A DNA stretch of 59,775 bases, taken from NCBI GenBank assembly GCA_018823135.1, contig JAHJJF010000106.1, positions 1-59,775 of the forward strand. The letters are read 5' to 3'. This DNA comes from Pseudomonadota bacterium (lineage in GTDB: Bacteria; Desulfobacterota; Desulfobulbia; Desulfobulbales; CALZHT01). The notes below the pieces were generated by a model. The model had not been told where the DNA came from, did no database searches, and worked only from the letters and a program-made list of their open reading frames with translations. Positions 1 to 59,775 of this stretch are shown piece by piece. The translations under genes were made by a program, and so were the position numbers. Each line of letters opens with the position of its first letter. The first letter of the stretch is position 1.

Positions 1-431
1 GAGGCCTCTGCTTTTCGCTTGCGCTTGGCGATTTTTCCGCCAAGTAGAAACTCCTGGCTGATACCGATTCGGCTGGACATAATGGCGGTGCCGGAAACCT
101 CCCCTGAACCGCCGAATTCTTCCATCTCGCCGAAAAATGCGGGATTTGGTGACAATTCAGCCTGAAGAGCCACACCCTGTCTTGCTTTGATCTCATACCA
201 TGTCGCAGCAAGAGACGGGTGCTGGTTAAGAGTTGCTTCAATTGCCCAATCCAGGGTAATCGAATCGACCGCTTTTGATTGAGACGATTCCGCTGGTATT
301 TGTCCGCGTAAAACGATTTGCGGCGGAATTAAATTCAAATCTGAAGTTCCGGCCAGACTGATATGAGGGTTGGCATATCCCACAAAAAAAAGTGTCGTGG
401 CAAGGAATACCCTGAAAATAGCGTACTTCAT
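1..431 (-). CDS. TolC-family outer-membrane efflux protein (CzcC/CusC-like), partial
   Basis: This is the N-terminal part (about 143 codons) of a gene that runs off the left edge. Translation from the ATG at 429-431 gives a hydrophobic signal sequence (MKYAIFRVFLATTLFF), then a segment with LDWAIEATLNQHPSLAA and a later GISQEFLLGGKIAKRKRKAE. That pattern is the start of the outer-membrane-factor helical barrel of TolC/CzcC proteins, which form the exit duct of RND heavy-metal pumps. GGAG at about 443-446 is a suitable ribosome binding site. The upstream exported Cys/His protein on the same strand fits a metal-efflux operon. The exact substrate (Co/Zn/Cd or Cu/Ag) cannot be read from this fragment. 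Confidence 0.82.
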   Translation of the reverse strand, partial: MKYAIFRVFLATTLFFVGYANPHISLAGTSDLNLIPPQIVLRGQIPAESSQSKAVDSITLDWAIEATLNQHPSLAATWYEIKARQGVALQAELSPNPAFFGEMEEFGGSGEVSGTAIMSSRIGISQEFLLGGKIAKRKRKAEA

Positions 432-585
432 CTATGTATTTCTCCGTTAATAAGTGTGCTGCACCCAAAGCTTGCCTCTGTAGGGAAACTCCCCGGGATG
501 CACATGGAACAGGTCTTTTTGTTGAATCTGGAGACATGGAGCAAACACATGTCCCAAAGGTCAGGAGGAAACTACCGGAGAAGTA

Positions 586-1014
586 TCAAATCAGAAGCAC
601 AATGGTCCGCAGGAAAGCAAGAGGTGATGGCATTGAGACCCCGCCATTCAGGTAAGAGGAGGTACGAATTGAGAATTGAACTCGCTGGGAAAACGCAAAA
701 GTGTAATTTCCTGTTGCCGGAAACGAAGTGGTGATAAGTCTCTTTGCTTGAAATGAGGGGGTTTCAAGGAATGAAAGACAACCCAGCGCAACGTCCAGGC
801 ATTCATTATGATGGTCATCGACGGTTAGAACTGTATCCGAACGTTGGGGTTGACTTGGATTATCAATGCAATCATCTTGGGATATATCGACGTGACCGTC
901 TAAGCCAAAGCACAGCTTGAAATGCACCCCTGCCGGCATCGCATGGGCTGCACTTACCTGCAAAATGAGCAGTATTACTATCAGTGATCGGAAAATGTTA
1001 CTCCGGGGTTTCAT
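586..1014 (-). CDS. exported small Cys/His-containing protein upstream of metal efflux gene
   Basis: The 142-residue product starts with a clear signal peptide (SLIVILLILQVSAAHA, cleavage expected near residue 25). The mature part holds scattered Cys and His, including DDHHNECLDVALGC, a plausible metal-binding cluster, and ends in a hydrophobic PLAFLRTIVLLI tail. I do not recognise a named family. Its position 154 bases upstream of the CzcC-like gene on the same strand suggests a periplasmic metal-binding or sensing accessory of the efflux pump. This is inference from context and from the Cys/His content. Confidence 0.6.
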   Translation of the reverse strand: MKPRSNIFRSLIVILLILQVSAAHAMPAGVHFKLCFGLDGHVDISQDDCIDNPSQPQRSDTVLTVDDHHNECLDVALGCLSFLETPSFQAKRLITTSFPATGNYTFAFSQRVQFSIRTSSYLNGGVSMPSPLAFLRTIVLLI

Positions 1015-1247
1015 AAACTCACATCATCTTTATCATTATTATGGGAGCGCTTTTGGATAAATTAGGCACTTGTAACCTGCATAAAGTTCCAGACAAACTC
1101 TTCATTCCGAGAATAAAATGCAATCCACCCATCCGTGAGCGTGAAAGATATCAAAGTATTTTTCAATAATCAAGATGATTAGGGTTTGATTTCCCAAGAT
1201 GGAATTGACCATAGTTGAGAAACGCTACAACCAAGCATCTGGATAAT

Positions 1248-2009
1248 TTATGGAGTTCTTAGAGGATTACAAATCGGGCAGCCCTGCATGCGAAGGGGTT
1301 TTTCAAGACTGCTCGTGGCCAGTATTTCATCATCTTGAAAAATGCTGGTCGTTGCCCCGTCTGCCAGAACTTTTCCATCGTGGATGATGATCGTCCGGCT
1401 GCAGAGATCAAGGGCCAGGTCCAGATCATGGGTGGCGATGATCTTGGTATGGCGGAATGTTTTAAGCAACTCGATCAGTTGGCGCCTGGTGCCGGGATCA
1501 AGACTGGCACTGGGCTCATCCATAACTAAAATATCCGGAGACATGGCAAGAACCGTGGCAATGGCCACCGCTCTTTTTTCACCGCCCGAGAGTTTGTGGG
1601 GCTCTCTGTCCAGGAGATTCAGGGCATCAACGGTTAAAAGGGCGTCATGCACTCTTTTTTCCACTTCTGCGACTGGCAGGCCGAGATTCAATGGGCCAAA
1701 GGCGACATCGTCTTTCACGGTGGGCATGAACAGCTGGTCGTCCGGGTCCTGAAATACCATGCCCACGGTTTTACGGATGGAATGAAGCGTTTCCTTGGTT
1801 ACCGGGAAATCGCCGATGCGAACCGTTCCTTTGGCAGGGCTGAGACAACCGTTTAAGTGCAGAAGGAGGGTGGATTTGCCGGCGCCGTTTGGCCCGACAA
1901 TGGCAACGGATTCACCGTGCTCGATGCGGAAAGATACATCCCTGATCGCCGGAGTTCCGTCAGGATATGTGTAGCCGAGTTGAGAGACTTCAACAATATG
2001 ATGACTCAT
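1248..2009 (-). CDS. cbiO: cobalt/nickel ECF transporter ATP-binding protein CbiO
   Basis: This is the ABC ATPase of an energy-coupling-factor transporter; it powers Ni2+ or Co2+ import with CbiM and CbiQ. In the 253-residue protein the Walker A (GPNGAGKST) is at about 39-47, the Q-loop (VFQDPDDQLF) at about 85-94, the LSGGEKRAV signature at about 140-148 and Walker B (ILVMDEP) at about 160-166, followed by a D-loop. The Q-loop and signature variants are typical of CbiO/EcfA. The start overlaps the cbiQ stop in an ATGA arrangement, so the two are translationally coupled. It is the last gene of the cbiMQO operon. Confidence 0.93.
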   Translation of the reverse strand: MSHHIVEVSQLGYTYPDGTPAIRDVSFRIEHGESVAIVGPNGAGKSTLLLHLNGCLSPAKGTVRIGDFPVTKETLHSIRKTVGMVFQDPDDQLFMPTVKDDVAFGPLNLGLPVAEVEKRVHDALLTVDALNLLDREPHKLSGGEKRAVAIATVLAMSPDILVMDEPSASLDPGTRRQLIELLKTFRHTKIIATHDLDLALDLCSRTIIIHDGKVLADGATTSIFQDDEILATSSLEKPLRMQGCPICNPLRTP

Positions 2010-2818
2010 GAAAAATGTCCTGTGAAAAGAGTACCCATCATTCGGGGAAGATTGTTGAACCGCAAGAAAAGAAAGATCAGTATCCAGCCAAGAATAAAGC
2101 AGGCATCTCGCATTGTGAATCGTAATGTGCGAAGGATCCTGATTTCTCCGTCAAATCCCCTGCACATCATGGCCAGATGAATGCGCCTGGCCCGGTTGAG
2201 GGTCCGGACCAGAAGATGGCCGATCATCGAACCGGCCACCGTAAGGCCCATGCCGCGGCCGTTGAAGGAACGAAGCTGCCTGGCGCGGATCAGGCGCCGG
2301 GCCTCATTGATCAACACAAAGAGATAGCGATAGAGAAAAAGCAGTTGTATGGAGAAAATCCTGGGGCTTTTGAGCTTTTCCAGAGCAAGGCAGACTTCTC
2401 TGAAGCCTGAGGTTGCAATTAAAATCAGGGCTGCGCTTACAGTGAGAATAAAGCGAAGCAGAATCGACAGAAAAGAAATCCAGCCGCCGGAGATCGTCAT
2501 AAACCCCAGATCGAGCATTGGCGCTCTGTCGAAGAAGGGATTGAGGATGCCGATAAAAAAGGCAAAAGGCGCAACTAGAATGATTTTCTTGATCAGGTAG
2601 TCAGAGGGAATGTTGCCGATCACCGCCAGCAGAACCGGATAGACAAGGAACGGCAGCAGGCCTGAGATTTCATACTTGTCGAATGAAACCACGGTGATGA
2701 TGAAAAAGAAAGTCGTCACAGCCTTGGCGCGCGGGTCAATGGTATGAATCGGGGTTCCCTGCCGGGCAAAAACCTCCAGGGAGTTGATATCAAAAAAAGC
2801 CGAGTCGATCTTTGCCAT
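2006..2818 (-). CDS. cbiQ: ECF transporter transmembrane protein CbiQ
   Basis: This is the T-component of the nickel/cobalt ECF importer; it links the CbiO ATPase to the CbiM substrate-binding module. The 270-residue protein has several hydrophobic membrane segments. Its C-terminal part contains the coupling-helix pattern around RRLIRARQLRSFNGRG and a second Ala-Arg-rich motif (LNRARRIHLAMMCRGF), as expected for CbiQ/EcfT. The ATG overlaps the cbiM stop codon (TGATG), so I prefer it to the TTG one codon upstream. Its own stop overlaps the cbiO start. Confidence 0.92.
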   Translation of the reverse strand: MAKIDSAFFDINSLEVFARQGTPIHTIDPRAKAVTTFFFIITVVSFDKYEISGLLPFLVYPVLLAVIGNIPSDYLIKKIILVAPFAFFIGILNPFFDRAPMLDLGFMTISGGWISFLSILLRFILTVSAALILIATSGFREVCLALEKLKSPRIFSIQLLFLYRYLFVLINEARRLIRARQLRSFNGRGMGLTVAGSMIGHLLVRTLNRARRIHLAMMCRGFDGEIRILRTLRFTMRDACFILGWILIFLFLRFNNLPRMMGTLFTGHFS

Positions 2819-3840
2819 CAAGAAGTCTCGGTGTGGGTGCGTTTTTTCAAGAAAAAGCCTGCCAGAAAGACCAAGGCAATGGTTATGATTCCGCCAAGTA
2901 TCCCGGAAATCGCGGTTCCTGTGCGGCGGTTTTCAGCGGTTTCTTCGGCGCCGGAATTTTTGAAACCGTATTCAGGGAGAAAAGCGATTTTTTCCTGGAT
3001 TTGGGAAAGAAAAGAGTGGACCCGATTGTTTTTCACGACATGAAGCTCTTCTTGCCCGGTGACTTTGGTGATGGACCACTCAAGGCCGTCGGGATTGCTT
3101 GAAGCATACCAGGAAAGAAAGCCGCCGGTGAACAGTGTTACAACAAGCAAACTTATAAAAAGCGGTTTGCGGGAACGGTGTCGGGAGGGGGCAGTCAAAT
3201 TATAATTATTAAGAATGTCCGGTTCAACTTTGATTATGAACTGGATGACAACGGCGGTAACAATTCCTTCAATGAGACCGATGGCCAGGTGAATCGGCTG
3301 CATAACAAAGGCAAAGGATGAAAGCGGCAGTTCGGTTATTCCTGAAAGGCTTGTTTCCATGACAACGCCCAGAGAACCCAGTTGCAAGGCAGTAATCACT
3401 GAGAGGATAGAGGCGGCGGTGATGCGTTTGTAGTCTCCGCTGTCACCAAGAATAGTTTTATATATAAGAGGATAGGCAATGAAGCAGGGGAAAACACCGA
3501 GGTTGAACATATTGCATCCCAGGGCCAGAAGGCCGCCGTCTGCAAAGAAAAGCGCCTGAACCGTGAGGATGGAGGCCATGACAAGAAAAGCCGCATTGGG
3601 GCCTAGAAGAATGGCGAGAATCATGCCTCCTCCGAGATGTCCGCTGGAGCCGGTGCCGGGGATGGTGAAGTTGATCATCTGGGCGGCAAAGATAAATGCA
3701 CCGAGAACGCCCATGAGCGGTGTTTTCAGCTCATCCATTGCAGAGGTGATTTTTTTTGAGCAATAAACCAGGGTTCCTGCAGAGGCGGCCCACATGACGC
3801 CACCAACCACAGGAGACAGCAATGCGTCAGCCATGTGCAT
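2818..3840 (-). CDS. cbiM: cobalt/nickel ECF substrate-binding protein CbiM with fused CbiN-like (PDGLE) domain
   Basis: This is the membrane S-component that binds Ni2+ or Co2+. The N-terminus MHMADALLSPVVGG is diagnostic: the free amino group and His2 of CbiM/NikM proteins form part of the metal site, which also supports the start. The first ~215 residues are the multi-spanning CbiM domain. The C-terminal ~110 residues contain an extracytoplasmic loop with PDGLEWSI between two membrane segments, the mark of the CbiN/NikN-type PDGLE domain, so the auxiliary subunit is fused here. It is the first gene of cbiM-cbiQ-cbiO. The adjacent nikR and an inverted repeat upstream favour nickel as the substrate and repression when nickel is plentiful. 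Confidence 0.92.
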   Translation of the reverse strand: MHMADALLSPVVGGVMWAASAGTLVYCSKKITSAMDELKTPLMGVLGAFIFAAQMINFTIPGTGSSGHLGGGMILAILLGPNAAFLVMASILTVQALFFADGGLLALGCNMFNLGVFPCFIAYPLIYKTILGDSGDYKRITAASILSVITALQLGSLGVVMETSLSGITELPLSSFAFVMQPIHLAIGLIEGIVTAVVIQFIIKVEPDILNNYNLTAPSRHRSRKPLFISLLVVTLFTGGFLSWYASSNPDGLEWSITKVTGQEELHVVKNNRVHSFLSQIQEKIAFLPEYGFKNSGAEETAENRRTGTAISGILGGIITIALVFLAGFFLKKRTHTETS

Positions 3841-3873
3841 GATGTATTCTCCTGGATAATAGTTTTTTGGCGA

Positions 3874-3895
3874 GTATTACCATGACTGGTAATAC
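3874..3895. promoter_or_regulatory. inverted repeat upstream of cbiM, candidate NikR operator
   Basis: A perfect inverted repeat, GTATTACC-N6-GGTAATAC, lies 34-55 bases upstream of the cbiM ATG, in the gap between cbiM and nikR. A related half-site GTAACAC follows at 3909-3915. NikR operators known from other bacteria have similar half-sites (GTATGA or GTGTTAC) but with longer spacers, so assignment to NikR rests on position and half-site resemblance. Confidence 0.55.
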
Positions 3896-3975
3896 AAAAT
3901 TAAAAAACGTAACACTTTTTGCACATTAGCGTAATTGCATTTTGTCTGTCAAATAAAAATTTGCCTCCGGGATAT

Positions 3976-4386
3976 TTAATGAAGATGGCCGCCGGTACTG
4001 CTCATCGCCAGGTTGCCGTCTTTTACGCCGCGCAGCGCTTGTAACTGTTCGGCAAGACTTTGTACTTGTTGCGCATAACCGCGGACAATGATGACTTCAA
4101 GGCAGTTGTCATGATCCATGTGGATATGGGTTGTGGAAATTATCAGGTGGTGAAAGTCATGCTGCGCCTCGGTGATTTTTTCCTGGAGCTGCCGCTGGTG
4201 ATGATCGTACACAAGGGAGATGACGCCGATGACTTCCTTGTCAGCTTCCCATTCGTCTTGGATCAGCGATTTTCTGATAAGATCACGAATTGCCTCGGAA
4301 CGATTATTGTACCGACGCAGGTTTATGAAAATATCAAATTTTTTCAGTAAATCATTTTCAAGGGAAATGGAAAAACGTTTAAGCAT
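3976..4386 (-). CDS. nikR: nickel-responsive transcriptional regulator NikR
   Basis: This is a 136-residue ribbon-helix-helix repressor with a C-terminal ACT-like nickel-binding domain. The N-terminal MLKRFSISLENDLLKKFD is the RHH strand and helix. The high-affinity nickel ligands fall at the positions numbered in the E. coli protein: His76, His87, His89 and Cys95 (TTHIHMDHDNC). NikR represses nickel uptake when nickel is bound. It lies 135 bases upstream of cbiM on the same strand, so it may be co-transcribed with the transporter or use its own promoter. Confidence 0.95.
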   Translation of the reverse strand: MLKRFSISLENDLLKKFDIFINLRRYNNRSEAIRDLIRKSLIQDEWEADKEVIGVISLVYDHHQRQLQEKITEAQHDFHHLIISTTHIHMDHDNCLEVIIVRGYAQQVQSLAEQLQALRGVKDGNLAMSSTGGHLH

Positions 4387-5025
4387 CTTGCCTCCAATGG
4401 GATCTTCGCAGTGATGTAAAATTTCGTATCGCTTCAGGTGACTTTTCCAGGCACGGTGGTTTCCTGTTAAGACATTTAATGTCTATGAAAAGGAGATGAG
4501 CAAGTCAAGGGGAAATTATAATTTATAAGATACGAGGATTATTAAATGAGCAGCCACCTGTCACTCTTGAGGAGCCAATAAAAAAAGTTTCTGCGCAAAT
4601 AATTTGACATATCAAAGAGATATAAATAATACGGCTATAAAAGAATTAAAAAAAACGTAAAAAAGAGGAAAAAAGAGGAATAGTGAGCATTCAGGAGTAT
4701 TTTTGAGGTTTAGAATTGTTGGAAAACTCAAGGGGGCGTTGGTAACCCCACATAATCATATAGTTTTTTATGGGTGGTTCAAAAAGCACCATTTTCTAGG
4801 GTGTTAGGGGGGGTATTTTTGCGTTGCCGTGTCTGACAGGGGATAACGGGCTGTTGATAACTTAAGTTTGGATTAGGGCAAAATCTTTCCATAACGGCTT
4901 TGACAGATGCAGGCCTTTTTTACTACAAAACTCCAACACTATTACCTGCCGAAATTAGTTTTATTCATCTTGCGTTGTTGAAGTTATCCTGTCGTTATCA
5001 TTTTATTTTTTTTGGAGAGAAGTTT
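4387..5025. other. AT-rich intergenic region upstream of dnaA, candidate replication origin region
   Basis: This 639-base gene-free stretch lies between nikR and dnaA, which point away from each other. It is AT-rich at 4500-4680, with A-runs and a 21-bp element (4596-4616, beginning CAAATAATTTGA) shared with 10337-10357. Near dnaA are four GTTATC/GATAAC words: GGGGATAACG (about 4840), GTTGATAACTT (about 4854), AAGTTATCC (4981) and CGTTATC (4993). The first and third sit in a rough inverted pair containing GACAGG. No perfect DnaA box (TTATNCACA) was found. An origin is possible because oriC often adjoins dnaA, but the evidence is weak. Confidence 0.3.
4900..4929 (+). promoter_or_regulatory. 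possible sigma-70 promoter for dnaA
   Basis: A consensus -35 TTGACA at 4900-4905 is followed after 18 bases by TACAAA at 4924-4929, about 100 bases upstream of the dnaA ATG. The -35 is perfect; the -10 is partial. Confidence 0.35.
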
Positions 5026-6363
5026 ATGTCCCTGTGGGAAAGAACCAAGGAGATTCTGAAAGGTAGATTCCCAGACAGCAGTTATTCCTTATGGATTGAT
5101 CCGCTTACATGCATTCATACTGATGACCATGTCATTGAGCTTGCGGGACCGGATCGTTTTTTTAATTCATGGGTTGCGGAAAAATACTTAACCAATATTA
5201 AACAGGGTTTGGCTGAACTCGGCCAGGGAGATCTGCGGGTGCAATTTGCCGTGGCCCAGGAGGACGGCAAGTTTCTTCCTCCGGGGGAAGCTCAGGAGCA
5301 ACTCAGGTTGCCGGAGATGCCCAGGGTTGGAACAAGCGTCAGAGCACTCCACCCCAAGTATACATTTGATGAGTTCATGGTCGGTGATGCAAATATGCTG
5401 GCGCATTCAGCCTGTCAAGCCCTTGCAAACAATGACGATTCTCTGGGGAGATGTATTTTTATCGAGGCAGGAACCGGTCTCGGCAAGAGTCATCTGACCC
5501 ACTCCGTGGCCCACCATATCATTAATCAATCACCATCAACGAGACTGCATTACCGGACGGCGCACCAGTTAACCGCCGAGATGGTCCAAGGAATAAAAAA
5601 TAACACCATGGACCAGTTCAAGGATAAATATTACAAACATTGTGATGTGCTTCTTGTTGAAGATATTCATGCATTGTCCGGCAGGACCAAAACCCAGGAG
5701 GAACTTTCCGGGGTTGTCGATGCCCTGATTGAGTCCAACAAGCGGATTATTTTTACCAGTGCTATTTCCGCCAAGGACATACAGAATATTGATCCAGGAT
5801 TCCGTTCGCGGCTCTCTTCCGGATTGATTACCACCATCAATCCTCCTGATCTGCGGACCCGCATGCTGATCATCAAGCGCAAAGCCTTAAACAGTAAACT
5901 TGAACTAACGGATGAGCTCATTGAGTATGTTGCCGATCATGTGCGATGTGACATCCGCCTGATTGAAAGTGCGGTTGTCGGGGTCAAGGCCAAGGCCTGT
6001 CTGCTTAAAAGAGCACCTGATCTTGACATGGTCAAGGAGGTCATCAGCAACATTATTGGACGGTATCAGGATTTGTCAACGGAAGTGATTCGGGATTTTG
6101 TTGCCCGGCAGTTTAAAGTTTCGGTTTCGGATATGCGTTCCAAATCCAGAAAAAAAGCAATTGCTTTTCCGAGGCAGGTAACCATGTACCTGGCGCGCAA
6201 GTTGACCGATCAGGCCTTGTCGGATATCGGCAAAGCCTTTAACCGCGATCATTCGACTGTTGTCCATTCGATTCGCGTCGTAACTGAAGGAATTGCCCGG
6301 AACAACAGTGTGCGAGGCCAGGTGGAACTTCTAGCAAAAAAGATTAAAGAGCAGTTTCTTTAA
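5026..6363 (+). CDS. dnaA: chromosomal replication initiator protein DnaA
   Basis: DnaA is the ATP-dependent replication initiator. The 445-residue length is normal for the family. Domain I begins SLWERTKEILKGRF with the usual SLWIDPL follow-on. The AAA+ domain has Walker A AGTGLGKSH (about 148-156) and Walker B VLLVEDIHAL. Domain IV keeps the DNA-binding PRQ and RDHSTVVHS elements. I chose the ATG at 5026 because GGAGAGA sits 6 bases upstream and the protein then starts at domain I. An in-frame upstream ATG at 4900 would add 42 unrelated residues and overlaps the promoter-like TTGACA. The linker domain II is short. Confidence 0.93.
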   Translation: MSLWERTKEILKGRFPDSSYSLWIDPLTCIHTDDHVIELAGPDRFFNSWVAEKYLTNIKQGLAELGQGDLRVQFAVAQEDGKFLPPGEAQEQLRLPEMPRVGTSVRALHPKYTFDEFMVGDANMLAHSACQALANNDDSLGRCIFIEAGTGLGKSHLTHSVAHHIINQSPSTRLHYRTAHQLTAEMVQGIKNNTMDQFKDKYYKHCDVLLVEDIHALSGRTKTQEELSGVVDALIESNKRIIFTSAISAKDIQNIDPGFRSRLSSGLITTINPPDLRTRMLIIKRKALNSKLELTDELIEYVADHVRCDIRLIESAVVGVKAKACLLKRAPDLDMVKEVISNIIGRYQDLSTEVIRDFVARQFKVSVSDMRSKSRKKAIAFPRQVTMYLARKLTDQALSDIGKAFNRDHSTVVHSIRVVTEGIARNNSVRGQVELLAKKIKEQFL

Positions 6364-6429
6364 GGTACCTGCGGAGAATAATTTTTCGCTTTGGATTATC
6401 ATAACCAATTAAGGATATGTGATAGAACC

Positions 6430-6651
6430 ATGACTCTCATCTGTTGTTTGTGTCAGAGGATAAAGTGCAGCGGGGGATGGATTGAGCAGGTTGCACCTCC
6501 AGGGAAAAATATTTCCCATGGATATTGCCCGGAATGCTTTCAGTTTGCCTTGCAGAAACTGCGTGCGGATATACTTTCCAAGCGCTTCGGCGGAAGCAGG
6601 AAAAAAGACTCGGTGGTAATAGAGCATTCCGGCCTGAGTATCGACTCGTAA
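6430..6651 (+). CDS. small CxxC zinc-ribbon protein
   Basis: The product is about 73 residues: CCLCQRIKCSGGWIEQV, then SHGYCPECF. The spacing Cys-x2-Cys ... SHGxCPxC matches the zinc-ribbon-like tail found at the C-terminus of some PAS/receiver proteins (pattern CSWCKKIRD ... SHGICPEC). Here it stands alone. A TTG at 6391 is in frame and would add 13 residues; the ATG at 6430 removes them but has only a weak AAGGAT ribosome site. It follows dnaA by 66 bases and may be co-transcribed. The function is unknown. Confidence 0.6.
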   Translation: MTLICCLCQRIKCSGGWIEQVAPPGKNISHGYCPECFQFALQKLRADILSKRFGGSRKKDSVVIEHSGLSIDS

Positions 6652-6661
6652 GCTCAGCTTA

Positions 6662-8035
6662 TCAGAAATAAACGGGCTTGACCTGAGGCTGTTGTTCTCC
6701 TGCAACGTCGCCTGTCCCAATGGTTTCAGCAACTCTCCGAGCTGTTTTTATCATATCGTTCATCCCGATTCCATCCCAGCCGAATCCGAATACATGGAGT
6801 TTTGAATATTTCTGAAGGAGTTCCTTTCTCCAGCCTAACAGGGCCGGGTGGTCGCCTTCCATCTGCGGGATTCCGTTTTCAGGCCGCAGCACTTTCACAT
6901 AATGAGGCGGGTCTGGAAGTTTCATCAGGCTTTTGAGATCGCCTAAGACATTTTCAATAATCGTCTTGTCATCAAGTTCAAGGCGTTCGGGGTGTCGTCT
7001 GCCGCCTACAAGTGCTTCGAGAAGCACGGTTCCGGGCGGAATCCGGTCAGGAAACATATGTGAGGTGAACATGGCTCCAAGGGTGAATCTGTTTTCTTTT
7101 TCCGGCGCAAGGTAGCCAAACCCTCGTGGGACCTCGGCGGTTCCGGGAAAAGCCATGACCAGGTTAATAATATGCGCCACGGGTATGCTCGCTACAGGCG
7201 GGGGGAGAAGTGGCGCCAACATTTTTAATGCCCGGTTGACCGGCAACGCAATAATCACTGTCCGTGCCTGATATTGATCCCCTCCGGAAGTTGTTATTTC
7301 CCATTTCCCATCCTGCAAGGCAAGGTGCGCCACCCCGGAATCAAAGCTGATTTCAGCTTTTCTGGATAACTCCTGGATGAGGGATTCCATGCCGTGTGGA
7401 AAATTAATCATTGCCGGCAGGGGGCCTGAGCTGACGGTTTTCTTTTTTCTTTTTTTAAGGCCTTTGAGGACAGAGCCGAACTCTTTTTCAAGGTTGCGGA
7501 CCCCGGGCATAACCGCATCAATATTCAACCGGCTGAAGTCGCCGGCAAAGGTACCGGTAACCGCGGCATCAACCAGGGGCAGGATCTCACTGCCGAACCG
7601 GTATTCGGCCCATTGAGCAATAGTAAGTCCGTCTTCGGCCGGTTTTCTGAACAAGTCCCCCAATAATCGGAGTTTACCGGTTAAGGAAAGCAGTGGAGTG
7701 GTGAGAAGCTTTTTGGGGCTTTGAGGTAACGGAGTAAGCGCAGCATCATGGCAGACAAAGCGTAGAAAATCACCAAGAGGGGCTCGTTGTGCAACCTTGT
7801 CAAGCCCGGTGTCAATCAGGAGCTCCCGGCTTTCAGGGGTGTTGTCGAGAAAGCCGTGTGGCCCCCACTCGGCATGGATTTCCCCTTCCTGAAAACTTTT
7901 TACAGCGCCCCCAGGTCGGTCGCCTTGTTCAAGAATCAGAACATCGGCGGCAGGGTCGAATTTTTTCAGAAAATGGGCGGCGCTTAAGCCCGAGATTCCT
8001 GCACCGATAATGATTATTTCGTGGTATTTGTTCAT
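6662..8035 (-). CDS. hemY: protoporphyrinogen/coproporphyrinogen oxidase, HemY type
   Basis: This FAD flavoprotein of haem biosynthesis oxidises (proto/copro)porphyrinogen to the porphyrin. The 457-residue protein has the dinucleotide-binding GAGISGLSAAHF at about 11-22, the acidic LEQGDRPGGAVKS that follows, and a C-terminal FGWDGIGMNDMIKTAR typical of HemY/PPOX. The ATG at 8035 gives a start close to the Rossmann motif; an upstream TTG would add 18 residues. HemY enzymes generally use O2, which is odd in a presumed anaerobe. A flavodoxin-fold gene is transcribed divergently 189 bases away. Confidence 0.88.
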   Translation of the reverse strand: MNKYHEIIIIGAGISGLSAAHFLKKFDPAADVLILEQGDRPGGAVKSFQEGEIHAEWGPHGFLDNTPESRELLIDTGLDKVAQRAPLGDFLRFVCHDAALTPLPQSPKKLLTTPLLSLTGKLRLLGDLFRKPAEDGLTIAQWAEYRFGSEILPLVDAAVTGTFAGDFSRLNIDAVMPGVRNLEKEFGSVLKGLKKRKKKTVSSGPLPAMINFPHGMESLIQELSRKAEISFDSGVAHLALQDGKWEITTSGGDQYQARTVIIALPVNRALKMLAPLLPPPVASIPVAHIINLVMAFPGTAEVPRGFGYLAPEKENRFTLGAMFTSHMFPDRIPPGTVLLEALVGGRRHPERLELDDKTIIENVLGDLKSLMKLPDPPHYVKVLRPENGIPQMEGDHPALLGWRKELLQKYSKLHVFGFGWDGIGMNDMIKTARRVAETIGTGDVAGEQQPQVKPVYF

Positions 8036-8223
8036 AATATATCGCCAAAAGTTATGATGCGGATTCTTACTCCTTGGACTATGAGGCAAAGTTTACCCGA
8101 TAAGGTTCCGTTCAGAAATGAAAAAAGCTTGATTCTCTAGTATGTTTTTGGATAATTGAATGATGTTTTTGTTGAATTGGCTTATTAAGAAGAACATATG
8201 ACATAATTTTCTCAAAATAAAAC

Positions 8224-8910
8224 ATGATTGCCAAAAACAAGAAAAGAGTTCTGGTTATATATTATTCTTTTAGTGGCCAAACCAGCGGAGTCCTCTATCA
8301 GCTGGCGGCCGGATTAAGGAAGCAGGATGTTTCCGTTGTAATGGAAAAGATCAAACCTGTGGTCCCTGCAGGCTTTCCGCTGGACGGTTTTTTTTCTACA
8401 ATAAAGATGATGGTTTCAACTTTTTTCCGTGCAAGAGTTCCGATAAAACCATTATCCAAGGATTGCTGTAAACACTATGATCTTATAATCCTTGCCGGGC
8501 CGACATGGTCATATAACCCGAGCGGCCCGGTGCTTTCGCTTATTGACCGGGACGGAGAGCTGCTATTCGGTGGCAAAGAAATCATGCCGATCATTTCTTG
8601 CCGCGGCTACTGGCGCATGCACATGTGGGGACTCAAAAAGTTACTTGCCAGGTGCGGTGCAGAAATAACAAATCATATAGTTTTTTCGCATCCCAGTTCA
8701 GAGCCCTGGAGGACACTGGGGGTATTCTTGAAGATCGCCGGTAAAAATCCGGAACGTTCCGGATTAATCGGAAAATTTTACAAGCGTTACGGCCATTCAA
8801 AGGCCCAGATGGTGGAAGCCAGGCGTTTTGGGACAATGATCGGCGAGGTCCTGATGAAAGAGGGATCTGTTTCAAGTTTGAATTTCAGGACTCAAATCGC
8901 CTTGCCCTGA
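8224..8910 (+). CDS. flavodoxin-fold protein
   Basis: The 228-residue protein begins KKRVLVIYYSFSGQTSGV, a flavodoxin FMN phosphate-binding loop, and has YDLIILAGPTWSYNPSGPV around residues 84-103, matching the second FMN loop. The C-terminal ~80 residues are basic and lack a clear match. It may be an FMN-dependent oxidoreductase or electron carrier. Families sharing the fold include HemG-type protoporphyrinogen oxidase and the so-called dialkylresorcinol condensing enzyme-like proteins. No strong ribosome site precedes the ATG. A 20-bp perfect palindrome lies within the gene at 8746-8765. Confidence 0.7.
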   Translation: MIAKNKKRVLVIYYSFSGQTSGVLYQLAAGLRKQDVSVVMEKIKPVVPAGFPLDGFFSTIKMMVSTFFRARVPIKPLSKDCCKHYDLIILAGPTWSYNPSGPVLSLIDRDGELLFGGKEIMPIISCRGYWRMHMWGLKKLLARCGAEITNHIVFSHPSSEPWRTLGVFLKIAGKNPERSGLIGKFYKRYGHSKAQMVEARRFGTMIGEVLMKEGSVSSLNFRTQIALP

Positions 8911-8978
8911 TTGGAAAGAGATAAGTAACGAGTATATAGTGATGAATTTTTCGTCACTGGTCACTGGAGATAAAGATA

Positions 8979-9569
8979 ATGAGAAAGAAGATATTGATCG
9001 TATCCGCATTCATTGTTCAGTTGGTCGTATTGTTTTTTGGGCTTGGTTCCCCGCAGAGTGCCTTTGCCGAAAGAGATTCGCCAGCTAAAAATCAGCAAAT
9101 TGCTCAGGGAATAATCAAGGAAAATACCCCGGCGAGTTTTATCATCATTGATGAGACTGGAAAGGAAATACAGCTCTACACGGGAAGTGAAACAAAATAT
9201 GTTCCCAGTGACTTCCGGTCGAGAAAGGGCGATGAAGTTGCGGTCAGATACGGTCTTAAAAAAAGCCGCAAGGGAGAAATGGTTGCTGCGGTCACTCAGC
9301 TCCAGGTCATCCGGCCGGACCCAATCCGGAAAGACCCGAAGAATCCGGCTGTCGGCACAATTGTTGAGGCAGGAGAGAAGTTTTATAAAATTCAGTTTCC
9401 GGAAATCCAAGACCCCATGACCTATGATACGGCCAGAAGCACAAAATATATCCCTCAGGGGTGGAAACCTCAGGAGGGGGATAAGGTGAAAACCAATTAT
9501 AAGCGGGTGCCGTCCCGGTGGGGGAATTATTACGTGTATGCGATAATCAGGTTTGAAAAAGTAGAATAA
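8979..9569 (+). CDS. exported protein with two tandem beta-rich repeats
   Basis: The 196-residue product has a signal peptide ending near SAFA (about residue 30). The rest consists of two repeats of about 70 residues. Each starts GxIxE, carries a TKY[VI]P motif (SETKYVPSDF; RSTKYIPQGW), then a KGDEV/EGDKV turn, and ends in a hydrophobic strand (QLQVI; IIRFEKV). This looks like duplicated small beta-barrel or OB-like domains acting in the periplasm. No catalytic motif or named family was recognised. It is convergent with cobA, with a gap of only 4 bases. Confidence 0.65.
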   Translation: MRKKILIVSAFIVQLVVLFFGLGSPQSAFAERDSPAKNQQIAQGIIKENTPASFIIIDETGKEIQLYTGSETKYVPSDFRSRKGDEVAVRYGLKKSRKGEMVAAVTQLQVIRPDPIRKDPKNPAVGTIVEAGEKFYKIQFPEIQDPMTYDTARSTKYIPQGWKPQEGDKVKTNYKRVPSRWGNYYVYAIIRFEKVE

Positions 9570-9573
9570 CCGC

Positions 9574-10098
9574 TTACCATTCGATGCCTTTTCGCGCTTT
9601 GACGCCCTTGGAATATGGATGCTTTATTTCTTTCATTTCGGTAACCAGGTCTGCCTCGTTAACCAGTCCTGCTGACGCATCCCGGCCGGTAATGACAATA
9701 TTCAGGTGTTCCGGTCTGGCTCGAAGGAGTGCAATTGCCTCCGATTCATCGATTATTCCATAGGTGATGAGATAGGTCAGCTCATCAAGGATCACCAGAT
9801 CATAGGTAGCACTCATAATTTTTTCTTTTGCAAAATCCCAGGCAAGGCGCGCCGATTCAATGAGTTGCTTTTTGTCTTTGGCCTCCCAGGTAAATCCTTC
9901 ACCTTTCGAATGAAGCTCGATACATTCCGGGAAACAGGTGAGCGCCTTGGCCTCGCCGGTTTCCCATGGACCTTTTATAAACTGGACAATGCAAATTTTC
10001 TGATCATGGCCTGCGGCGCGAATCGCCTGCCCCAGTGCGGCAGTGGTTTTTCCTTTGCCGTTTCCCGTATAAATGAGGGTTAATCCGGTTTTTTTCAT
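9574..10098 (-). CDS. cobO: cob(I)alamin adenosyltransferase (CobA/CobO/BtuR)
   Basis: This enzyme transfers the 5'-deoxyadenosyl group of ATP to reduced corrinoids, giving adenosylcobalamin. The 174-residue length is usual for the family. The P-loop GNGKGKTTAALG is at about 12-23, VQFIKGPWETGE follows, VILDELTY is the second nucleotide-site motif, and ITGRDAS lies near the C-terminus. It stands alone here, though the cobalt/nickel importer 6 kb away may supply metal for corrinoids. Confidence 0.93.
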   Translation of the reverse strand: MKKTGLTLIYTGNGKGKTTAALGQAIRAAGHDQKICIVQFIKGPWETGEAKALTCFPECIELHSKGEGFTWEAKDKKQLIESARLAWDFAKEKIMSATYDLVILDELTYLITYGIIDESEAIALLRARPEHLNIVITGRDASAGLVNEADLVTEMKEIKHPYSKGVKARKGIEW

Positions 10099-10230
10099 AG
10101 CCCCTTATCCATTGTTGTTATCATTAAAAATATAAAAATTATCTTAACCGGGATTGGCCAAGAAACAAATTGCTTATAGCTTTATTTGTTGCATGATGTC
10201 ATATTCAGCGGCCGACAATATCCAAAGATA

Positions 10231-10260
10231 AGCCACGCCCTGCGACTTGGAATCGTGGCT
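10231..10260. repeat. short inverted repeat between cobO and the 10384 gene
   Basis: AGCCACG at 10231-10237 pairs with CGTGGCT at 10254-10260, a 7-bp stem with a 16-base loop. There is no U-run, so it is not a standard terminator. Its role is unknown. Confidence 0.35.
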
Positions 10261-10336
10261 GTCATAGACCGCCTGGACTCAATTATTAGCTGGAACTTGA
10301 AGTAGCTACTTGTTAATATGGCCGTGTTAATCATTT

Positions 10337-10357
10337 CAAATAATTTGATATATCAAA
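10337..10357. promoter_or_regulatory. palindromic AT element upstream of 10384 gene
   Basis: ATTTGATATATCAAAT is a perfect 16-bp palindrome (10343-10358) about 26 bases before the next start codon. The 21 bases at 10337-10357 match 4596-4616, upstream of dnaA, with one mismatch. It may be an operator; it resembles an FNR site but with a spacer two bases too short. Confidence 0.4.
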
Positions 10358-10383
10358 TAAATAATTGAATCACGAGGTGTCAA

Positions 10384-10674
10384 ATGGCTACTGTAGGTAT
10401 GTCACGCGTAGGAAGATGCAAGTGCTGTGGCAGGACGGACACACTCTGGTATTACAAACAAAGAAATGTCTTTCTCTGTCCGCAATGTGAAAAATCAGAC
10501 TTTGATAAAAAGGATTCTCTTAGGAAAATCCTCAGAGTTGTTTTTTTTGTGATTGCTGCCCTTGTCGCCGGGGCATTGTACATGGGATTAGGCATGGAGG
10601 CGGGTGTTCTTGATACTGTGAAAACGTCGGTCGGCACCATTGCTGAGCCCATAAAAACCTTAATCAACAAGTGA
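10384..10674 (+). CDS. small zinc-ribbon membrane protein
   Basis: The 96-residue product has an N-terminal zinc ribbon (CKCCGRTDTLWYY ... VFLCPQCEK, two CxxC pairs about 18 residues apart) and one transmembrane segment (VVFFVIAALVAGALYMGLG, about 56-75). The C-terminal tail of about 20 residues is amphipathic. No family was recognised. GAGG at 10374-10377 is a plausible ribosome site. It sits alone between oppositely oriented genes, with a palindromic element in its leader. Confidence 0.65.
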   Translation: MATVGMSRVGRCKCCGRTDTLWYYKQRNVFLCPQCEKSDFDKKDSLRKILRVVFFVIAALVAGALYMGLGMEAGVLDTVKTSVGTIAEPIKTLINK

Positions 10675-10695
10675 TGAAATTGTAACACATTGATT

Positions 10696-10735
10696 TCATT
10701 GAGTTATTTCTTTATAATATGTTGATTTTGTGTGG
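10696..10735. repeat. 40-bp direct repeat, copy 1
   Basis: It matches 11886-11925 at about 33 of 40 positions in direct orientation (common core GAGTTATT...TAAT.TGTTGAT). The two copies bracket the Gfo/Idh/MocA gene. Confidence 0.6.
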
Positions 10736-10755
10736 TGGACCTTTTGCTACAGCGG

Positions 10756-10769
10756 CTTTTCGAAGTCTC
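10756..10769. repeat. 14-bp inverted repeat, left arm
   Basis: CTTTTCGAAGTCTC here is the exact reverse complement of GAGACTTCGAAAAG at 11863-11876. The pair flanks the gene at 10806-11786, inside the 40-bp direct repeats. Confidence 0.65.
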
Positions 10770-10805
10770 GTGAATTTTTTATACCCTGGCGGTGTACTCG
10801 CTTGC

Positions 10806-11786
10806 CTACGAGCCCAGCCCATCAATAATTGACACCCATTTATCTTCCAGTGCGGATTGGCGGCATGCATCGCAGATTCTGACCGCGGCAAGGCCATCTT
10901 CTCCGGGAATGGGATTGGGGCCTTTTCCCTGTAAGAATTTGTGCCAATCTTTAAGCAGCGGCACAATGGTTGAAACCTGTTTGGCATGGGGGAGTTGAGT
11001 TATTGTTGCTTCTTTGATGAACTCCATGAATCCGTGCACCTGGTCCCCTTGTAACTGCCCTTTGGAACCCACGAATTCATATCGTCCGGCGCGGGCCGGA
11101 CCGACCTTGCTCGCATCCATTGTTCCAACGAGGTTTTTCTCCATCTCAATCTGTGCGGTAAAGAGATTTTCGAGTTTTGTGTTATCCCGACAAAACATCG
11201 AAGCCCGGACACGGGTAATTTCTCGTCCGGTTACAAACCGCAAGGCGTCGAACATATGAACCGCGGTATGGAGAATGACTCCGCCGCCTGCAATATTCTC
11301 ATCGTCGAGCCAGCGATGAAGCGCTTTTTCCAGGCGCTGATTCGTATAGAAGGAATAGAGTTCGCCTGCTTTAGGAAGCTCGTGTTTCAGTGCCTTGATA
11401 GTCGCATTGTAACGCAATGTATGACCCACGGTAAGCGGGGTGTTGTTTGAGCTGAACAGGTTGACTATCTGTTCAGCTTCAGTAGTATTTATGGCTAAAG
11501 GTTTTTCAATGAGAAGTGGCTTTTGGGCTGTGCTGCATGCTTTGGCAATTTCAAGGTTGAGATTTGGCGGGGTGGCGGCGATTATTGCTTCTACCCGAGG
11601 ATCGCTGATTAAATCTCGCCATTCGCCATGCCAGTCTGCATTCCATTGTGCAGCCTGGTCAAGACCGACAAGGGAACGCCTGCTGATTGCGGTCAACCGG
11701 AAGCAGTCAAGATCATTTATGATATGATTTGCATAGCGGGCGCCGTGACGTCCGGTGCCGATTATGCCGACATTAATCGGGTTCAT
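10806..11786 (-). CDS. Gfo/Idh/MocA family NAD(P)-dependent oxidoreductase
   Basis: The 326-residue protein has an N-terminal Rossmann fold (NVGIIGTGRHGARYANHI), a central IEKPLAINTTEAEQI containing the catalytic EKP lysine, and the C-terminal alpha/beta domain with GGGVILHTAVHMFDALRF carrying the expected His/Asp. The family oxidises or reduces sugar or cyclitol derivatives with NAD(P). The substrate cannot be predicted. It is a single gene with no operon partner, bounded by inverted and direct repeats on both sides, which may point to acquisition as a unit. Confidence 0.88.
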   Translation of the reverse strand: MNPINVGIIGTGRHGARYANHIINDLDCFRLTAISRRSLVGLDQAAQWNADWHGEWRDLISDPRVEAIIAATPPNLNLEIAKACSTAQKPLLIEKPLAINTTEAEQIVNLFSSNNTPLTVGHTLRYNATIKALKHELPKAGELYSFYTNQRLEKALHRWLDDENIAGGGVILHTAVHMFDALRFVTGREITRVRASMFCRDNTKLENLFTAQIEMEKNLVGTMDASKVGPARAGRYEFVGSKGQLQGDQVHGFMEFIKEATITQLPHAKQVSTIVPLLKDWHKFLQGKGPNPIPGEDGLAAVRICDACRQSALEDKWVSIIDGLGS

Positions 11787-11862
11787 AGGTTTGAAAATCA
11801 GAATACAGTAATAAAAGTTGTACGATATTATTTTTGATGAAATCGTACATAGCGATTGCCAA

Positions 11863-11876
11863 GAGACTTCGAAAAG
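11863..11876. repeat. 14-bp inverted repeat, right arm
   Basis: GAGACTTCGAAAAG is the exact reverse complement of 10756-10769. Confidence 0.65.
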
Positions 11877-11885
11877 ACTGATGAC

Positions 11886-11925
11886 TCATCGAGTTATTGC
11901 CTTGTAATGTGTTGATATTGTGTTG
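11886..11925. repeat. 40-bp direct repeat, copy 2
   Basis: This is the second copy of the repeat at 10696-10735, in the same orientation and outside the inverted-repeat arm. Confidence 0.6.
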
Positions 11926-11961
11926 AAAGATCTTTATCTTCTGCAATTTTTCAGGGACCCA

Positions 11962-13794
11962 TCACTTATCATTCTTTCGTAGTGCTGCCGGCGACCAGGC
12001 GCCGGACTGAAATTTGGCAATCTGCCGGAGATAGAATTCCCGGTTGGCGGGATCGCGGGCCATGGCTTTTTCTTCGGTTTTGACTGCCAGATTGGTGTAT
12101 CCGTTAGCCCAGTAAGCTCCGGCCAGGGAGTCAAGAATGTACCCTTGAGATTTTATGGTGGAGGCCGATTCCGCAAGCTCTAAGGCTCGCGCGGGGTCGA
12201 GAAAGGATTCGTCCTCGGCAGTGATCAGCAGCCAGGCCAGATTGTTTAATACTTCGGGGTTATACGGAGCAAGTTCCAGGGCTTTTTCATAAGCGGCAAT
12301 TGCCTCGCCATAGTGTTTTCTTTCAAGCTGAAGGTCGCCCAGGAGGTGACGCCACGCGGATTTTTGCGGTTCTTCGCGGATTTTCTGTCTGATTGCGGCT
12401 TCGGCAAATTTTTCCCGGGTGGGCCCCTCCATGAGGGTTGTCGGCATCTTCCACATGAAAAAGGCACCACTGGTTAAGGTGAGCAGAAAGATGAGGAGGG
12501 CGCCGTAGACTTTTCGGTGATGTCGTTTAATATGGATCTTGTTGCTCTCACATTTTTCAAGAAAATCCACCCGTTGCCCGATGCTGAAATGATGCCAGCT
12601 GGGAACATCACGGATATTGCCGCTCAGCACGCTGATCTTTTCAAGGACCCGGGTGAGGGGAGCGCTGCCGCCCATGACTGCAAGTGCATGGAGGTCGGCC
12701 TGGCGTTCAAAATTCCGCATGAAAAATCCGAACACATACCGGAAATAAACAATCATCAGAATAAATAAAGGGACGGAGCCCCACAGGGACAGAGCGGTTG
12801 CCGGTTCTTTGCCGGATAGCTGGAGGAGCTTGTAGAAGAGTTCTGAATTCAACAGCAGGTAGAGGATTGGGTAGAGGCTTATCTGGGCAAGGAGGCCGAA
12901 TCCTAAGAAGAGAAAGATATACAATTGCAGGTGATACCGTTTGGCATGGCCGATTTCATGGGCCAGGACCGCCTCGGTTTCTTCTATGGACATGGATTCA
13001 AGAAGGGCCGGAGTGACCAGGAGATATCTGAATTTTTTGACGATCCCCATTATGCCTGCAGTGATGATCCTTCCCTCAAAAAGCGGCCAGAGCATGATGT
13101 TCGCATACCCAAGCCCCTGACGCTTGCAGAAATTTTCCAGATGGTCTCTGAGGTCGCTTTTGGGTAAGGGGGTGCAACCCCAGAGGCGGATGACGATTGC
13201 CGGGAAGACGGTTGCAAGTACAAGGAAAAAGCCCAGAATAATAATCGATTCCCCCCAGGAGGAGGCAAGGATTTTCTGTAAACCCGGAGATGGCGCGAGG
13301 AGCAGTAAATCAGAAAAAAAAGAAATTAAAAGCCAGGGGAGGATGATTGATAAATTGGTTTTCAGATTGCTGATAACGATTGAGCTTTTTCCGGAGGATC
13401 GCTCAAAAATACGCTGATAACTCTTAATCGATGCATGCCAGGTCAAGGAAAGATAGCAGTGAAAGAGAATGATGCCGCCGAGATCAATCAGCACCGGTAA
13501 TTGTCCGGTAAATGGCAGCTTGGCAATGTAGTATTTGAAATCAAGGAAATATACGTCAATTGCCAGGGATGCAATGGCCAGAATTGCAAGTTTCTGTTCG
13601 GCTGAGAAGTATTGCGCTGCGCTCGCCATTGATTTGCCGGCAAACCATCGCCGAGCCGCCAGGTGATAAAGAAAGCCCTTCAGTACAAAGATAAACAGAG
13701 CGATATTTAATGGGGTTTGCGGCGTGTCGGGTACGGTATTTGTCGTCAGGATAAGAATTACGACGAGAAGATATATGAGATTATTGTAGATCAA
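11962..13794 (-). CDS. membrane M48-family zinc metallopeptidase with C-terminal TPR repeats
   Basis: The 610-residue protein has several N-terminal membrane segments, then the zinc-site motif HEIGH at about 279-283 and a downstream ERQAD (Glu at about 364), the third ligand. This matches HtpX/Ste24-type M48 peptidases, which degrade misfolded or damaged membrane proteins. Further membrane helices follow. The last ~150 residues are TPR-like (HYGEAIAAYEKALELAPYNPEVLNNLAWLL, split here across two helices), a probable protein-docking module. It is transcribed alone. The fusion of M48 and TPR is known, but the substrate is unclear. Confidence 0.85.
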   Translation of the reverse strand: MIYNNLIYLLVVILILTTNTVPDTPQTPLNIALFIFVLKGFLYHLAARRWFAGKSMASAAQYFSAEQKLAILAIASLAIDVYFLDFKYYIAKLPFTGQLPVLIDLGGIILFHCYLSLTWHASIKSYQRIFERSSGKSSIVISNLKTNLSIILPWLLISFFSDLLLLAPSPGLQKILASSWGESIIILGFFLVLATVFPAIVIRLWGCTPLPKSDLRDHLENFCKRQGLGYANIMLWPLFEGRIITAGIMGIVKKFRYLLVTPALLESMSIEETEAVLAHEIGHAKRYHLQLYIFLFLGFGLLAQISLYPILYLLLNSELFYKLLQLSGKEPATALSLWGSVPLFILMIVYFRYVFGFFMRNFERQADLHALAVMGGSAPLTRVLEKISVLSGNIRDVPSWHHFSIGQRVDFLEKCESNKIHIKRHHRKVYGALLIFLLTLTSGAFFMWKMPTTLMEGPTREKFAEAAIRQKIREEPQKSAWRHLLGDLQLERKHYGEAIAAYEKALELAPYNPEVLNNLAWLLITAEDESFLDPARALELAESASTIKSQGYILDSLAGAYWANGYTNLAVKTEEKAMARDPANREFYLRQIAKFQSGAWSPAALRKNDK

Positions 13795-13924
13795 TGTTCT
13801 TTCCTTAAAGTTTGTTTACGGACAAGCTCTTAATGTAATTTTGGGGCGGGCCGGTAACTGTAATATAGTAATACCATTAAAGAGAACCAAGTGGGATTTT
13901 TGTTCCCGAGGCAATGCCGACGGA

Positions 13925-14794
13925 TTAAATGCCAAAGCGGGATGTGGCAGCGAGGAGTGAGTTGTGGCGACGGTGATGGGTTAACAGTTTTTCGAGACTC
14001 TGTTCTGTCAGGATGTTGTTTTCTATGAAAAATTCACCGAGTTTCTTCTGAAGCGTTTTCTGCATAAACAGAATGGTTTTAACCTGTTTTACGTTCAACA
14101 ATCCGAGATTTAACGCAGATCTGCCAAAGGGCCGGTCAAAAGTCCGGTGTTTAAGGATCAAATGTATATCATCGTTGGTCAACCAGCCGAATTTCAGGCA
14201 AAGCTCGCCGACTCGCGGCCGCATTGTTTTTTGCCATACAAGGGCCTGGATAATATTCCTGAAGTTAATTACTCCGGAATAATATAAATAATGGCCCAGC
14301 AGGAGTTTACGTTGGGGAATGACACCTTTGTAAAACGTGTCAGCCGTGCTGCATGAATTATTGAAATGCGTCTGATGGGCAGAGTCGTTTTTCTTGTTGA
14401 AAGATTGACTGTTGAAGGGGTTTGTCGGTCTGGCCGTTCTCCGCATAGTGTGCGGAGGGGTTTGTCGCGCCTGTTTTTTCCCCTGAGATGATTTTCTTGC
14501 AGTTCTCTGGTTTGATGCGGTAAGCCGGAAACCGTTTTCTCTGGCGTCCAGATATTTCAAGAGATTCTCGTAGGCGGTCTGGACGTGAGTGAAGCGGACC
14601 GCATTTCTTGCCTGGGCTAATTCTCCCCGGGTTGCAGCCATGTCCGGATGGGTCTCACGGGCCTTGTTCCTGTATGCGGATTTGATTCCCGAAAGCTGGA
14701 GGTATTCAAGGAAATCGTGTGAAAGGTCAAGGTCGAAGCCGAAAAGAATTCGGCAGGAACGATAGAGCTCGCTTTCAGCAACTATCATTGTCAT
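13925..14794 (-). CDS. J-domain protein with C-terminal GspE/MshE N-domain-like repeats
   Basis: The 289-residue product has a J-like N-terminus: IKSAYRNKARETHPD gives the HPD motif at about 49-51, which in DnaJ proteins stimulates DnaK. A basic, Ser/Gln-rich linker (about 90-150) follows. The C-terminal half has repeated helical units (LLLGHYLYYSGVINFRNIIQAL; VGELCLKFGWLTNDDIHLIL; LGEFFIENNILTEQSLEKLL). The G-x(2)-L-x(5-6)-G-x-[IL]-T/N pattern resembles N-terminal domains of type II secretion/MSHA ATPases, some of which bind c-di-GMP. AAGGGG precedes the ATG at a good distance. The role is unknown; a DnaK co-chaperone with a regulatory ligand-binding tail is an inference. Confidence 0.7.
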   Translation of the reverse strand: MTMIVAESELYRSCRILFGFDLDLSHDFLEYLQLSGIKSAYRNKARETHPDMAATRGELAQARNAVRFTHVQTAYENLLKYLDARENGFRLTASNQRTARKSSQGKKQARQTPPHTMRRTARPTNPFNSQSFNKKNDSAHQTHFNNSCSTADTFYKGVIPQRKLLLGHYLYYSGVINFRNIIQALVWQKTMRPRVGELCLKFGWLTNDDIHLILKHRTFDRPFGRSALNLGLLNVKQVKTILFMQKTLQKKLGEFFIENNILTEQSLEKLLTHHRRHNSLLAATSRFGI

Positions 14795-15122
14795 CTGAAA
14801 CCCCTTAATAAAGAAAAAAACAGGATCACTATATAAGATTTGAGGAAAGGGGAATTACTATGTAGTAATATATGCATAGTTTGAGTCGAATGCCCTTGAT
14901 TAGATGATTTGGATAAAGGCAACAGACCATAAAAAAGTTAGTATTTTATAGCATATTCATGAGGGAAAATAAATAGTTAAATTATAGTTTCAGCCTGGAA
15001 GGCGCGTGAAAAAGGTGGATTTCCGGCAAATCAATCCTCCCGGAATTACTTGATTGTCTCTCAAAGCCGGATTTGAGAGGTGGAGGTAGTCCTCAGGGAT
15101 TTTTTTTCAAGGAGTGAGCGAG
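14795..15122. other. intergenic leader of pgi
   Basis: This 328-base gap separates two divergent genes. It is AT-rich in the first 200 bases. A perfect hairpin CTCTCAAA-N6-TTTGAGAG lies at 15058-15079, about 43 bases before the pgi start and without a following U-run, so it is probably in the 5' leader. No gene was seen. Confidence 0.4.
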
Positions 15123-16751
15123 ATGCAGACAAACAACAAGGGCCTGAGTGATTTGGCGGTTTTCACAGAATTGCAAAAACAGGCGGCATCACCCTATGAT
15201 CTCACCGTTTCCGGGGCCCTGCGCCCTGAAAGGGTCTCTTCCTGTATATGCCGGGCTTCCGGCCTTGATGTATTATATGGCACCCAGCGGGTGGATGATG
15301 CTGTCCTTGAGAACCTCCAGAAAATTGCGGATGAAAGTAATGCAGTGGATCAATTTCTCCGGATGAAAAAGGGTGAGGTGATTAATCGCATAGAGGGCCA
15401 TGACAGTGAGAATCGAATGGTTCTGCACACCGCCATGCGGGATGTCTTTGCTGACCAGCCGTACAATCTCGAAGCCACTTCCAAAGCCAGGGAGGAACTG
15501 GATAAGCTTGCATCGTTTCTTGATGATCTTGAAAACGGACGTATCAGGAATGCAAAAAATGAAACTGTCACCGGGTTAATCAATATTGGAATCGGCGGCT
15601 CCGACCTTGGGCCGCGGGCGGTTTATCTCGCCCTGGAGGCCTATCGGCTTCCGGAAAGAAAGGTGTATTTCATCTCCAATGTCGATCCCGATGATGCAGC
15701 GGAAGTTCTGTCAAAAGTTGATTTATCAAGAACCATCGTCAATGTCGTCTCAAAGAGCGGCACCACCCTGGAGACCCTTACCAATGAAGAGTTTGTCAAG
15801 GTGGCCTATGTGAAAGCGGGGCTGGATCCAGCCAGGCATTTTGTCGCTGTTACCGGCAAGGGCAGTCCCATGGACAATCCGGAAAAATATCTCCGGGCTT
15901 TTTATATGTTCGATTATGTCGGCGGTCGGTACAGCGTCACTTCCATGGTGGGCGCGGTAATGCTGGGGTTTGCCCTTGGGCTTGAGGCCTTTATGGAATT
16001 TTTAAAAGGCGCTAACAGTATGGATATTGCTGCGGAACACCGGCAGATCAAAAATAACCCCGCACTGCTGCTGGCGGTGCTTGGAATCTGGAACCGGAAT
16101 TTTCTGGGCAACCACACCCTTGCAATTCTTCCATACAGCCAGGCCCTGGTGAGATTCACTGCCCATCTGCAGCAATGTGACATGGAAAGCAATGGCAAGT
16201 CCTGCGCAAGAAATGGTGTTCGAGTCAGCCATGATACCGGGCCGATTATCTGGGGCGAGCCAGGCACCAACGGTCAGCATGCCTTTTATCAACTTATCCA
16301 TCAGGGGACAACCGTTGTGCCGGTGGAGTTTGTCGGTTTTCGGGAAAACCAGCGGCAACAGGATATTTTAATTAACGGCACCTATTCCCAGGAAAAACTT
16401 CTGGCAAATCTGCTGGCCCAGTCAATGGCCCTTGCAACCGGAAAAAACAGTGATAATCCTAACCGGGAATTTCAGGGGAATAGGCCAAACACTATTATTC
16501 TGGGCGATAAACTTGATTCGTTTTGTATGGGGGCGCTCCTTGCCTTGTATGAGGCAAAGATTGTATTCCAGGGGTTTATCTGGAATATAAATTCCTTTGA
16601 TCAGGAAGGCGTACAGCTGGGCAAGGTGCTGGCCAACCGGCTGCTGGACCATTTTTCCGGCCTGCGTCAGGATCAGGATTATAATGGCGAAGAGGATGAC
16701 CCGCTCGGCTGGGCGATGATGAAGGCGGCCGGGGTGCTTCCGGGTAAATGA
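15123..16751 (+). CDS. pgi: glucose-6-phosphate isomerase
   Basis: This enzyme interconverts glucose-6-phosphate and fructose-6-phosphate in glycolysis and gluconeogenesis. The 542-residue length is normal. Diagnostic segments are IGIGGSDLGPRAVYLAL, VVSKSGTTLETLTNE (sugar-phosphate loop), GGRYSVTSMVG (PGI signature region) and GTNGQHAFYQLIHQG (signature 2 region with catalytic His). I prefer the ATG at 15123 over the GTG at 15114 because AAGGAG ends 9 bases before it. Confidence 0.96.
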   Translation: MQTNNKGLSDLAVFTELQKQAASPYDLTVSGALRPERVSSCICRASGLDVLYGTQRVDDAVLENLQKIADESNAVDQFLRMKKGEVINRIEGHDSENRMVLHTAMRDVFADQPYNLEATSKAREELDKLASFLDDLENGRIRNAKNETVTGLINIGIGGSDLGPRAVYLALEAYRLPERKVYFISNVDPDDAAEVLSKVDLSRTIVNVVSKSGTTLETLTNEEFVKVAYVKAGLDPARHFVAVTGKGSPMDNPEKYLRAFYMFDYVGGRYSVTSMVGAVMLGFALGLEAFMEFLKGANSMDIAAEHRQIKNNPALLLAVLGIWNRNFLGNHTLAILPYSQALVRFTAHLQQCDMESNGKSCARNGVRVSHDTGPIIWGEPGTNGQHAFYQLIHQGTTVVPVEFVGFRENQRQQDILINGTYSQEKLLANLLAQSMALATGKNSDNPNREFQGNRPNTIILGDKLDSFCMGALLALYEAKIVFQGFIWNINSFDQEGVQLGKVLANRLLDHFSGLRQDQDYNGEEDDPLGWAMMKAAGVLPGK

Positions 16752-16809
16752 GCTGCGACTTCGATCTTAACTTGGTAACCGGGGGCGGAGCAGTAAAGTT
16801 CGTGCTTAT

Positions 16810-16852
16810 CCCTTCTCGGCGCCTGACCTTGTGGGGCAGCGAGCGGGAAGGG
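16810..16852 (+). terminator. hairpin downstream of pgi
   Basis: CCCTTCTCG (16810-16818) pairs with CGGGAAGGG (16844-16852), with one G-T wobble and a 25-base loop. A T-run follows 11 bases later, so it is a loose terminator candidate. The remaining sequence to 17045 shows no gene. Confidence 0.4.
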
Positions 16853-17045
16853 TCTGATTGACTTTTTTACCTACAAGATGGTTTATTATTTCCTGCGTGG
16901 TATTCTTCTCTTTTGTGCAACCAGGACGACAGACTTTTCCTGCGGCTTGGGACCTTGGTTTTTGAGCTGACGTCCCTATCCTTTCGCAAAGTTCATGGAC
17001 GTTTATAAACGATAATTTTTTTTACTACTATTTTTGAGGAGAGAC

Positions 17046-17294
17046 ATGTTTGAGTGGATTCTTACTGCTTTAAGCCTCCTGGGTACCTGGTACAATATCC
17101 AGAAGAAAGTTGCCGGCTGGTATATCTGGTCGGTTTCCAATGTGGGCTGGGTTATCTGTTTTACTATGAAGGGCATGGCTGCGGAAGCCACCCTTTTTGC
17201 CATCTATCTTGTTTTGTCAATTTACGGCATCATTAAATGGGGCGGATCAAAGTCAAAAGGGCAGGGTAATGCCCGGGCCAAAGACGGCGCGTGA
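17046..17294 (+). CDS. small membrane protein resembling part of a PnuC transporter
   Basis: The 82-residue product has about three hydrophobic helices (ILTALSLLGTWYNIQ; YIWSVSNVGWVICF; ATLFAIYLVLSIYGIIKWGG). The GTWYNIQKKVAGWYIWSVSN and YLVLSIYGIIKW patterns resemble PnuC nicotinamide riboside transporters, but the protein is only about one third of their size, like a SWEET-type half module that would need to oligomerise. GAGGAG lies 6 bases before the ATG at 17046. The function in vitamin uptake is tentative. Confidence 0.65.
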   Translation: MFEWILTALSLLGTWYNIQKKVAGWYIWSVSNVGWVICFTMKGMAAEATLFAIYLVLSIYGIIKWGGSKSKGQGNARAKDGA

Positions 17295-17600
17295 ACTATT
17301 GTATTCATTGACTCCGCAGGCCGCATCGAAGAATTATGATTATTTCAACTCCGTAGGTTGCATTACTTTTCCGCAAGATTTTTATTCCTCTGAAGTGTTA
17401 TCCCCCGGTCATGGAAATCATTGTAAATGTTATAGGCTCCCTCGTGGCATCCTGTTTTAAGCGCCCTTGCCTGTAAAAGTAGTAAAGATATTTTGAGAAT
17501 TGCCGATAGGATATATAAAGGCGTTGTTTATCTTAAAATCTTTACAAAGTGTTTGGTGGTTCAATGATCCCAGTAAACACGATGAACAAAAGGTGCAGTT
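17295..17600. other. intergenic region, no feature recognised
   Basis: About 306 bases between two plus-strand genes. I see no coding sequence with a ribosome site, no strong hairpin and no convincing promoter, only AT-rich stretches near 17510-17560. Confidence 0.4.
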
Positions 17601-17894
17601 GTGAATATTTTAGTAAGGAGCATTTCAGATTCGTTGAGGGAAAAAAGGGGAGAACACATTCCCAGCGCTAAAATTTTAAAAGGTGAGAGGCGCAAGTCAT
17701 CACTTGATAGGCGTCATTCGGTCCAGGAAGGTGTTGTTGTTTTTCTCTCTAGTATGAAGGATAAAAGAAAGCGGCAGGAAAGACGAACAATCAACGAAAT
17801 TGTGGTCCCCAGGACCGGCATGGAAAAACAACAGAATGACAAACAGGAGCCGGAGCCCAAAGCAACTTTTTCGGATTACTTAGCTATCGTCTGA
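17601..17894 (+). CDS. small basic protein with RR-x-DRR motifs
   Basis: The 97-residue product starts at a GTG with AAGGTG five bases upstream. It is highly charged, with two Arg-rich blocks (GERRKSSLDRRHSV; KDKRKRQERRTINEIVV), and has no membrane segment. ERR-x(n)-DRR patterns occur in small cytosolic proteins of delta-proteobacteria, but I know no function for them. A strong terminator follows 23 bases after the stop, which supports a real transcription unit. Confidence 0.5.
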   Translation: MNILVRSISDSLREKRGEHIPSAKILKGERRKSSLDRRHSVQEGVVVFLSSMKDKRKRQERRTINEIVVPRTGMEKQQNDKQEPEPKATFSDYLAIV

Positions 17895-17916
17895 AACAAC
17901 AAAAGAAATTATTATG

Positions 17917-17946
17917 AAGCCCGGATTCGTTCCGGGCTTTTTTTAT
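17917..17946 (+). terminator. rho-independent terminator
   Basis: AAGCCCGGA (17917-17925) and TCCGGGCTT (17931-17939) form a perfect 9-bp stem with a 5-base loop, followed by a run of T. Confidence 0.92.
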
Positions 17947-18267
17947 TTTAAATGGCAATAAAGTTTAAGTCGCCAGAGTTTTTCTTCTTTAACTCCGAAC
18001 GGTCAGCCATCCAGGAGGGAAACTCCCCGCTATTTGAAAAATCAATGAGCGACAGGGAATTCTACAAGACGTTTTTCCCTTACAAGTTTGTCGGCATTGT
18101 AAAAAAGCACGATGCGGACGCGTGTTCCTCTTATAACTCATTGAAATTATTGGGGGCGATAATTGTCGTCCTCGCAAATAAAGCTCCAGCTACGCTATGA
18201 GTTTGTAAGTCTTCGATTTTCTATATATGAAAGACTTCCTTTGTGGGCGACTGAAAGGTTGGTCTGT
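17947..18267. other. intergenic region, no gene supported
   Basis: About 320 bases between the terminator and the next minus-strand gene. An open frame at 17952-18200 lacks a ribosome site and protein-like composition, so it is not called. Confidence 0.4.
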
Positions 18268-19137
18268 TCAGATCCGACTTTTTACCAGTTCGTTAAGTTT
18301 GATCATGCACACCTTGCCGTTTGTTGAATCAGGGATGAGATCCATTCCCCTGAAAAGCATGTTTTCAGCGGTTTCAATATCTCCCAGTTCCACAAGTATG
18401 CACCCCAGTTCAATATAGGGGGGGCCGAATTCGTGGTCTGCGGCAATGGCCTTGTGGAAAATTTCAGCCGCCGCTTCGGACCTGTTTCGCTGAACAAGGC
18501 TCATACCGTAATTAAATTGGGTTTCGGCCTTGTTTCTCTCAGGTGTTTTATGGGTCATTTCCGGATACAGCTCGTTGTGGACCTGTTCTTTTGTTTTTTC
18601 ATTGAGCAGCACCTGGATTTTCCCTGCGAGAATTTCGCTCAACCTGCGGCTGTAGCCAATGCCGGCAGCGATCTTGCCGTCTCTGGTGACAAAGAGAATG
18701 GAAGGCATGATAAAGGCACCGAGTTCATTGAATGCATAGTTCTTTGGGTCAGTGCAGGCCATGAAAGTTGTTTCGGCATTCTGGAGTATCTCATTGATTA
18801 CCAGCGTCGGATTGTTCTGGATATTTACTGATACCACCCTGATATTTCTGTTTTGATAAAAATTCAGTGATTCCTGGATATTGTTGAGAATTTTTGTGGC
18901 CCGTTGTTTTTTTTCAGGGAGGTCTGCTCCCCAGAAAACAAAAAGCAGCGCCTGGTCGTCATTTCCACTGAAGCGCACCTCTTGCTGGTTGTGAAGATCT
19001 TTGAAAACAAGTTCAGGAAGAGAGTCCCCGGGTTTTATATTCATGAAAGGAAATGAAAAGGCAGGATTGGCGGTTGCTATCCCCTGAAAAAGGAACAATA
19101 GTATTTGCAAAAAGAATATGGAAAGGTTCTTATTCAT
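18268..19137 (-). CDS. exported thioredoxin-fold protein without CxxC, plus TPR repeats
   Basis: The 289-residue product has a signal peptide (IFFLQILLFLFQGIATANPA). A TlpA/AhpC-like domain follows: GDSLPELVFKDLHNQQEVRF, then LLFVFWGADLPEKK where TlpA proteins have W-C-x-x-C, then IMPSILFVTRDGKIAAG with the cis-Pro region. The redox cysteines are absent. The C-terminal 100 residues are TPR-like (MSLVQRNRSEAAAEIFHKAI; LVELGDIETAENMLFRGMDL). I infer a binding or scaffold role in the periplasm rather than disulfide exchange. The ATG at 19137 fits the signal peptide better than the upstream TTG. Confidence 0.68.
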   Translation of the reverse strand: MNKNLSIFFLQILLFLFQGIATANPAFSFPFMNIKPGDSLPELVFKDLHNQQEVRFSGNDDQALLFVFWGADLPEKKQRATKILNNIQESLNFYQNRNIRVVSVNIQNNPTLVINEILQNAETTFMACTDPKNYAFNELGAFIMPSILFVTRDGKIAAGIGYSRRLSEILAGKIQVLLNEKTKEQVHNELYPEMTHKTPERNKAETQFNYGMSLVQRNRSEAAAEIFHKAIAADHEFGPPYIELGCILVELGDIETAENMLFRGMDLIPDSTNGKVCMIKLNELVKSRI

Positions 19138-19147
19138 AATCTTAATA

Positions 19148-19176
19148 ATTATTACTAATAGCTCTTCTGCTGTCAA
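19148..19176 (-). promoter_or_regulatory. probable sigma-70 promoter
   Basis: On the minus strand, TTGACA (19176-19171) is followed after 17 bases by AATAAT (19153-19148), just before the ATG at 19137. The leader would be very short. Confidence 0.4.
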
Positions 19177-19201
19177 GGTTCTTTCTTGAAATAAACTATA
19201 C

Positions 19202-19216
19202 TCCGGAACGTTCCGG
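19202..19216. repeat. CCGGAACGTTCCGG palindrome in divergent intergenic region
   Basis: A 14-bp perfect palindrome preceded by T. The same 15 bases occur at 8748-8762 inside the flavodoxin-fold gene. Here it lies between divergent genes, so it could be an operator. Confidence 0.4.
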
Positions 19217-19351
19217 GATTCTTACAGATATTGGTGCAGAGACATAATAATGAAGATGGGCAAAGGTTTTTTATCTACCTAAGGGTCAGCAACTTTTTGT
19301 TACAGTATCTTCTGTGGGGAATTGTTAAATGCTAATGGCAGGGGTACAGGT

Positions 19352-19639
19352 ATGAAACTGTTAGTTCTTTTTTTGAGTGTCGCGACGCTCTTGATGTTTT
19401 TTCCGTTGCAGGAAATTTCTGCTGAAAATAGATGTGGTCCGCTTCTTGAAACACAGTGCGAGCAATGTCATTATAAGACAAGAATCTGCCAGTCTCTGGG
19501 GAAGAAAAGTAAATGGAAATGGAGAAATACTATCAGGGCGATGGTCAAGAAGGGCGCGAAACTCACTCGAGAAGAAGAAAAGATTCTTGTAGAGTGCCTG
19601 CACAGTCTTCTTCCAGGCGCAGAGATTGCCTGTAAGTAA
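19352..19639 (+). CDS. small exported monohaem c-type cytochrome-like protein
   Basis: The 95-residue product has a signal peptide (LLVLFLSVATLLMFFPLQEISA) and one haem-binding CEQCH motif, followed by WKWRNTIRAMVKKGAKLTREEEKILVECL. This is the helix pattern of small class I-type cytochromes, where a Met in the RAMVKKGA segment may be the second ligand. I start at the ATG at 19352, where the signal peptide begins. It precedes the DUF255 gene by 38 bases on the same strand and may share its transcript. It is probably a periplasmic electron carrier or sensor. Confidence 0.7.
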   Translation: MKLLVLFLSVATLLMFFPLQEISAENRCGPLLETQCEQCHYKTRICQSLGKKSKWKWRNTIRAMVKKGAKLTREEEKILVECLHSLLPGAEIACK

Positions 19640-19677
19640 AAAAATCTTGAGGATGGCCTATGGCCGCGGAGAATTAA

Positions 19678-21939
19678 ATGTTTGCACCTATGATAATCCG
19701 GATACTTACGATTTTAGCAGTCCTTTTGCAGCCGATGATAACCTCAGCCGGAGAAAGGGGGAATGAAATCATGTCTTCTACTCAAAAAGATAATACTGCT
19801 GCGGCCTATGTTGCGCGGCAACTGGCATTGGGAAAAAAATCCAACCGGCTGATTAACGAGACCAGCCCCTATCTTCTTCAGCACGCATTTAATCCGGTTA
19901 ATTGGTTTCCCTGGGGTGATGAGGCTTTTGAGCAGGCGCTCAAGGAGGGCAAGCCGGTCTTTCTTTCCATTGGTTATTCCACCTGTCACTGGTGTCATGT
20001 AATGGAGCGGGAGTCATTTGAGAATCCTGATGTTGCGGCGATTCTCAATAAGTATTTTATCAGTATCAAAGTCGATCGTGAAGAACGGCCGGATATTGAC
20101 CGGATTTATATGGAAGCGGCCCAGGCTCTCACCGGCAGCGGCGGGTGGCCGTTATCGGTGTTTGTCACCCCGGACAGATTGCCGTTTTATGCGGGTACGT
20201 ATTTCCCGCCGGAAGCAAAGTACGGCATGCCGGGTTTTGCCGATCTGCTCATTGCCATCAATAAGGCCTGGCATGACGACCGCCAGAAACTTCTCGACCA
20301 GGCTGACAAGCTGGTGGCAGCGATCAAGCCTGAACGTGATCCTCAAAATAAAGAACCCCTGACCGAGTCGATATTGCTCAAAGGATTTCAGGATTTTGCC
20401 GGTCATTATGATACTGAAGACGGCGGGTTTGGCACCGATGCCAAATTCCCCAGGCCGGTGGGATTGAATTTCCTGCTGCGTTTTCATAAAAGATCGGGCG
20501 ACAAAAAAGCTCTGGAAATGGTGCTTACAACGCTCAAGAAAATGGCTGCGGGTGGCATTCACGACCATATGGGTGGCGGCTTCCACCGCTATACCGTGGA
20601 TGATCAGTGGCGAGTGCCGCATTTCGAGAAAATGCTCTATGACCAGGCCCAGCTTGCCGTGTCCTATCTTGAGGCTTATCAGATTACCGGGGAATCCCTG
20701 TTCAAGGAAAGCGTCGAGGATATCTTTGGGTATGTACTGCGTGACATGACCGATCCCAACGGTGTTTTCTTTTCAGCAGAAGACGCCGACAGCCCCCGTC
20801 CGGAAAATCCTGCGGAGCATGGCGAGGGTGCGTTTTATGTGTGGACTGCCAAGGAAGTCGACCAGATACTCGGCAAAGATGAGGCTGATGTGTTCAGTTT
20901 TCACTACGGCGTCAAGAAAGATGGAAATGTATTGAAAGATCCTCATCAGGAATTTGTAGGAAGAAATATCCTGTATGAGGCGCAGTCCCTTGCCGAAACA
21001 GCTGCGCATTTTGGCAAACCACCCGAAGAAATAAAACAGAAACTCCATGAAGCGCGCCGAAAAATCATCAAAAGGCGCAACGTGCGTCCGAGGCCGCATC
21101 TGGATGATAAGGTGATCACCGCTGAAAACGGCCTGATGATCAGCGCCTTTGCCAAGGGCTATCAGGTGACCGGCGAGGAAAAGTATCTGGAGGTTGCCCG
21201 GACGGCTGCGGCATTTATTCTCAAGGAATTGTATGATCCCAAGCAAAAAACCATGTTTCGCCGGTTTCGGGCAGGTAAATCGGGCATTAACGGTATGCTC
21301 GATGATTATGCATTCTTTATTCAGGCACTTCTTGATCTCTACGAGGCATCGCAGGATTTTTACTGGCTCAAAACAGCTGCGGATTTGACCGTCACCCAGA
21401 TAGCATTGTTTTCTGATAAGGAAATGGGTGGGTTTTTCGAATCGGCGGGGAAAGATACTGGCCTGCCCATTCGGGTGAAGTCTGATTTTGAAGGGGCAGA
21501 GCCCCTGGGCAATTCAATTGCCGCAATAAATCTCCTGCGCCTGGCGCAGTTTGCCGACAAGGAAGCATGGCGGGAGATCGCTAAAAATACTGTTACAGCT
21601 GCTGCTGCAAGGTTACTTGAAAATCCTTCAGCCATGCCGCAGATGCTTGTTGCCCTTGATTATTCTCTGTCAAAACCAAAGCAGGTGATAATTCTCGGGC
21701 ACCTTGATGCGCAAGACACTAAGAAGATGCTTCAAGAGGTGCGCAAGCGTTTTCTGCCGGGAAGTATTCTGATGGTGGTTGATCCGGAGAAAAATCAGAA
21801 ACAGCTGGCGGAGTTTCAGCCCGCTCTAGAATGGTACGCAATGCGGGATAACAAGGCCACCGCCTATGTCTGCGAGAATTTTATCTGCAACAAACCGGTC
21901 ACCGAAATCAAGGATTTAGTGAAAATGCTTGATAAGTGA
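19678..21939 (+). CDS. exported DUF255 thioredoxin-domain protein (YyaL / SPATA20 family)
   Basis: The 753-residue protein belongs to the YyaL family: an N-terminal thioredoxin-like domain with [16 protein letters not shown] (Cys103 and Cys106) and [14 protein letters not shown], then an (alpha/alpha)6 N-acylglucosamine-2-epimerase-like barrel ([34 protein letters not shown]). Unusually, it starts with a hydrophobic export signal ([20 protein letters not shown]), so it probably acts in the periplasm. The substrate of the family is not established. It is preceded by a small haem protein and followed by a terminator. Confidence 0.88.
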
Positions 21940-22033
21940 TCATTGGTTTCTTGTTCTACTGTTGGCACTTGATGTAGCAGGTAGTTTTTTGCTTAATTGG
22001 TGGCACTTCTCGCTACGGTTTGAAACGTTTTTC

Positions 22034-22073
22034 CCGTAATTAAGTATAATTTACTTGATTACGGTTTTTTTTT
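22034..22073 (+). terminator. rho-independent terminator after DUF255 gene
   Basis: CCGTAAT (22034-22040) pairs with ATTACGG (22058-22064). The stem continues as AAGTA/TACTT after one mismatch, and nine T follow. Confidence 0.9.
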
Positions 22074-22147
22074 GTGTGATTCTGGGACTGAAAGGATGCC
22101 TGTGTCTTGAAATGTTTCATGGTGGTTGATGGGGGGACAGTGTATTG

Positions 22148-23569
22148 ATGCCTGCAAAAGAAAAACAATCTAATCCTCAGGCAATAAGCGCCATACTCAA
22201 GGGTATGGATTTTTCAGGATTTGTCGACTCGATCCCCCATGGGGTGCTTCTCCTGGATTCGAACCTCCGGGTGCTCGCCGTCAATCAGGTCATGGAGGCG
22301 CTTACCGGTTATTCGCGGGAAAATGCCTATGGGGTTCGAGGTGAATACATTATTCGGAGCAGTCTCGGGCAGGAGGGAGATCCTGTAGGAGAAGTGTATC
22401 AATCCGGTGTGGCAGTTACCATTGAGGCGGATATTATCAATAGGAATCGCAAGAAAAAGCCTGTTCGGTTTACGATTTCGCCGCTAAAAAGAGCAAGTGG
22501 TGAAATTGCCGGAGTTGTTGTTTGTCTTGAAGACATATCCCTTTTAAAGGATCGGGTTCATGGTTTTTCAAAATCGGAGAAGATAATCGGTCATAGTCGC
22601 AAGATGCAGGAAATTTTCGAGTTGCTGCCGATTATTGCCCGAACTGATGCATCGGCATTGCTTACCGGTGAAACCGGCACGGGAAAAGATCTGTTTGCCG
22701 AGGCGATCCATCTGGCTTCGAAAAGGTCGCCGCAGCCATTCATTAAAATCAATTGCGGCGCTCTTCCTGAGGCGCTGCTCGAGTCCGAACTCTTCGGGCA
22801 TGTTCGCGGCGCTTTTACCGGGGCTGACAGGGACAAGCCCGGCATGTTCAGGCTTGCCCACGGCGGGACGATTTTTTTGACCGAGATCGGTGATCTGCCG
22901 CTGCCGCTTCAGGTGAAACTGCTCACGGTGCTTGATGATAAGGAGTTTTTCCCGGTGGGGGGATCAAAGAAGGTCTGTGTCGATGTCCGGATCATTGCCG
23001 CGACCCATCGTGATTTAAGGGAGTTTGTCCGGCTGGGCAAGTTCAGGGAGGATTTATTTTACCGGCTGAATGTCCTGCATCTGCATATTCCGCCGCTTCG
23101 GGAGCGGGAGGATGATTTCAGGCTCCTGGTCGATCATTTTTTAAGGGAGTTTTCCGGGAAACTAAATAAGGATATCAAGGGGTTCAATGTGTCCTGCTTT
23201 GAGAGGTTGTCATCCTATTCCTTTCCTGGAAATGTTCGCGAGCTCAGAAATATTGTGGAATATGCAGTGAATATCTGTCAGAGTCGTACCATAGAGCCTG
23301 CACATCTTCCGAATTATATTTTTTCAGAGGAGCTTCAGGTTTCAGAGGAGGCGAATAGCAAGACTTCTGAAGGGGCCAAGTTCGAGGGGGAGGCAAAACC
23401 TGTCGGCGGATTCAGGGCTTCCGGGCCTTTGGCTTGGAATGAAATGGAAAAACAGATGATCATTGACGCGTTAGTCAAGACCGGTGGCAGGCGGATAGAG
23501 GCTGCAAAAATACTTGGCTGGGGACGAAGCACCTTGTGGCGCAAATTAAAACACCACGCTCTTGCCTGA
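22148..23569 (+). CDS. PAS-domain sigma-54-dependent transcriptional activator
   Basis: The 473-residue protein has an N-terminal PAS domain (about 22-135; IPHGVLLLDSNLRVLAVN), a sigma-54 AAA+ domain with Walker A GETGTGKD at about 173-180 and the sigma-54-contacting GAFTGA at about 221-226, and a C-terminal Fis-type helix-turn-helix (GRRIEAAKILGWGRSTLWRKL). It activates sigma-54 promoters in response to a signal sensed by PAS. The Walker B is FLTEIGD: Thr245 replaces the Asp usual in FLDEIG. The ATG at 22148 follows a TTG by one codon. It heads the regulatory cluster and may control the genes downstream. Confidence 0.9.
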   Translation: MPAKEKQSNPQAISAILKGMDFSGFVDSIPHGVLLLDSNLRVLAVNQVMEALTGYSRENAYGVRGEYIIRSSLGQEGDPVGEVYQSGVAVTIEADIINRNRKKKPVRFTISPLKRASGEIAGVVVCLEDISLLKDRVHGFSKSEKIIGHSRKMQEIFELLPIIARTDASALLTGETGTGKDLFAEAIHLASKRSPQPFIKINCGALPEALLESELFGHVRGAFTGADRDKPGMFRLAHGGTIFLTEIGDLPLPLQVKLLTVLDDKEFFPVGGSKKVCVDVRIIAATHRDLREFVRLGKFREDLFYRLNVLHLHIPPLREREDDFRLLVDHFLREFSGKLNKDIKGFNVSCFERLSSYSFPGNVRELRNIVEYAVNICQSRTIEPAHLPNYIFSEELQVSEEANSKTSEGAKFEGEAKPVGGFRASGPLAWNEMEKQMIIDALVKTGGRRIEAAKILGWGRSTLWRKLKHHALA

Positions 23570-23648
23570 GGGCGATTTTGCAAAGAGTCAAAACCGGGAT
23601 TATCGGCCTGAGTAATTTCTATAAATTAAATAAGGGATACGCGTCGGT

Positions 23649-23697
23649 GTCGGCCAGCAAAACAGCCGACGATTGTCAGATAACAGGACGATCTGAC
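23649..23697 (+). promoter_or_regulatory. two tandem hairpins in leader of NifX-like gene
   Basis: GTCGGC (23649-23654) pairs with GCCGAC (23665-23670), and GTCAGAT (23675-23681) with ATCTGAC (23691-23697). They lie 58-106 bases upstream of the ATG at 23755. There is no U-run after the second one. They may be a structured leader or tandem operators. Confidence 0.45.
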
Positions 23698-23754
23698 GAT
23701 TGAAAGAAACTCGTGCTTTTAGCGAGACCGACAATTTAACAGGTTTTACTTCTT

Positions 23755-24090
23755 ATGAAAATTCTCGTTACAATTCATGAAAATGATGTTGCAGCCCGAT
23801 TTGATTTAGCGACGGAGGTTCTCATTGCCGAAGCAATCGAAGGCCGCATTCTTGGCGAGCCTAGGATTATTCTTCTTCCTCGGGCATCCGGAGACGAGTT
23901 GTGCGGCCTGTCCGTAAAGGAAGATGTTTCCATTGTTATTTGTGGTGGGGTTGAAGGCGCTCATTTCGAGTATCTCATCTGGAAAAAAATAACCGTTTTC
24001 GATGGCATTATTGGGCCATATTCCGAAGCACTGGACTGGGTGCTGGCTGGTCGTTTGAAAAACGGCACTATTCTCCCCGGTTCAAGATGA
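23755..24090 (+). CDS. NifX/NifB-family (dinitrogenase Fe-Mo cofactor-like) protein
   Basis: The 111-residue product has the single-domain NifX/NafY fold: KILVTIHENDVAARFDLATE at the start, a central strand SIVICGGVEGAHFEYLIWK and a terminal region DGIIGPYSEALDWVL. In nitrogen fixers such proteins carry iron-molybdenum cofactor precursors, but many anaerobes have stand-alone homologues without nitrogenase. No nif genes are visible here. Its position directly before a histidine kinase (13-base gap) suggests a sensory or metal/cluster-binding accessory of the signalling block. The His and Cys that might bind a ligand include Cys51 and Cys63. Confidence 0.75.
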   Translation: MKILVTIHENDVAARFDLATEVLIAEAIEGRILGEPRIILLPRASGDELCGLSVKEDVSIVICGGVEGAHFEYLIWKKITVFDGIIGPYSEALDWVLAGRLKNGTILPGSR

Positions 24091-24103
24091 CAGGGGGCAC
24101 TCT

Positions 24104-25876
24104 ATGATTTATCTCCTGAAAAAACTTTTCAAGTATCTGGTCATGGATACCTTTGAGGCTGCAAGGCCTTTTACGGTAGGCAAGCGTTATAAGCATTTCC
24201 GCCGTACCCTGCTTTTAATAATGACGGTGATCACCATGACCCCCCTTGTTGTCGCCGCGACCCTGAGTTATTACCAGTATCAGGTTCTCCTGGAAAAGGA
24301 ATTTAAGAATCATATCCGCTGGAATGCGGAGAGTGCCGGCAGGACTATAAGTGCATTTATTGAAGAGCTTCGTTCGGTAATCGGGTTTATTGCTGACGAG
24401 TATAGTCATGAAGACTTAGCCGATCAAGAATTCCTGAGCTCACTATTTTCCCGACTGAAGCATAAGCGCGGCCTTGTTGACTTGGGATATATTGATCCAA
24501 GGGGCATTCAGCAAACTTATGCAGGGCCGTATGAATTCCGGGGGAAGGGGTATCGCAATATGGTGTGGCTCAAAGAGTCCATTGCGCGCCGGAGTACGGT
24601 CAGTGAAGTGTTTATGGGATATCGTAAGATGCCTCATTTTGTTATCGCTTTAACGAAAAAAAGGCCTGGTCTGGAGGAATACTGGGTGCTCAGGGCCAGC
24701 ATTGACGCCGAGACGCTGGGGCAATTTATTGGAACAATTGATACGGAGGCCTCTGATGATATTTTTCTTATCAACCATGCGGGTGAGTTGCAGACCTCAT
24801 CCCGTTATTTTGGAAAAGTGGGGGATACGTTTCCACTGGAGAGTCTTCCTTATAAAAGTGGTGTGACTCTGAAGGTGGAAAAGGGTGATTCTTTTACCAG
24901 TCTAAAGGCCTTTGCCTATATTGAGGGAACTCCGTGGATTCTGGTCCTTGTCAAGCGTGGGTATATCCATGAGAGAGTATGGTCCTCATTCAAGATGGAA
25001 TTGATTGGTATAGTCTTTATAAGCGCTGTGCTGGCATTCATCGTGATTTTGCGAACAGCAAATATACTCGGGAGTCGTATTCGGGAGGCGGACGAAAAGC
25101 GCGAGGCCATGCTTTCTGAAGTTGAACATACAAGTAAGCTTGCATCAATAGGCAGACTTGCTGCCGGTGTTGCGCATGAAATTAATAATCCCCTGGCGAT
25201 CATCAGTGAGAAGGCGGGGTTGATGCATGACTTTCTTGAAATCTCAGGAGATTTTCAATATAAAGATAATTTTTATGGTCAGATCGGCGGTATTTTAGAT
25301 GCGGTGAACCGTTGCAAGGTTATTACTCATCGGCTGCTGGGTTTTGCAAGACGTATGGATGTAACCCCGGAGTTCATATTACTTAACGAGGTGGTCCGGG
25401 AGGTTTTGAGTTTTCTTGATAAAGAGAGTCTGTATCGCGGCATCAAATTCGAGTTGGAACTGCAGGAAAATTTGCCAAAAATCCAGAGTGACAAGGGGCA
25501 GTTGCAGCAGATTTTGTTAAATATCATTAATAATGCTATCGATGCACTGGAGAGAGGCGGAAGGGTCGTCATTGCATCCTGCAGTTATGGTGAGGCGTTT
25601 GTTGGGGTTCGTATTTCAGACAACGGCCCCGGGATATCCGAAGAAAATATGAAGTATATTTTCGAGCCGTTTTTCACGACAAAAACCCATGGCGAGCATA
25701 AGGGCACAGGGTTAGGCCTTTCCATAACCTATGGCCTTGTGAAAAAGCTAGGTGGAAAAATTTCTGTAGAAAGTACTCTCGGTGTTGGCTCGACTTTTAA
25801 CATAATGTTGCCGATTGAGTTTAAGGTCGGCCTGGATGGTGAAGATGGAAGCGATACGGGTTTTGTTGGTGGATGA
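24104..25876 (+). CDS. membrane sensor histidine kinase with periplasmic Cache-like domain
   Basis: The 590-residue kinase has a first membrane helix at about 35-60, a periplasmic sensor region of about 240 residues (YIDPRGIQQTYAGPYEFRGK and the FLINHAGELQTSS stretch resemble dCache domains) and a second helix at about 299-320. The DHp H-box is LAAGVAHEINNPLAII, with phospho-acceptor His358. The ATPase domain has LLNIINNAIDAL, DNGPGIS and GTGLGLSI. All catalytic boxes are intact. AGGGGG precedes the ATG at good spacing. The following receiver gene starts inside its 3' end, so the two are coupled and are probably cognate partners. Confidence 0.92.
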   Translation: MIYLLKKLFKYLVMDTFEAARPFTVGKRYKHFRRTLLLIMTVITMTPLVVAATLSYYQYQVLLEKEFKNHIRWNAESAGRTISAFIEELRSVIGFIADEYSHEDLADQEFLSSLFSRLKHKRGLVDLGYIDPRGIQQTYAGPYEFRGKGYRNMVWLKESIARRSTVSEVFMGYRKMPHFVIALTKKRPGLEEYWVLRASIDAETLGQFIGTIDTEASDDIFLINHAGELQTSSRYFGKVGDTFPLESLPYKSGVTLKVEKGDSFTSLKAFAYIEGTPWILVLVKRGYIHERVWSSFKMELIGIVFISAVLAFIVILRTANILGSRIREADEKREAMLSEVEHTSKLASIGRLAAGVAHEINNPLAIISEKAGLMHDFLEISGDFQYKDNFYGQIGGILDAVNRCKVITHRLLGFARRMDVTPEFILLNEVVREVLSFLDKESLYRGIKFELELQENLPKIQSDKGQLQQILLNIINNAIDALERGGRVVIASCSYGEAFVGVRISDNGPGISEENMKYIFEPFFTTKTHGEHKGTGLGLSITYGLVKKLGGKISVESTLGVGSTFNIMLPIEFKVGLDGEDGSDTGFVGG

Positions 25877-26237
25877 TGAAAAAGAGTTTGTTGTTACCCT
25901 TGCCGAGCGTTTGAGATTGCGAGGTTTTGACACAACTCCGGTGGTTTGTGCTGAGGATGTTTTCGCTCTGATCCGCTCGGAAGGTTCTCCGGACGTTGTT
26001 TTGCTTGATTTGAAAATGCCGGATATGGATGGGATGGATGTTTTGGCAAACATTAAGTTGTTCGATCCCTCCATTGAGGTCATCATGCTGACCGGTCATG
26101 GTGGTGACCCGGAAGGGGTTGGAGCGAAGAAGGGTGGTGCCTTTGAATATATCATGAAACCGATAGATATTGCCGAACTGATGGTCAAGATCAACCAGGC
26201 TGCAGCGCAACGTCGAAGGGGTTTGTCTGGTTCGTGA
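25845..26237 (+). CDS. stand-alone response regulator receiver
   Basis: The product is a single receiver domain of about 130 residues with all key residues: LLVDDEKEF (acidic pair), VLLDLKMPDMDGMD (phospho-Asp), MLTGHGG (Thr) and YIMKPID (Lys). There is no output domain. Its start overlaps the last 32 bases of the kinase gene; the ATG at 25845 is preferred, with one at 25836 as the alternative. It probably accepts phosphate from the upstream kinase and passes it on. The downstream kinase-like gene begins at or just after its stop. Confidence 0.9.
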   Translation: MEAIRVLLVDDEKEFVVTLAERLRLRGFDTTPVVCAEDVFALIRSEGSPDVVLLDLKMPDMDGMDVLANIKLFDPSIEVIMLTGHGGDPEGVGAKKGGAFEYIMKPIDIAELMVKINQAAAQRRRGLSGS

Positions 26238-26269
26238 AATATCCCGGTTGGCAGGAGGGTGTCTTGAGT

Positions 26270-26947
26270 ATGGATAGCAGTAAATCGCTGAAAGATCTGC
26301 AGTTGGCTTTTGTTGGCAAACTCCTCGCCGGTTATTCACATGAGTCTAAAAATCATCTGGCAATCATCAAGGAATTAAGCGGTTTGATGGATGATTTGCT
26401 GAGCATGGAAAATCAGGGTGAGGACAGGGGGAGGCAGCGCTATCACGAAATAATGGCAACGCTAAGGGATCGGGCCACTCAGGCGGCTTTCAGGGTTGGG
26501 CATCTCAGTCGTTTTGCTCATCGCATGGATGAACCGCGCACTTCTTTTAATGTCAATGATATATTGGAGGAGGAATTATCTTTGCTTGGCTGGAAGGCAA
26601 AGCAAAAGGAGATTCGGCTGGAGGCATTTTTTGCAGATAACCAGCTGCCGTCAATTTACAATAACCCATCTCTCTTGCAGTATGTGGTTTTTTGCATCGT
26701 TGTCGACTGTTTTGAAAGGTTTGAGGCAAAGAGTTGTATTCAGGTTTCAACTATAAGCAAGGGGCAGTCAGTCTGCATAGAATTGTCGTGCAGTGGTTCC
26801 TGGAAATCCGGGAACGGCAAGCGGGGTTCCCTCGTTCTCTCAAGTATGCTGGGCGATGCACTGAGCGAACTCGGGGCAGGACTTTCTGCAACGGTAGATG
26901 AAAATGGCAAGGCCTGTTTCAGTGTAACTCTCTCTTCCCTGGTTTGA
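26270..26947 (+). CDS. histidine-kinase-like protein with degenerate ATPase domain (possible phosphotransferase)
   Basis: The product is about 225 residues with no membrane segment or sensor domain. It has a DHp-like H-box, LLAGYSHESKNHLAIIKEL (His24), and the two-helix continuation (RDRATQAAFRVGHLSRFAHRM). The C-terminal domain follows HATPase spacing, but the N-box Asn is missing (YVVFCIVVDCFERF) and no DxGxG or GxGxG motif is seen. This organisation resembles ChpT/Spo0B-like phosphotransferases, which shuttle phosphate between receivers. AGGAGG at 26253-26258 supports the ATG at 26270 or the TTG at 26264; a GTG overlapping the previous stop is also possible. Confidence 0.68.
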   Translation: MDSSKSLKDLQLAFVGKLLAGYSHESKNHLAIIKELSGLMDDLLSMENQGEDRGRQRYHEIMATLRDRATQAAFRVGHLSRFAHRMDEPRTSFNVNDILEEELSLLGWKAKQKEIRLEAFFADNQLPSIYNNPSLLQYVVFCIVVDCFERFEAKSCIQVSTISKGQSVCIELSCSGSWKSGNGKRGSLVLSSMLGDALSELGAGLSATVDENGKACFSVTLSSLV

Positions 26948-27407
26948 AGTAACTGTGTTCAAGTGGACAATTCTTGTCCGTCTATGGCGCCGGCCCTTGT
27001 GTGCAAAGGCCTTGCGCATCTTTCTGCAACTCAAAAAACATCATTTCGCTCTAATGTTTTTCACCAGTAATTCGGTGATGGCATAAGGGGTTCGTATAAT
27101 CGGATGTGGTTCATTTTGAAACATTGTAGAACGTTATGGTATTTTCGAATAACTTGCAGGAGTTACTGGCTATCCTGCTGGTTTTACAGGTATTTTCTTT
27201 GGGTGTTTTAGCTTTAATGTCCCATATTGTTTCTTTGTGGTTCTCCTTCAGCCTCGGAGGTTTTTGTTGTGAAGGTTGACTTAAGTAGCTGTAGTTATGT
27301 TCTTTTTCTTGAGTGTCGCCGCGGTGGCATAGTAGTTGCATTATTTATCTGCAAAGGCATTAATCTCAAAGGCCCTAAGATTTCTACCACCAACAAGGAG
27401 GCCCGTT
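26948..27407. other. intergenic region with one possible small membrane ORF
   Basis: The 460-base gap lies within the cluster. It holds only a 47-codon open frame (27136-27279, listed separately). No terminator with a T-run was seen. Confidence 0.4.
27136..27279 (+). CDS. possible 47-residue membrane peptide
   Basis: The frame reads MVFSNNLQELLAILLVLQVF followed by a second hydrophobic stretch and GGFCCEG. The length and hydrophobicity suit a small membrane protein, but there is no clear ribosome binding site and no homology was recognised. It may be chance. Confidence 0.2.
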   Translation: MVFSNNLQELLAILLVLQVFSLGVLALMSHIVSLWFSFSLGGFCCEG

Positions 27408-27734
27408 ATGGAAACTAAATTATTGAGATTTGAAAGAAAGATGGTTGAGGCATTTGATAACATGATGGTGGCTGCAACTTTTGCAGAGGCGGGGGAATGG
27501 GATACTGCCAGAACAATGATTCCTGCAGCAAAGGTCAGCGCCAAGGTAAATGTGTGGGATCAGCTCTTTACGGCAATTACCTTTGCTGAAGGAGGGCTTT
27601 TTGACGAAGCGCGACAGATAATAACCGGCATGGAGAAATGTGTATCAAGAAAACCATTGGATCTGGTCGCCCTTGAACAATTGGGGCTTAGGAAAATTCA
27701 TTTAGTTTATGGGACGATGTCGGTTGAGTGCTGA
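27408..27734 (+). CDS. small protein with two TFAEAGE-type helical motifs
   Basis: The 108-residue product starts at an ATG seven bases after AAGGAG. It carries VAATFAEAGEWDTAR at about 21-35 and a second, looser copy ITFAEGGLFDEARQI at about 57-71. Near-identical motifs lie in the C-terminal tails of the receiver proteins at 27814 and 28373. The pattern (A-x(4)-A-E-x-G-x(4)-A) resembles a TPR-type helix pair. It has no export signal and no known catalytic motif. I infer a cytosolic adaptor that docks on, or competes with, the receivers. Confidence 0.7.
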   Translation: METKLLRFERKMVEAFDNMMVAATFAEAGEWDTARTMIPAAKVSAKVNVWDQLFTAITFAEGGLFDEARQIITGMEKCVSRKPLDLVALEQLGLRKIHLVYGTMSVEC

Positions 27735-27813
27735 GACGAGATTCGAAGAAGGCTTGAATTCTGTATAGTTTTCGGAGAAAATTAATTCCAACTCGTGTCC
27801 GGAGAGTGGACAT

Positions 27814-28338
27814 ATGGATGCAAAAATCCTTGTTGTTGTTAAGGATTCAATTTTCAAGGATGCCCTGAGGGAAAAATTAGATAAGCGGGGTTTTTCGGTT
27901 ATAGCTGTTAGTGAAAGAAGCGCAGCTGTTGAAGCAGTTGCTGGAAATGAAATTGATATCGTATTGCTCGATATCAGAAATCAGGGCAAAGAAGCCATGC
28001 AGACCATGACAGAGATGAAACAGGCCAACCCGACAGCAGAGGTCATCATGTTGGCAAGTGATTTTGACATATCATGGTCTATGGAAGGGATGCGGCAGGG
28101 TGCTGCTGATGATATCACAGTACCTTTTGAAATTGACAAGTTGATTTTTAAAATTCATGAGATTTATAGACGAAAAAAATCGCGAATTTCTTTTAGAAAA
28201 TTAAGGTCATTTCTGGGTGTTATTGAAAATGCCATGGTAGCGGCAACCTTTGCACAAGCCGGAGAGTTTGAGACTGCAAAAGAGATTCACGGTAGAACTG
28301 AAGATGACAAATCAGGTAGCTCCGGGAAAAGAGACTAA
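27814..28338 (+). CDS. degenerate receiver-domain protein with TFAQAGE tail
   Basis: The 174-residue product has a receiver fold, but the acidic pair is replaced (ILVVVKDS instead of VVDDE) and the conserved Lys is lost (ITVPFE in place of a KP motif). The central Asp (VLLDIRNQG, Asp53) remains. Phosphorylation in the ordinary way is therefore doubtful. After a basic linker (YRRKKSRISFRKL) comes MVAATFAQAGEFETAK at about 141-156, the motif shared with the 27408 and 28373 products. GGAGAG precedes the ATG. It may act as a phosphorylation-independent partner in the cluster. Confidence 0.78.
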   Translation: MDAKILVVVKDSIFKDALREKLDKRGFSVIAVSERSAAVEAVAGNEIDIVLLDIRNQGKEAMQTMTEMKQANPTAEVIMLASDFDISWSMEGMRQGAADDITVPFEIDKLIFKIHEIYRRKKSRISFRKLRSFLGVIENAMVAATFAQAGEFETAKEIHGRTEDDKSGSSGKRD

Positions 28339-28372
28339 GTTCTGAAATGATTCAATAAACGGGAGGTATTCC

Positions 28373-28825
28373 ATGGGTGAAATGAAAGTATTGATAGTTG
28401 ATGATGAAGAGTCTTTTGCCAGGACTCTATCCGAACGATTGAATATGCGGGAACTTGAAACTGACACTGCTTATAATGGCGAAGAAGCTCTGGGCTTTGT
28501 GGATGATAAAGAACCTGATGTCATGGTGTTGGATTTAAAAATGCCGGGGATTGATGGCATGGAGGTGCTCAGGCGTGTAAAAAAGAAATATCCACATTTG
28601 CAGGTAATTATTCTTACAGGGCATGGAACGGATAAGGATGAAGATGAGGCAAAGAGTCTTGGGGTCTTTGATTATTTGAATAAGCCCATAGAAATAGAAA
28701 TACTCGTAAGCCGAATTAAGGCTGCATACCAGGCAAAAATAAATACAACCATGACAGCGGTTACCTTTGCTGAAGCAGGAGAATATGATACGGCCCGTGA
28801 AATTTTAGAAAATTCGGATAAGTAG
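28373..28825 (+). CDS. response regulator receiver with TFAEAGE tail
   Basis: The 150-residue protein has a complete receiver: VLIVDDEESF, phospho-Asp in VLDLKMPGIDGME, LTGHGTD and YLNKPIE. In place of a DNA-binding domain it has a short C-terminal tail with MTAVTFAEAGEYDTAREI at about 127-144. GGGAGG lies 6-7 bases before the ATG. It sits 34 bases after the degenerate receiver gene and 23 before the next receiver, so the three are very probably one transcript. Confidence 0.9.
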   Translation: MGEMKVLIVDDEESFARTLSERLNMRELETDTAYNGEEALGFVDDKEPDVMVLDLKMPGIDGMEVLRRVKKKYPHLQVIILTGHGTDKDEDEAKSLGVFDYLNKPIEIEILVSRIKAAYQAKINTTMTAVTFAEAGEYDTAREILENSDK

Positions 28826-28848
28826 TATTTTAACATAAGGAGAAGGCA

Positions 28849-29289
28849 ATGGCCGATCAAATCAAATGTAACGTTTTGTTGGTGGATGATGAGGTACAGT
28901 TTTTAGATGCGCTTTCCCAGCGGCTGGAAATCCGTGGTCTTTCTGTTGATACAGTCAAGGATGGAGAAGAAGCCCTTGCCAAGATAGACGAGAAGCCCTT
29001 TGATGCCATAGTTTTGGATTTGGCCATGCCCGGCATTGACGGTATTGAAACATTGAGGTTGCTCAAGGAAAAACAGCCCGATCTGCAGATCATAATGCTG
29101 ACAGGTCATGCTACGGTTAAAAGCGGGATTGACGCAATGAAAATGGGCGCTGAGGATTTTCTGGAGAAACCTTTGGATTTGAATGTGCTTCTTGAGAAAT
29201 TAACTCAAGCGAAAAATAAAACAATGCTCCTTGTCGAGAAGAGCCGCCAGGAGGAAGTAAGGAAAATTATTAAAAGTAAAAGCTGGTAA
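28849..29289 (+). CDS. response regulator receiver with basic C-terminal tail
   Basis: The 146-residue product has an intact receiver (LLVDDEVQFLDAL; VLDLAMPGIDGIE; MLTGHATV; FLEKPLD). A short Lys-rich helix (VEKSRQEEVRKIIKSKSW) replaces an output domain. It lacks the TFAEAGE motif found in its two upstream neighbours. AAGGAG precedes the ATG at 8 bases. It is the last receiver of the block. Confidence 0.9.
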   Translation: MADQIKCNVLLVDDEVQFLDALSQRLEIRGLSVDTVKDGEEALAKIDEKPFDAIVLDLAMPGIDGIETLRLLKEKQPDLQIIMLTGHATVKSGIDAMKMGAEDFLEKPLDLNVLLEKLTQAKNKTMLLVEKSRQEEVRKIIKSKSW

Positions 29290-29384
29290 GCGTCTATCTG
29301 TTTTTTGGTGTTGAAGCGCCTGCGAAATCCATATATATCACCATCGGAATAATTTTAGGATTTTCTGAAACAGGAGACGTGCGT

Positions 29385-29404
29385 CTTCGTAACGGCTTAC
29401 GAAG
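29385..29404. promoter_or_regulatory. perfect hairpin between receiver and CBS genes
   Basis: CTTCGTAA-CGGC-TTACGAAG is an 8-bp stem with a 4-base loop, 75 bases before the CBS-protein start. Only a weak T-run (TATTTTTG) follows 10 bases later. It may be a terminator/attenuator or an operator dividing the regulatory and transport parts. Confidence 0.5.
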
Positions 29405-29478
29405 TGCTAAGGTATTTTTGAAACCACAGTTTCTGAATTCAAATAGTACTTAATAAACATTTCATAAGGAGAAAACTT

Positions 29479-30006
29479 GTGACTGCTGACAATCATCCGG
29501 TCGTTAAGGACTATATCATTCCTCTGGCAAGATATCCGCATCTGAAAGAAACGCAAACACTCCATGATGCCGTGCAGGCGATCCAGGAATTCACCTGCGG
29601 CGAAAATAACCGTCTGAGATATTCAGAGATGCTGGTTGTTAATGAACGGAATCAACTTGTGGGGCGGCTGTCCATAGAGAATATTCTTGAGGGCCTTGAT
29701 AAGCGCCTTGTGGAAGTGCCGAAGGTTAAAGGCTTTGAAGGAAAGGGCGGTGAGTATCCCAACCTGTCGATTTTATGGGAAGATTCCTTTTTCATGAAGT
29801 GTACGGAAAAAAAGGATGAGCAGATCAAGGGTTTTATGACGCCCACAGACAGGTTGGTCAAGGGGAGCGATTCCCTGCTCAAGGCCCTGTCCATCATGTT
29901 GCACACCAAAGAGGTTATCCTGCCGGTTTCTGATCAGGAACGGATTATCGGTGTCATCCGGCTTGAGGAGATTTTCAAGGCGATATGCAGCGTTTGTAAG
30001 CTGTGA
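29479..30006 (+). CDS. CBS-domain pair protein
   Basis: The 175-residue product is almost entirely one CBS pair: LHDAVQAIQEF...MLVVNERNQLVGRLSIENIL and, at the C-terminus, MTPTDRLVKGSDSLLKALSIML...LPVSDQERIIGVIRLEEIF. CBS pairs bind adenosine nucleotides and regulate transporters and enzymes. The start is a GTG with AAGGAGA upstream. It lies 47 bases before the SLC13-type transporter gene, so I infer it senses energy state or a related nucleotide signal for that transporter. Confidence 0.85.
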   Translation: MTADNHPVVKDYIIPLARYPHLKETQTLHDAVQAIQEFTCGENNRLRYSEMLVVNERNQLVGRLSIENILEGLDKRLVEVPKVKGFEGKGGEYPNLSILWEDSFFMKCTEKKDEQIKGFMTPTDRLVKGSDSLLKALSIMLHTKEVILPVSDQERIIGVIRLEEIFKAICSVCKL

Positions 30007-30053
30007 TTTTTTTTTGCCCAAAAAGGGAATGAAAGGAGATGAGGTGAGGGGTC

Positions 30054-31541
30054 ATGACAAATTCTAATGCTGATGTGAGTGTCGCGATGAAAAACGTGCC
30101 GTTTGACTGGAAACGCTTACTGTTTCTGTCCATAGGTGTCATAGCATTCTTAGGTGTATATTATTCGCCCCTGTGGCCGGATGCCGTTGACCCCATGGGG
30201 GAACATTTTCTTTTAACCAAGGAGGGAAAGGGCGCTCTGGCGGTTTTCTGCCTGGCGGCGACCTGGTGGGTCTTCGAAGTGGTTCCCATCGGAGTCACCA
30301 GTCTCACCATCGGCATGCTGCAGGCCCTTTTTTTTATCCGGCCTGCCAAGGTGGCCTTCAAGGATTTCATGGACCCGTCGGTTCTTTTTATTTTCGGTTC
30401 CATTGTTATCGGTATGGTTTTCACCAAGACCGGCCTGACCAAACGTGTTGCCTATAAAATGCTCTCCATTGTCGGCGAAAAGACCAGCATGATATACCTG
30501 GGTTGTTTTGTGCTCACCGCCGCTCTGACACATATCATGGCTCATACCGCGGTTGCGGCCACCATGTTCCCGTTGCTGATGGCCATATACGCACTGTACT
30601 CCGACGAACAAGGTCCCACCAAATTCGGTAAAGGGCTGTTCATCGGCATGGCATATGTGGCAGGAGCCGGCAGTATCATCACCCTGCTGGGTGCAGCCCG
30701 TGGTGCGGTGGCCCTTGGATTTTACAAGGATATCACCGGAGTGGATATCAGTTTTTTCCAGCTTACCTACTACATGTTTCCCATCGGTTGGGCCTTCACT
30801 TTTCTGCTGTGGGGCTTTTTCATGCTGGTCTGTAAACCTGAAAAGAAAGTCATTCCCGGACTCAAGGAAAAAGCGAAAAGAATGTACATAGAGCTCGGCT
30901 CCTGGTCCACCAAGGAAATTCTGGCCTCTCTTATTGTTGGTCTGACCATTCTGGTCATCTCTGCAAAGGCCTTTGTTCCGGCGTTGGAGGGACTTGACAA
31001 GACCGGTATTCTCCTTATCTCAACTATTCTTTTTTTCATCGTCAATATTCTGGACATCAATGATCTGGAAGAGATTCCCTGGAACATTATTCTGTTGTTT
31101 GCCGGCGCCATGTCCATCGGTTTCTGCCTGTGGGAAACCGGCGCTGCAAAATGGATGGCAGTCAACTGGCTCACCCTGTTCCAGAGCGCCCCGGCAATCG
31201 TCTTCATCCTGGGCATGGCATTTTTCGTGATGATCATGACCAACTTCATCATGAACGTTGCGGCAATCGCCATTTCCCTGCCGGTGGCACTGGTAATCGC
31301 TCCCTATCTCGGAGTTGCAGGTGAAGTAATTTTATTCTCCGCCCTGGTTGTTGCCGGTATGCCTTTTCTGTTGCTGGTAGGTGCGGCGCCCAACGCCATT
31401 GCGTATAACTCCAAGCAGTTCACCACCGGAGAATTCTTTGCTTACGGGATCCCTGCCAGTATTCTGCTTATGGTGGTGGTCTGGATAGCTGTTCAATTTG
31501 TCTGGCCGCTTATGGGCATGGAGGTTTATCTGCCCAAATAA
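30054..31541 (+). CDS. SLC13/DASS-family Na+-coupled anion symporter
   Basis: The 495-residue integral membrane protein has about 11-12 hydrophobic segments. It contains LTHIMAHTAVAATMFPLLMAI (first half, anion/Na+ clamshell) and a second-half counterpart, MTNFIMNVAAIAISLPVAL, consistent with the duplicated SNT-like loops of DASS carriers. Typical substrates are sulfate or C4-dicarboxylates carried with Na+. The ribosome site is GAGGTGAGGGG. It is followed by a putative carbonic anhydrase of the LCIB type and an NhaD antiporter, so bicarbonate must also be considered as a substrate. Confidence 0.87.
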   Translation: MTNSNADVSVAMKNVPFDWKRLLFLSIGVIAFLGVYYSPLWPDAVDPMGEHFLLTKEGKGALAVFCLAATWWVFEVVPIGVTSLTIGMLQALFFIRPAKVAFKDFMDPSVLFIFGSIVIGMVFTKTGLTKRVAYKMLSIVGEKTSMIYLGCFVLTAALTHIMAHTAVAATMFPLLMAIYALYSDEQGPTKFGKGLFIGMAYVAGAGSIITLLGAARGAVALGFYKDITGVDISFFQLTYYMFPIGWAFTFLLWGFFMLVCKPEKKVIPGLKEKAKRMYIELGSWSTKEILASLIVGLTILVISAKAFVPALEGLDKTGILLISTILFFIVNILDINDLEEIPWNIILLFAGAMSIGFCLWETGAAKWMAVNWLTLFQSAPAIVFILGMAFFVMIMTNFIMNVAAIAISLPVALVIAPYLGVAGEVILFSALVVAGMPFLLLVGAAPNAIAYNSKQFTTGEFFAYGIPASILLMVVVWIAVQFVWPLMGMEVYLPK

Positions 31542-31610
31542 TTAATTTTGAGATATAACATGCCAAGGCGGCATATACTTTACTGAATATTTCAATAGAA
31601 GGGAAAGAAC

Positions 31611-32807
31611 ATGCAGGATTCAAAGCAACATCTTGAGATAATACGTGAAACCGTCCCGTTTCATGTGGACAACCTGGCGATGCCTTATGCTGAATTTGTG
31701 CCCCGCCTCTATAATTACTGTAAAGCGCTGGGTTTCCGTAAAGGGCTGATCATGCCTTCCAGGGCTTTTTGCTCTGATGAAAATCAAGGCCTGCCGATAA
31801 TTCTCCTTACCAAACATTTCGGGTCATTTCCTTTCAACCACGGCCGGGTTGGTGGCATCGTCGCTACCAGTCGGCATGGTCCCCATGCACATCATGGTGA
31901 GGACTCGGTCATTGTTCAGGCAAGTCATGTTGGCTATGATCCTGATACTGGAATCTATGGCAGATACCGGCGTCCGAAAATGGAGACAAAAACGGCTTCG
32001 GTTTCCTGTGGGAAAATTACCCATGTGATTACTCCCTACCTCGATCAGTATAAATTTGCTCGTGATCGGATTTTTCTTCTCCGGGGCGAGAACGGTCAAT
32101 ACCTGATCAAGGTTAAAAACTCATTTGTTGATTTCGCCTCTCATCCGGTTAAAAAAGGGTTTTTTCTGCGTTTAGAGGATATTGCCAAATCAAACGGCAA
32201 CGGCAAAATACGGCCGGTTGGATCTTACAGCACCTCGCAGACTTATGAGGTCTCGGATTCCTTCAGGGAACGGATGGACGCCGCCGGATATTCCTGGAAA
32301 TCCGGGCATGGCGAAAAAATAGGTGACTTTCTGACCGCTGATTTGTTTGATTATCACGAAGAACTCCATGAAACCGATGATTCAATTCTGCTGGAGAGAA
32401 ATCTTATTCAATTCATGCCCCAGATCGTCACCGCTAAAAGCCCGCAACTGCAAGCTGCATTGATTAATATACAACTCGAATTTGCCCGCGCTGTGGAATC
32501 TATTCGACGCGGCCAGGAATATGCCGGTAAAAATCTTCTTTATATTGCCGGCCTTAATATTGATATTTCAGAATATTTTGTGGTTACTCAAAATGCCTAT
32601 CCGGCAACCACCTATTTTGTTCCCTGGGCCGCTCATATTCAACTCAAAGACAGTGATCCTGAAACCTATATTCATCCTCTGGAGCAGCAAGAGCTTTTTG
32701 ATAAACTGATGGAACAGAGTGTCGACAATCCGGATCAGGTTAATCTGAAAGAGGAAATTGCCAAAATGATGAAAGCGCCGCGCTTTGATATCCGTTCGCC
32801 CGTATAG
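31611..32807 (+). CDS. LCIB/C-like beta-carbonic anhydrase family protein (putative)
   Basis: The 398-residue protein matches the conserved pattern of algal and bacterial LCIB/C proteins, recalled rather than searched: CSDE (Cys54, Asp56), then GRVGGIVATSRHGPHAHHG, ASHVGYDPDTGIYGRYRR (His106) and SVSCGK (Cys133). Cys-His-Cys would be the zinc ligands and Asp the dyad partner, as in beta-carbonic anhydrases that interconvert CO2 and bicarbonate. The C-terminal ~200 residues are not assigned. No signal peptide is present, so it is cytosolic. It lies between a Na+ symporter (69 bases) and an NhaD antiporter (115 bases). Confidence 0.62.
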   Translation: MQDSKQHLEIIRETVPFHVDNLAMPYAEFVPRLYNYCKALGFRKGLIMPSRAFCSDENQGLPIILLTKHFGSFPFNHGRVGGIVATSRHGPHAHHGEDSVIVQASHVGYDPDTGIYGRYRRPKMETKTASVSCGKITHVITPYLDQYKFARDRIFLLRGENGQYLIKVKNSFVDFASHPVKKGFFLRLEDIAKSNGNGKIRPVGSYSTSQTYEVSDSFRERMDAAGYSWKSGHGEKIGDFLTADLFDYHEELHETDDSILLERNLIQFMPQIVTAKSPQLQAALINIQLEFARAVESIRRGQEYAGKNLLYIAGLNIDISEYFVVTQNAYPATTYFVPWAAHIQLKDSDPETYIHPLEQQELFDKLMEQSVDNPDQVNLKEEIAKMMKAPRFDIRSPV

Positions 32808-32922
32808 TCTGGTGGGTGATCGTGGAGTCCGTTCAATTACGGAAGGATGAAAATTTGCTGATTAATAAGAAGAGCTGTTTCGCTGATATAAATGAGTAAT
32901 GATCCCCTATAGGAGGTAGAGA

Positions 32923-34353
32923 GTGAATCGTCTTTTACAAACTCTGTTTTTAGTGGCAGCAGCATTATTCAGTTTTCCGGGTCAGGTATTTGCTTCTGCC
33001 TCTGCTGAGGCGAATTTGAATCTTACTGCTCACGGAGTGGGTTACGCTGCTTTGGTTATTTTTGTTGTCGCCTATCTCCTGGTAATGGGTGAAGAGTTCA
33101 TTCACATGAGAAAGTCTAAACCCGTGCTTCTGGCCGCAGGCCTGATCTGGGGGTTGATTGCTTATGTTTATGCAAGCCACGGGATGAATCATGCAGCAGA
33201 AGTGGCAGTGCGACATAACATTCTTGAATACGCGGAATTGTTTCTCTTCCTGCTGGTTGCCATGACCTACATCAATGCCATGGAAGAACGGCGGGTGTTT
33301 GAAGCCCTCAGAGTCCGGCTGGTGTGTGCGGGTTTTTCTTTGCGAAAGCTCTTCTGGATAACCGGACTGCTTGCTTTCTTCATCTCACCGGTGGCGGACA
33401 ACCTGACCACAGCCCTTCTCATGTGCGCCGTTATTATGGCCATTGCCAAGGACAATCCCAAATTTATAAGCCTGGCCTGCATAAATATCGTAGTTGCCGC
33501 CAATGCCGGCGGCGCTTTCAGTCCTTTTGGAGATATCACCACCCTTATGGTATGGCAGAAAGGCATTGTTGATTTCTGGACCTTTTTTGCTCTGTTTATT
33601 CCTTCAGCCGTCAACTGGCTGGTGCCGGCGTTGATCATGAGTTTTTTTGTTCCAAAGGTGATGCCGACATCATGCGATATTAATGTCCATATGAAGCGCG
33701 GTGCTTTAGTTGTCATCGGGTTATTTCTGGCGACAATCGGCACTGCAGTGAGTTTTCATAATTTTCTGCATCTCCCCCCCATGCTCGGCATGATGACCGG
33801 TCTGTCTTATCTGAAACTGTACGGCTTCTATCTTAAGAAGACCCATAAAACGGCTGGTCAAGAATACAGAAGGCGTATGGGGGAAACTGATGAACAGTTG
33901 GGCGATATAGTCGCCTTTGATGTTTTCAGAAATATTGCGCGCGCCGAATGGGACACCCTGATGTTTTTCTTTGGCGTCATCCTCTGTGTCGGGGGCTTGG
34001 GGTTCATCGGTTATCTGGGCATGGTCTCCCATGTGATGTACACCGGCTGGGGGGCAACTCAAGCAAATATCATGGTCGGCATTCTCTCCGCCATTGTCGA
34101 TAATATCCCGGTAATGTTCGCCGTGCTCACCATGAATCCCGAAATGTCGCAGGGCCAATGGCTGCTGGTGACACTGACGGCAGGGGTTGGCGGCAGTATG
34201 TTGTCAATCGGCTCTGCAGCAGGCGTTGCATTAATGGGTCAGGCCAGGGGGAAGTATACCTTTTTCGGTCATCTTAAATGGACTCCGGTCATCGCACTGG
34301 GCTATGCAGCGAGCATTTATGTGCATTTTTTAGTCAATGGCTCCAAGTTCTGA
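32923..34353 (+). CDS. nhaD: Na+/H+ antiporter, NhaD family
   Basis: The 476-residue membrane protein has many hydrophobic helices and the NhaD hallmarks: SPVADNLTTALLMCAVIMAI, NAGGAFSPFGDITTLMVWQKG and, in the second half, AIVDNIPVMFAVLTM and GVGGSMLSIGSAAG. It exports Na+ in exchange for H+. The first ~25 residues (TLFLVAAALFSFPGQVFASA) look like a cleavable signal, as seen in some NhaD proteins. The start is a GTG with a strong AGGAGG. Its place after a Na+-coupled symporter suggests it recycles the imported Na+. Confidence 0.92.
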   Translation: MNRLLQTLFLVAAALFSFPGQVFASASAEANLNLTAHGVGYAALVIFVVAYLLVMGEEFIHMRKSKPVLLAAGLIWGLIAYVYASHGMNHAAEVAVRHNILEYAELFLFLLVAMTYINAMEERRVFEALRVRLVCAGFSLRKLFWITGLLAFFISPVADNLTTALLMCAVIMAIAKDNPKFISLACINIVVAANAGGAFSPFGDITTLMVWQKGIVDFWTFFALFIPSAVNWLVPALIMSFFVPKVMPTSCDINVHMKRGALVVIGLFLATIGTAVSFHNFLHLPPMLGMMTGLSYLKLYGFYLKKTHKTAGQEYRRRMGETDEQLGDIVAFDVFRNIARAEWDTLMFFFGVILCVGGLGFIGYLGMVSHVMYTGWGATQANIMVGILSAIVDNIPVMFAVLTMNPEMSQGQWLLVTLTAGVGGSMLSIGSAAGVALMGQARGKYTFFGHLKWTPVIALGYAASIYVHFLVNGSKF

Positions 34354-34365
34354 GAAAAAGACACA

Positions 34366-35253
34366 ATGATTATTTCTCAGATTGCTGTTGACCTTTTAAA
34401 AGAGACATCACATCCGGCGTTAAGCAGATATCTCGAAGAGGTAGATCTGCATCCGGTTTTATCAAAGGACGAGGTTTTTGCTCTGGCCAAACAGTTCAAA
34501 GAGGATGAAGATCATGGCGCAGGGCAGCAACTGCTTTCCTCACACTTAAGGTTGGTGATCAAAATTGTCTGGGATTTTCAGGATTATTGGCAGGGTAATA
34601 TTATGGATCTTGTCCAGGAGGGTAATGTTGGTTTGATTATTGCGCAGAGAAAATTTGACCCAAGTCGAAATGTGCAATTTACCACCTATGCCTTTTACTG
34701 GATATATTCATATATCAGCAGATATATTTTGAACAATTGGCGTTTGGTTAAAATCTGTACCGCCAGGTCTAAGCGACTCCTTTTTTTTCGTATGAGAAAC
34801 GAAGCGAAAAAAATTGTTGCGCAATGTCCGATTGAATTCAGCAGGGTTCTTGCAGAACGGCTGGATGTTTCGGAAGTCGAACTTGAAGATATGATTCAAA
34901 GGATACATGGAGAAGATATTGCTTTTGAGGATTCACATGAAGTCCTCTCGGATATCGATCACCAGATTATGATGCAGAACGGAATTGTTCGGGAAGCAAT
35001 GTCTGCTGATCTGGGAGTTAAAGCAAGGGTGAGGTCTGTAATAAATAAAATGGCAGGAGATCTTAATCAAAGGGAACAGGCTATTCTCAAGTTCAGGTTG
35101 TTGGGAGACGAGGTAAGCTCGCTCAGGGAGATTGGCGAGATGTTCCAGCTCTCCAGGGAAAGAATAAGGCAGATAGAGGATACTCTGGTTATAAAATTGG
35201 AAAAAGCTCTTAAACAGGAGTTTTCTGATTTGTGTTTAGAGCAAGGAATATGA
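34366..35253 (+). CDS. alternative sigma-70 family factor, RpoH-like
   Basis: The 295-residue protein has region 1.2/2 (LSRYLEEVDLHPVLSKDE; NIMDLVQEGNVGLIIAQRKFDP; TTYAFYWIYSYISRYIL, the -10-binding helix) and region 4 (LREIGEMFQLSRERIRQIEDTL, helix-turn-helix for -35). The NNWRLVKICTARSKRLLFF segment resembles the RpoH box of sigma-32. It follows nhaD by 12 bases and is probably co-transcribed, which is unusual for an RpoH paralogue. It may link the transport unit to a stress regulon, although the main housekeeping RpoH could also be located here by chance. Confidence 0.85.
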   Translation: MIISQIAVDLLKETSHPALSRYLEEVDLHPVLSKDEVFALAKQFKEDEDHGAGQQLLSSHLRLVIKIVWDFQDYWQGNIMDLVQEGNVGLIIAQRKFDPSRNVQFTTYAFYWIYSYISRYILNNWRLVKICTARSKRLLFFRMRNEAKKIVAQCPIEFSRVLAERLDVSEVELEDMIQRIHGEDIAFEDSHEVLSDIDHQIMMQNGIVREAMSADLGVKARVRSVINKMAGDLNQREQAILKFRLLGDEVSSLREIGEMFQLSRERIRQIEDTLVIKLEKALKQEFSDLCLEQGI

Positions 35254-35850
35254 TCAGGGGCGTAAATACATAATTTTTCAACCTGTTAATCTTGTATAAA
35301 GAAAAACAGAATCCGAGCCACATGGCATTTGAGCGCTTTACTTCCTGAATTCATTAGGGAATTGCTGTATATGCAAAGTATGGGTACTCCGCCGGCGCGG
35401 CAAACGTGCAGGCAATCTCGCAGCTAAAGGAAGGTATCTCTTCAGGCTCGGGGGTTAAACCCGCCGCGGGGGCATGACTTTGAGCTTCCGGGATTGACAT
35501 TGCTCTTCCTGTGCTATGCTGAATCAACGCGAAGAAGAGTGTGGAAAATATTTGTTAAACAAATCTTGACAATTGCGACTTGTATAATGACAATAAGATG
35601 CGAGGCAGGTAGATGTCGGTTAGGTTCTGGTCGGCTTGGACATATTGGATTTTGGGGAAAATCAAATGAGTCTTGGCGGTTCAGGCAAGCTTTAAGAACA
35701 GGAGTCGCATCTCATTAAGAAGTAATGATTCTTTAGATATTTTTACCGGGGAAGGACTCATCGCTAATAAGGGGAGCGTGAATATTGTCGGTTCAACTCG
35801 CTTCTATATATTAATTATCAACTTCAATTTTTTAGAGGAGGGGTAATGGC
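35254..35850. other. long intergenic region with GC-rich folded segment and promoter
   Basis: This 597-base gap lacks a convincing gene. At 35380-35470 it turns GC-rich with several short hairpins: CCGC-CGGC-GCGG near 35391 and GGG-TTAA-CCC near 35453. A TTGACA/TATGCT promoter follows at 35494-35520. I compared the segment by eye with known riboswitch consensus sequences (c-di-GMP, c-di-AMP, cobalamin, TPP, fluoride) and found no match. A small RNA or leader element is possible. Confidence 0.4.
35494..35520 (+). promoter_or_regulatory. sigma-70-like promoter upstream of cytochrome operon
   Basis: TTGACA at 35494-35499 and TATGCT at 35515-35520 are separated by 15 bases, slightly short. It lies about 330 bases before the cytochrome start, so a long leader or a small RNA would result. 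Confidence 0.4.
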
Positions 35851-36990
35851 ATGAAATTTCTCAAGGTAAGATGTTTGCTAATTGTGAGTATGGCAGTTCT
35901 CTTTGTCACTCTTGCTCCACCCTCCAGTTGTCTGGCAATCGGCAATGAGGAATGTATGGAGTGCCATAGTGATGATTCACTCTCCAGGGTCGAATCGGAG
36001 GGGATGAAAGTGGAGCTTTACATTAATCAGGCAAGGTTTGAAGTGTCTGTGCACAATGCCAATGATGTGGCATGTGTTGATTGCCATTCAGACATCGAGG
36101 AATTGAATTTCGACAATGAAGTGCCTCATGCGGTTTCGCTTGCAGTGGTGAATTGTGATAAATGCCACGAAGCGGAAGCGGAGGCATACATTGACAGTGT
36201 CCATAAAAAGGCGGGAGGAAAGGGCATTACCATTCCCTGCTATGCTTGTCACGGCTATCATTACGTGAGCCATCTGGAGTCGGAATCGGTTCTTGAAAGG
36301 GAAAACGGTTTCTGCCTTAAATGTCACAATCCCAATAAATTTCACGAATGGTTGCCGCAGATGGATACGCATTTTGCATTTGTCGAATGTACGGTCTGTC
36401 ATGCCCCCGAAGTGCCGCGGTATGTGAATATCCGTTTTCAGGATCTCAAGACCAATAAATTCTTAAGCGGTGAAGAATTCCTTGCGGTTCTGGGGACCGA
36501 TTCTGACGGTTTCATGGCCCTCGTAGATGAAGATAAAAATGAGATAATAGATGTCAATGAATTTGAAGACCTGGTCTTTTTGCTTCTTGAAAAAGACGTT
36601 CGCGGTACATTTCACGGAGAAATAGTCGTTGCCATCGAACCCATTGTCCATCATGTAAATCGGGGCGTCGCTAACCGGGCCTGTGAAATGTGTCATATGC
36701 CGACCTCGCCGTTTTTTGAAAACGTCCGGTTTTCACTGAGCCGGGAGGACGGGACTTCGCAAAACTACGTCGTTGAACGAAAGGTTCTTGAGACGTATTA
36801 CATGAATCATTTTTATGCTCTGGGTGGAACAAGAATCAGGCTGCTTGATCAGATCGGCCTGGCATTGGTCGTTGGAGGAGCAGGTATTATTATTGCTCAT
36901 TTGACCTTGAGAATATTAACCATCCCTGCAAGGAAGCAAAGAAAGCAAAAATCCCCTTTTGAACAAGAGCAGGACGGAGGTGAAAAATGA
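35851..36990 (+). CDS. membrane-anchored heptahaem c-type cytochrome with EF-hand-like segment
   Basis: The 379-residue protein has a signal peptide (LIVSMAVLFVTLAPPSSCLA), seven CxxCH haem sites (CMECH, CVDCH, CDKCH, CYACH, CLKCH, CTVCH, CEMCH) and a C-terminal membrane helix (IGLALVVGGAGIIIAHLTL). Between haems six and seven is DSDGFMALVDEDKNEIIDV followed by NEFEDL, which resembles an EF-hand loop and may bind Ca2+. The soluble part faces the periplasm. GAGGAGGGG precedes the ATG. The stop overlaps the cytochrome b start (ATGA), so the two form a quinol-periplasm electron transfer complex. Confidence 0.92.
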   Translation: MKFLKVRCLLIVSMAVLFVTLAPPSSCLAIGNEECMECHSDDSLSRVESEGMKVELYINQARFEVSVHNANDVACVDCHSDIEELNFDNEVPHAVSLAVVNCDKCHEAEAEAYIDSVHKKAGGKGITIPCYACHGYHYVSHLESESVLERENGFCLKCHNPNKFHEWLPQMDTHFAFVECTVCHAPEVPRYVNIRFQDLKTNKFLSGEEFLAVLGTDSDGFMALVDEDKNEIIDVNEFEDLVFLLLEKDVRGTFHGEIVVAIEPIVHHVNRGVANRACEMCHMPTSPFFENVRFSLSREDGTSQNYVVERKVLETYYMNHFYALGGTRIRLLDQIGLALVVGGAGIIIAHLTLRILTIPARKQRKQKSPFEQEQDGGEK

Positions 36991-37610
36991 AAGCATCAAG
37001 TGAATTGATCTATATCCACCCGGGACCGGTGCGGGTATGGCATTGGGTAAATGCTTTGGGAATAGTCCTACTGGTGCTCACCGGCCTGCAGATCCGCTTT
37101 GCGGAGATCCTTGATTTTTTCACTCTTGAGGAGGCTATCAAGGTGCATAATTATGTAGGCTTCATAGTCATTGCAAATTACGGTCTCTGGGTGGCTTACT
37201 ATTTTGGCACCGGGAAGATAAAGATTTATTTTCCCGATATCAAGACCTTTCTGCCCAACGTCATCAAGCAGATGAAATATTATGGAGGGGGAATTTTCAA
37301 GGGTGACCCAAATCCCCATGTAATGACCCCGGATAACAAATTCAATGCCTTGCAGCAGAAAGCATATCTTGGATTAATGTTTATCTTTCTGCCGGCCCAG
37401 ATGATAACCGGTGTGCTGCTTTGGAGAGTAAAGGAATACGAGCAGTACATTAACATGCTCGGCGGTATAAAAATTGTTGATACCGTACATGTATTGCTCT
37501 TTTTCTTTTTTGGAGTCTTTTTGTTTGTCCATTCCTATCTTGCGACTCTGGGTCACACGCCCACAGCACACTTCAAGGCCATGTTTACCGGTTATGAGGA
37601 ACATCATTAA
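36987..37610 (+). CDS. membrane b-type cytochrome (hydrogenase / thiosulfate reductase cytochrome b-like)
   Basis: The 207-residue protein has four membrane segments with paired His residues (VRVWHWVNALGIVLLVLTGLQI; IKVHNYVGFIVIANYGLWVA; LGLMFIFLPAQMITGVLL; VHVLLFFFFGVFLFVHSYLATLGHT). This matches the cytochrome b561/Ni-Fe-hydrogenase b-subunit fold that exchanges electrons with the quinone pool. Its ATG overlaps the stop of the heptahaem cytochrome gene, so they are translationally coupled and probably form one complex. A strong hairpin terminator follows. Confidence 0.92.
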   Translation: MKASSELIYIHPGPVRVWHWVNALGIVLLVLTGLQIRFAEILDFFTLEEAIKVHNYVGFIVIANYGLWVAYYFGTGKIKIYFPDIKTFLPNVIKQMKYYGGGIFKGDPNPHVMTPDNKFNALQQKAYLGLMFIFLPAQMITGVLLWRVKEYEQYINMLGGIKIVDTVHVLLFFFFGVFLFVHSYLATLGHTPTAHFKAMFTGYEEHH

Positions 37611-37626
37611 CCGGCAATACCCCCCC

Positions 37627-37665
37627 GGAAGGCGCAGGATAGTCCTCCTCCCCCCTGCGCCTTCC
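37627..37665 (+). terminator. terminator after cytochrome operon
   Basis: GGAAGGCGCAGG (37627-37638) and CCTGCGCCTTCC (37654-37665) form a perfect 12-bp stem followed by GTCTTTTGTTT. Confidence 0.85.
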
Positions 37666-37819
37666 GTCTTTTGTTTCCTCGCTGGTTGTACTTCTTGTCC
37701 CGTATCTTTTTTGTCCTTATATGAATTTCCCTGGTTTTTATTTAATAATGATTATCGTTTGGTTATGAGATTGCCGATAAGGTAATTACAAGGCAATTTT
37801 TTAACAGAAGCTGTTTCCT

Positions 37820-37840
37820 CCAGACTTTGGTTGAGTCTGG
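37820..37840. promoter_or_regulatory. hairpin in leader of 37915 gene
   Basis: CCAGACT and AGTCTGG form a 7-bp stem with a 7-base loop, about 75 bases before the next start. The function is unknown. Confidence 0.35.
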
Positions 37841-37914
37841 TCGGCTGAGTGAAAAGAGTCTTTGCTTGATTAGGCAGAAGGGAAACAGCAATTCTCTCAG
37901 AAAGGGGGGAAGGA

Positions 37915-38334
37915 ATGGATAAATATGAAAGCCTGGTGTTGCTGGCAGATCTTGAAAATGTATTCTGCGAATTAAATCATGGCAAGGATGCGGTTGTTGA
38001 AAATCACAGGGCCTGTGATTACATTGTTGTTCCTTTTGGCAGCAAGGATAGTAATGATGTAGCAACCTCTGTTCGTGAAATGGTGATTCCGGTATGCCGG
38101 GACTGCATTGATGCCTTGCAGGGTGATGAATGGACGCTGTTGTATTGTTTTGAATGTTCAAGCAGTCGCTGGGTTCTGCGGGAAGTTGCAAAGAATCAGT
38201 ACCGGCACCATGTCCTCTGGCTCAGGGGATGCCCCGATTGCACCAGTAAGTTTGGCGGTATCTATTTTAATGATTTTCCTGAGGCGGTTGATGTCTCGCT
38301 TTTAACAAATATAAAAGTCCGCAACGCTGCCTGA
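37915..38334 (+). CDS. Cys-rich zinc-ribbon-like cytosolic protein
   Basis: The 139-residue product has three Cys pairs: VCRDCID, CFECSSSRW and GCPDCTSKFGG, arranged like one or two zinc ribbons. There is no signal peptide or membrane segment. It has no recognised family. An AAGGGGGGAAGG stretch just before the ATG is a strong ribosome site. Dodecin follows 90 bases downstream. Confidence 0.65.
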   Translation: MDKYESLVLLADLENVFCELNHGKDAVVENHRACDYIVVPFGSKDSNDVATSVREMVIPVCRDCIDALQGDEWTLLYCFECSSSRWVLREVAKNQYRHHVLWLRGCPDCTSKFGGIYFNDFPEAVDVSLLTNIKVRNAA

Positions 38335-38424
38335 ACCATGTTTCATACTTGACAAACATCTTCACCGGCAATGATACTTCTCCATAAAGGCATAGTAACT
38401 GTTAACCTTAAAAAGGAGGGTGTC

Positions 38425-38634
38425 ATGGCTGAAAGTTATTATAAAATTGTCGAGTTGATCGGTGCCAGCGATGTTTCCTGGGAGGCTGCAGCCAGAGGTG
38501 TTGTTGAAGAGGCGGCAAAAAGCCTTAAGGATCTGAGGATCGGCGAAGTCACCAAGCTGGATATGAAGATGGAGAACGGTAAGGTTGCCATGTTCCGGGC
38601 ACGGGTGAGCGTTTCTTTCAAGTATCATTCCTGA
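38425..38634 (+). CDS. dodecin (flavin-binding storage protein)
   Basis: The 69-residue product YYKIVELIGASDVSWEAAAR ... FRARVSVSFKYH matches bacterial dodecins, small dodecameric proteins that bind flavins and buffer free FMN. The start at 38425 is set by AAGGAGG 6-7 bases upstream, which gives the usual family length. A hairpin terminator follows. Confidence 0.94.
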   Translation: MAESYYKIVELIGASDVSWEAAARGVVEEAAKSLKDLRIGEVTKLDMKMENGKVAMFRARVSVSFKYHS

Positions 38635-38704
38635 AAACTATTTGGAATATGGGGCTTCGTTCTTCCCTGCACCATCTGCAGGCAACCGAGGTTTTTCTTG
38701 CGCT

Positions 38705-38746
38705 GAAAAGAACAAGTCTCTCCTGATGCGGTGGCTTGTTCTTTTC
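38705..38746. terminator. terminator hairpin after dodecin
   Basis: GAAAAGAACAAG (38705-38716) and CTTGTTCTTTTC (38735-38746) form a perfect 12-bp stem with an 18-base loop. Confidence 0.7.
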
Positions 38747-38777
38747 ATTGCCAGCTGTCGCCTGAGATGAAAGAGAG

Positions 38778-39092
38778 ATGAAGCAGGAATCAGACCGTGA
38801 ACGTTTGCAGACTGTCCGACAGGAAATCGTCGACCTCCTTATGGCGAAAGAGATGAATGCACGGGATATATCACAGGAGGTCAGCATCCGGGAAAAAGAT
38901 GTTTATAAGCATCTCGATCATATTGCCCGGACAGCAGTCACCCATGGACAAAAGCTTGTAGTTCGGCCAAGTTGCTGCTATGACTGTGGTTTTGTGTTTT
39001 CTGAGCGCAGTCGCCTCACCAGGCCTGGCCGCTGTCCTCAATGCAAAAAAAGTCATATAGCGCCGCCGGTATTTACAATCGGCCAGCGTTAA
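38778..39092 (+). CDS. HTH/zinc-ribbon transcriptional regulator
   Basis: The 104-residue product has an N-terminal winged-helix-like HTH (QEIVDLLMAKEMNARDISQE; VSIREKDVYKHLDHI) and a C-terminal zinc ribbon (CCYDCGFVF ... RPGRCPQCKKSHI). This matches the small HTH-Zn-ribbon regulators annotated mainly in archaea and anaerobes (COG3357-type, from memory). The target is unknown. It converges on the ygbA operon with a 14-base gap. Confidence 0.78.
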   Translation: MKQESDRERLQTVRQEIVDLLMAKEMNARDISQEVSIREKDVYKHLDHIARTAVTHGQKLVVRPSCCYDCGFVFSERSRLTRPGRCPQCKKSHIAPPVFTIGQR

Positions 39093-39106
39093 CATTTAAC
39101 CGGCAA

Positions 39107-39457
39107 TTACTTCAATTTCCCGGGGCCCGGATTTTTTCTGAAACCGTCAAGCATGTGGCCGAAGGCAAGCAGGGGATGATGCCGGATCATCCGGGGTCCG
39201 GCATAGCGCATTACCTCTCGAATTTTCTGCCGCATTTCTGGTTTATAGCAATGGATCGGGCAATTGCCGCAGGTTGTTTTATTCTCCTGAAACGGGCAGT
39301 TTTTGAGGCGCAGTTTCACGTACTCAGCAAGTTTCTGGCATTCTGTGCAAAGTTCCTGTTTGGTTTTATGATGGTCCCGGCAATAAAGCTTGAGCATCAA
39401 CTCAACGGTTTTTCTCTCTCTGTTCATCCGGGGATGGAGGGGTGTGTTGTTCTCCAT
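39107..39457 (-). CDS. ygbA: YgbA family protein (nitrous oxide-stimulated promoter family)
   Basis: The 116-residue protein is Cys-rich, with CTECQKLAEYVKLRL, CPFQENKTTCGNCPIHCYKPEMRQKI and a C-terminal MRYAGPRMIRHHPLLAFGHM. This pattern defines the YgbA family, whose expression in enterobacteria responds to nitric oxide via NsrR. The Cys cluster may bind iron or zinc. It is the last gene of a three-gene operon, 5 bases after the 39463 gene, and an FNR/DNR-type palindrome precedes the operon. Confidence 0.85.
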   Translation of the reverse strand: MENNTPLHPRMNRERKTVELMLKLYCRDHHKTKQELCTECQKLAEYVKLRLKNCPFQENKTTCGNCPIHCYKPEMRQKIREVMRYAGPRMIRHHPLLAFGHMLDGFRKNPGPGKLK

Positions 39458-39462
39458 GATAC

Positions 39463-40170
39463 TTACCGGGGAAGTTTTTTGTCCGGGAATTGCAGGATCA
39501 GTTCGCCGGCAGCCTGAGGGTTGATCCCAATCCCCTTGGCGATTGCACTCCAGCTTTTGCCGTCTTTTTTGAATTGCGAAACCAGAGTTTCCGGATTTTG
39601 CTCACCGGCATGCGCCAGAATAAAAACCAGGGCAAGTTCCTTTTCATTCAAACCTGATGTTTTGATTTTTCGGATTGTTTCAATGGGGATCGAAAAGAAA
39701 TTTGCAAGGGATTGATCAGCAACTTCTGCTGCGGCCTGATCCATTGAAATTTCTGATTTGATACTTTGAAGGAGCGGGTTTTTTTGTAATGATTCGTTCA
39801 TGGCTGGATCAGAGATAATTGCTGACCAGCTTTTCCCTTGCTTACGTTGACTGAGGAGTTCTTTGAGGTCAACTCCGGTTGTTGCAGCGATTTTCAGTCC
39901 GATCAGCAAATCATTCTGCCCGACCCCCTGTTTCATTTTAAGCATGACAATTTCTTTTTTGGGGATGTTGAATGCCTTGGAAACAAAACTGTTAAAGGCT
40001 GTTGCCAGGATATAGTCGTCGGCAGCAAATGGTTTGGCAGGATTATAGGAGCGGTCTTTGAAGCAATGGCAATTGGTTGCTGATTCTGCCAAGGCTAAAG
40101 AGCCAAAGCCTGAAAATAGCAGAAGAACGGTAATGATCGAAATGGTGATTCTGGTTTGAGGTCGGTTCAT
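39463..40170 (-). CDS. exported protein with duplicated GKSWSAI domain
   Basis: The 235-residue product has a signal peptide (ISIITVLLLFSGFGSLALA) and two repeats of about 70 residues. Each has a helical start, an L-x(2)-F/LKIA or L-x(2)-FILAHA segment and a conserved GKSWSAI (QRKQGKSWSAIISD; FKKDGKSWSAIAKG). It has one short N-terminal Cys pair (CHCF). No known family. It overlaps the 40167 gene by ATGA and lies directly before ygbA, so it shares an NO-linked operon. Confidence 0.65.
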   Translation of the reverse strand: MNRPQTRITISIITVLLLFSGFGSLALAESATNCHCFKDRSYNPAKPFAADDYILATAFNSFVSKAFNIPKKEIVMLKMKQGVGQNDLLIGLKIAATTGVDLKELLSQRKQGKSWSAIISDPAMNESLQKNPLLQSIKSEISMDQAAAEVADQSLANFFSIPIETIRKIKTSGLNEKELALVFILAHAGEQNPETLVSQFKKDGKSWSAIAKGIGINPQAAGELILQFPDKKLPR

Positions 40171-40427
40171 TGATGTTTCTCCTCTTTCGCATTCATAAGT
40201 ACAGGCTCAGGCTTTTGGGTATTAAGATAGGCATTGATCTCTTTTTCAATCTGTGATTCGGTTTCGTCCCCTAAAACATGAACCCTGACCACATCTTTTA
40301 ACAGGCAAGTGCCAATTGAACATTTGGTGCAGCCGATACCGTATCTGTCCAGGATTTCGCCGATCTCGGCATATCTTCTAATAACATCAATGATTGGGGA
40401 ATCTCCTAGATTATTAGGCAGTTCCAT
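40167..40427 (-). CDS. DUF1858-like small protein with CxxC motif
   Basis: The 86-residue product follows the DUF1858 scheme: PIIDVIRRYAEIGEILDRYG and then IGCTKCSIGTC, a Cys triad expected near a metal or redox site. Such proteins are common in anaerobes, often beside hybrid cluster protein genes. It is the first gene of the operon and overlaps the next by 4 bases. The upstream palindrome TTGACCTAGGTCAT suggests control by an FNR/DNR-family regulator. Confidence 0.75.
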   Translation of the reverse strand: MELPNNLGDSPIIDVIRRYAEIGEILDRYGIGCTKCSIGTCLLKDVVRVHVLGDETESQIEKEINAYLNTQKPEPVLMNAKEEKHQ

Positions 40428-40488
40428 CTCTTCTGCTCCTGATTTGTTGGATTTTCCTTCAATATAAACGGATATGAACAGGAGTAAA

Positions 40489-40502
40489 ATGACCTAGGTC
40501 AA
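40489..40502 (-). promoter_or_regulatory. FNR/DNR-type operator upstream of the ygbA operon
   Basis: Read on the minus strand the site is TTGAC-CTAG-GTCAT, one base from the perfect CRP/FNR-family palindrome TTGAC-N4-GTCAA. It is centred about 68 bases before the ATG at 40427. The regulator is not in the window. Confidence 0.6.
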
Positions 40503-40560
40503 GTGAATCTCCAGGAGTGAAAAAAACAGCGGACTATAGAATGTCAGCAGGAGCCGCTTA

Positions 40561-43140
40561 TCAAAAGCCGGCAGGACAATCAGCAGGTAACGCCTCGCCG
40601 GTTTGATACTCCTTGCGGAGAGTAAAGAGCAGCCGATCCCAGAAAGATGGCGGTTGCGGGTCGTTGATGTAACGGTTCAGGTCAAAATAACCTGCCTCAA
40701 GCGGGCGGTCCTTCATGAAACGGTCATTGAAAAAGTCCGACATCTCCCAGAAGTCCGGGGCGGATCGTTTGATTCCGAATTTTTCAAAGAAATGTAAAAA
40801 TGATTCCGGGGTGTCATGGGCAGCCCGAAACATTTTGAAAAACTCGGGCGCCTCCTCGAAATTCACCTTGAAAAAAGCATTGGGGTAGCTTCCGACAAAC
40901 CCCTTCACCACATGAATGGTGTTTTTTGCCTCGTCCAATCGCAGGTCTTCACCTTTTATGAACGCGACGTTTTCGTGGTAGCGGTTGAGAATGACGGTGT
41001 AGACAAGGTCTTCACGGTTTTCACGGACAAAGCGAACAAAGGCCACATCGCCCTTGTCGGGCATGGCCCGGACAAAGGTCCCTGCAAGATGGGATATTTT
41101 GCGGAATTCATCGTCCAGATCCTGTTCGGTGGCGATAACCTTTGCCGGGGTGCGGTCCAATTGATCAGCATGGAAGTTTAACGGGTCATACTGGTATCCG
41201 ATATCCTTACGCAGTCGCTGGTCGATAATCTGGGTGAAAAAGGTGTTTTTATACTGCATTGGATCGGTATTATTTCCCGGAAACAGGACCTGGGTGGGGG
41301 TCTCAGCATCGAGCATCACCATATCGTCAAGAACAAAAAGTCTTGAGAAAAAAGTCGGGTACCAGCTCTTCAGGATTTCAGCCCGGCTCTCAGGGGGCAT
41401 GAAGTTCAGTAAAAGGAGCTCGGCTTCCTTTCTCTGGAGATCCATGTAGTTTCTGCCGCCCACCTGTTCTTTGATGTTGCTGAACACATTAAATCCGGCC
41501 ACAAGGTTATAGTAGAGTCTTTCAAACAGAGGGAAATCAATAACCCAGCCGGTGCGGGGAAAGCCGCCCACCGGGCCTGTACTCACCGTGGCGCTGTCAA
41601 AGTGCCGATAAATGGTCAGAAAGGGGTTTGACTCACTGTCATCGCCGGCCCAGACATCTTCCAGTCCAAGGCCATTGGGATATTTTGCTTTATACAGTGC
41701 CGTGCGGTTTAAAATATAGCGGTTCCGGGCAAAGAGATAGGGCACATAAAACAGCCTGTCGTATCGGCCCCTGGCTTCGGTGGGCAGCTTCAGGTAGTCA
41801 ATGTTGGCATTTAAATATTGTGGATCTGCAAGGGAAAGATCAGCATCTGGATCCAGAAATATCACCCAGAAATGGTCATTGATAACATTCAAGGCGAGCT
41901 GTCCTGTGCACACCGGGCCGCGGATAAATGACATAAAGAAATACTGGGAATCATCCAACAGGAATTGATAGCGGGAGCGGGCAGGGATCTGTTGAAATGT
42001 CCTGAAAGGATTTGCTGAACTGTCCGGCTCGTAACTGGGAACAATGATTTCATTGTTTTGCCATTCAGAGTCAAGAAAGAGTTTTCTGTATCGGTCCATC
42101 CGCGTATCATTGAGGCGGTAGAGGATGTGGGTTTTGAATACAATGGTGGAGTGGATTTTCTGGAAGCGGTAATAGAATTGGGGCACGCCCGGGTCATCGT
42201 AGGGTTTGACCGTGGGGATTTCATCAATGGGCGCAGGCCAGGGGGTGCGTGATCGCACCAGGAGAAAATAATCCCCGGGGATTTCATCGAAATGGATATG
42301 GGCCAGAAAGAGATGTTCATAGAGATAACGCGCCGTGGTGATCATTTTGGGTGTTGCCTCGTTGAGGAACTTTTCCCAGCGATTTATCACTTCTTCCCCT
42401 GTTGTACCATTGGACGGGGATTTCATCAGGCGATCTGTTTCCGGATCAGGTCCTTTGGCGCCGGCAGCAAGCCAGGCCCTGAGGGTCTCTTTTTCCTGTT
42501 TACTGATTTCCGGGAATCCGAAAGGCATCCCGGCGTGGGGATTTTTCTTCATGAACTCCTTGAGTTCGCCGTCGGTCTGAGAGCAGGTGAGGTCGCGAGC
42601 TTCAGAGTCGTAGGTCCCTTTGATCTCAGGGTTGCATTCCTTGAGGTCAAGCAGCTGATACATGAAAGAGTTCGGTCCAAGGCTCTGGTCTCCACCGGTC
42701 ACATCGGCAAAACTCTGCTTGCGCCATTCTTCGGTGCTTTTCGCATCAATAAAAAGGCGGGTGGGCTGTAATTCTTGAATCCTGGACGCATTATAGACCC
42801 TTTTCTTGGTGGCGCCGCGGGCAAGGCCTTCAAAGGAGGTCATTTTCAGCTGGCAGGGGGAGTTGTAGCAGGAATGACAGGTAACGCAACGGCGATCGAG
42901 GATGGGCTGAATGTCTTTCTGATACTCGAGGGTTTCGCCTTTGGCTTTGAGAGCCGCAAGTTCCGCTGCAGGAATTTCAGGCTTGATGATTTCCGGTTCC
43001 AGCGAGCTACAGCCGAAGAAGGAAAAAGCAATCAGGATCAAAATGAAGATTTGGACATGCAAAGCAAAAGGTTTATGCCCGTTAGGGTGTATTCCTCTGA
43101 GCAGGTCAATGGCAGCCTTAAATATTTTTTTCATTGGCAT
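40561..43140 (-). CDS. cti: fatty acid cis/trans isomerase (Cti), haem c-containing
   Basis: The 859-residue protein has a lipoprotein-like N-terminus (FILILIAFSFFGC, Cys44) and a haem-binding CVTCHSCYNSPC at about 85-96. Long stretches such as AGMPFGFPEISKQEKETLRA are typical of Cti. In Pseudomonas and Vibrio this periplasmic haem enzyme converts cis to trans unsaturated membrane lipids during solvent or heat stress. The start is weak; an in-frame ATG two codons downstream is possible. It is 133 bases upstream of the 40427 operon on the same strand, which has its own operator. Confidence 0.9.
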   Translation of the reverse strand: MPMKKIFKAAIDLLRGIHPNGHKPFALHVQIFILILIAFSFFGCSSLEPEIIKPEIPAAELAALKAKGETLEYQKDIQPILDRRCVTCHSCYNSPCQLKMTSFEGLARGATKKRVYNASRIQELQPTRLFIDAKSTEEWRKQSFADVTGGDQSLGPNSFMYQLLDLKECNPEIKGTYDSEARDLTCSQTDGELKEFMKKNPHAGMPFGFPEISKQEKETLRAWLAAGAKGPDPETDRLMKSPSNGTTGEEVINRWEKFLNEATPKMITTARYLYEHLFLAHIHFDEIPGDYFLLVRSRTPWPAPIDEIPTVKPYDDPGVPQFYYRFQKIHSTIVFKTHILYRLNDTRMDRYRKLFLDSEWQNNEIIVPSYEPDSSANPFRTFQQIPARSRYQFLLDDSQYFFMSFIRGPVCTGQLALNVINDHFWVIFLDPDADLSLADPQYLNANIDYLKLPTEARGRYDRLFYVPYLFARNRYILNRTALYKAKYPNGLGLEDVWAGDDSESNPFLTIYRHFDSATVSTGPVGGFPRTGWVIDFPLFERLYYNLVAGFNVFSNIKEQVGGRNYMDLQRKEAELLLLNFMPPESRAEILKSWYPTFFSRLFVLDDMVMLDAETPTQVLFPGNNTDPMQYKNTFFTQIIDQRLRKDIGYQYDPLNFHADQLDRTPAKVIATEQDLDDEFRKISHLAGTFVRAMPDKGDVAFVRFVRENREDLVYTVILNRYHENVAFIKGEDLRLDEAKNTIHVVKGFVGSYPNAFFKVNFEEAPEFFKMFRAAHDTPESFLHFFEKFGIKRSAPDFWEMSDFFNDRFMKDRPLEAGYFDLNRYINDPQPPSFWDRLLFTLRKEYQTGEALPADCPAGF

Positions 43141-43311
43141 GTCTGGTTTTCATTTTTGAGGAAGTTTAATAAAATGCATCCGAATTTTTTGATAAGGTTT
43201 TTTAGGTTAACATGCGTTACTTTGTATTTCAAAAAGATCATTGAAAAATGATTTGTTTTGATTGCTTAGGCAAGGTTAATTTGCATTAATTAAAACGAGT
43301 TTTTAGAAATT

Positions 43312-43821
43312 GTGAGCAAACAAAAATTGATAATTGGTGGCAGGGACAGCATTACGGTTACATGTCCTGAATGCCGGCACACCAAAAAAATACCGGTGTA
43401 TAGTCTTATAAAGCGGAGCTTTAAGGCAAGATGTACCTGTGGTAATTTATTTGAGGTTGAAGTTGAGGGCAGAAAGAAATTCAGGAAGAAAACCGAACTG
43501 GATGGGTTTTTCGAAAAATTTCATCACCAGGAAGGTGAAAAGTTTCCTGTGGTACATTGGGAAACAACATTTGTTCACTTTAAAAAGCCGAATTGCCTGA
43601 TTGAGAATATCTCAATGAATGGTATTGGCTTTAAAACATTGGTAGCGCATGAATTATCCGTTAATGATTATGTCCGGCTGAAGACACGTCTGGATGACTC
43701 GGCAAAGACATTAATCGAGAGAAATCTGCTGGTTCGTTTTGTCAGAAATAATTATATCGGCTGCATGGTGCTTGAAAGCGGCGGACAGGACAACAAGCTT
43801 GCCTGGTATATGCTTTCGTAA
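43312..43821 (+). CDS. PilZ-domain protein with N-terminal zinc ribbon
   Basis: The 169-residue product starts at a GTG and has a zinc ribbon (CPECRHTKKIPVYSL ... ARCTCGNLFEVEVE). The PilZ domain follows: RKKFRKKTELDGFF (basic loop) and LIENISMNGIGFK, matching the (D/N)xSxxG c-di-GMP motif. Such proteins bind c-di-GMP and modulate motility, polysaccharide or other outputs. The output partner is not evident. It is divergent from cti and convergent with the sigma-54 regulator gene. Confidence 0.8.
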   Translation: MSKQKLIIGGRDSITVTCPECRHTKKIPVYSLIKRSFKARCTCGNLFEVEVEGRKKFRKKTELDGFFEKFHHQEGEKFPVVHWETTFVHFKKPNCLIENISMNGIGFKTLVAHELSVNDYVRLKTRLDDSAKTLIERNLLVRFVRNNYIGCMVLESGGQDNKLAWYMLS

Positions 43822-43875
43822 AACCTTCCGGCAAAGTTGAAAAGAGCTGAGCGCCCGACAACATCAGGGGTTGTG

Positions 43876-45225
43876 TCAGTTTTCCAGATTGTATTTTTCT
43901 ATTTTCCGGTACAGGGTGCGAAGCCCGATGCCGAGCTTTTTAGCTGTCTTGGTTTTATCGCCGCCGGTTTCATCAAGAACCTGGACAATCGCATTTCTTT
44001 CAAGCTCCTGGAGCAGGCCGCCCTCCATGTCGGTGTCGGCGTCAACGGTTTTGTAGGCGAGGTATTCCGGGATCGACTGGATATCAATTGTGTCCCCTCT
44101 GCTCATGACAACGGCGCTTTCTATGCAGTTAATGAGCTCGCGGATATTTCCCGGCCAACGGTAGTCTTCCATTAATTGCAGAACCTCTTCGGTTATTCCG
44201 GTGATCGGTTTGCCGTGAAAACTTGAAAATTTCTCGATAAAGTTTTCAACCAGCGGCTTGATATCGCCTTTCCGTCTTCTCAGGGGGGGCATTTCCATTT
44301 TCACGACCCGCAGCCGGTAATAAAGATCATCCCTGAATTTCCCTTCCTTGATGAGCTGTTCCAGGTTTCGGTTGGTTGCTGAAATGATCCGCACCTCCAC
44401 CTTGAAGGTCTTTGTGCCGCCAACCCGCTCAAAGGTTTTTTCCTGGAGGAACCGGAGCATTTTGACCTGGATCGACATGGGCATGTCACCGATCTCGTCA
44501 AGAAACAGGGTACCGCCGTCAGCAAGCTCAAACCGCCCCTTTTTGGTGGAGACCGCACCAGTAAACGCCCCTTTTTCATGGCCGAAAAGTTCGGATTCCA
44601 GCACGCCCTCGGCAAAGGCGGTGCAATTCACCTTGATAAACGGCCCATGGGCCACCGGGCTGTTATAATGGATGATATTGGTGATCAGTTCCTTGCCGGT
44701 GCCGGATTCGCCCTCAATGAGCACCGTGGCCCTTGTTGCGGCAACCTGCAAGGCAAGCTCGGTGATTTTTTTCATCTCCACGGAATTGCCAATCAGATTG
44801 AGCTCCGGCTGGCTTTCCTTGATTCGTTTCTTGAGGAAGATATTTTCTTCCTTGAGCCGCTTGTTTTCTAAAGTTTTTTCGATGAGCAGCATGAGGCGGT
44901 CGATGTTGATCGGTTTGGTTATGTAATCATAGGCGCCCAGCTTCATGGCCTGCACCGCGGTCTCGATGGTGCCCTGGCCGGTGATGAAAATGACCGGGTA
45001 AGGATTTTCCCGCTTATTGATTTCTTCAAGAAGTTCGATGCCGGTCATCCCCGGCATATCAAGGTCTGAGAGCACCAGGTCAATCTCTTCTCTGGCAAGC
45101 ACCTTCAAGGCATCCCGGCCGTCCTCGGCAGTAAATGTCGTATAATCATCCTCCAGGGCCATGGACAAAGTCTGCCTGGTTATCTGGTCATCGTCGACCA
45201 CGAGTATCGCTATATTCTTTTCCAT
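43876..45225 (-). CDS. NtrC-family sigma-54-dependent response regulator
   Basis: The 449-residue protein has a receiver (ILVVDDDQIT; phospho-Asp54 in VLSDLDMPGM; FITGQG; YITKPIN), a sigma-54 AAA+ domain with Walker A GESGTGKE, GAFTGA and a normal Walker B FLDEIG, and a Fis-type HTH (GGDKTKTAKKLGIGLRTLYRKI). The ATG at 45225 is preferred over the TTG at 45261. It lies 85 bases downstream of its probable partner kinase on the same strand. Confidence 0.94.
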   Translation of the reverse strand: MEKNIAILVVDDDQITRQTLSMALEDDYTTFTAEDGRDALKVLAREEIDLVLSDLDMPGMTGIELLEEINKRENPYPVIFITGQGTIETAVQAMKLGAYDYITKPINIDRLMLLIEKTLENKRLKEENIFLKKRIKESQPELNLIGNSVEMKKITELALQVAATRATVLIEGESGTGKELITNIIHYNSPVAHGPFIKVNCTAFAEGVLESELFGHEKGAFTGAVSTKKGRFELADGGTLFLDEIGDMPMSIQVKMLRFLQEKTFERVGGTKTFKVEVRIISATNRNLEQLIKEGKFRDDLYYRLRVVKMEMPPLRRRKGDIKPLVENFIEKFSSFHGKPITGITEEVLQLMEDYRWPGNIRELINCIESAVVMSRGDTIDIQSIPEYLAYKTVDADTDMEGGLLQELERNAIVQVLDETGGDKTKTAKKLGIGLRTLYRKIEKYNLEN

Positions 45226-45310
45226 AGTTTTTTTATGTGTCTCGTAATCCTTGGTGGTCAAGGAAGGGGTTTTTCCTTATCGGCCGGGTTGAATGGCTGA
45301 ATCTGGATAT

Positions 45311-46924
45311 TCAACCCTCTTGCTGGAGCTGTTTGTGGTTAAGGTCGAGGGTCGGCAGGACAATTTCAAAAATCGTAAATTCCCCTAATTCGCTGAAGCA
45401 GCTTATCCAGCCCTTCTGGTCTTCAATAATTCTTTGAACAATGGATAAGCCGAACCCCAGGCCCTTTTCCTTTTTAGTGAAGAACGGATCAAAGATTTTT
45501 TCAAGATCTTCCTTGGAAATGCCGGTACCGGTATCAGCAATAGTTGTAATAATGTACTGTTTGGTCTGGTGGGTGCCGATAAACAGCCGGCCGCCGTCCG
45601 GCATCGCCTGGATGGCATTGACGCAGAGATTGAGAATCGCCTGGGTCATCTTCTTGGCATCAATCATCGAAAGACCGTTGTTGTCATCCAGGGAAAGCTC
45701 GATGGCGACGTTGGATTTCTCGGCGTTCTGATTGATCATCTGCGCCACATTGCGGATAACCTCGTTGAGGTCGTTTTCCTTGAGCACCGGCGAGGAAAAC
45801 CGCGCGTATTTGACAAATTCTTCAAGGATTTCATTGATTCTGACAATTTCACTGTCGATGATGGCGGTAACGGCAAGCATGCCGTCTTTGGCGGCATCAT
45901 CCTGCAATTCGCTCTTGTTGATCTTTTTGGTGAGCAGCTGCAGGTTCATATACAGTGAATTGAGCGGCGTCTTGATCTCGTGATTCACCGTGGTGGCGAT
46001 CTGGCCCAGAGTGGCGATTTTTTCCATGCGGATCAGATCGACCTGGGCCTTTCGCAACGATTCGTTTGCCGCCCGCAGTTCCGAGGTCCTTTCCCGGACC
46101 TGGCGTTCCAGTTCCAATTTAAATTCTTCCCGTTGTTTTTCGTGTTTTTCAAGACGTTCGGTCATGACGTTGAAGGAATCATAAAGAGCGCCGATCTCCG
46201 TTGCTGATTTGGTTTGAACGCGGATGGAAAGGTCGCCGTCTGCAACCTTCTGGGTGGCAAAGGCAAGATTTTTTATGGGAAACACCGTGTTCCGGGTAAG
46301 GATGATATAGCCGACAACCGAGGCAAGAATGCCAACCAGGGCTGAGACCAGGTAGAGCAACAGGATGAAGTACATTTTATTATGGGATTCATGGACCAGG
46401 ACATTAATGATTTCAAAATGGATTTTATTAAGTTTAACCGCCTGGTTCTGGATGGCGCTTGCGTGGCGCTCAAGTTTAGAAATAGAGGTTTTGTCAAGTT
46501 TGCCGGTTTCGGAAAACGTTTTGTGGATGGAGTTGATTTCCTTGCGAAGGCCGGCGAAATCTGCAAGCATCTGCTCCAGGATCTTTACCTCTTCTTTATT
46601 GTGAGGTTTGGTGCTTGATTCTTCTTCGGCTTTATAGAGCGACACCTTATTTTCGACGTCGTCGACAATGTTGATTGCATAATCCAGATAGTATTTATCA
46701 ATATTGATGATTGCCTGGTGGATGGCAAAAATCATCTCATGGGTTTTATTGTTGATATCATCGGCGCGGCTCACATTGCTGCTTTCATCCTCAAGCTCGG
46801 TGATATTGTGGACGATGTCTTTGACCATCAGGATACAGACCCCGCCAAGGCTCAAGATCGCAAAGACATTGAGAAAGAAGGCGATGATGATGTAATTTCC
46901 CAGTTTTTTTCTGGCTGGTTGCAT
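45311..46924 (-). CDS. membrane sensor histidine kinase (HAMP), partner of NtrC-type regulator
   Basis: The 537-residue kinase has membrane helices at about 10-35 and 185-210, a helical periplasmic region of about 150 residues (four-helix-bundle style), and a HAMP domain (RNTVFPIKNLAFATQKVADG). A coiled coil leads into the H-box LGQIATTVNHEIKTPLNSL (His315). The ATPase domain has LNLCVNAIQAM, DTGTGIS and GLGFGLSI. With the adjacent sigma-54 regulator it forms a classical two-component pair. The ligand is unknown. Confidence 0.93.
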   Translation of the reverse strand: MQPARKKLGNYIIIAFFLNVFAILSLGGVCILMVKDIVHNITELEDESSNVSRADDINNKTHEMIFAIHQAIINIDKYYLDYAINIVDDVENKVSLYKAEEESSTKPHNKEEVKILEQMLADFAGLRKEINSIHKTFSETGKLDKTSISKLERHASAIQNQAVKLNKIHFEIINVLVHESHNKMYFILLLYLVSALVGILASVVGYIILTRNTVFPIKNLAFATQKVADGDLSIRVQTKSATEIGALYDSFNVMTERLEKHEKQREEFKLELERQVRERTSELRAANESLRKAQVDLIRMEKIATLGQIATTVNHEIKTPLNSLYMNLQLLTKKINKSELQDDAAKDGMLAVTAIIDSEIVRINEILEEFVKYARFSSPVLKENDLNEVIRNVAQMINQNAEKSNVAIELSLDDNNGLSMIDAKKMTQAILNLCVNAIQAMPDGGRLFIGTHQTKQYIITTIADTGTGISKEDLEKIFDPFFTKKEKGLGFGLSIVQRIIEDQKGWISCFSELGEFTIFEIVLPTLDLNHKQLQQEG

Positions 46925-47080
46925 TGCGTGTTTCGAGTGGTCTGTGAGAGTTTTAGTGAGAAGTACCGTATCCGGATGAAGTAAAGGTAAATTATTTTAA
47001 CGGTTTTGGAAAGCCTTCAGTGTTTCAGGCGAATACGGTAATGGAATCGCAAGGCAAATATGTTCGCCGGAAAGTTGATA

Positions 47081-47123
47081 AAAAAACCGCTGCGCCGGTA
47101 TGGAGCCGGGACAGCGGTTTTTT
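47081..47123. terminator. bidirectional rho-independent terminator
   Basis: AAAAAACCGCTG (47081-47092) pairs with CAGCGGTTTTTT (47112-47123). It has T-runs in both directions and serves the small membrane protein genes read on the minus strand. Confidence 0.9.
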
Positions 47124-47221
47124 AGAAGTTATGTGACTGCCGCAGATTATCGGGCGAGGGAAGCATCGTCCTCCTGTTGACGAAGGAGACGCGGTGCCAT
47201 GAGACCGCAGCTTACAAGAGA

Positions 47222-47440
47222 TTACATGCCGGCCAGGGCTGAGAACCATCCTTTGATCATTGCAACCGGTCCGGTGCTGATGGAGGCGCCAACAAAGCAG
47301 GCAACCGCCCAAAGACCCACCAGAGCAGCAACTGAGCTCATGGCAATGAGGCTTCCCTTTGAAATTGAATCGACTCCTGCCTGGGTTCCTTCATTGGCGC
47401 GGATTTTAGCCTGAATTTTGGATTTGATCATCGTGCTCAT
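47222..47440 (-). CDS. small membrane protein, tandem paralogue 3
   Basis: The 72-residue product has a basic N-terminus and the sequence AGVDSISKGSLIAMSS, one membrane helix (VAALVGLWAVACFVGA), then GPVAMIKGWFSALAGM ending at the stop. The same layout occurs in the two upstream genes. GGGAG lies 10-11 bases before the ATG. The function is unknown. The constant ends suggest a homo- or hetero-oligomeric membrane complex. It is the last of the three genes and precedes the bidirectional terminator. Confidence 0.7.
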   Translation of the reverse strand: MSTMIKSKIQAKIRANEGTQAGVDSISKGSLIAMSSVAALVGLWAVACFVGASISTGPVAMIKGWFSALAGM

Positions 47441-47494
47441 GTATAATCTCCCGGTTTTGTGAAATTTATTATTTAAGATTGTGAAAAATCGTTA

Positions 47495-47704
47495 TTACAT
47501 TCCAGCCACTGCCGAGAACCATCCCCTGGCTAATCCTAATGGTCCTGCGGTGAAAGCTGCAGTGATGATACAGGCTACAGCCCAAAGTCCGATCAGTGCT
47601 GAGGCGCTGCCCATGATGGCAATGCTGCCCTTGGTTACTGCGTCGATTCCGGCCTGAGTTGTAATCGCTTCATTTGTCTTGGTTCTTGTTGCTGTGGTAT
47701 TCAT
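47495..47704 (-). CDS. small membrane protein, tandem paralogue 2
   Basis: The 69-residue product has a polar, Thr-rich N-terminus, then AGIDAVTKGSIAIMGSASAL, a helix with LIGLWAVACIITAAF and the C-terminal GLARGWFSAVAGM. It starts at the ATG at 47704, with GGGGG upstream. The GLWAVAC and GWFS motifs match its neighbours. It is read from the same strand in the same putative operon. Confidence 0.7.
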   Translation of the reverse strand: MNTTATRTKTNEAITTQAGIDAVTKGSIAIMGSASALIGLWAVACIITAAFTAGPLGLARGWFSAVAGM

Positions 47705-47745
47705 GGTGTGCCCCCGATATTTTTTTAAAGGTATTGTTTGTTTAA

Positions 47746-47982
47746 TTACATGCCGATGATTGAACTGAACCAGCCGCCGAAGACGCCTGTGGGGCTGCTG
47801 CTGCTCATCATCGCTCCAACAAAGCAGGCAACCGCCCAAAGGCCGATGATTGCGGAAACCGCGCCCATGAGAATGATGCTGCCCTTGGAAACTGCATCGA
47901 TTCCGGATTTTGCGGAATCCGTGGTTTTGGTATTAACGCCTTGCCTGGTGATTGTTTTTGCTGCGGTGTTTTCTGTATTCAT
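47746..47982 (-). CDS. small membrane protein, tandem paralogue 1
   Basis: The 78-residue product is the first of the three: a Thr/Lys-rich N-terminus, SGIDAVSKGSIILMGAVSAI, helix IGLWAVACFVGAMM and C-terminal GVFGGWFSSIIGM. GGAGGG seven bases upstream supports the ATG at 47982; a longer frame to 48054 lacks this. No export signal is present, so the single helix probably anchors it in the inner membrane. Confidence 0.72.
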   Translation of the reverse strand: MNTENTAAKTITRQGVNTKTTDSAKSGIDAVSKGSIILMGAVSAIIGLWAVACFVGAMMSSSSPTGVFGGWFSSIIGM

Positions 47983-48306
47983 TTTCTTTCCCTCCATCTG
48001 GGTCGGATAGTTAGTGTCGCTCTTTGCTTGATTATATTGCCAGAACCGTGCCAACAGTAATATTCCCTTTTATATCAGTGTGTTAAGTTTTTTGCGTGTC
48101 GATCTGACTGCCATAATGACATGGTGTTTTGTCAAAATGGCAAAAAAAAATCCTTCCTGAATTAATCCCGCTGCCTTCAAATGCCAAATCAAATCGACAA
48201 ATTGCCGGTGCTATACCCGTCTGAATTGGAACACGCAGGATTCAGCCGATTATGGATATGACTTTTTGGGAAAGAGGCGAAAAAAAGGAACCGGACGCAT
48301 CGGGGT

Positions 48307-48930
48307 TTATCCGGCAATGATGCCGTGGGCAAAGGTGATGATCGGCCGGATCAGCCTGGGGAGGATTCCGGTATAAAAAAGGATCAGGAGGACAATGAAT
48401 CCGTAGCGATCCACCCGGGCATAGGAGCGGGCAAGACCGTCGGGAAGCAGGCCCATGAGAATCTTGCTGCCGTCAAGGGGCGGGATGGGTACAAGATTGA
48501 AGACGCCGAACATGATATTAATCCAGATGCTTGCCGCAACCATATTCAGCAACGGCCACAGAAAAAAGTTTGGAATCAGCGGTGCGGCAAGACTCAGGAC
48601 TTTTGCGAGAATTGCGCTGGCAATGGCCAGCATGAAATTTGCACCGGGTCCGGCAAGGGAAACCCAGAGCATGTCCTTTCTGGGATTTTTGAAATATATC
48701 GGGTTCACCGGCACCGGCTTGGCCCAGCCGATTTTCATGATGAAAAAACAGATGGTGCCGATGGGGTCCAGATGCTTGAGGGGATTCAAGGTGAGGCGTC
48801 CCTGATTATATGCCGTCGGGTCGCCGAGACGGTAGGCAACGCGCCCGTGGGCGACTTCATGGACTGTGAGGGCGAGCAGAAATGGCGGGGCAAGGATAGT
48901 GAGATCCCTGATAAAATTTTCTATATTCAT
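48307..48930 (-). CDS. M50-family site-2-type membrane metalloprotease
   Basis: The 207-residue integral membrane protein has HEVAH at about 24-28 (zinc and catalytic residues) in the first helix region and NLVPIPPLDGSKIL near the C-terminus, which carries the Asp ligand. It is a short S2P homologue without PDZ domains. Such proteases cleave membrane-embedded regulators such as anti-sigma factors. No substrate candidate is obvious nearby, apart from the three small membrane proteins 325 bases downstream on the same strand. Confidence 0.9.
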   Translation of the reverse strand: MNIENFIRDLTILAPPFLLALTVHEVAHGRVAYRLGDPTAYNQGRLTLNPLKHLDPIGTICFFIMKIGWAKPVPVNPIYFKNPRKDMLWVSLAGPGANFMLAIASAILAKVLSLAAPLIPNFFLWPLLNMVAASIWINIMFGVFNLVPIPPLDGSKILMGLLPDGLARSYARVDRYGFIVLLILFYTGILPRLIRPIITFAHGIIAG

Positions 48931-49305
48931 ATGTTATGGATCCGTATGACCGTTTTGATTTCGTTGATTGGTTAAGGGAAACATGAATTATCGTATGCGG
49001 CTTTTGTGAATTTTGATAAAACCGTAAACAGAGTGATTTCATTTTGCAGCCGTTTTATGATGTTCCGGCTCGGATGCTTCGGCTTTTCCGAACTTCTTCG
49101 CTGGCCGACGAAATCCCGCCTCCCGGAGTCGTTGCTTACCTGCGGGTTCGTCGATGCGTGACTTCCTGTCACGCCCCCTTCGGGCCTGATCGTTTCGAAA
49201 TTCGGGCCGGGCGCAAGTCACCTCCACAGCATAAAATGCCACAGCTTTATGGGGAGCTCATGCCGAAAATGGTGTGGAGCCCCTGTGTTTTTGTTCTTTT
49301 GAAAA
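48931..49305. repeat. GC-rich intergenic segment, repeat-like
   Basis: About 375 bases between the M50 and tRNA-processing genes. From 49050 the composition becomes GC-rich. A perfect hairpin GCGTGAC-N5-GTCACGC lies at 49156-49174, and short palindromes occur nearby (CTCCCGGAG). Open frames run through it in several phases without ribosome sites. It looks like an intergenic repetitive element rather than a gene; copy number cannot be judged here. Confidence 0.35.
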
Positions 49306-51966
49306 TTATTCTGTCCCCGTGGGCTTCCCGGCATAATCAGCCAGAGGATACAGCTCCTTGATCATGGAGCGTTCTTCTTTGCGTGTTTTGACCAGGCCGT
49401 CAAGTTTAGCCTCAAGAACATGATTGAGGATTGTCCGGTAGATCGGTCCGGCAGGATACCCCATTTTTTTAAGAACCGCACCGGTTGTAAAAGTTTTCAT
49501 GTGGCGCAGCGTGGTAAAGTAATGGGAAATCAGTTTTTTTGCAGATTTCTTTTTGGTTATCCCCATGAGGTAGAGCACACCTTCATGACTCAGATCATGC
49601 AGCAGCCAGTATGCCTCGCTTGCCCTGAAAGGCGTCCGGCGGTGGAGTGACTGGTCGATTTTGTACACGTCGCTTTTTTCTTTGATCAGGATCTGGCGGT
49701 ATTTTTCCGGCACTTCAAAATTAATGCAAAAAGACAGGACTTCATTCATCGGCGTTCGGGCGGTGAGCGCCAGCAGGTAGACCATCCATAGCTGGCAGGG
49801 TTCATTGAGATACAGGAGTTTATGCCAGGCAATGGCTTTCTGTGTGTCGTCCAGTATGTGTTTGAGGCGCTGATCAAGCTTGAGAGTCGGGCTCAGGAAT
49901 TTCAGCAGATTGAATTGATTCAGGCGGTTTATTGCCGGCAGAGGGTCTTCTTCCGAAAGAATCAGTTGCAGCTCGCCAAAGAACCTGCGTCCGGAAAATC
50001 TGTTGAACAGGTCCATGCGCACGGCATTCTTAATGAGTTTTTCCGTATGCTTTCCAAGGGTAAACCCCATGCGCTGCTCGAAACGGATTGCCCGGAAGAT
50101 CCTGGTCGGGTCCTCGACAAAACTCAAATTGTGCAGGATTCGAATCTGACGATCCTTGAGGTCGCTCTGGCAATTGAAAAAATCGACCATGATGCCGAAT
50201 TTTTCAGGATTCAGATGAATCGCCATGGCATTGACCGTGAAATCCCGGCGGTAAAGGTCAAGTTTTATCGATGAGAGTTCCACGGTGGGCATGGCCGCGG
50301 GATAAGCATAATATTCAAGCCGAGCCGTTGCCACGTCAATTTTGAAACCATCCGGTAATTTGACCACGGCAGTGCTGAATTTTTCATGAATTCTCACCTC
50401 ACCGCCAAGATGTGCGGCAAGTTTTCTTGCAAAGTCGACGCCGTCTCCCTCAATGACGATATCCAGATCAAGATTGTCAACATGGAGCAGCAGGTCCCGG
50501 ACAAATCCGCCCACGGCATAGGCCGCGCAATTGTTCTTTTTGGCAACTTCGCCGATGGTGCGGAGCAGGATGATGATATCTCTGGAAAGGGCTTCCACCA
50601 TGAGGCTGTTGAGATTTCTGTTCCGTTCCGTGGACGGCTGATCGTTTTCCGAAAGCAGATTTTTAGGAAGCCGGGCAGGATCATTGACCAGGAGATTGAG
50701 CAGGTCGGTGCGGGTGATTACGCCCATGATTCCCTTGTCTGAGACAACCGGGATGAATCGCTGGCGATGCTCGATTATCAGTTCCTCAATATCCGAAAGA
50801 GAGGATGACGGCGGTAATGTCACAAAATCAGTGCTCATGTATTCAGACACCGGCAGGTCGCCTAAGCCGTGAAAGATGGCCTTTTCAACAACCCGGCGGG
50901 AGATGAGTCCGAGAATTTTCTTTTTGTCCTTGAATACCGGAAGCACTGTGATGTTGTAGCGGGTGAGTGTCTGGTTGGCATCTTTGATCGGCACATCAGG
51001 CTTGACCGAGATAACCGGTGAAGACATGAGATCCCGGGCAAAACTTTCCGGGCTGACATGTTTGTGAAGCAGTTGGATGAGTTTTTCTTCCGCCTCGATG
51101 AGTGTCATGTTCTTGATGGTTGCCGAAGCTGCCGAGGCATGCCCGCCGCCGCCGAAATCCAGCGCTATTTTTCCGACGTTTACCTCCGGAATCCGGCTTC
51201 TGGCGATAAGATAAATCCGATCGTCCATCCGGGCGATGGCAAAAAGCGTGTTGAGATTTTCCATCACCAGAAAGCGGCGGACCAGCATGGCAAACTCGTC
51301 GACGTAGTCGGGTACGGAAATTTTGGCGACAACAATATCGATTCCCCTGATCGTATAGGTTGTGGCCGAGCGGATCAGTTCGTGCAGAAGAGAGACTTCA
51401 CCGGTTGTGAGCTCCTTGGCGACGAACTGGGATATTTTGTGAAGATCAGCGCCTTTTTTCAGGAGCCAGGCCATTGCTTTGAGATCATCAGCAGTGGTTG
51501 AGTCAAAGGTGAATGAACCGGTGTCTTCATGAATGGCCATGGCCAGAATAGTTGCTTCTTCAGGGGTTATTTTCGTGCGGTTTTTTCTGAACAGATCGGT
51601 AAGGATTGTCGAGGTGGAGCCCACCGGGCGGATCACCTCATAATCACCCTTGATATCGCCCGGGGCATCCTGATGATGGTCGAAAATATGCACCTCGACT
51701 CCTTCTTTATCAAGGAGTTGCTGGAAATTTCCGATTCTTTTCGGCTGGCGCGTATCAACAATGATCAGTTTGGTAATCTCGTCAAGATTGATATTTTTGA
51801 GCCGCTGTACACCGTAATAATGGATTGATTCGACGAAGAAATCCCGGAGGTTTTTTTCCTGTGAGCCGGAAAAAACGCACACCGCATCCGGGTACAGTTT
51901 TTTTGCCATGACCATTGAGGCCATGGCATCGAAATCGGCATTGAGATGTGTGGTGATTACTTCCAT
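49306..51966 (-). CDS. DHH-CBS-tRNA nucleotidyltransferase fusion (A-adding/CCA-adding)
   Basis: The 886-residue protein combines a DHH/DHHA1 phosphoesterase (THLNADFDAMASM; IFDHHQ at about 94-99; GGGGHASAASA), two CBS domains (about 320-440) and a C-terminal class II nucleotidyltransferase (GGFVRDLLL; DLDIVIEGD; YRRDFTVNAMAIHL; EDPTRIFRAIRFEQRM). This architecture is known for enzymes that add A or CC(A) to tRNA 3' ends. The DHH part may hydrolyse nucleotides or oligonucleotides. A possible in vivo division of labour with a separate CC-adding enzyme cannot be judged here. Confidence 0.93.
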   Translation of the reverse strand: MEVITTHLNADFDAMASMVMAKKLYPDAVCVFSGSQEKNLRDFFVESIHYYGVQRLKNINLDEITKLIIVDTRQPKRIGNFQQLLDKEGVEVHIFDHHQDAPGDIKGDYEVIRPVGSTSTILTDLFRKNRTKITPEEATILAMAIHEDTGSFTFDSTTADDLKAMAWLLKKGADLHKISQFVAKELTTGEVSLLHELIRSATTYTIRGIDIVVAKISVPDYVDEFAMLVRRFLVMENLNTLFAIARMDDRIYLIARSRIPEVNVGKIALDFGGGGHASAASATIKNMTLIEAEEKLIQLLHKHVSPESFARDLMSSPVISVKPDVPIKDANQTLTRYNITVLPVFKDKKKILGLISRRVVEKAIFHGLGDLPVSEYMSTDFVTLPPSSSLSDIEELIIEHRQRFIPVVSDKGIMGVITRTDLLNLLVNDPARLPKNLLSENDQPSTERNRNLNSLMVEALSRDIIILLRTIGEVAKKNNCAAYAVGGFVRDLLLHVDNLDLDIVIEGDGVDFARKLAAHLGGEVRIHEKFSTAVVKLPDGFKIDVATARLEYYAYPAAMPTVELSSIKLDLYRRDFTVNAMAIHLNPEKFGIMVDFFNCQSDLKDRQIRILHNLSFVEDPTRIFRAIRFEQRMGFTLGKHTEKLIKNAVRMDLFNRFSGRRFFGELQLILSEEDPLPAINRLNQFNLLKFLSPTLKLDQRLKHILDDTQKAIAWHKLLYLNEPCQLWMVYLLALTARTPMNEVLSFCINFEVPEKYRQILIKEKSDVYKIDQSLHRRTPFRASEAYWLLHDLSHEGVLYLMGITKKKSAKKLISHYFTTLRHMKTFTTGAVLKKMGYPAGPIYRTILNHVLEAKLDGLVKTRKEERSMIKELYPLADYAGKPTGTE

Positions 51967-52466
51967 GTATTTTATTATTACTAATTAGTAGGTATTATAA
52001 CGGGCTTCCCCTGGCACTAAATCAGCTGTGTTATCAACATGTTCACGCACTATTAGTACCGCGAACACATTTCTTCCTTGCATCTTCAGCACCAGTGAAA
52101 ACCTTTCGTGGAGCCGTTTTGATTAATTGAAATTTCATAAAACCTGTCTGGAATTTCCAAGGCGTTAGCTAATGAATATAAGGTAAAGCATGCAGGGAGA
52201 ATTCACAAATAAAAACAGGAGATTAACCGCAAGATCTATTCTATGCAAAAGGAGATGGCATCTGACGGTAAGAGAGTCACCTGATTTACGCCGGATAGCC
52301 GCAATACCGTTCACTTAAGGAGATTGAGAGTTTTTGAATATCGAATATCGAACGTGGAGCCGCAGAATTTTGAAGTAAAATCCGTTCATTCGACATTTGA
52401 TATTCCTCGGAGTCTACGCTTTCCTGGTCGATATTCTGCGGTTCGATCAAATGGACAGTATTACGG
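51967..52466. other. intergenic region with nested inverted repeats
   Basis: This 500-base gap has no supported gene. The right-hand part, 52336-52455, holds a repeat-like structure listed separately. The rest is ordinary AT-rich spacer. Confidence 0.4.
52336..52455. repeat. nested inverted repeat, REP-like element
   Basis: GAATATCGAATATCGAAC (52336-52353) faces an imperfect partner ending TTTGATATTC (52396-52405). CCGCAGAAT (52360-52368) has an exact inverted copy ATTCTGCGG (52433-52441). Similar GAATATCGAATATCGAAC elements are widespread in delta-proteobacterial intergenic regions, from memory. Confidence 0.55.
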
Positions 52467-53387
52467 CTAGCCGCGGGGGTGAAACTTCTGGTGAATAGAT
52501 TTCAGGCGGTTGCTGTCAACATGGGTATAAATCTGGGTTGTGGCAATATCCGAGTGTCCCAGCATGAGCTGGACAGAACGAAGGTCGGCGCCGTTTTCAA
52601 GCAGGTGCGTGGCAAAGGAGTGCCGAAGCACGTGAGGGCTGATTTTTTTCCTGATCCCTGCGCGGGTGGCCGTTTCCTGGATGATCTGCCAGAAGCGCAG
52701 CCGGGTCATGGCCGTGCCCCTCTTGGTGACAAAAAGAAAATCGCTGTGCCGGTGGTTTAATATCCGTCCGCGGCCGTCTTCAAGATAGATTGTAATTTTG
52801 TCCCTTGCCTGTTCGCCAAAAGGGATCAGGCGTTCCTTGCTTCCTTTGCCCAGAACCCGGAGATGTCCGGCCGTGATGTTTAATGATGCAACCGGCAGCT
52901 TGACAAGTTCTGAAACACGCATGCCGGAGGCATACAGCAGGTGGAGCATTGCGGTATTTCGTAAATCCAAGGGGATTCCTGAATCAGGCCCTTCAAGAAG
53001 AGTTGAGACTTCTGTTATGGTAAGGACCTTTGGCAGGGTGCGCTTGGGTTTGGGCAGATCGATAATTCCGGTGGGGTCTTTTGTGATTATTTTTTCGGCA
53101 AGCAGAAAACGAAAAAAAGCACGAAGCGTTGAAACCCTTCGTGCCATGCTGCGGGAGGAAAGGCCTTCTTTATTGCAACTCGCAAGAAAATTCCTGATAT
53201 GCCGGGTTTCAACTTTTGCCGGATCATGGATGCCGGCATTGGTCATGGAAGCGATAAAGAAATTGATATCTGAATGATACGATGAAAGGGTGTTTTCAGA
53301 AAGGCGGCGTTCCGCGGCCAGATAGTGGAGAAATATATCCAGGTTGGATTTGAAAATCTGGGTGGATTTGCTTTGGGAGGCTGACAT
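52467..53387 (-). CDS. xerD: site-specific tyrosine recombinase XerD
   Basis: The 306-residue protein has an N-terminal SAM-like DNA-binding domain (LSENTLSSYHSDINFFI) and the catalytic domain with all active residues: Arg157 (ASGMRVSE), Lys182 (LGKGSKER), His252 and Arg255 (HVLRHSFATHLLENGADL), His278 (LGHSDIATTQIYTHV) and nucleophile Tyr287. The length and spacing match XerC/XerD that resolve chromosome dimers at dif; the HVLRHSFATHLLENGADL block looks more like XerD. No dif-like site was seen nearby. Confidence 0.92.
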   Translation of the reverse strand: MSASQSKSTQIFKSNLDIFLHYLAAERRLSENTLSSYHSDINFFIASMTNAGIHDPAKVETRHIRNFLASCNKEGLSSRSMARRVSTLRAFFRFLLAEKIITKDPTGIIDLPKPKRTLPKVLTITEVSTLLEGPDSGIPLDLRNTAMLHLLYASGMRVSELVKLPVASLNITAGHLRVLGKGSKERLIPFGEQARDKITIYLEDGRGRILNHRHSDFLFVTKRGTAMTRLRFWQIIQETATRAGIRKKISPHVLRHSFATHLLENGADLRSVQLMLGHSDIATTQIYTHVDSNRLKSIHQKFHPRG

Positions 53388-53426
53388 ATCTCCCTTTATA
53401 TACTATCAGAGGAGAAAGCAGGAATA

Positions 53427-53455
53427 GCTTTTCCCCGCATAAAACGGGGAAAAGC
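53427..53455. terminator. hairpin after rpsU
   Basis: GCTTTTCCCCG (53427-53437) and CGGGGAAAAGC (53445-53455) form a perfect 11-bp stem with a 7-base loop, seven bases from the rpsU stop. It has no long T-run beyond the stem. Confidence 0.65.
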
Positions 53456-53461
53456 GTGATA

Positions 53462-53656
53462 TTAGTCTCTATCAGAGCGGAGTTTGAGTTTGCGAATTTT
53501 TCTTTGTGCTTCCGCTGCTTTGCGACGACGCTTGGCACTGGGTTTTTCGTAAGATTCCCGTCTTTTCAGCTCTTTTTTAACACCGTCAAGCTGGAGTTTT
53601 TTCTTAAGAATCCGTATCGCCTGTTCAATATCTCCCTTAACTTCAACTTCGATCAT
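53462..53656 (-). CDS. rpsU: 30S ribosomal protein S21
   Basis: The 64-residue basic protein IEVEVKGDIEQAIRILKKKL ... RRESYEKPSAKRRRKAAEAQ is ribosomal protein S21, part of the 30S platform near the anti-Shine-Dalgarno. The length is typical. It is followed by a hairpin and then xerD on the same strand. Confidence 0.96.
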   Translation of the reverse strand: MIEVEVKGDIEQAIRILKKKLQLDGVKKELKRRESYEKPSAKRRRKAAEAQRKIRKLKLRSDRD

Positions 53657-53837
53657 GGTAACTCCAATAGTATTTATTGATTGTCAATTTACTAATTTAA
53701 TAGTGTAACGCCTTGCCCTGCATTGTTTTTCGATGATTGCCATTCTGGAAAATGTAAAGACCAAGTCAGGCGGCAAGACAAAACATGCTTTATATAAGAT
53801 GATAGGGGTATCTGTCAATTGTTTTTTGTGCCTTAAT

Positions 53838-55229
53838 TCAGGTTGTTTTCTTCTGCGGCGGAAATATCTTTCCCGGATTCAGGATGTTGTTCGGGTCAAA
53901 AAGGTTTTTTATCTCCTGCATCACTGAAAGGGTGTTGGGATCAAGTTCCAGGGGGAGAAATTCCGCCTTGGTGATGCCGATGCCATGTTCTCCGGATAAG
54001 GTGCCCGAGAGGCTGATGACTTTTTCAAAGAGTTGTCTTTTGGCGGTTTCGCCGCGCAGGGCTTCTTCTGGATTGGCTTTATCAAGCATTATATTGACAT
54101 GGATATTGCCGTCTCCGGCATGCCCGAAGGTAAAGATGATAACATCAAGGTCAAGAGCCAGTTGTTCTGTAAAGGCAACAAGTTCTGGAATTTTCGTGCG
54201 GGGAACCACAACGTCTTCGCTGATTTTGTGCGGCTTTAATTGAAAGGCGGCAGGCGAAACAGCACGCCGGGCTGACCAGATGGCTTCGCGTTCTTCATCG
54301 GTATCAGCCTTGCTGATTTCGATAATGCCGGGCTGAGACTGAAGGAAATCCAGTAATTCTTCCGATTGGGTTTCAATGATCTTTTTGTCGCCGTCCAGTT
54401 CGAGAATCAGGATGGCTTCGGTTTGTTCGGGCAGGGAAAAGGGAAGGGATGCAGAAACGATTTTGATCGCCGTCCGGTCCATGTATTCAAGGGTGCATGG
54501 CCGGTGTGATGCTAGAATTTTTGCTACAAGAGCCGTGGCCGCAGCAAGGCTTTCTACAGCGATCAGAAAAGAGACCCGTGCTTCAGGGTTGGTAAGCAGG
54601 CGGAGGATAATTTTTGTAATGATCCCCAGGGTGCCTTCCGATCCCACAAAGAGGCGGGAAAGATCGTAGCCCACCACGCCCTTGGCGGTTCTGGTGCCGG
54701 TGGTAAGTATTCTGCCGTCCGGAAGCACGACTTCAAGGCCCAGGACATAATCTCTGGTGACCCCGTATTTTACGGCGCTTGGGCCTCCGGCGCATTCCGC
54801 CACATTGCCGCCCAGGCTGCAGAATTTATGACTTGCCGGATCCGGCGGATAAAAAAGGCCCAGTTTTTTTACGGCATTCTGGAAATCGCCGGTGATCACC
54901 CCCGGCTCCACCACTGCGATGTGATTTTCCGAATCAATTTCAAGGATGCGGTTGAAGCGGCTCATGGCCATGACCAGGCCGCCGGCTATGGGTAAAGCAC
55001 CACCGGTCATTCCGGTTCCCGCTCCCCGGGGAACCACTGGAAAAGAAAGTTGGTTGGCAAGCCGCATTATTGCTGCGACTTCTTCGGTGTTGCCGGGAAA
55101 GGCAACAGCAGCTGGAGGAAATTCCCGGGCGGTTGCGTCGTAGGAATAGCAGAGCAGTTCTTCAGGGGTTGTGGTCAGATGTTCCTTGCCGATGATTTTT
55201 TCAAGCGCTTTTATGATTTGCTGGTCCAT
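53838..55229 (-). CDS. glcD: FAD-binding glycolate oxidase / D-lactate dehydrogenase, GlcD type
   Basis: The 463-residue flavoprotein oxidises 2-hydroxy acids (glycolate or D-lactate). The FAD-binding PCMH domain has VVPRGAGTGMTGGALP, AVVEPGVITGDFQNAVK, GGNVAECAGGPSAVKYG and GSEGTLGIITKIILRLL. The C-terminal cap has FGHAGDGNIHVNIML and LSGEHGIGITKAEFL. No GlcE or GlcF genes adjoin. The electron acceptor is therefore unknown. Confidence 0.92.
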   Translation of the reverse strand: MDQQIIKALEKIIGKEHLTTTPEELLCYSYDATAREFPPAAVAFPGNTEEVAAIMRLANQLSFPVVPRGAGTGMTGGALPIAGGLVMAMSRFNRILEIDSENHIAVVEPGVITGDFQNAVKKLGLFYPPDPASHKFCSLGGNVAECAGGPSAVKYGVTRDYVLGLEVVLPDGRILTTGTRTAKGVVGYDLSRLFVGSEGTLGIITKIILRLLTNPEARVSFLIAVESLAAATALVAKILASHRPCTLEYMDRTAIKIVSASLPFSLPEQTEAILILELDGDKKIIETQSEELLDFLQSQPGIIEISKADTDEEREAIWSARRAVSPAAFQLKPHKISEDVVVPRTKIPELVAFTEQLALDLDVIIFTFGHAGDGNIHVNIMLDKANPEEALRGETAKRQLFEKVISLSGTLSGEHGIGITKAEFLPLELDPNTLSVMQEIKNLFDPNNILNPGKIFPPQKKTT

Positions 55230-55325
55230 GTCAATGGTTTACGAAATGAGAGGAAGAAGGTAAAGTACTATTTTGTTTGAAGTACCGATTCTCTCTGTGG
55301 ATGTGGGGCGAATGTGGGATTAATT

Positions 55326-55343
55326 AACAGCCTTCAGGCTGTT
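55326..55343. promoter_or_regulatory. hairpin in leader of ddl
   Basis: AACAGCC-TTCA-GGCTGTT is a perfect 7-bp stem with a tetraloop, between the divergent glcD and ddl genes, 41 bases before the ddl ATG. Confidence 0.4.
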
Positions 55344-55383
55344 CTGCGATAACTTAAATGGAATTAAATCAGGATAGTTTTTC

Positions 55384-56316
55384 ATGAACAATAAATTACG
55401 AGTTGCTCTGCTTGCCGGCGGCAAATCAGGGGAACGGGAAGTGTCTCTTAAGGGGGCATTGGAAGTTGAAAAGGCCCTTGATCCGCAAAAATACACGGTG
55501 AAGCGTTATGATCCGGCAAATGATCTTGGCAAACTGGCCGAAGATGCAAAAAACATAGATGTGGCCTTTATCCTGCTCCACGGGGTGTTCGGCGAGGACG
55601 GCACGGTGCAGGGGTATCTTGATCTTCTGGGAATTCCCTATCAGGGCTCCGGGGTGCTTGGCAGTGCCATTGCAATGGATAAAAATCTTGCCAAGGAGTT
55701 GTACCATAACGCCGGACTCCTGGTTGCCGACTGGGTCATGGCACTCCCGCAGGACATTGATTCTCCGGCAGGCCTTGCCGATGAACTTGACCTGCCGCTG
55801 GTCATAAAACCGGTGCGCCAGGGGTCAAGCCTGGGCATGAGTATTGCCGAAACTGAAGAAGAGCTTGGCCGCGGCATCCGCGAGGCATTCAAGTATGATA
55901 ATGCGGTCATGGTGGAGAAATTTATTGCCGGTCGTGAAATTACCGGCGCCGTTCTTGGCAACGACACCCTCGAAGCCTTGCCCATCGTGGAAATTATCCC
56001 TGATCAGAAATACAGATTTTTCGATTATGAAGCCAAGTACCAGCCCGGTGCGACCCGCGAGGTATGTCCTGCTGAAATTGGTCCTGAACTGACCAGGCGG
56101 GCCCAGGATATTGCCGTAACCGCACACAAGGCATTGCTTTTAAGGGGTTATAGCCGGACGGACATGATCATTTCCGGGACGGATATCTATGTGCTTGAGA
56201 CCAACACCATCCCCGGCATGACTTCGACCAGTCTTCTTCCTCAGGCTGCAGCGGCGCAGGGTTTGAGTTTTTCAGCGCTTCTCGACAGGTTGATTGAATT
56301 GGCCCTTGAAGGATAG
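55384..56316 (+). CDS. ddl: D-alanine--D-alanine ligase
   Basis: The 310-residue ATP-grasp enzyme makes the D-Ala-D-Ala dipeptide for peptidoglycan. It has LLAGGKSGEREVSLKGA at the start, LHGVFGEDGTVQGYLDLLGI, the ATP-grasp segments KPVRQGSSLGMS and EKFIAGREITGAVL, and the C-terminal VLETNTIPGMTSTSLLPQA with metal ligands. The length and motifs are standard. It stands apart from the mur cluster. Confidence 0.95.
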   Translation: MNNKLRVALLAGGKSGEREVSLKGALEVEKALDPQKYTVKRYDPANDLGKLAEDAKNIDVAFILLHGVFGEDGTVQGYLDLLGIPYQGSGVLGSAIAMDKNLAKELYHNAGLLVADWVMALPQDIDSPAGLADELDLPLVIKPVRQGSSLGMSIAETEEELGRGIREAFKYDNAVMVEKFIAGREITGAVLGNDTLEALPIVEIIPDQKYRFFDYEAKYQPGATREVCPAEIGPELTRRAQDIAVTAHKALLLRGYSRTDMIISGTDIYVLETNTIPGMTSTSLLPQAAAAQGLSFSALLDRLIELALEG

Positions 56317-56417
56317 TTGTGTTTCTGATCCATACTGCTTGACTCAAGCCTTCTCGCTGTCTACCATCAAAGTAAAGATCCTTTATAATCAATTTCGCTT
56401 GCGGATTGGGTCATGGT

Positions 56418-58226
56418 ATGGAAAAAAAACTCGCGGAATTTATCACCCGGTTTCAGTTACTGGAAGAAAGTGAGCTTTCTCGCGCCAGACAGCACCAGAT
56501 CGCCGCTCTTGAAGACGAATATCAGACCTGGTTTCTCTCTTCGATAATCAGCGAAACGGAAGAAATCCTGGCCCTTGATCCGTCGCAACCCACCCGGAAA
56601 ATCCTTGAACTTGCAGCCAAGCTTATCGTCAAGCATCTCTTTGCCGATGCCGCAACCATCAGGATCATCGAGCCGGATGATATGCGGATGACCAGTTTCG
56701 GAGCCTATGGCGTTTCCAATTATGACCGGCTCGCCTCCGTCCCGCTCAAGGAATCCATCTCAGGTCTGGTGGTCCAGCAGAAAAAAGCCATAGCCGTACC
56801 CGATATTTTTGAACATCCTCTTTTCAAGGATAAAACCATTGTCAAGGCCCGCGGCTTTCATTCGCTTCTGGCCGTGCCGCTCTTTAATCCGGTGCCGATG
56901 CTTGCCACCGGGGAAGACCTTCTCGGCACCATGCAGATTTATTACAAGGAGAAGGGGCGAAAATTCACCGACCTGGAAATTACCCATGCCGAGTTGCTGT
57001 CCCGGCGCATCAGTTTTGTCCTTGCCAAGAAAAAGATCCTCGATCTTCAGAAGCTGAACCGGCGCAAAGAGACCATCATAAACAATATCTTCTTCAAGCT
57101 CAGTCGCCGCGAAGGGATCAAGCTTAAAGATCTTTTTATCCTGCTTGTCCCGGAACTGGACGAAATGCTTGGCGTGCAGGGCTGCTCTCTGTTAACCGTT
57201 TCAGACGACCGGCAACATATCCATCTTGAAGCCTCCTATCCATCGGATGTGAATTATTATGAAGCCAATTACAGCTATACGGTTTCCCATCATCCGTATT
57301 TTCAGGCGGCGATTTCCGGAACAAAGTCCATCGGCGACGGCAAATATGAAAGGATCACCCCATCCTATATTCTGGTCAAGAACCCTATTAAAAGTTCTTT
57401 GATCAGCGACCGGCTTCATGATCTGGTGAAGGAACATAATATTCATTCCATTCTTTTCGTTCCCCTGAAAGTTGTCGGCGAGGTCCGGCATCTGATGATT
57501 TTTTTCGCCACCAGGCATCGCCAGGCCTTTACTGAAGAAGAGGTGGAGCTGATAACCTTTTTCGGTAAGGAAATCATGAAGGCATCGAAGCTGGAGTTTC
57601 TGGATGATGTGCTGCATGACATCAAGAATCCTGCCATCGCTCTTGCCGGATTTTCAAATCGCGTCCTGAAACTCATGGAAAATGAAAACCTGGAGGATGT
57701 CCGGTCGAAGCTGACCTCCTATGTTGAGATCATGGCCTCGGAAGCGGCCCGTATGCAGGATCTCGCCCAGGCGATGAGCGGTTCCGGTCGTGAGGAGGAA
57801 TTGAATCTTGCCGCTATCCTCCGGCAACGGGTCAGTATTTTTCGTGAAGTTGTGTATGAATCAAAGCTGCAACATGTGGAATTGCACGAACCTGATCTGG
57901 AAGAAAATCTGGTGGTTTACTGCCCCCGATACGGCCTTGAGAGAATCCTGGACAACCTGTTGAGTAACGCCATAAAGGCGGTGCCCAAAAAAGGCGGCAG
58001 CGTCAGGATTCAAGGCTTTCTGGATAACGATATGGTGACCCTGATCGTTGAAAACAGCGGCGAAATTTCCCAGGAGCATTTAGAGAATATCAAGAATGCC
58101 CAAGTCCGGGGCCGGGGGCTCAACATCATTTCAAGATTCGTCACCGCGAATCACGGCAATATGGACATCGAGGCCCGAAAGGGCTCCACCCGAATTGTCA
58201 TAACCCTTCCCAGAGCGCAATGCTGA
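56418..58226 (+). CDS. GAF-domain sensor histidine kinase
   Basis: The 602-residue cytosolic kinase has a first GAF domain at about 55-205 (IRIIEPDDMRMTSFGAYGVS; VPDIFEHPLFKDKTI), a second GAF at about 230-385 and then the kinase core. The H-box is LDDVLHDIKNPAIALAGF (His about 400). The ATPase domain has LERILDNLLSNAIKAV and GRGLNIISRFV, but the G1 box is weak (VENSGEISQ instead of DNGxG). It has no membrane segment. A partner regulator is not next to it. The ATG at 56418 is preferred over the TTG at 56406. Confidence 0.87.
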   Translation: MEKKLAEFITRFQLLEESELSRARQHQIAALEDEYQTWFLSSIISETEEILALDPSQPTRKILELAAKLIVKHLFADAATIRIIEPDDMRMTSFGAYGVSNYDRLASVPLKESISGLVVQQKKAIAVPDIFEHPLFKDKTIVKARGFHSLLAVPLFNPVPMLATGEDLLGTMQIYYKEKGRKFTDLEITHAELLSRRISFVLAKKKILDLQKLNRRKETIINNIFFKLSRREGIKLKDLFILLVPELDEMLGVQGCSLLTVSDDRQHIHLEASYPSDVNYYEANYSYTVSHHPYFQAAISGTKSIGDGKYERITPSYILVKNPIKSSLISDRLHDLVKEHNIHSILFVPLKVVGEVRHLMIFFATRHRQAFTEEEVELITFFGKEIMKASKLEFLDDVLHDIKNPAIALAGFSNRVLKLMENENLEDVRSKLTSYVEIMASEAARMQDLAQAMSGSGREEELNLAAILRQRVSIFREVVYESKLQHVELHEPDLEENLVVYCPRYGLERILDNLLSNAIKAVPKKGGSVRIQGFLDNDMVTLIVENSGEISQEHLENIKNAQVRGRGLNIISRFVTANHGNMDIEARKGSTRIVITLPRAQC

Positions 58227-58387
58227 TTTTTTCTGTGTTTGCTTACCTTTAATTAAATATTCACCTTTCAATCATTCATAAATCCGAAGCTGATAACCTC
58301 TTGAATTTGCCTGTCAAGCAGGGTAGTCTTTTTGGAAAATCTGTATGCCCCCTTTACCAACATTTGTGAGAGGAGAAAGGCTCGCGT

Positions 58388-59775
58388 ATGCAAATATTCC
58401 TATGGGTTTTGCTGCTCATTGTTCTTGCTGAAGTTATGTCTCTTCGAAAGCGTATAAAAAAACTTGAGGAGAGTAATCCTAAGGGGCAAGAGACAGAGAA
58501 GCTTCGAACCAGAAAAGGCGAAATCAGGGAAGAAGTAAGGGTGCCCTCTTTTACGCAGGATTTGAAAGAGGAACCGATTGCCACAAGAATTGCAGCAGTT
58601 TCCGAGAAAAAAGAAGTAAAAGAACCACCCGGAGAGTTTGTTGCGGAGTATCGAAAAGTCGCCGATGCCAGAGATTTTTTTCCAGCACCTCCTGGGCCCA
58701 TTGACAAATTTCTGGAGCAGTTAAAGGCCTTTTTCACTACAGGAAATATTGTTCTCAAGGTCGGCATTATCATATTGTTTTTCGGCGTCGCATTCCTGTT
58801 GAAATATGCCGCACAGCGCAACCTTTTTCCAATTGAGTTCAGACTGGCAGGCGTTGCTGTTTTTGGATTGTCCCTGTTGATTGCCGGCTGGCGTCTTCGC
58901 GCTCGGGTCCTGCTCTACGGATTAACTTTACAGGGTGGCGGGGTCGGTATCCTGTATCTGACCGTCTTTGCAGCATCAAAGCTTTACCATTTTCTTCCCC
59001 CCACCTTATCTCTGGTCATAATGGTCGGCCTTGTGGGCCTTTCCGGGGCGTTGGCGGTGATGCAGGACGCTAAAGCTTTGGCGATCTTCGGCATAACCGG
59101 CGGTTTTCTTGCGCCGGTACTGATGTCCACCGGCAGCGGCAGCCATGTAATGCTCTTTTCTTATTACGCCCTGTTAAATGCCGGAATTCTCGGGATTGCC
59201 TGGTTTAAAGCATGGCGGGTGCTTAACCTGTTGGGTTTTGTTTTTACCTTTGTGATTGCTTCATTCTGGGGGAGTAACTATTATCAGCCGGATTATTTTA
59301 GCACCACCGAACCCTTTCTCGTACTGTTCTTTGTGTTTTATGTGGCTATCTCGGTGCTGTTTGCCCATCGCCAGCCGCCGAAATTAAAAGGCTTTATTGA
59401 CGGGCCGCTGGTTTTCGGCGTATCCCTTGTTTCCTTTGCCCTGCAGGCTTGTCTGGTGAAGGACTTCGAATATGGACTAGCCATCAGCGCTTGTGCTGCA
59501 GGTCTGTTTTATATCCTTTTAGCAACAATTCTCTGGCGGCGTCTGACTGAAGGCATGCGGATGCTGACCGAGGCTTTTCTGGCTATAGGGGTAGTCTTCG
59601 GCTCCCTTGCCATTCCCCTTGCCCTGGATGGTCATTGGACTGCTACGGCATGGGCTCTTGAAGGCGGGGCCATGGTCTGGGTCGGGGTCAGGCAGAAAAG
59701 ACTAGGCGCCCGGGTCTTTGGTGTGCTCCTGCAATTCGGCTCGGGTATCTCGTTTTTAATTGCCGCATGCACTCC
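58388..59775 (+). CDS. DUF2339 family polytopic membrane protein, partial
   Basis: The gene runs off the right edge; 462 codons are present. The ATG at 58388 follows GAGGAGAAAGG by 7-8 bases. The product begins with a membrane helix (IFLWVLLLIVLAEVMSL) and a charged coiled-coil/linker region (about 20-100). The DUF2339 hallmark FFTTGNIVLKVGIIILFFGV follows, then many membrane helices, including LTLQGGGVGILYLTVFAASK. The family has unknown function. The C-terminal half is outside the window. Confidence 0.88.
   Translation, partial: MQIFLWVLLLIVLAEVMSLRKRIKKLEESNPKGQETEKLRTRKGEIREEVRVPSFTQDLKEEPIATRIAAVSEKKEVKEPPGEFVAEYRKVADARDFFPAPPGPIDKFLEQLKAFFTTGNIVLKVGIIILFFGVAFLLKYAAQRNLFPIEFRLAGVAVFGLSLLIAGWRLRARVLLYGLTLQGGGVGILYLTVFAASKLYHFLPPTLSLVIMVGLVGLSGALAVMQDAKALAIFGITGGFLAPVLMSTGSGSHVMLFSYYALLNAGILGIAWFKAWRVLNLLGFVFTFVIASFWGSNYYQPDYFSTTEPFLVLFFVFYVAISVLFAHRQPPKLKGFIDGPLVFGVSLVSFALQACLVKDFEYGLAISACAAGLFYILLATILWRRLTEGMRMLTEAFLAIGVVFGSLAIPLALDGHWTATAWALEGGAMVWVGVRQKRLGARVFGVLLQFGSGISFLIAACT

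Follow-up and report, generated by a model that had tools for sequence, protein, structure and literature searches.

A motif shared by three neighbouring proteins is strongly supported to be a conserved, mobile alpha-hairpin of the tetratricopeptide repeat (TPR) type, about 34 residues in length and termed here the FAEAGE hairpin. The proteins are encoded in the window analyzed, i.e., the whole 59,775-nucleotide stretch of contig JAHJJF010000106.1 from a Pseudomonadota bacterium. Beyond this one cluster, the hairpin recurs as a module in numerous proteins of two phyla. Its occurrence in a characteristic gene cluster, in which many of the operons are preceded by sigma-54-type promoters, is likewise strongly supported.

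Hairpin copies and neighbouring genes in the window

The window carries four hairpin copies, two of which are located in a single small protein. The genes and sites concerned are given below, and proteins are designated by the first position of their genes.

22145-23569, + strand: PAS - sigma-54 activator (enhancer-binding protein) with Fis-type HTH (Pfam Sigma54_activat 9e-68, HTH_8, PAS_9)
23755-24090, + strand: small Nitro_FeMo-Co-like protein, recurrent neighbour (cluster 7; nine loci; Pfam PF02579 24.5 bits, slightly below the cut-off of 26.3)
24104-25876, + strand: dCache sensor histidine kinase (Pfam HATPase_c 9e-25; dCache_1 and HisKA slightly below cut-off)
25815-26237, + strand: single-domain response regulator (Pfam Response_reg 7e-24)
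26234-26947, + strand: kinase-like protein with phospho-accepting His motif SHExKN and ATP-binding boxes lost (alignment with 16 relatives and histidine kinase 24104; ZraS/AtoS-like match)
27325-27340, + strand: sigma-54 promoter-like site TGGCATAGTAGTTGCA, exact match, 67 bp before the ATG at 27408
27408-27734, + strand: two-hairpin small protein, 108 aa, with C-terminal LGL..(I/V)...YG segment (relatives in 18 other loci)
27459-27530, + strand: hairpin copy 1 in the 27408 protein (profile E 4.5e-13)
27561-27635, + strand: hairpin copy 2 in the 27408 protein, 34 residues past copy 1 (profile E 9.9e-12)
27814-28338, + strand: degenerate (pseudo-)receiver with hairpin tail (Response_reg 1.3e-11)
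28228-28302, + strand: hairpin tail of the 27814 protein (profile E 5.0e-11)
28373-28825, + strand: intact receiver with hairpin tail (Response_reg 4e-30)
28745-28819, + strand: hairpin tail of the 28373 protein (profile E 1.1e-13)
28849-29289, + strand: intact receiver without recognisable hairpin (Response_reg 6e-32)
29479-30006, + strand: CBS-domain protein, recurrent neighbour (cluster 8; nine loci; Pfam CBS 2e-11)
30054-31541, + strand: DASS/SLC13-type anion symporter (Pfam Na_sulph_symp 4e-40; TIGR00785 185 bits, under the cut-off of 198.6)

The motif [VT]A[AV]TFA[EQ]AGE[FWY][ED]TA[KR] was found in all three proteins where an earlier, sequence-only reading had placed it: as VAATFAEAGEWDTAR in the 27408 protein (residues 21-35), VAATFAQAGEFETAK in the 27814 protein (residues 141-156) and TAVTFAEAGEYDTAR in the 28373 protein (residues 127-144). 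The looser second copy described for the 27408 protein is also present (TAITFAEGGLFDEARQ), and F25 and F59 of the two copies are separated by exactly 34 residues, the TPR period. The same reading spoke of three adjacent non-homologous contexts. The sharing of the motif stands, while the non-homology does not, since receiver domains, homologous to each other, account for two of the three; the kinds of context number two within the window and at least six elsewhere.

Neither the 28373 nor the 27814 protein joins its receiver to a DNA-binding domain, as both end after the hairpin. The receiver alpha-5 enters the hairpin and the protein then terminates, in agreement with the earlier proposal that the motif takes the place of a DNA-binding output. 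Relative to 28373, the 27814 protein has retained the phospho-Asp position, has VK in place of the acidic DD pair and lacks both the Thr and the Lys. The 28849 receiver gave no match to the motif profile in the genome-wide search, and the DASS transporter of the window is devoid of the hairpin.

The 22145 protein is the likely activator of the operon, and sigma-54 activators of its family occur in most of the motif loci. The kinase-like family of 26234-26947 is conserved beside tailed receivers and is a candidate phosphotransferase: alignment of the family with histidine kinase 24104 revealed retention of the DHp histidine and loss of the ATP-binding boxes, the combination that characterizes Spo0B and ChpT, and the 26234 protein is thus, judging from its sequence, likely to be a histidine phosphotransferase of that kind. 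Sites with up to one mismatch to the sigma-54 pattern occur at chance level in the window, and the exact site at 27325-27340 means little by itself. A separate observation concerns the 398-aa protein encoded at 31611-32807, between the DASS symporter and a NhaD antiporter; its weak match to LCIB_C_CA (carbonic-anhydrase-like; 21.1 bits versus a cut-off of 25) might point to an involvement of the operon with bicarbonate.

Conservation and TPR-type character of the hairpin

A 25-column motif profile, searched against the whole 3.6 Mb genome, detected 11 clear copies with E-values from 6e-10 to 1e-13. They are confined to three clusters: the window (four), contig C86 (four) and contig C136 (three). 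One further weak match in the C136 cluster (E 0.35) represents a small open frame that consists of little more than the motif. A chance origin of the motif was rejected on the basis of these E-values and of the reversed-sequence profile, which matched none of 148 genomes at E <= 0.01.

Among 188 distinct copies, A8, F11, A12, E/Q13, G15 and A20 are each conserved at 97-99%, with both A12 and E/Q13 at 99% (motif column 8 was set as TPR position 11). When these copies were compared with the TPR signature, positions 8, 11, 20 and 24 (hydrophobic at 24) agreed, while positions 4, 7, 27 and 32 did not. Positions 12 and 13 are variable and ligand-facing in ordinary TPRs. The suggestion of a TPR-type helix pair, made originally from the sequence, is supported by the period of 34, by the fit of positions 8, 11, 15, 20 and 24, by the helix-turn-helix of the AlphaFold models and by the predominance of TPR structures, all of them weak matches, among the top Foldseek/VIA results. 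The best E-value in these structural comparisons was 0.4 (none E < 0.001) and Z was at most 3.6, and the best Foldseek matches were TPR designs such as 1na3.

In the AlphaFold model of the 27408 protein (mean pLDDT 70), two hairpins are followed by a small beta-hairpin. In that of 28373 (mean pLDDT 86; tail 60-73), the alpha-5 helix (108-134) continues into the motif and is followed by a helix at 138-147; the pLDDT of the hairpins is moderate (60-80). A 98-column profile of the two-hairpin protein matched a synthetic pentatricopeptide repeat (PPR) protein (E 1e-7), and the 25-column motif profile found nothing significant in the PDB. Alignment of a two-hairpin profile with two consensus TPR sequences by hhalign gave a probability of 3% over 13 columns, a value that is uninformative for a profile of only two rows.

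No Pfam TPR model exceeded its cut-off on the motif (TPR_6, 16.7 and 22.8 bits versus 26.3; TPR_4, 23.2 versus 27; TPR_14, 22.6 versus 23.5), and the motif is therefore called TPR-type and is not filed in any Pfam TPR family. More generally, no Pfam or NCBIfam model rose above its cut-off on the motif, in line with the initial impression of a domain not yet described. Searches of open-licence papers turned up no account of such a hairpin module and, among the papers listed, none with the motif string. Matches to ubiquitin-binding and EIIA-Lac families fell below their cut-offs and were dismissed as chance.

Carriers, distribution and gene clusters

At least six protein types, unrelated to one another, were observed to bear the same hairpin; among these are response regulators, with the hairpin as a tail. 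Degenerate USP-like proteins bear one to three copies at the N-terminus, while in other USP-like proteins the hairpin forms an internal loop, which in locus L149 is itself duplicated. Carriers of 50-60 aa comprise the hairpin, a mostly basic tail and little else, and small proteins with tandem hairpins measure about 95-130 aa. A small probable membrane protein, encoded beside a TSUP gene, has the hairpin at its N-terminus. In a PEP-synthase-like enzyme, comparison with a homologue lacking the insertion located a hairpin insertion of roughly 28 residues within the PPDK_N domain; enzymes of this PPDK_N/PEP-utilizer type, about 890 aa in length, are encoded at L132 9650-12316 and L133 3829-6492. 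On contig C86, the hairpin is a separate, overlapping 38-aa ORF beside a pseudo-receiver, whereas in the window (27814) both are fused in one ORF. Nearly all of the carriers in the search of the window's phylum are shorter than 300 aa.

Several individual loci merit separate mention. The protein encoded at L095 8745-9143 contains three near-identical tandem hairpins, spaced 34 and 35 residues apart, apparently the product of a recent duplication. At L055 7067-8572, a transposase-like ORF with HTH domains continues in frame into a two-hairpin protein; this 501-aa carrier was rejected as a genuine fusion, and probably reflects an IS insertion just upstream together with a start-codon artefact. 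The AFA[QE]A strings in three CBS proteins (L055 11612-12160, L080 4042-4590 and L081 3974-4522) resemble the motif core, lack a profile match and may be due to chance. The N-termini of some TSUP proteins (e.g., in L011, AYAAWDLDTSRRIL) appear distantly similar to the motif and, being without profile support, were left out.

The search for receiver tails and small stand-alone proteins, proposed as a check in the sequence-only reading, recovered both types of carrier in other genomes. In this survey of two phyla, the motif profile matched 50 of 395 genomes in that of the window (E <= 0.01) and 62 of 198 genomes of the Nitrospirota, the phylum of the Nitrospirae locus L113 (E <= 0.001). The narrower pattern of the two-hairpin protein was found in 26 loci among 84,980 species scanned, mostly in Desulfobulbaceae and other Deltaproteobacteria MAGs, with one in the Nitrospirae. 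The triad of two-hairpin protein, tailed pseudo-receiver and tailed receiver is syntenic in many Desulfobulbaceae-related genomes, and some genomes (G277, G372, G345 and G058) possess only one recognisable copy of the motif. A plasmid search with the tailed receiver returned receivers in general and nothing more specific.

Among 42 loci from the phylum of the window, to which the genome itself contributes three, the recurrent gene products are sigma-54 activators, histidine kinases, USPs, CBS proteins and Nitro_FeMo-Co-like proteins. A transporter gene (TSUP, SLC13/CitMHS, DASS or NhaD) is located in 32 of these loci; near the other 10 (e.g., L058, L072, L076 and L078) there is no TSUP, SLC13-type or NhaD gene. 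Of the 20 loci from Nitrospirota, 18 possess such a gene. TSUP genes were found within 8 kb of 22 of the 37 motif clusters in 20 genomes (1.2 expected). Sigma-54-type sites with at most one mismatch preceded 35 of 67 motif operon starts, compared with 8 of 348 starts of other operons; for exact sites, the numbers were 12 and 0. These counts are not independent, because operon starts were called mechanically, loci were taken from the better profile matches and the genomes are related.

Possible role of the hairpin and comparison with known systems

That so many carriers share one hairpin suggests a single kind of partner, and the invariance of A12 and E/Q13 is what would be expected if all copies bind it. 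We thus infer a common docking role, as the sequence-only reading had surmised. More specifically, the hairpin may act as a docking tag common to those cytosolic signalling proteins that are encoded in transporter operons under sigma-54 control, a reading to which we assign an even chance of being correct. It is favoured by the diversity of carriers, the fused and split arrangements of hairpin and pseudo-receiver, the synteny of the triad, the transporter genes and sigma-54-type sites of the clusters, the membrane-protein carrier beside TSUP, and the modelled hairpins and continuous alpha-5 helix. It is weakened by the genomes with one recognisable copy, the ten loci devoid of such transporter genes, the hairpin-free DASS transporter of the window, the moderate pLDDT and the weak structural matches. 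The gene order in the window (kinase, receiver, kinase-like protein, tailed receiver) suggests a phosphorelay, in which the dCache kinase 24104, the receiver 25815 and the His-phosphotransferase-like 26234 protein would feed the tailed receiver 28373. The predicted continuity of alpha-5 with the hairpin would offer a route by which phosphorylation, in shifting this helix, could alter the engagement of the partner by the hairpin. The same hairpin is borne by the pseudo-receiver 27814, by the two-hairpin protein 27408 and, elsewhere, by the degenerate USPs, all of which might thus compete for, or co-occupy, one partner. This partner would most likely be the transporter, its small membrane subunit or a hairpin assembly on these, and the likely output would lie at the protein level, as control over transport activity, and not at that of transcription.

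The hairpins might instead stack edge to edge on each other, as in a TPR solenoid, to give a composite solenoid or homodimers of the carriers. The stacking faces of a TPR-type hairpin are exposed when it stands alone, proteins with two or three copies at a 34-35-residue spacing are known (L095), and in many genomes several carriers are encoded per operon. The single-copy genomes, however, imply that different proteins cannot generally assemble through contacts between their hairpins, although homodimers would still be allowed, and the invariant polar E/Q13 does not correspond to a packing position in known TPRs. Homotypic stacking is considered rather unlikely; the partner candidates that remain in view of the single-copy genomes are homodimers, the transporter, the small membrane subunit and the kinases. 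Quite improbable, in our estimation, is a turnover or delivery tag, by which a protease or chaperone would limit the lifetime of the sigma-54-induced proteins: the location of the hairpin at the ends of proteins and in stand-alone ones that are small and often basic, as well as its mobility between proteins, would suit such a tag, but the hairpin also resides inside the PPDK_N-type enzyme and USP folds, and no protease appears among the annotated recurrent neighbour families.

The possibility that the copies are ordinary TPR fragments without a common role, similar through convergence on the TPR consensus, draws on the agreement at positions 8, 11, 15, 20 and 24 and on the subthreshold TPR_4, TPR_6 and TPR_14 matches. 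Yet none of the 73 TPR_16 matches in the genome overlaps the motif, the profile finds no long TPR proteins, and nearly all carriers in the phylum search are small. The conservation exceeds the TPR structural positions, and the copies lie in one recurring type of cluster. An ordinary TPR unrestricted to such clusters, the outcome that would have told against the sequence-only reading, was therefore not what was observed, and this explanation is largely excluded. The docking-tag reading can also be broadened: the hairpin would then serve as an interchangeable plug-in code for building a transporter-bound complex of receivers, pseudo-receivers, degenerate USPs, tiny adaptors and the PEP-synthase-like enzyme, possibly with the repeats of one solenoid distributed among these proteins. 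We put this forward tentatively, as possible but somewhat short of probable.

If the docking-tag reading is true, sulfate reducers and Nitrospirota would couple phosphorelay and USP signals by a common means to anion transporters, the substrates and regulation of which are poorly known. The hairpin module would allow annotation of many hypothetical proteins in these lineages, and its natural single-hairpin and two- to three-copy relatives of one TPR-type repeat would be useful for studying the origin of repeat proteins.

TSUP genes were reported in all 44 sulfate-reducer genomes examined in one study, in which the family was called poorly characterised (PMC5840216). In Desulfovibrio vulgaris, sigma-54 activators control TSUP/PSE transporter operons of unknown substrate (PMC4641369). 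These operons, of the TSUP type, resemble the present clusters with their putative sigma-54 control, and the passages concerned mention neither the hairpin nor the proteins that carry it. The universal stress protein TeaD, which regulates the ectoine transporter TeaABC (Schweikhard 2010, as cited in PMC3673472), offers no more than a works-like comparison. The likeness would lie in a USP-fold protein tied to the control of a neighbouring transporter; the motif clusters differ in their TSUP or SLC13-type transporters. TeaABC is a TRAP transporter, and TeaD is not known to carry such a hairpin.

The hairpin shares with the TPR/PPR alpha-hairpin superfamily the 34-residue period, A8, F11, G15, A20, the hydrophobic position 24 and, as predicted, the helix-turn-helix. 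In contrast to that superfamily, it usually occurs as a single hairpin rather than an array, with A12 and E/Q13 invariant, and in one kind of cluster. Single TPR-like hairpins in non-repetitive proteins have been described for Tom20, the MIT domain and ribosomal protein S20 (PMC5074805), which resemble the motif in having one such hairpin outside an array. These represent three separate PDB families, whereas the FAEAGE hairpin is one mobile module, in one to three copies, on many carriers.
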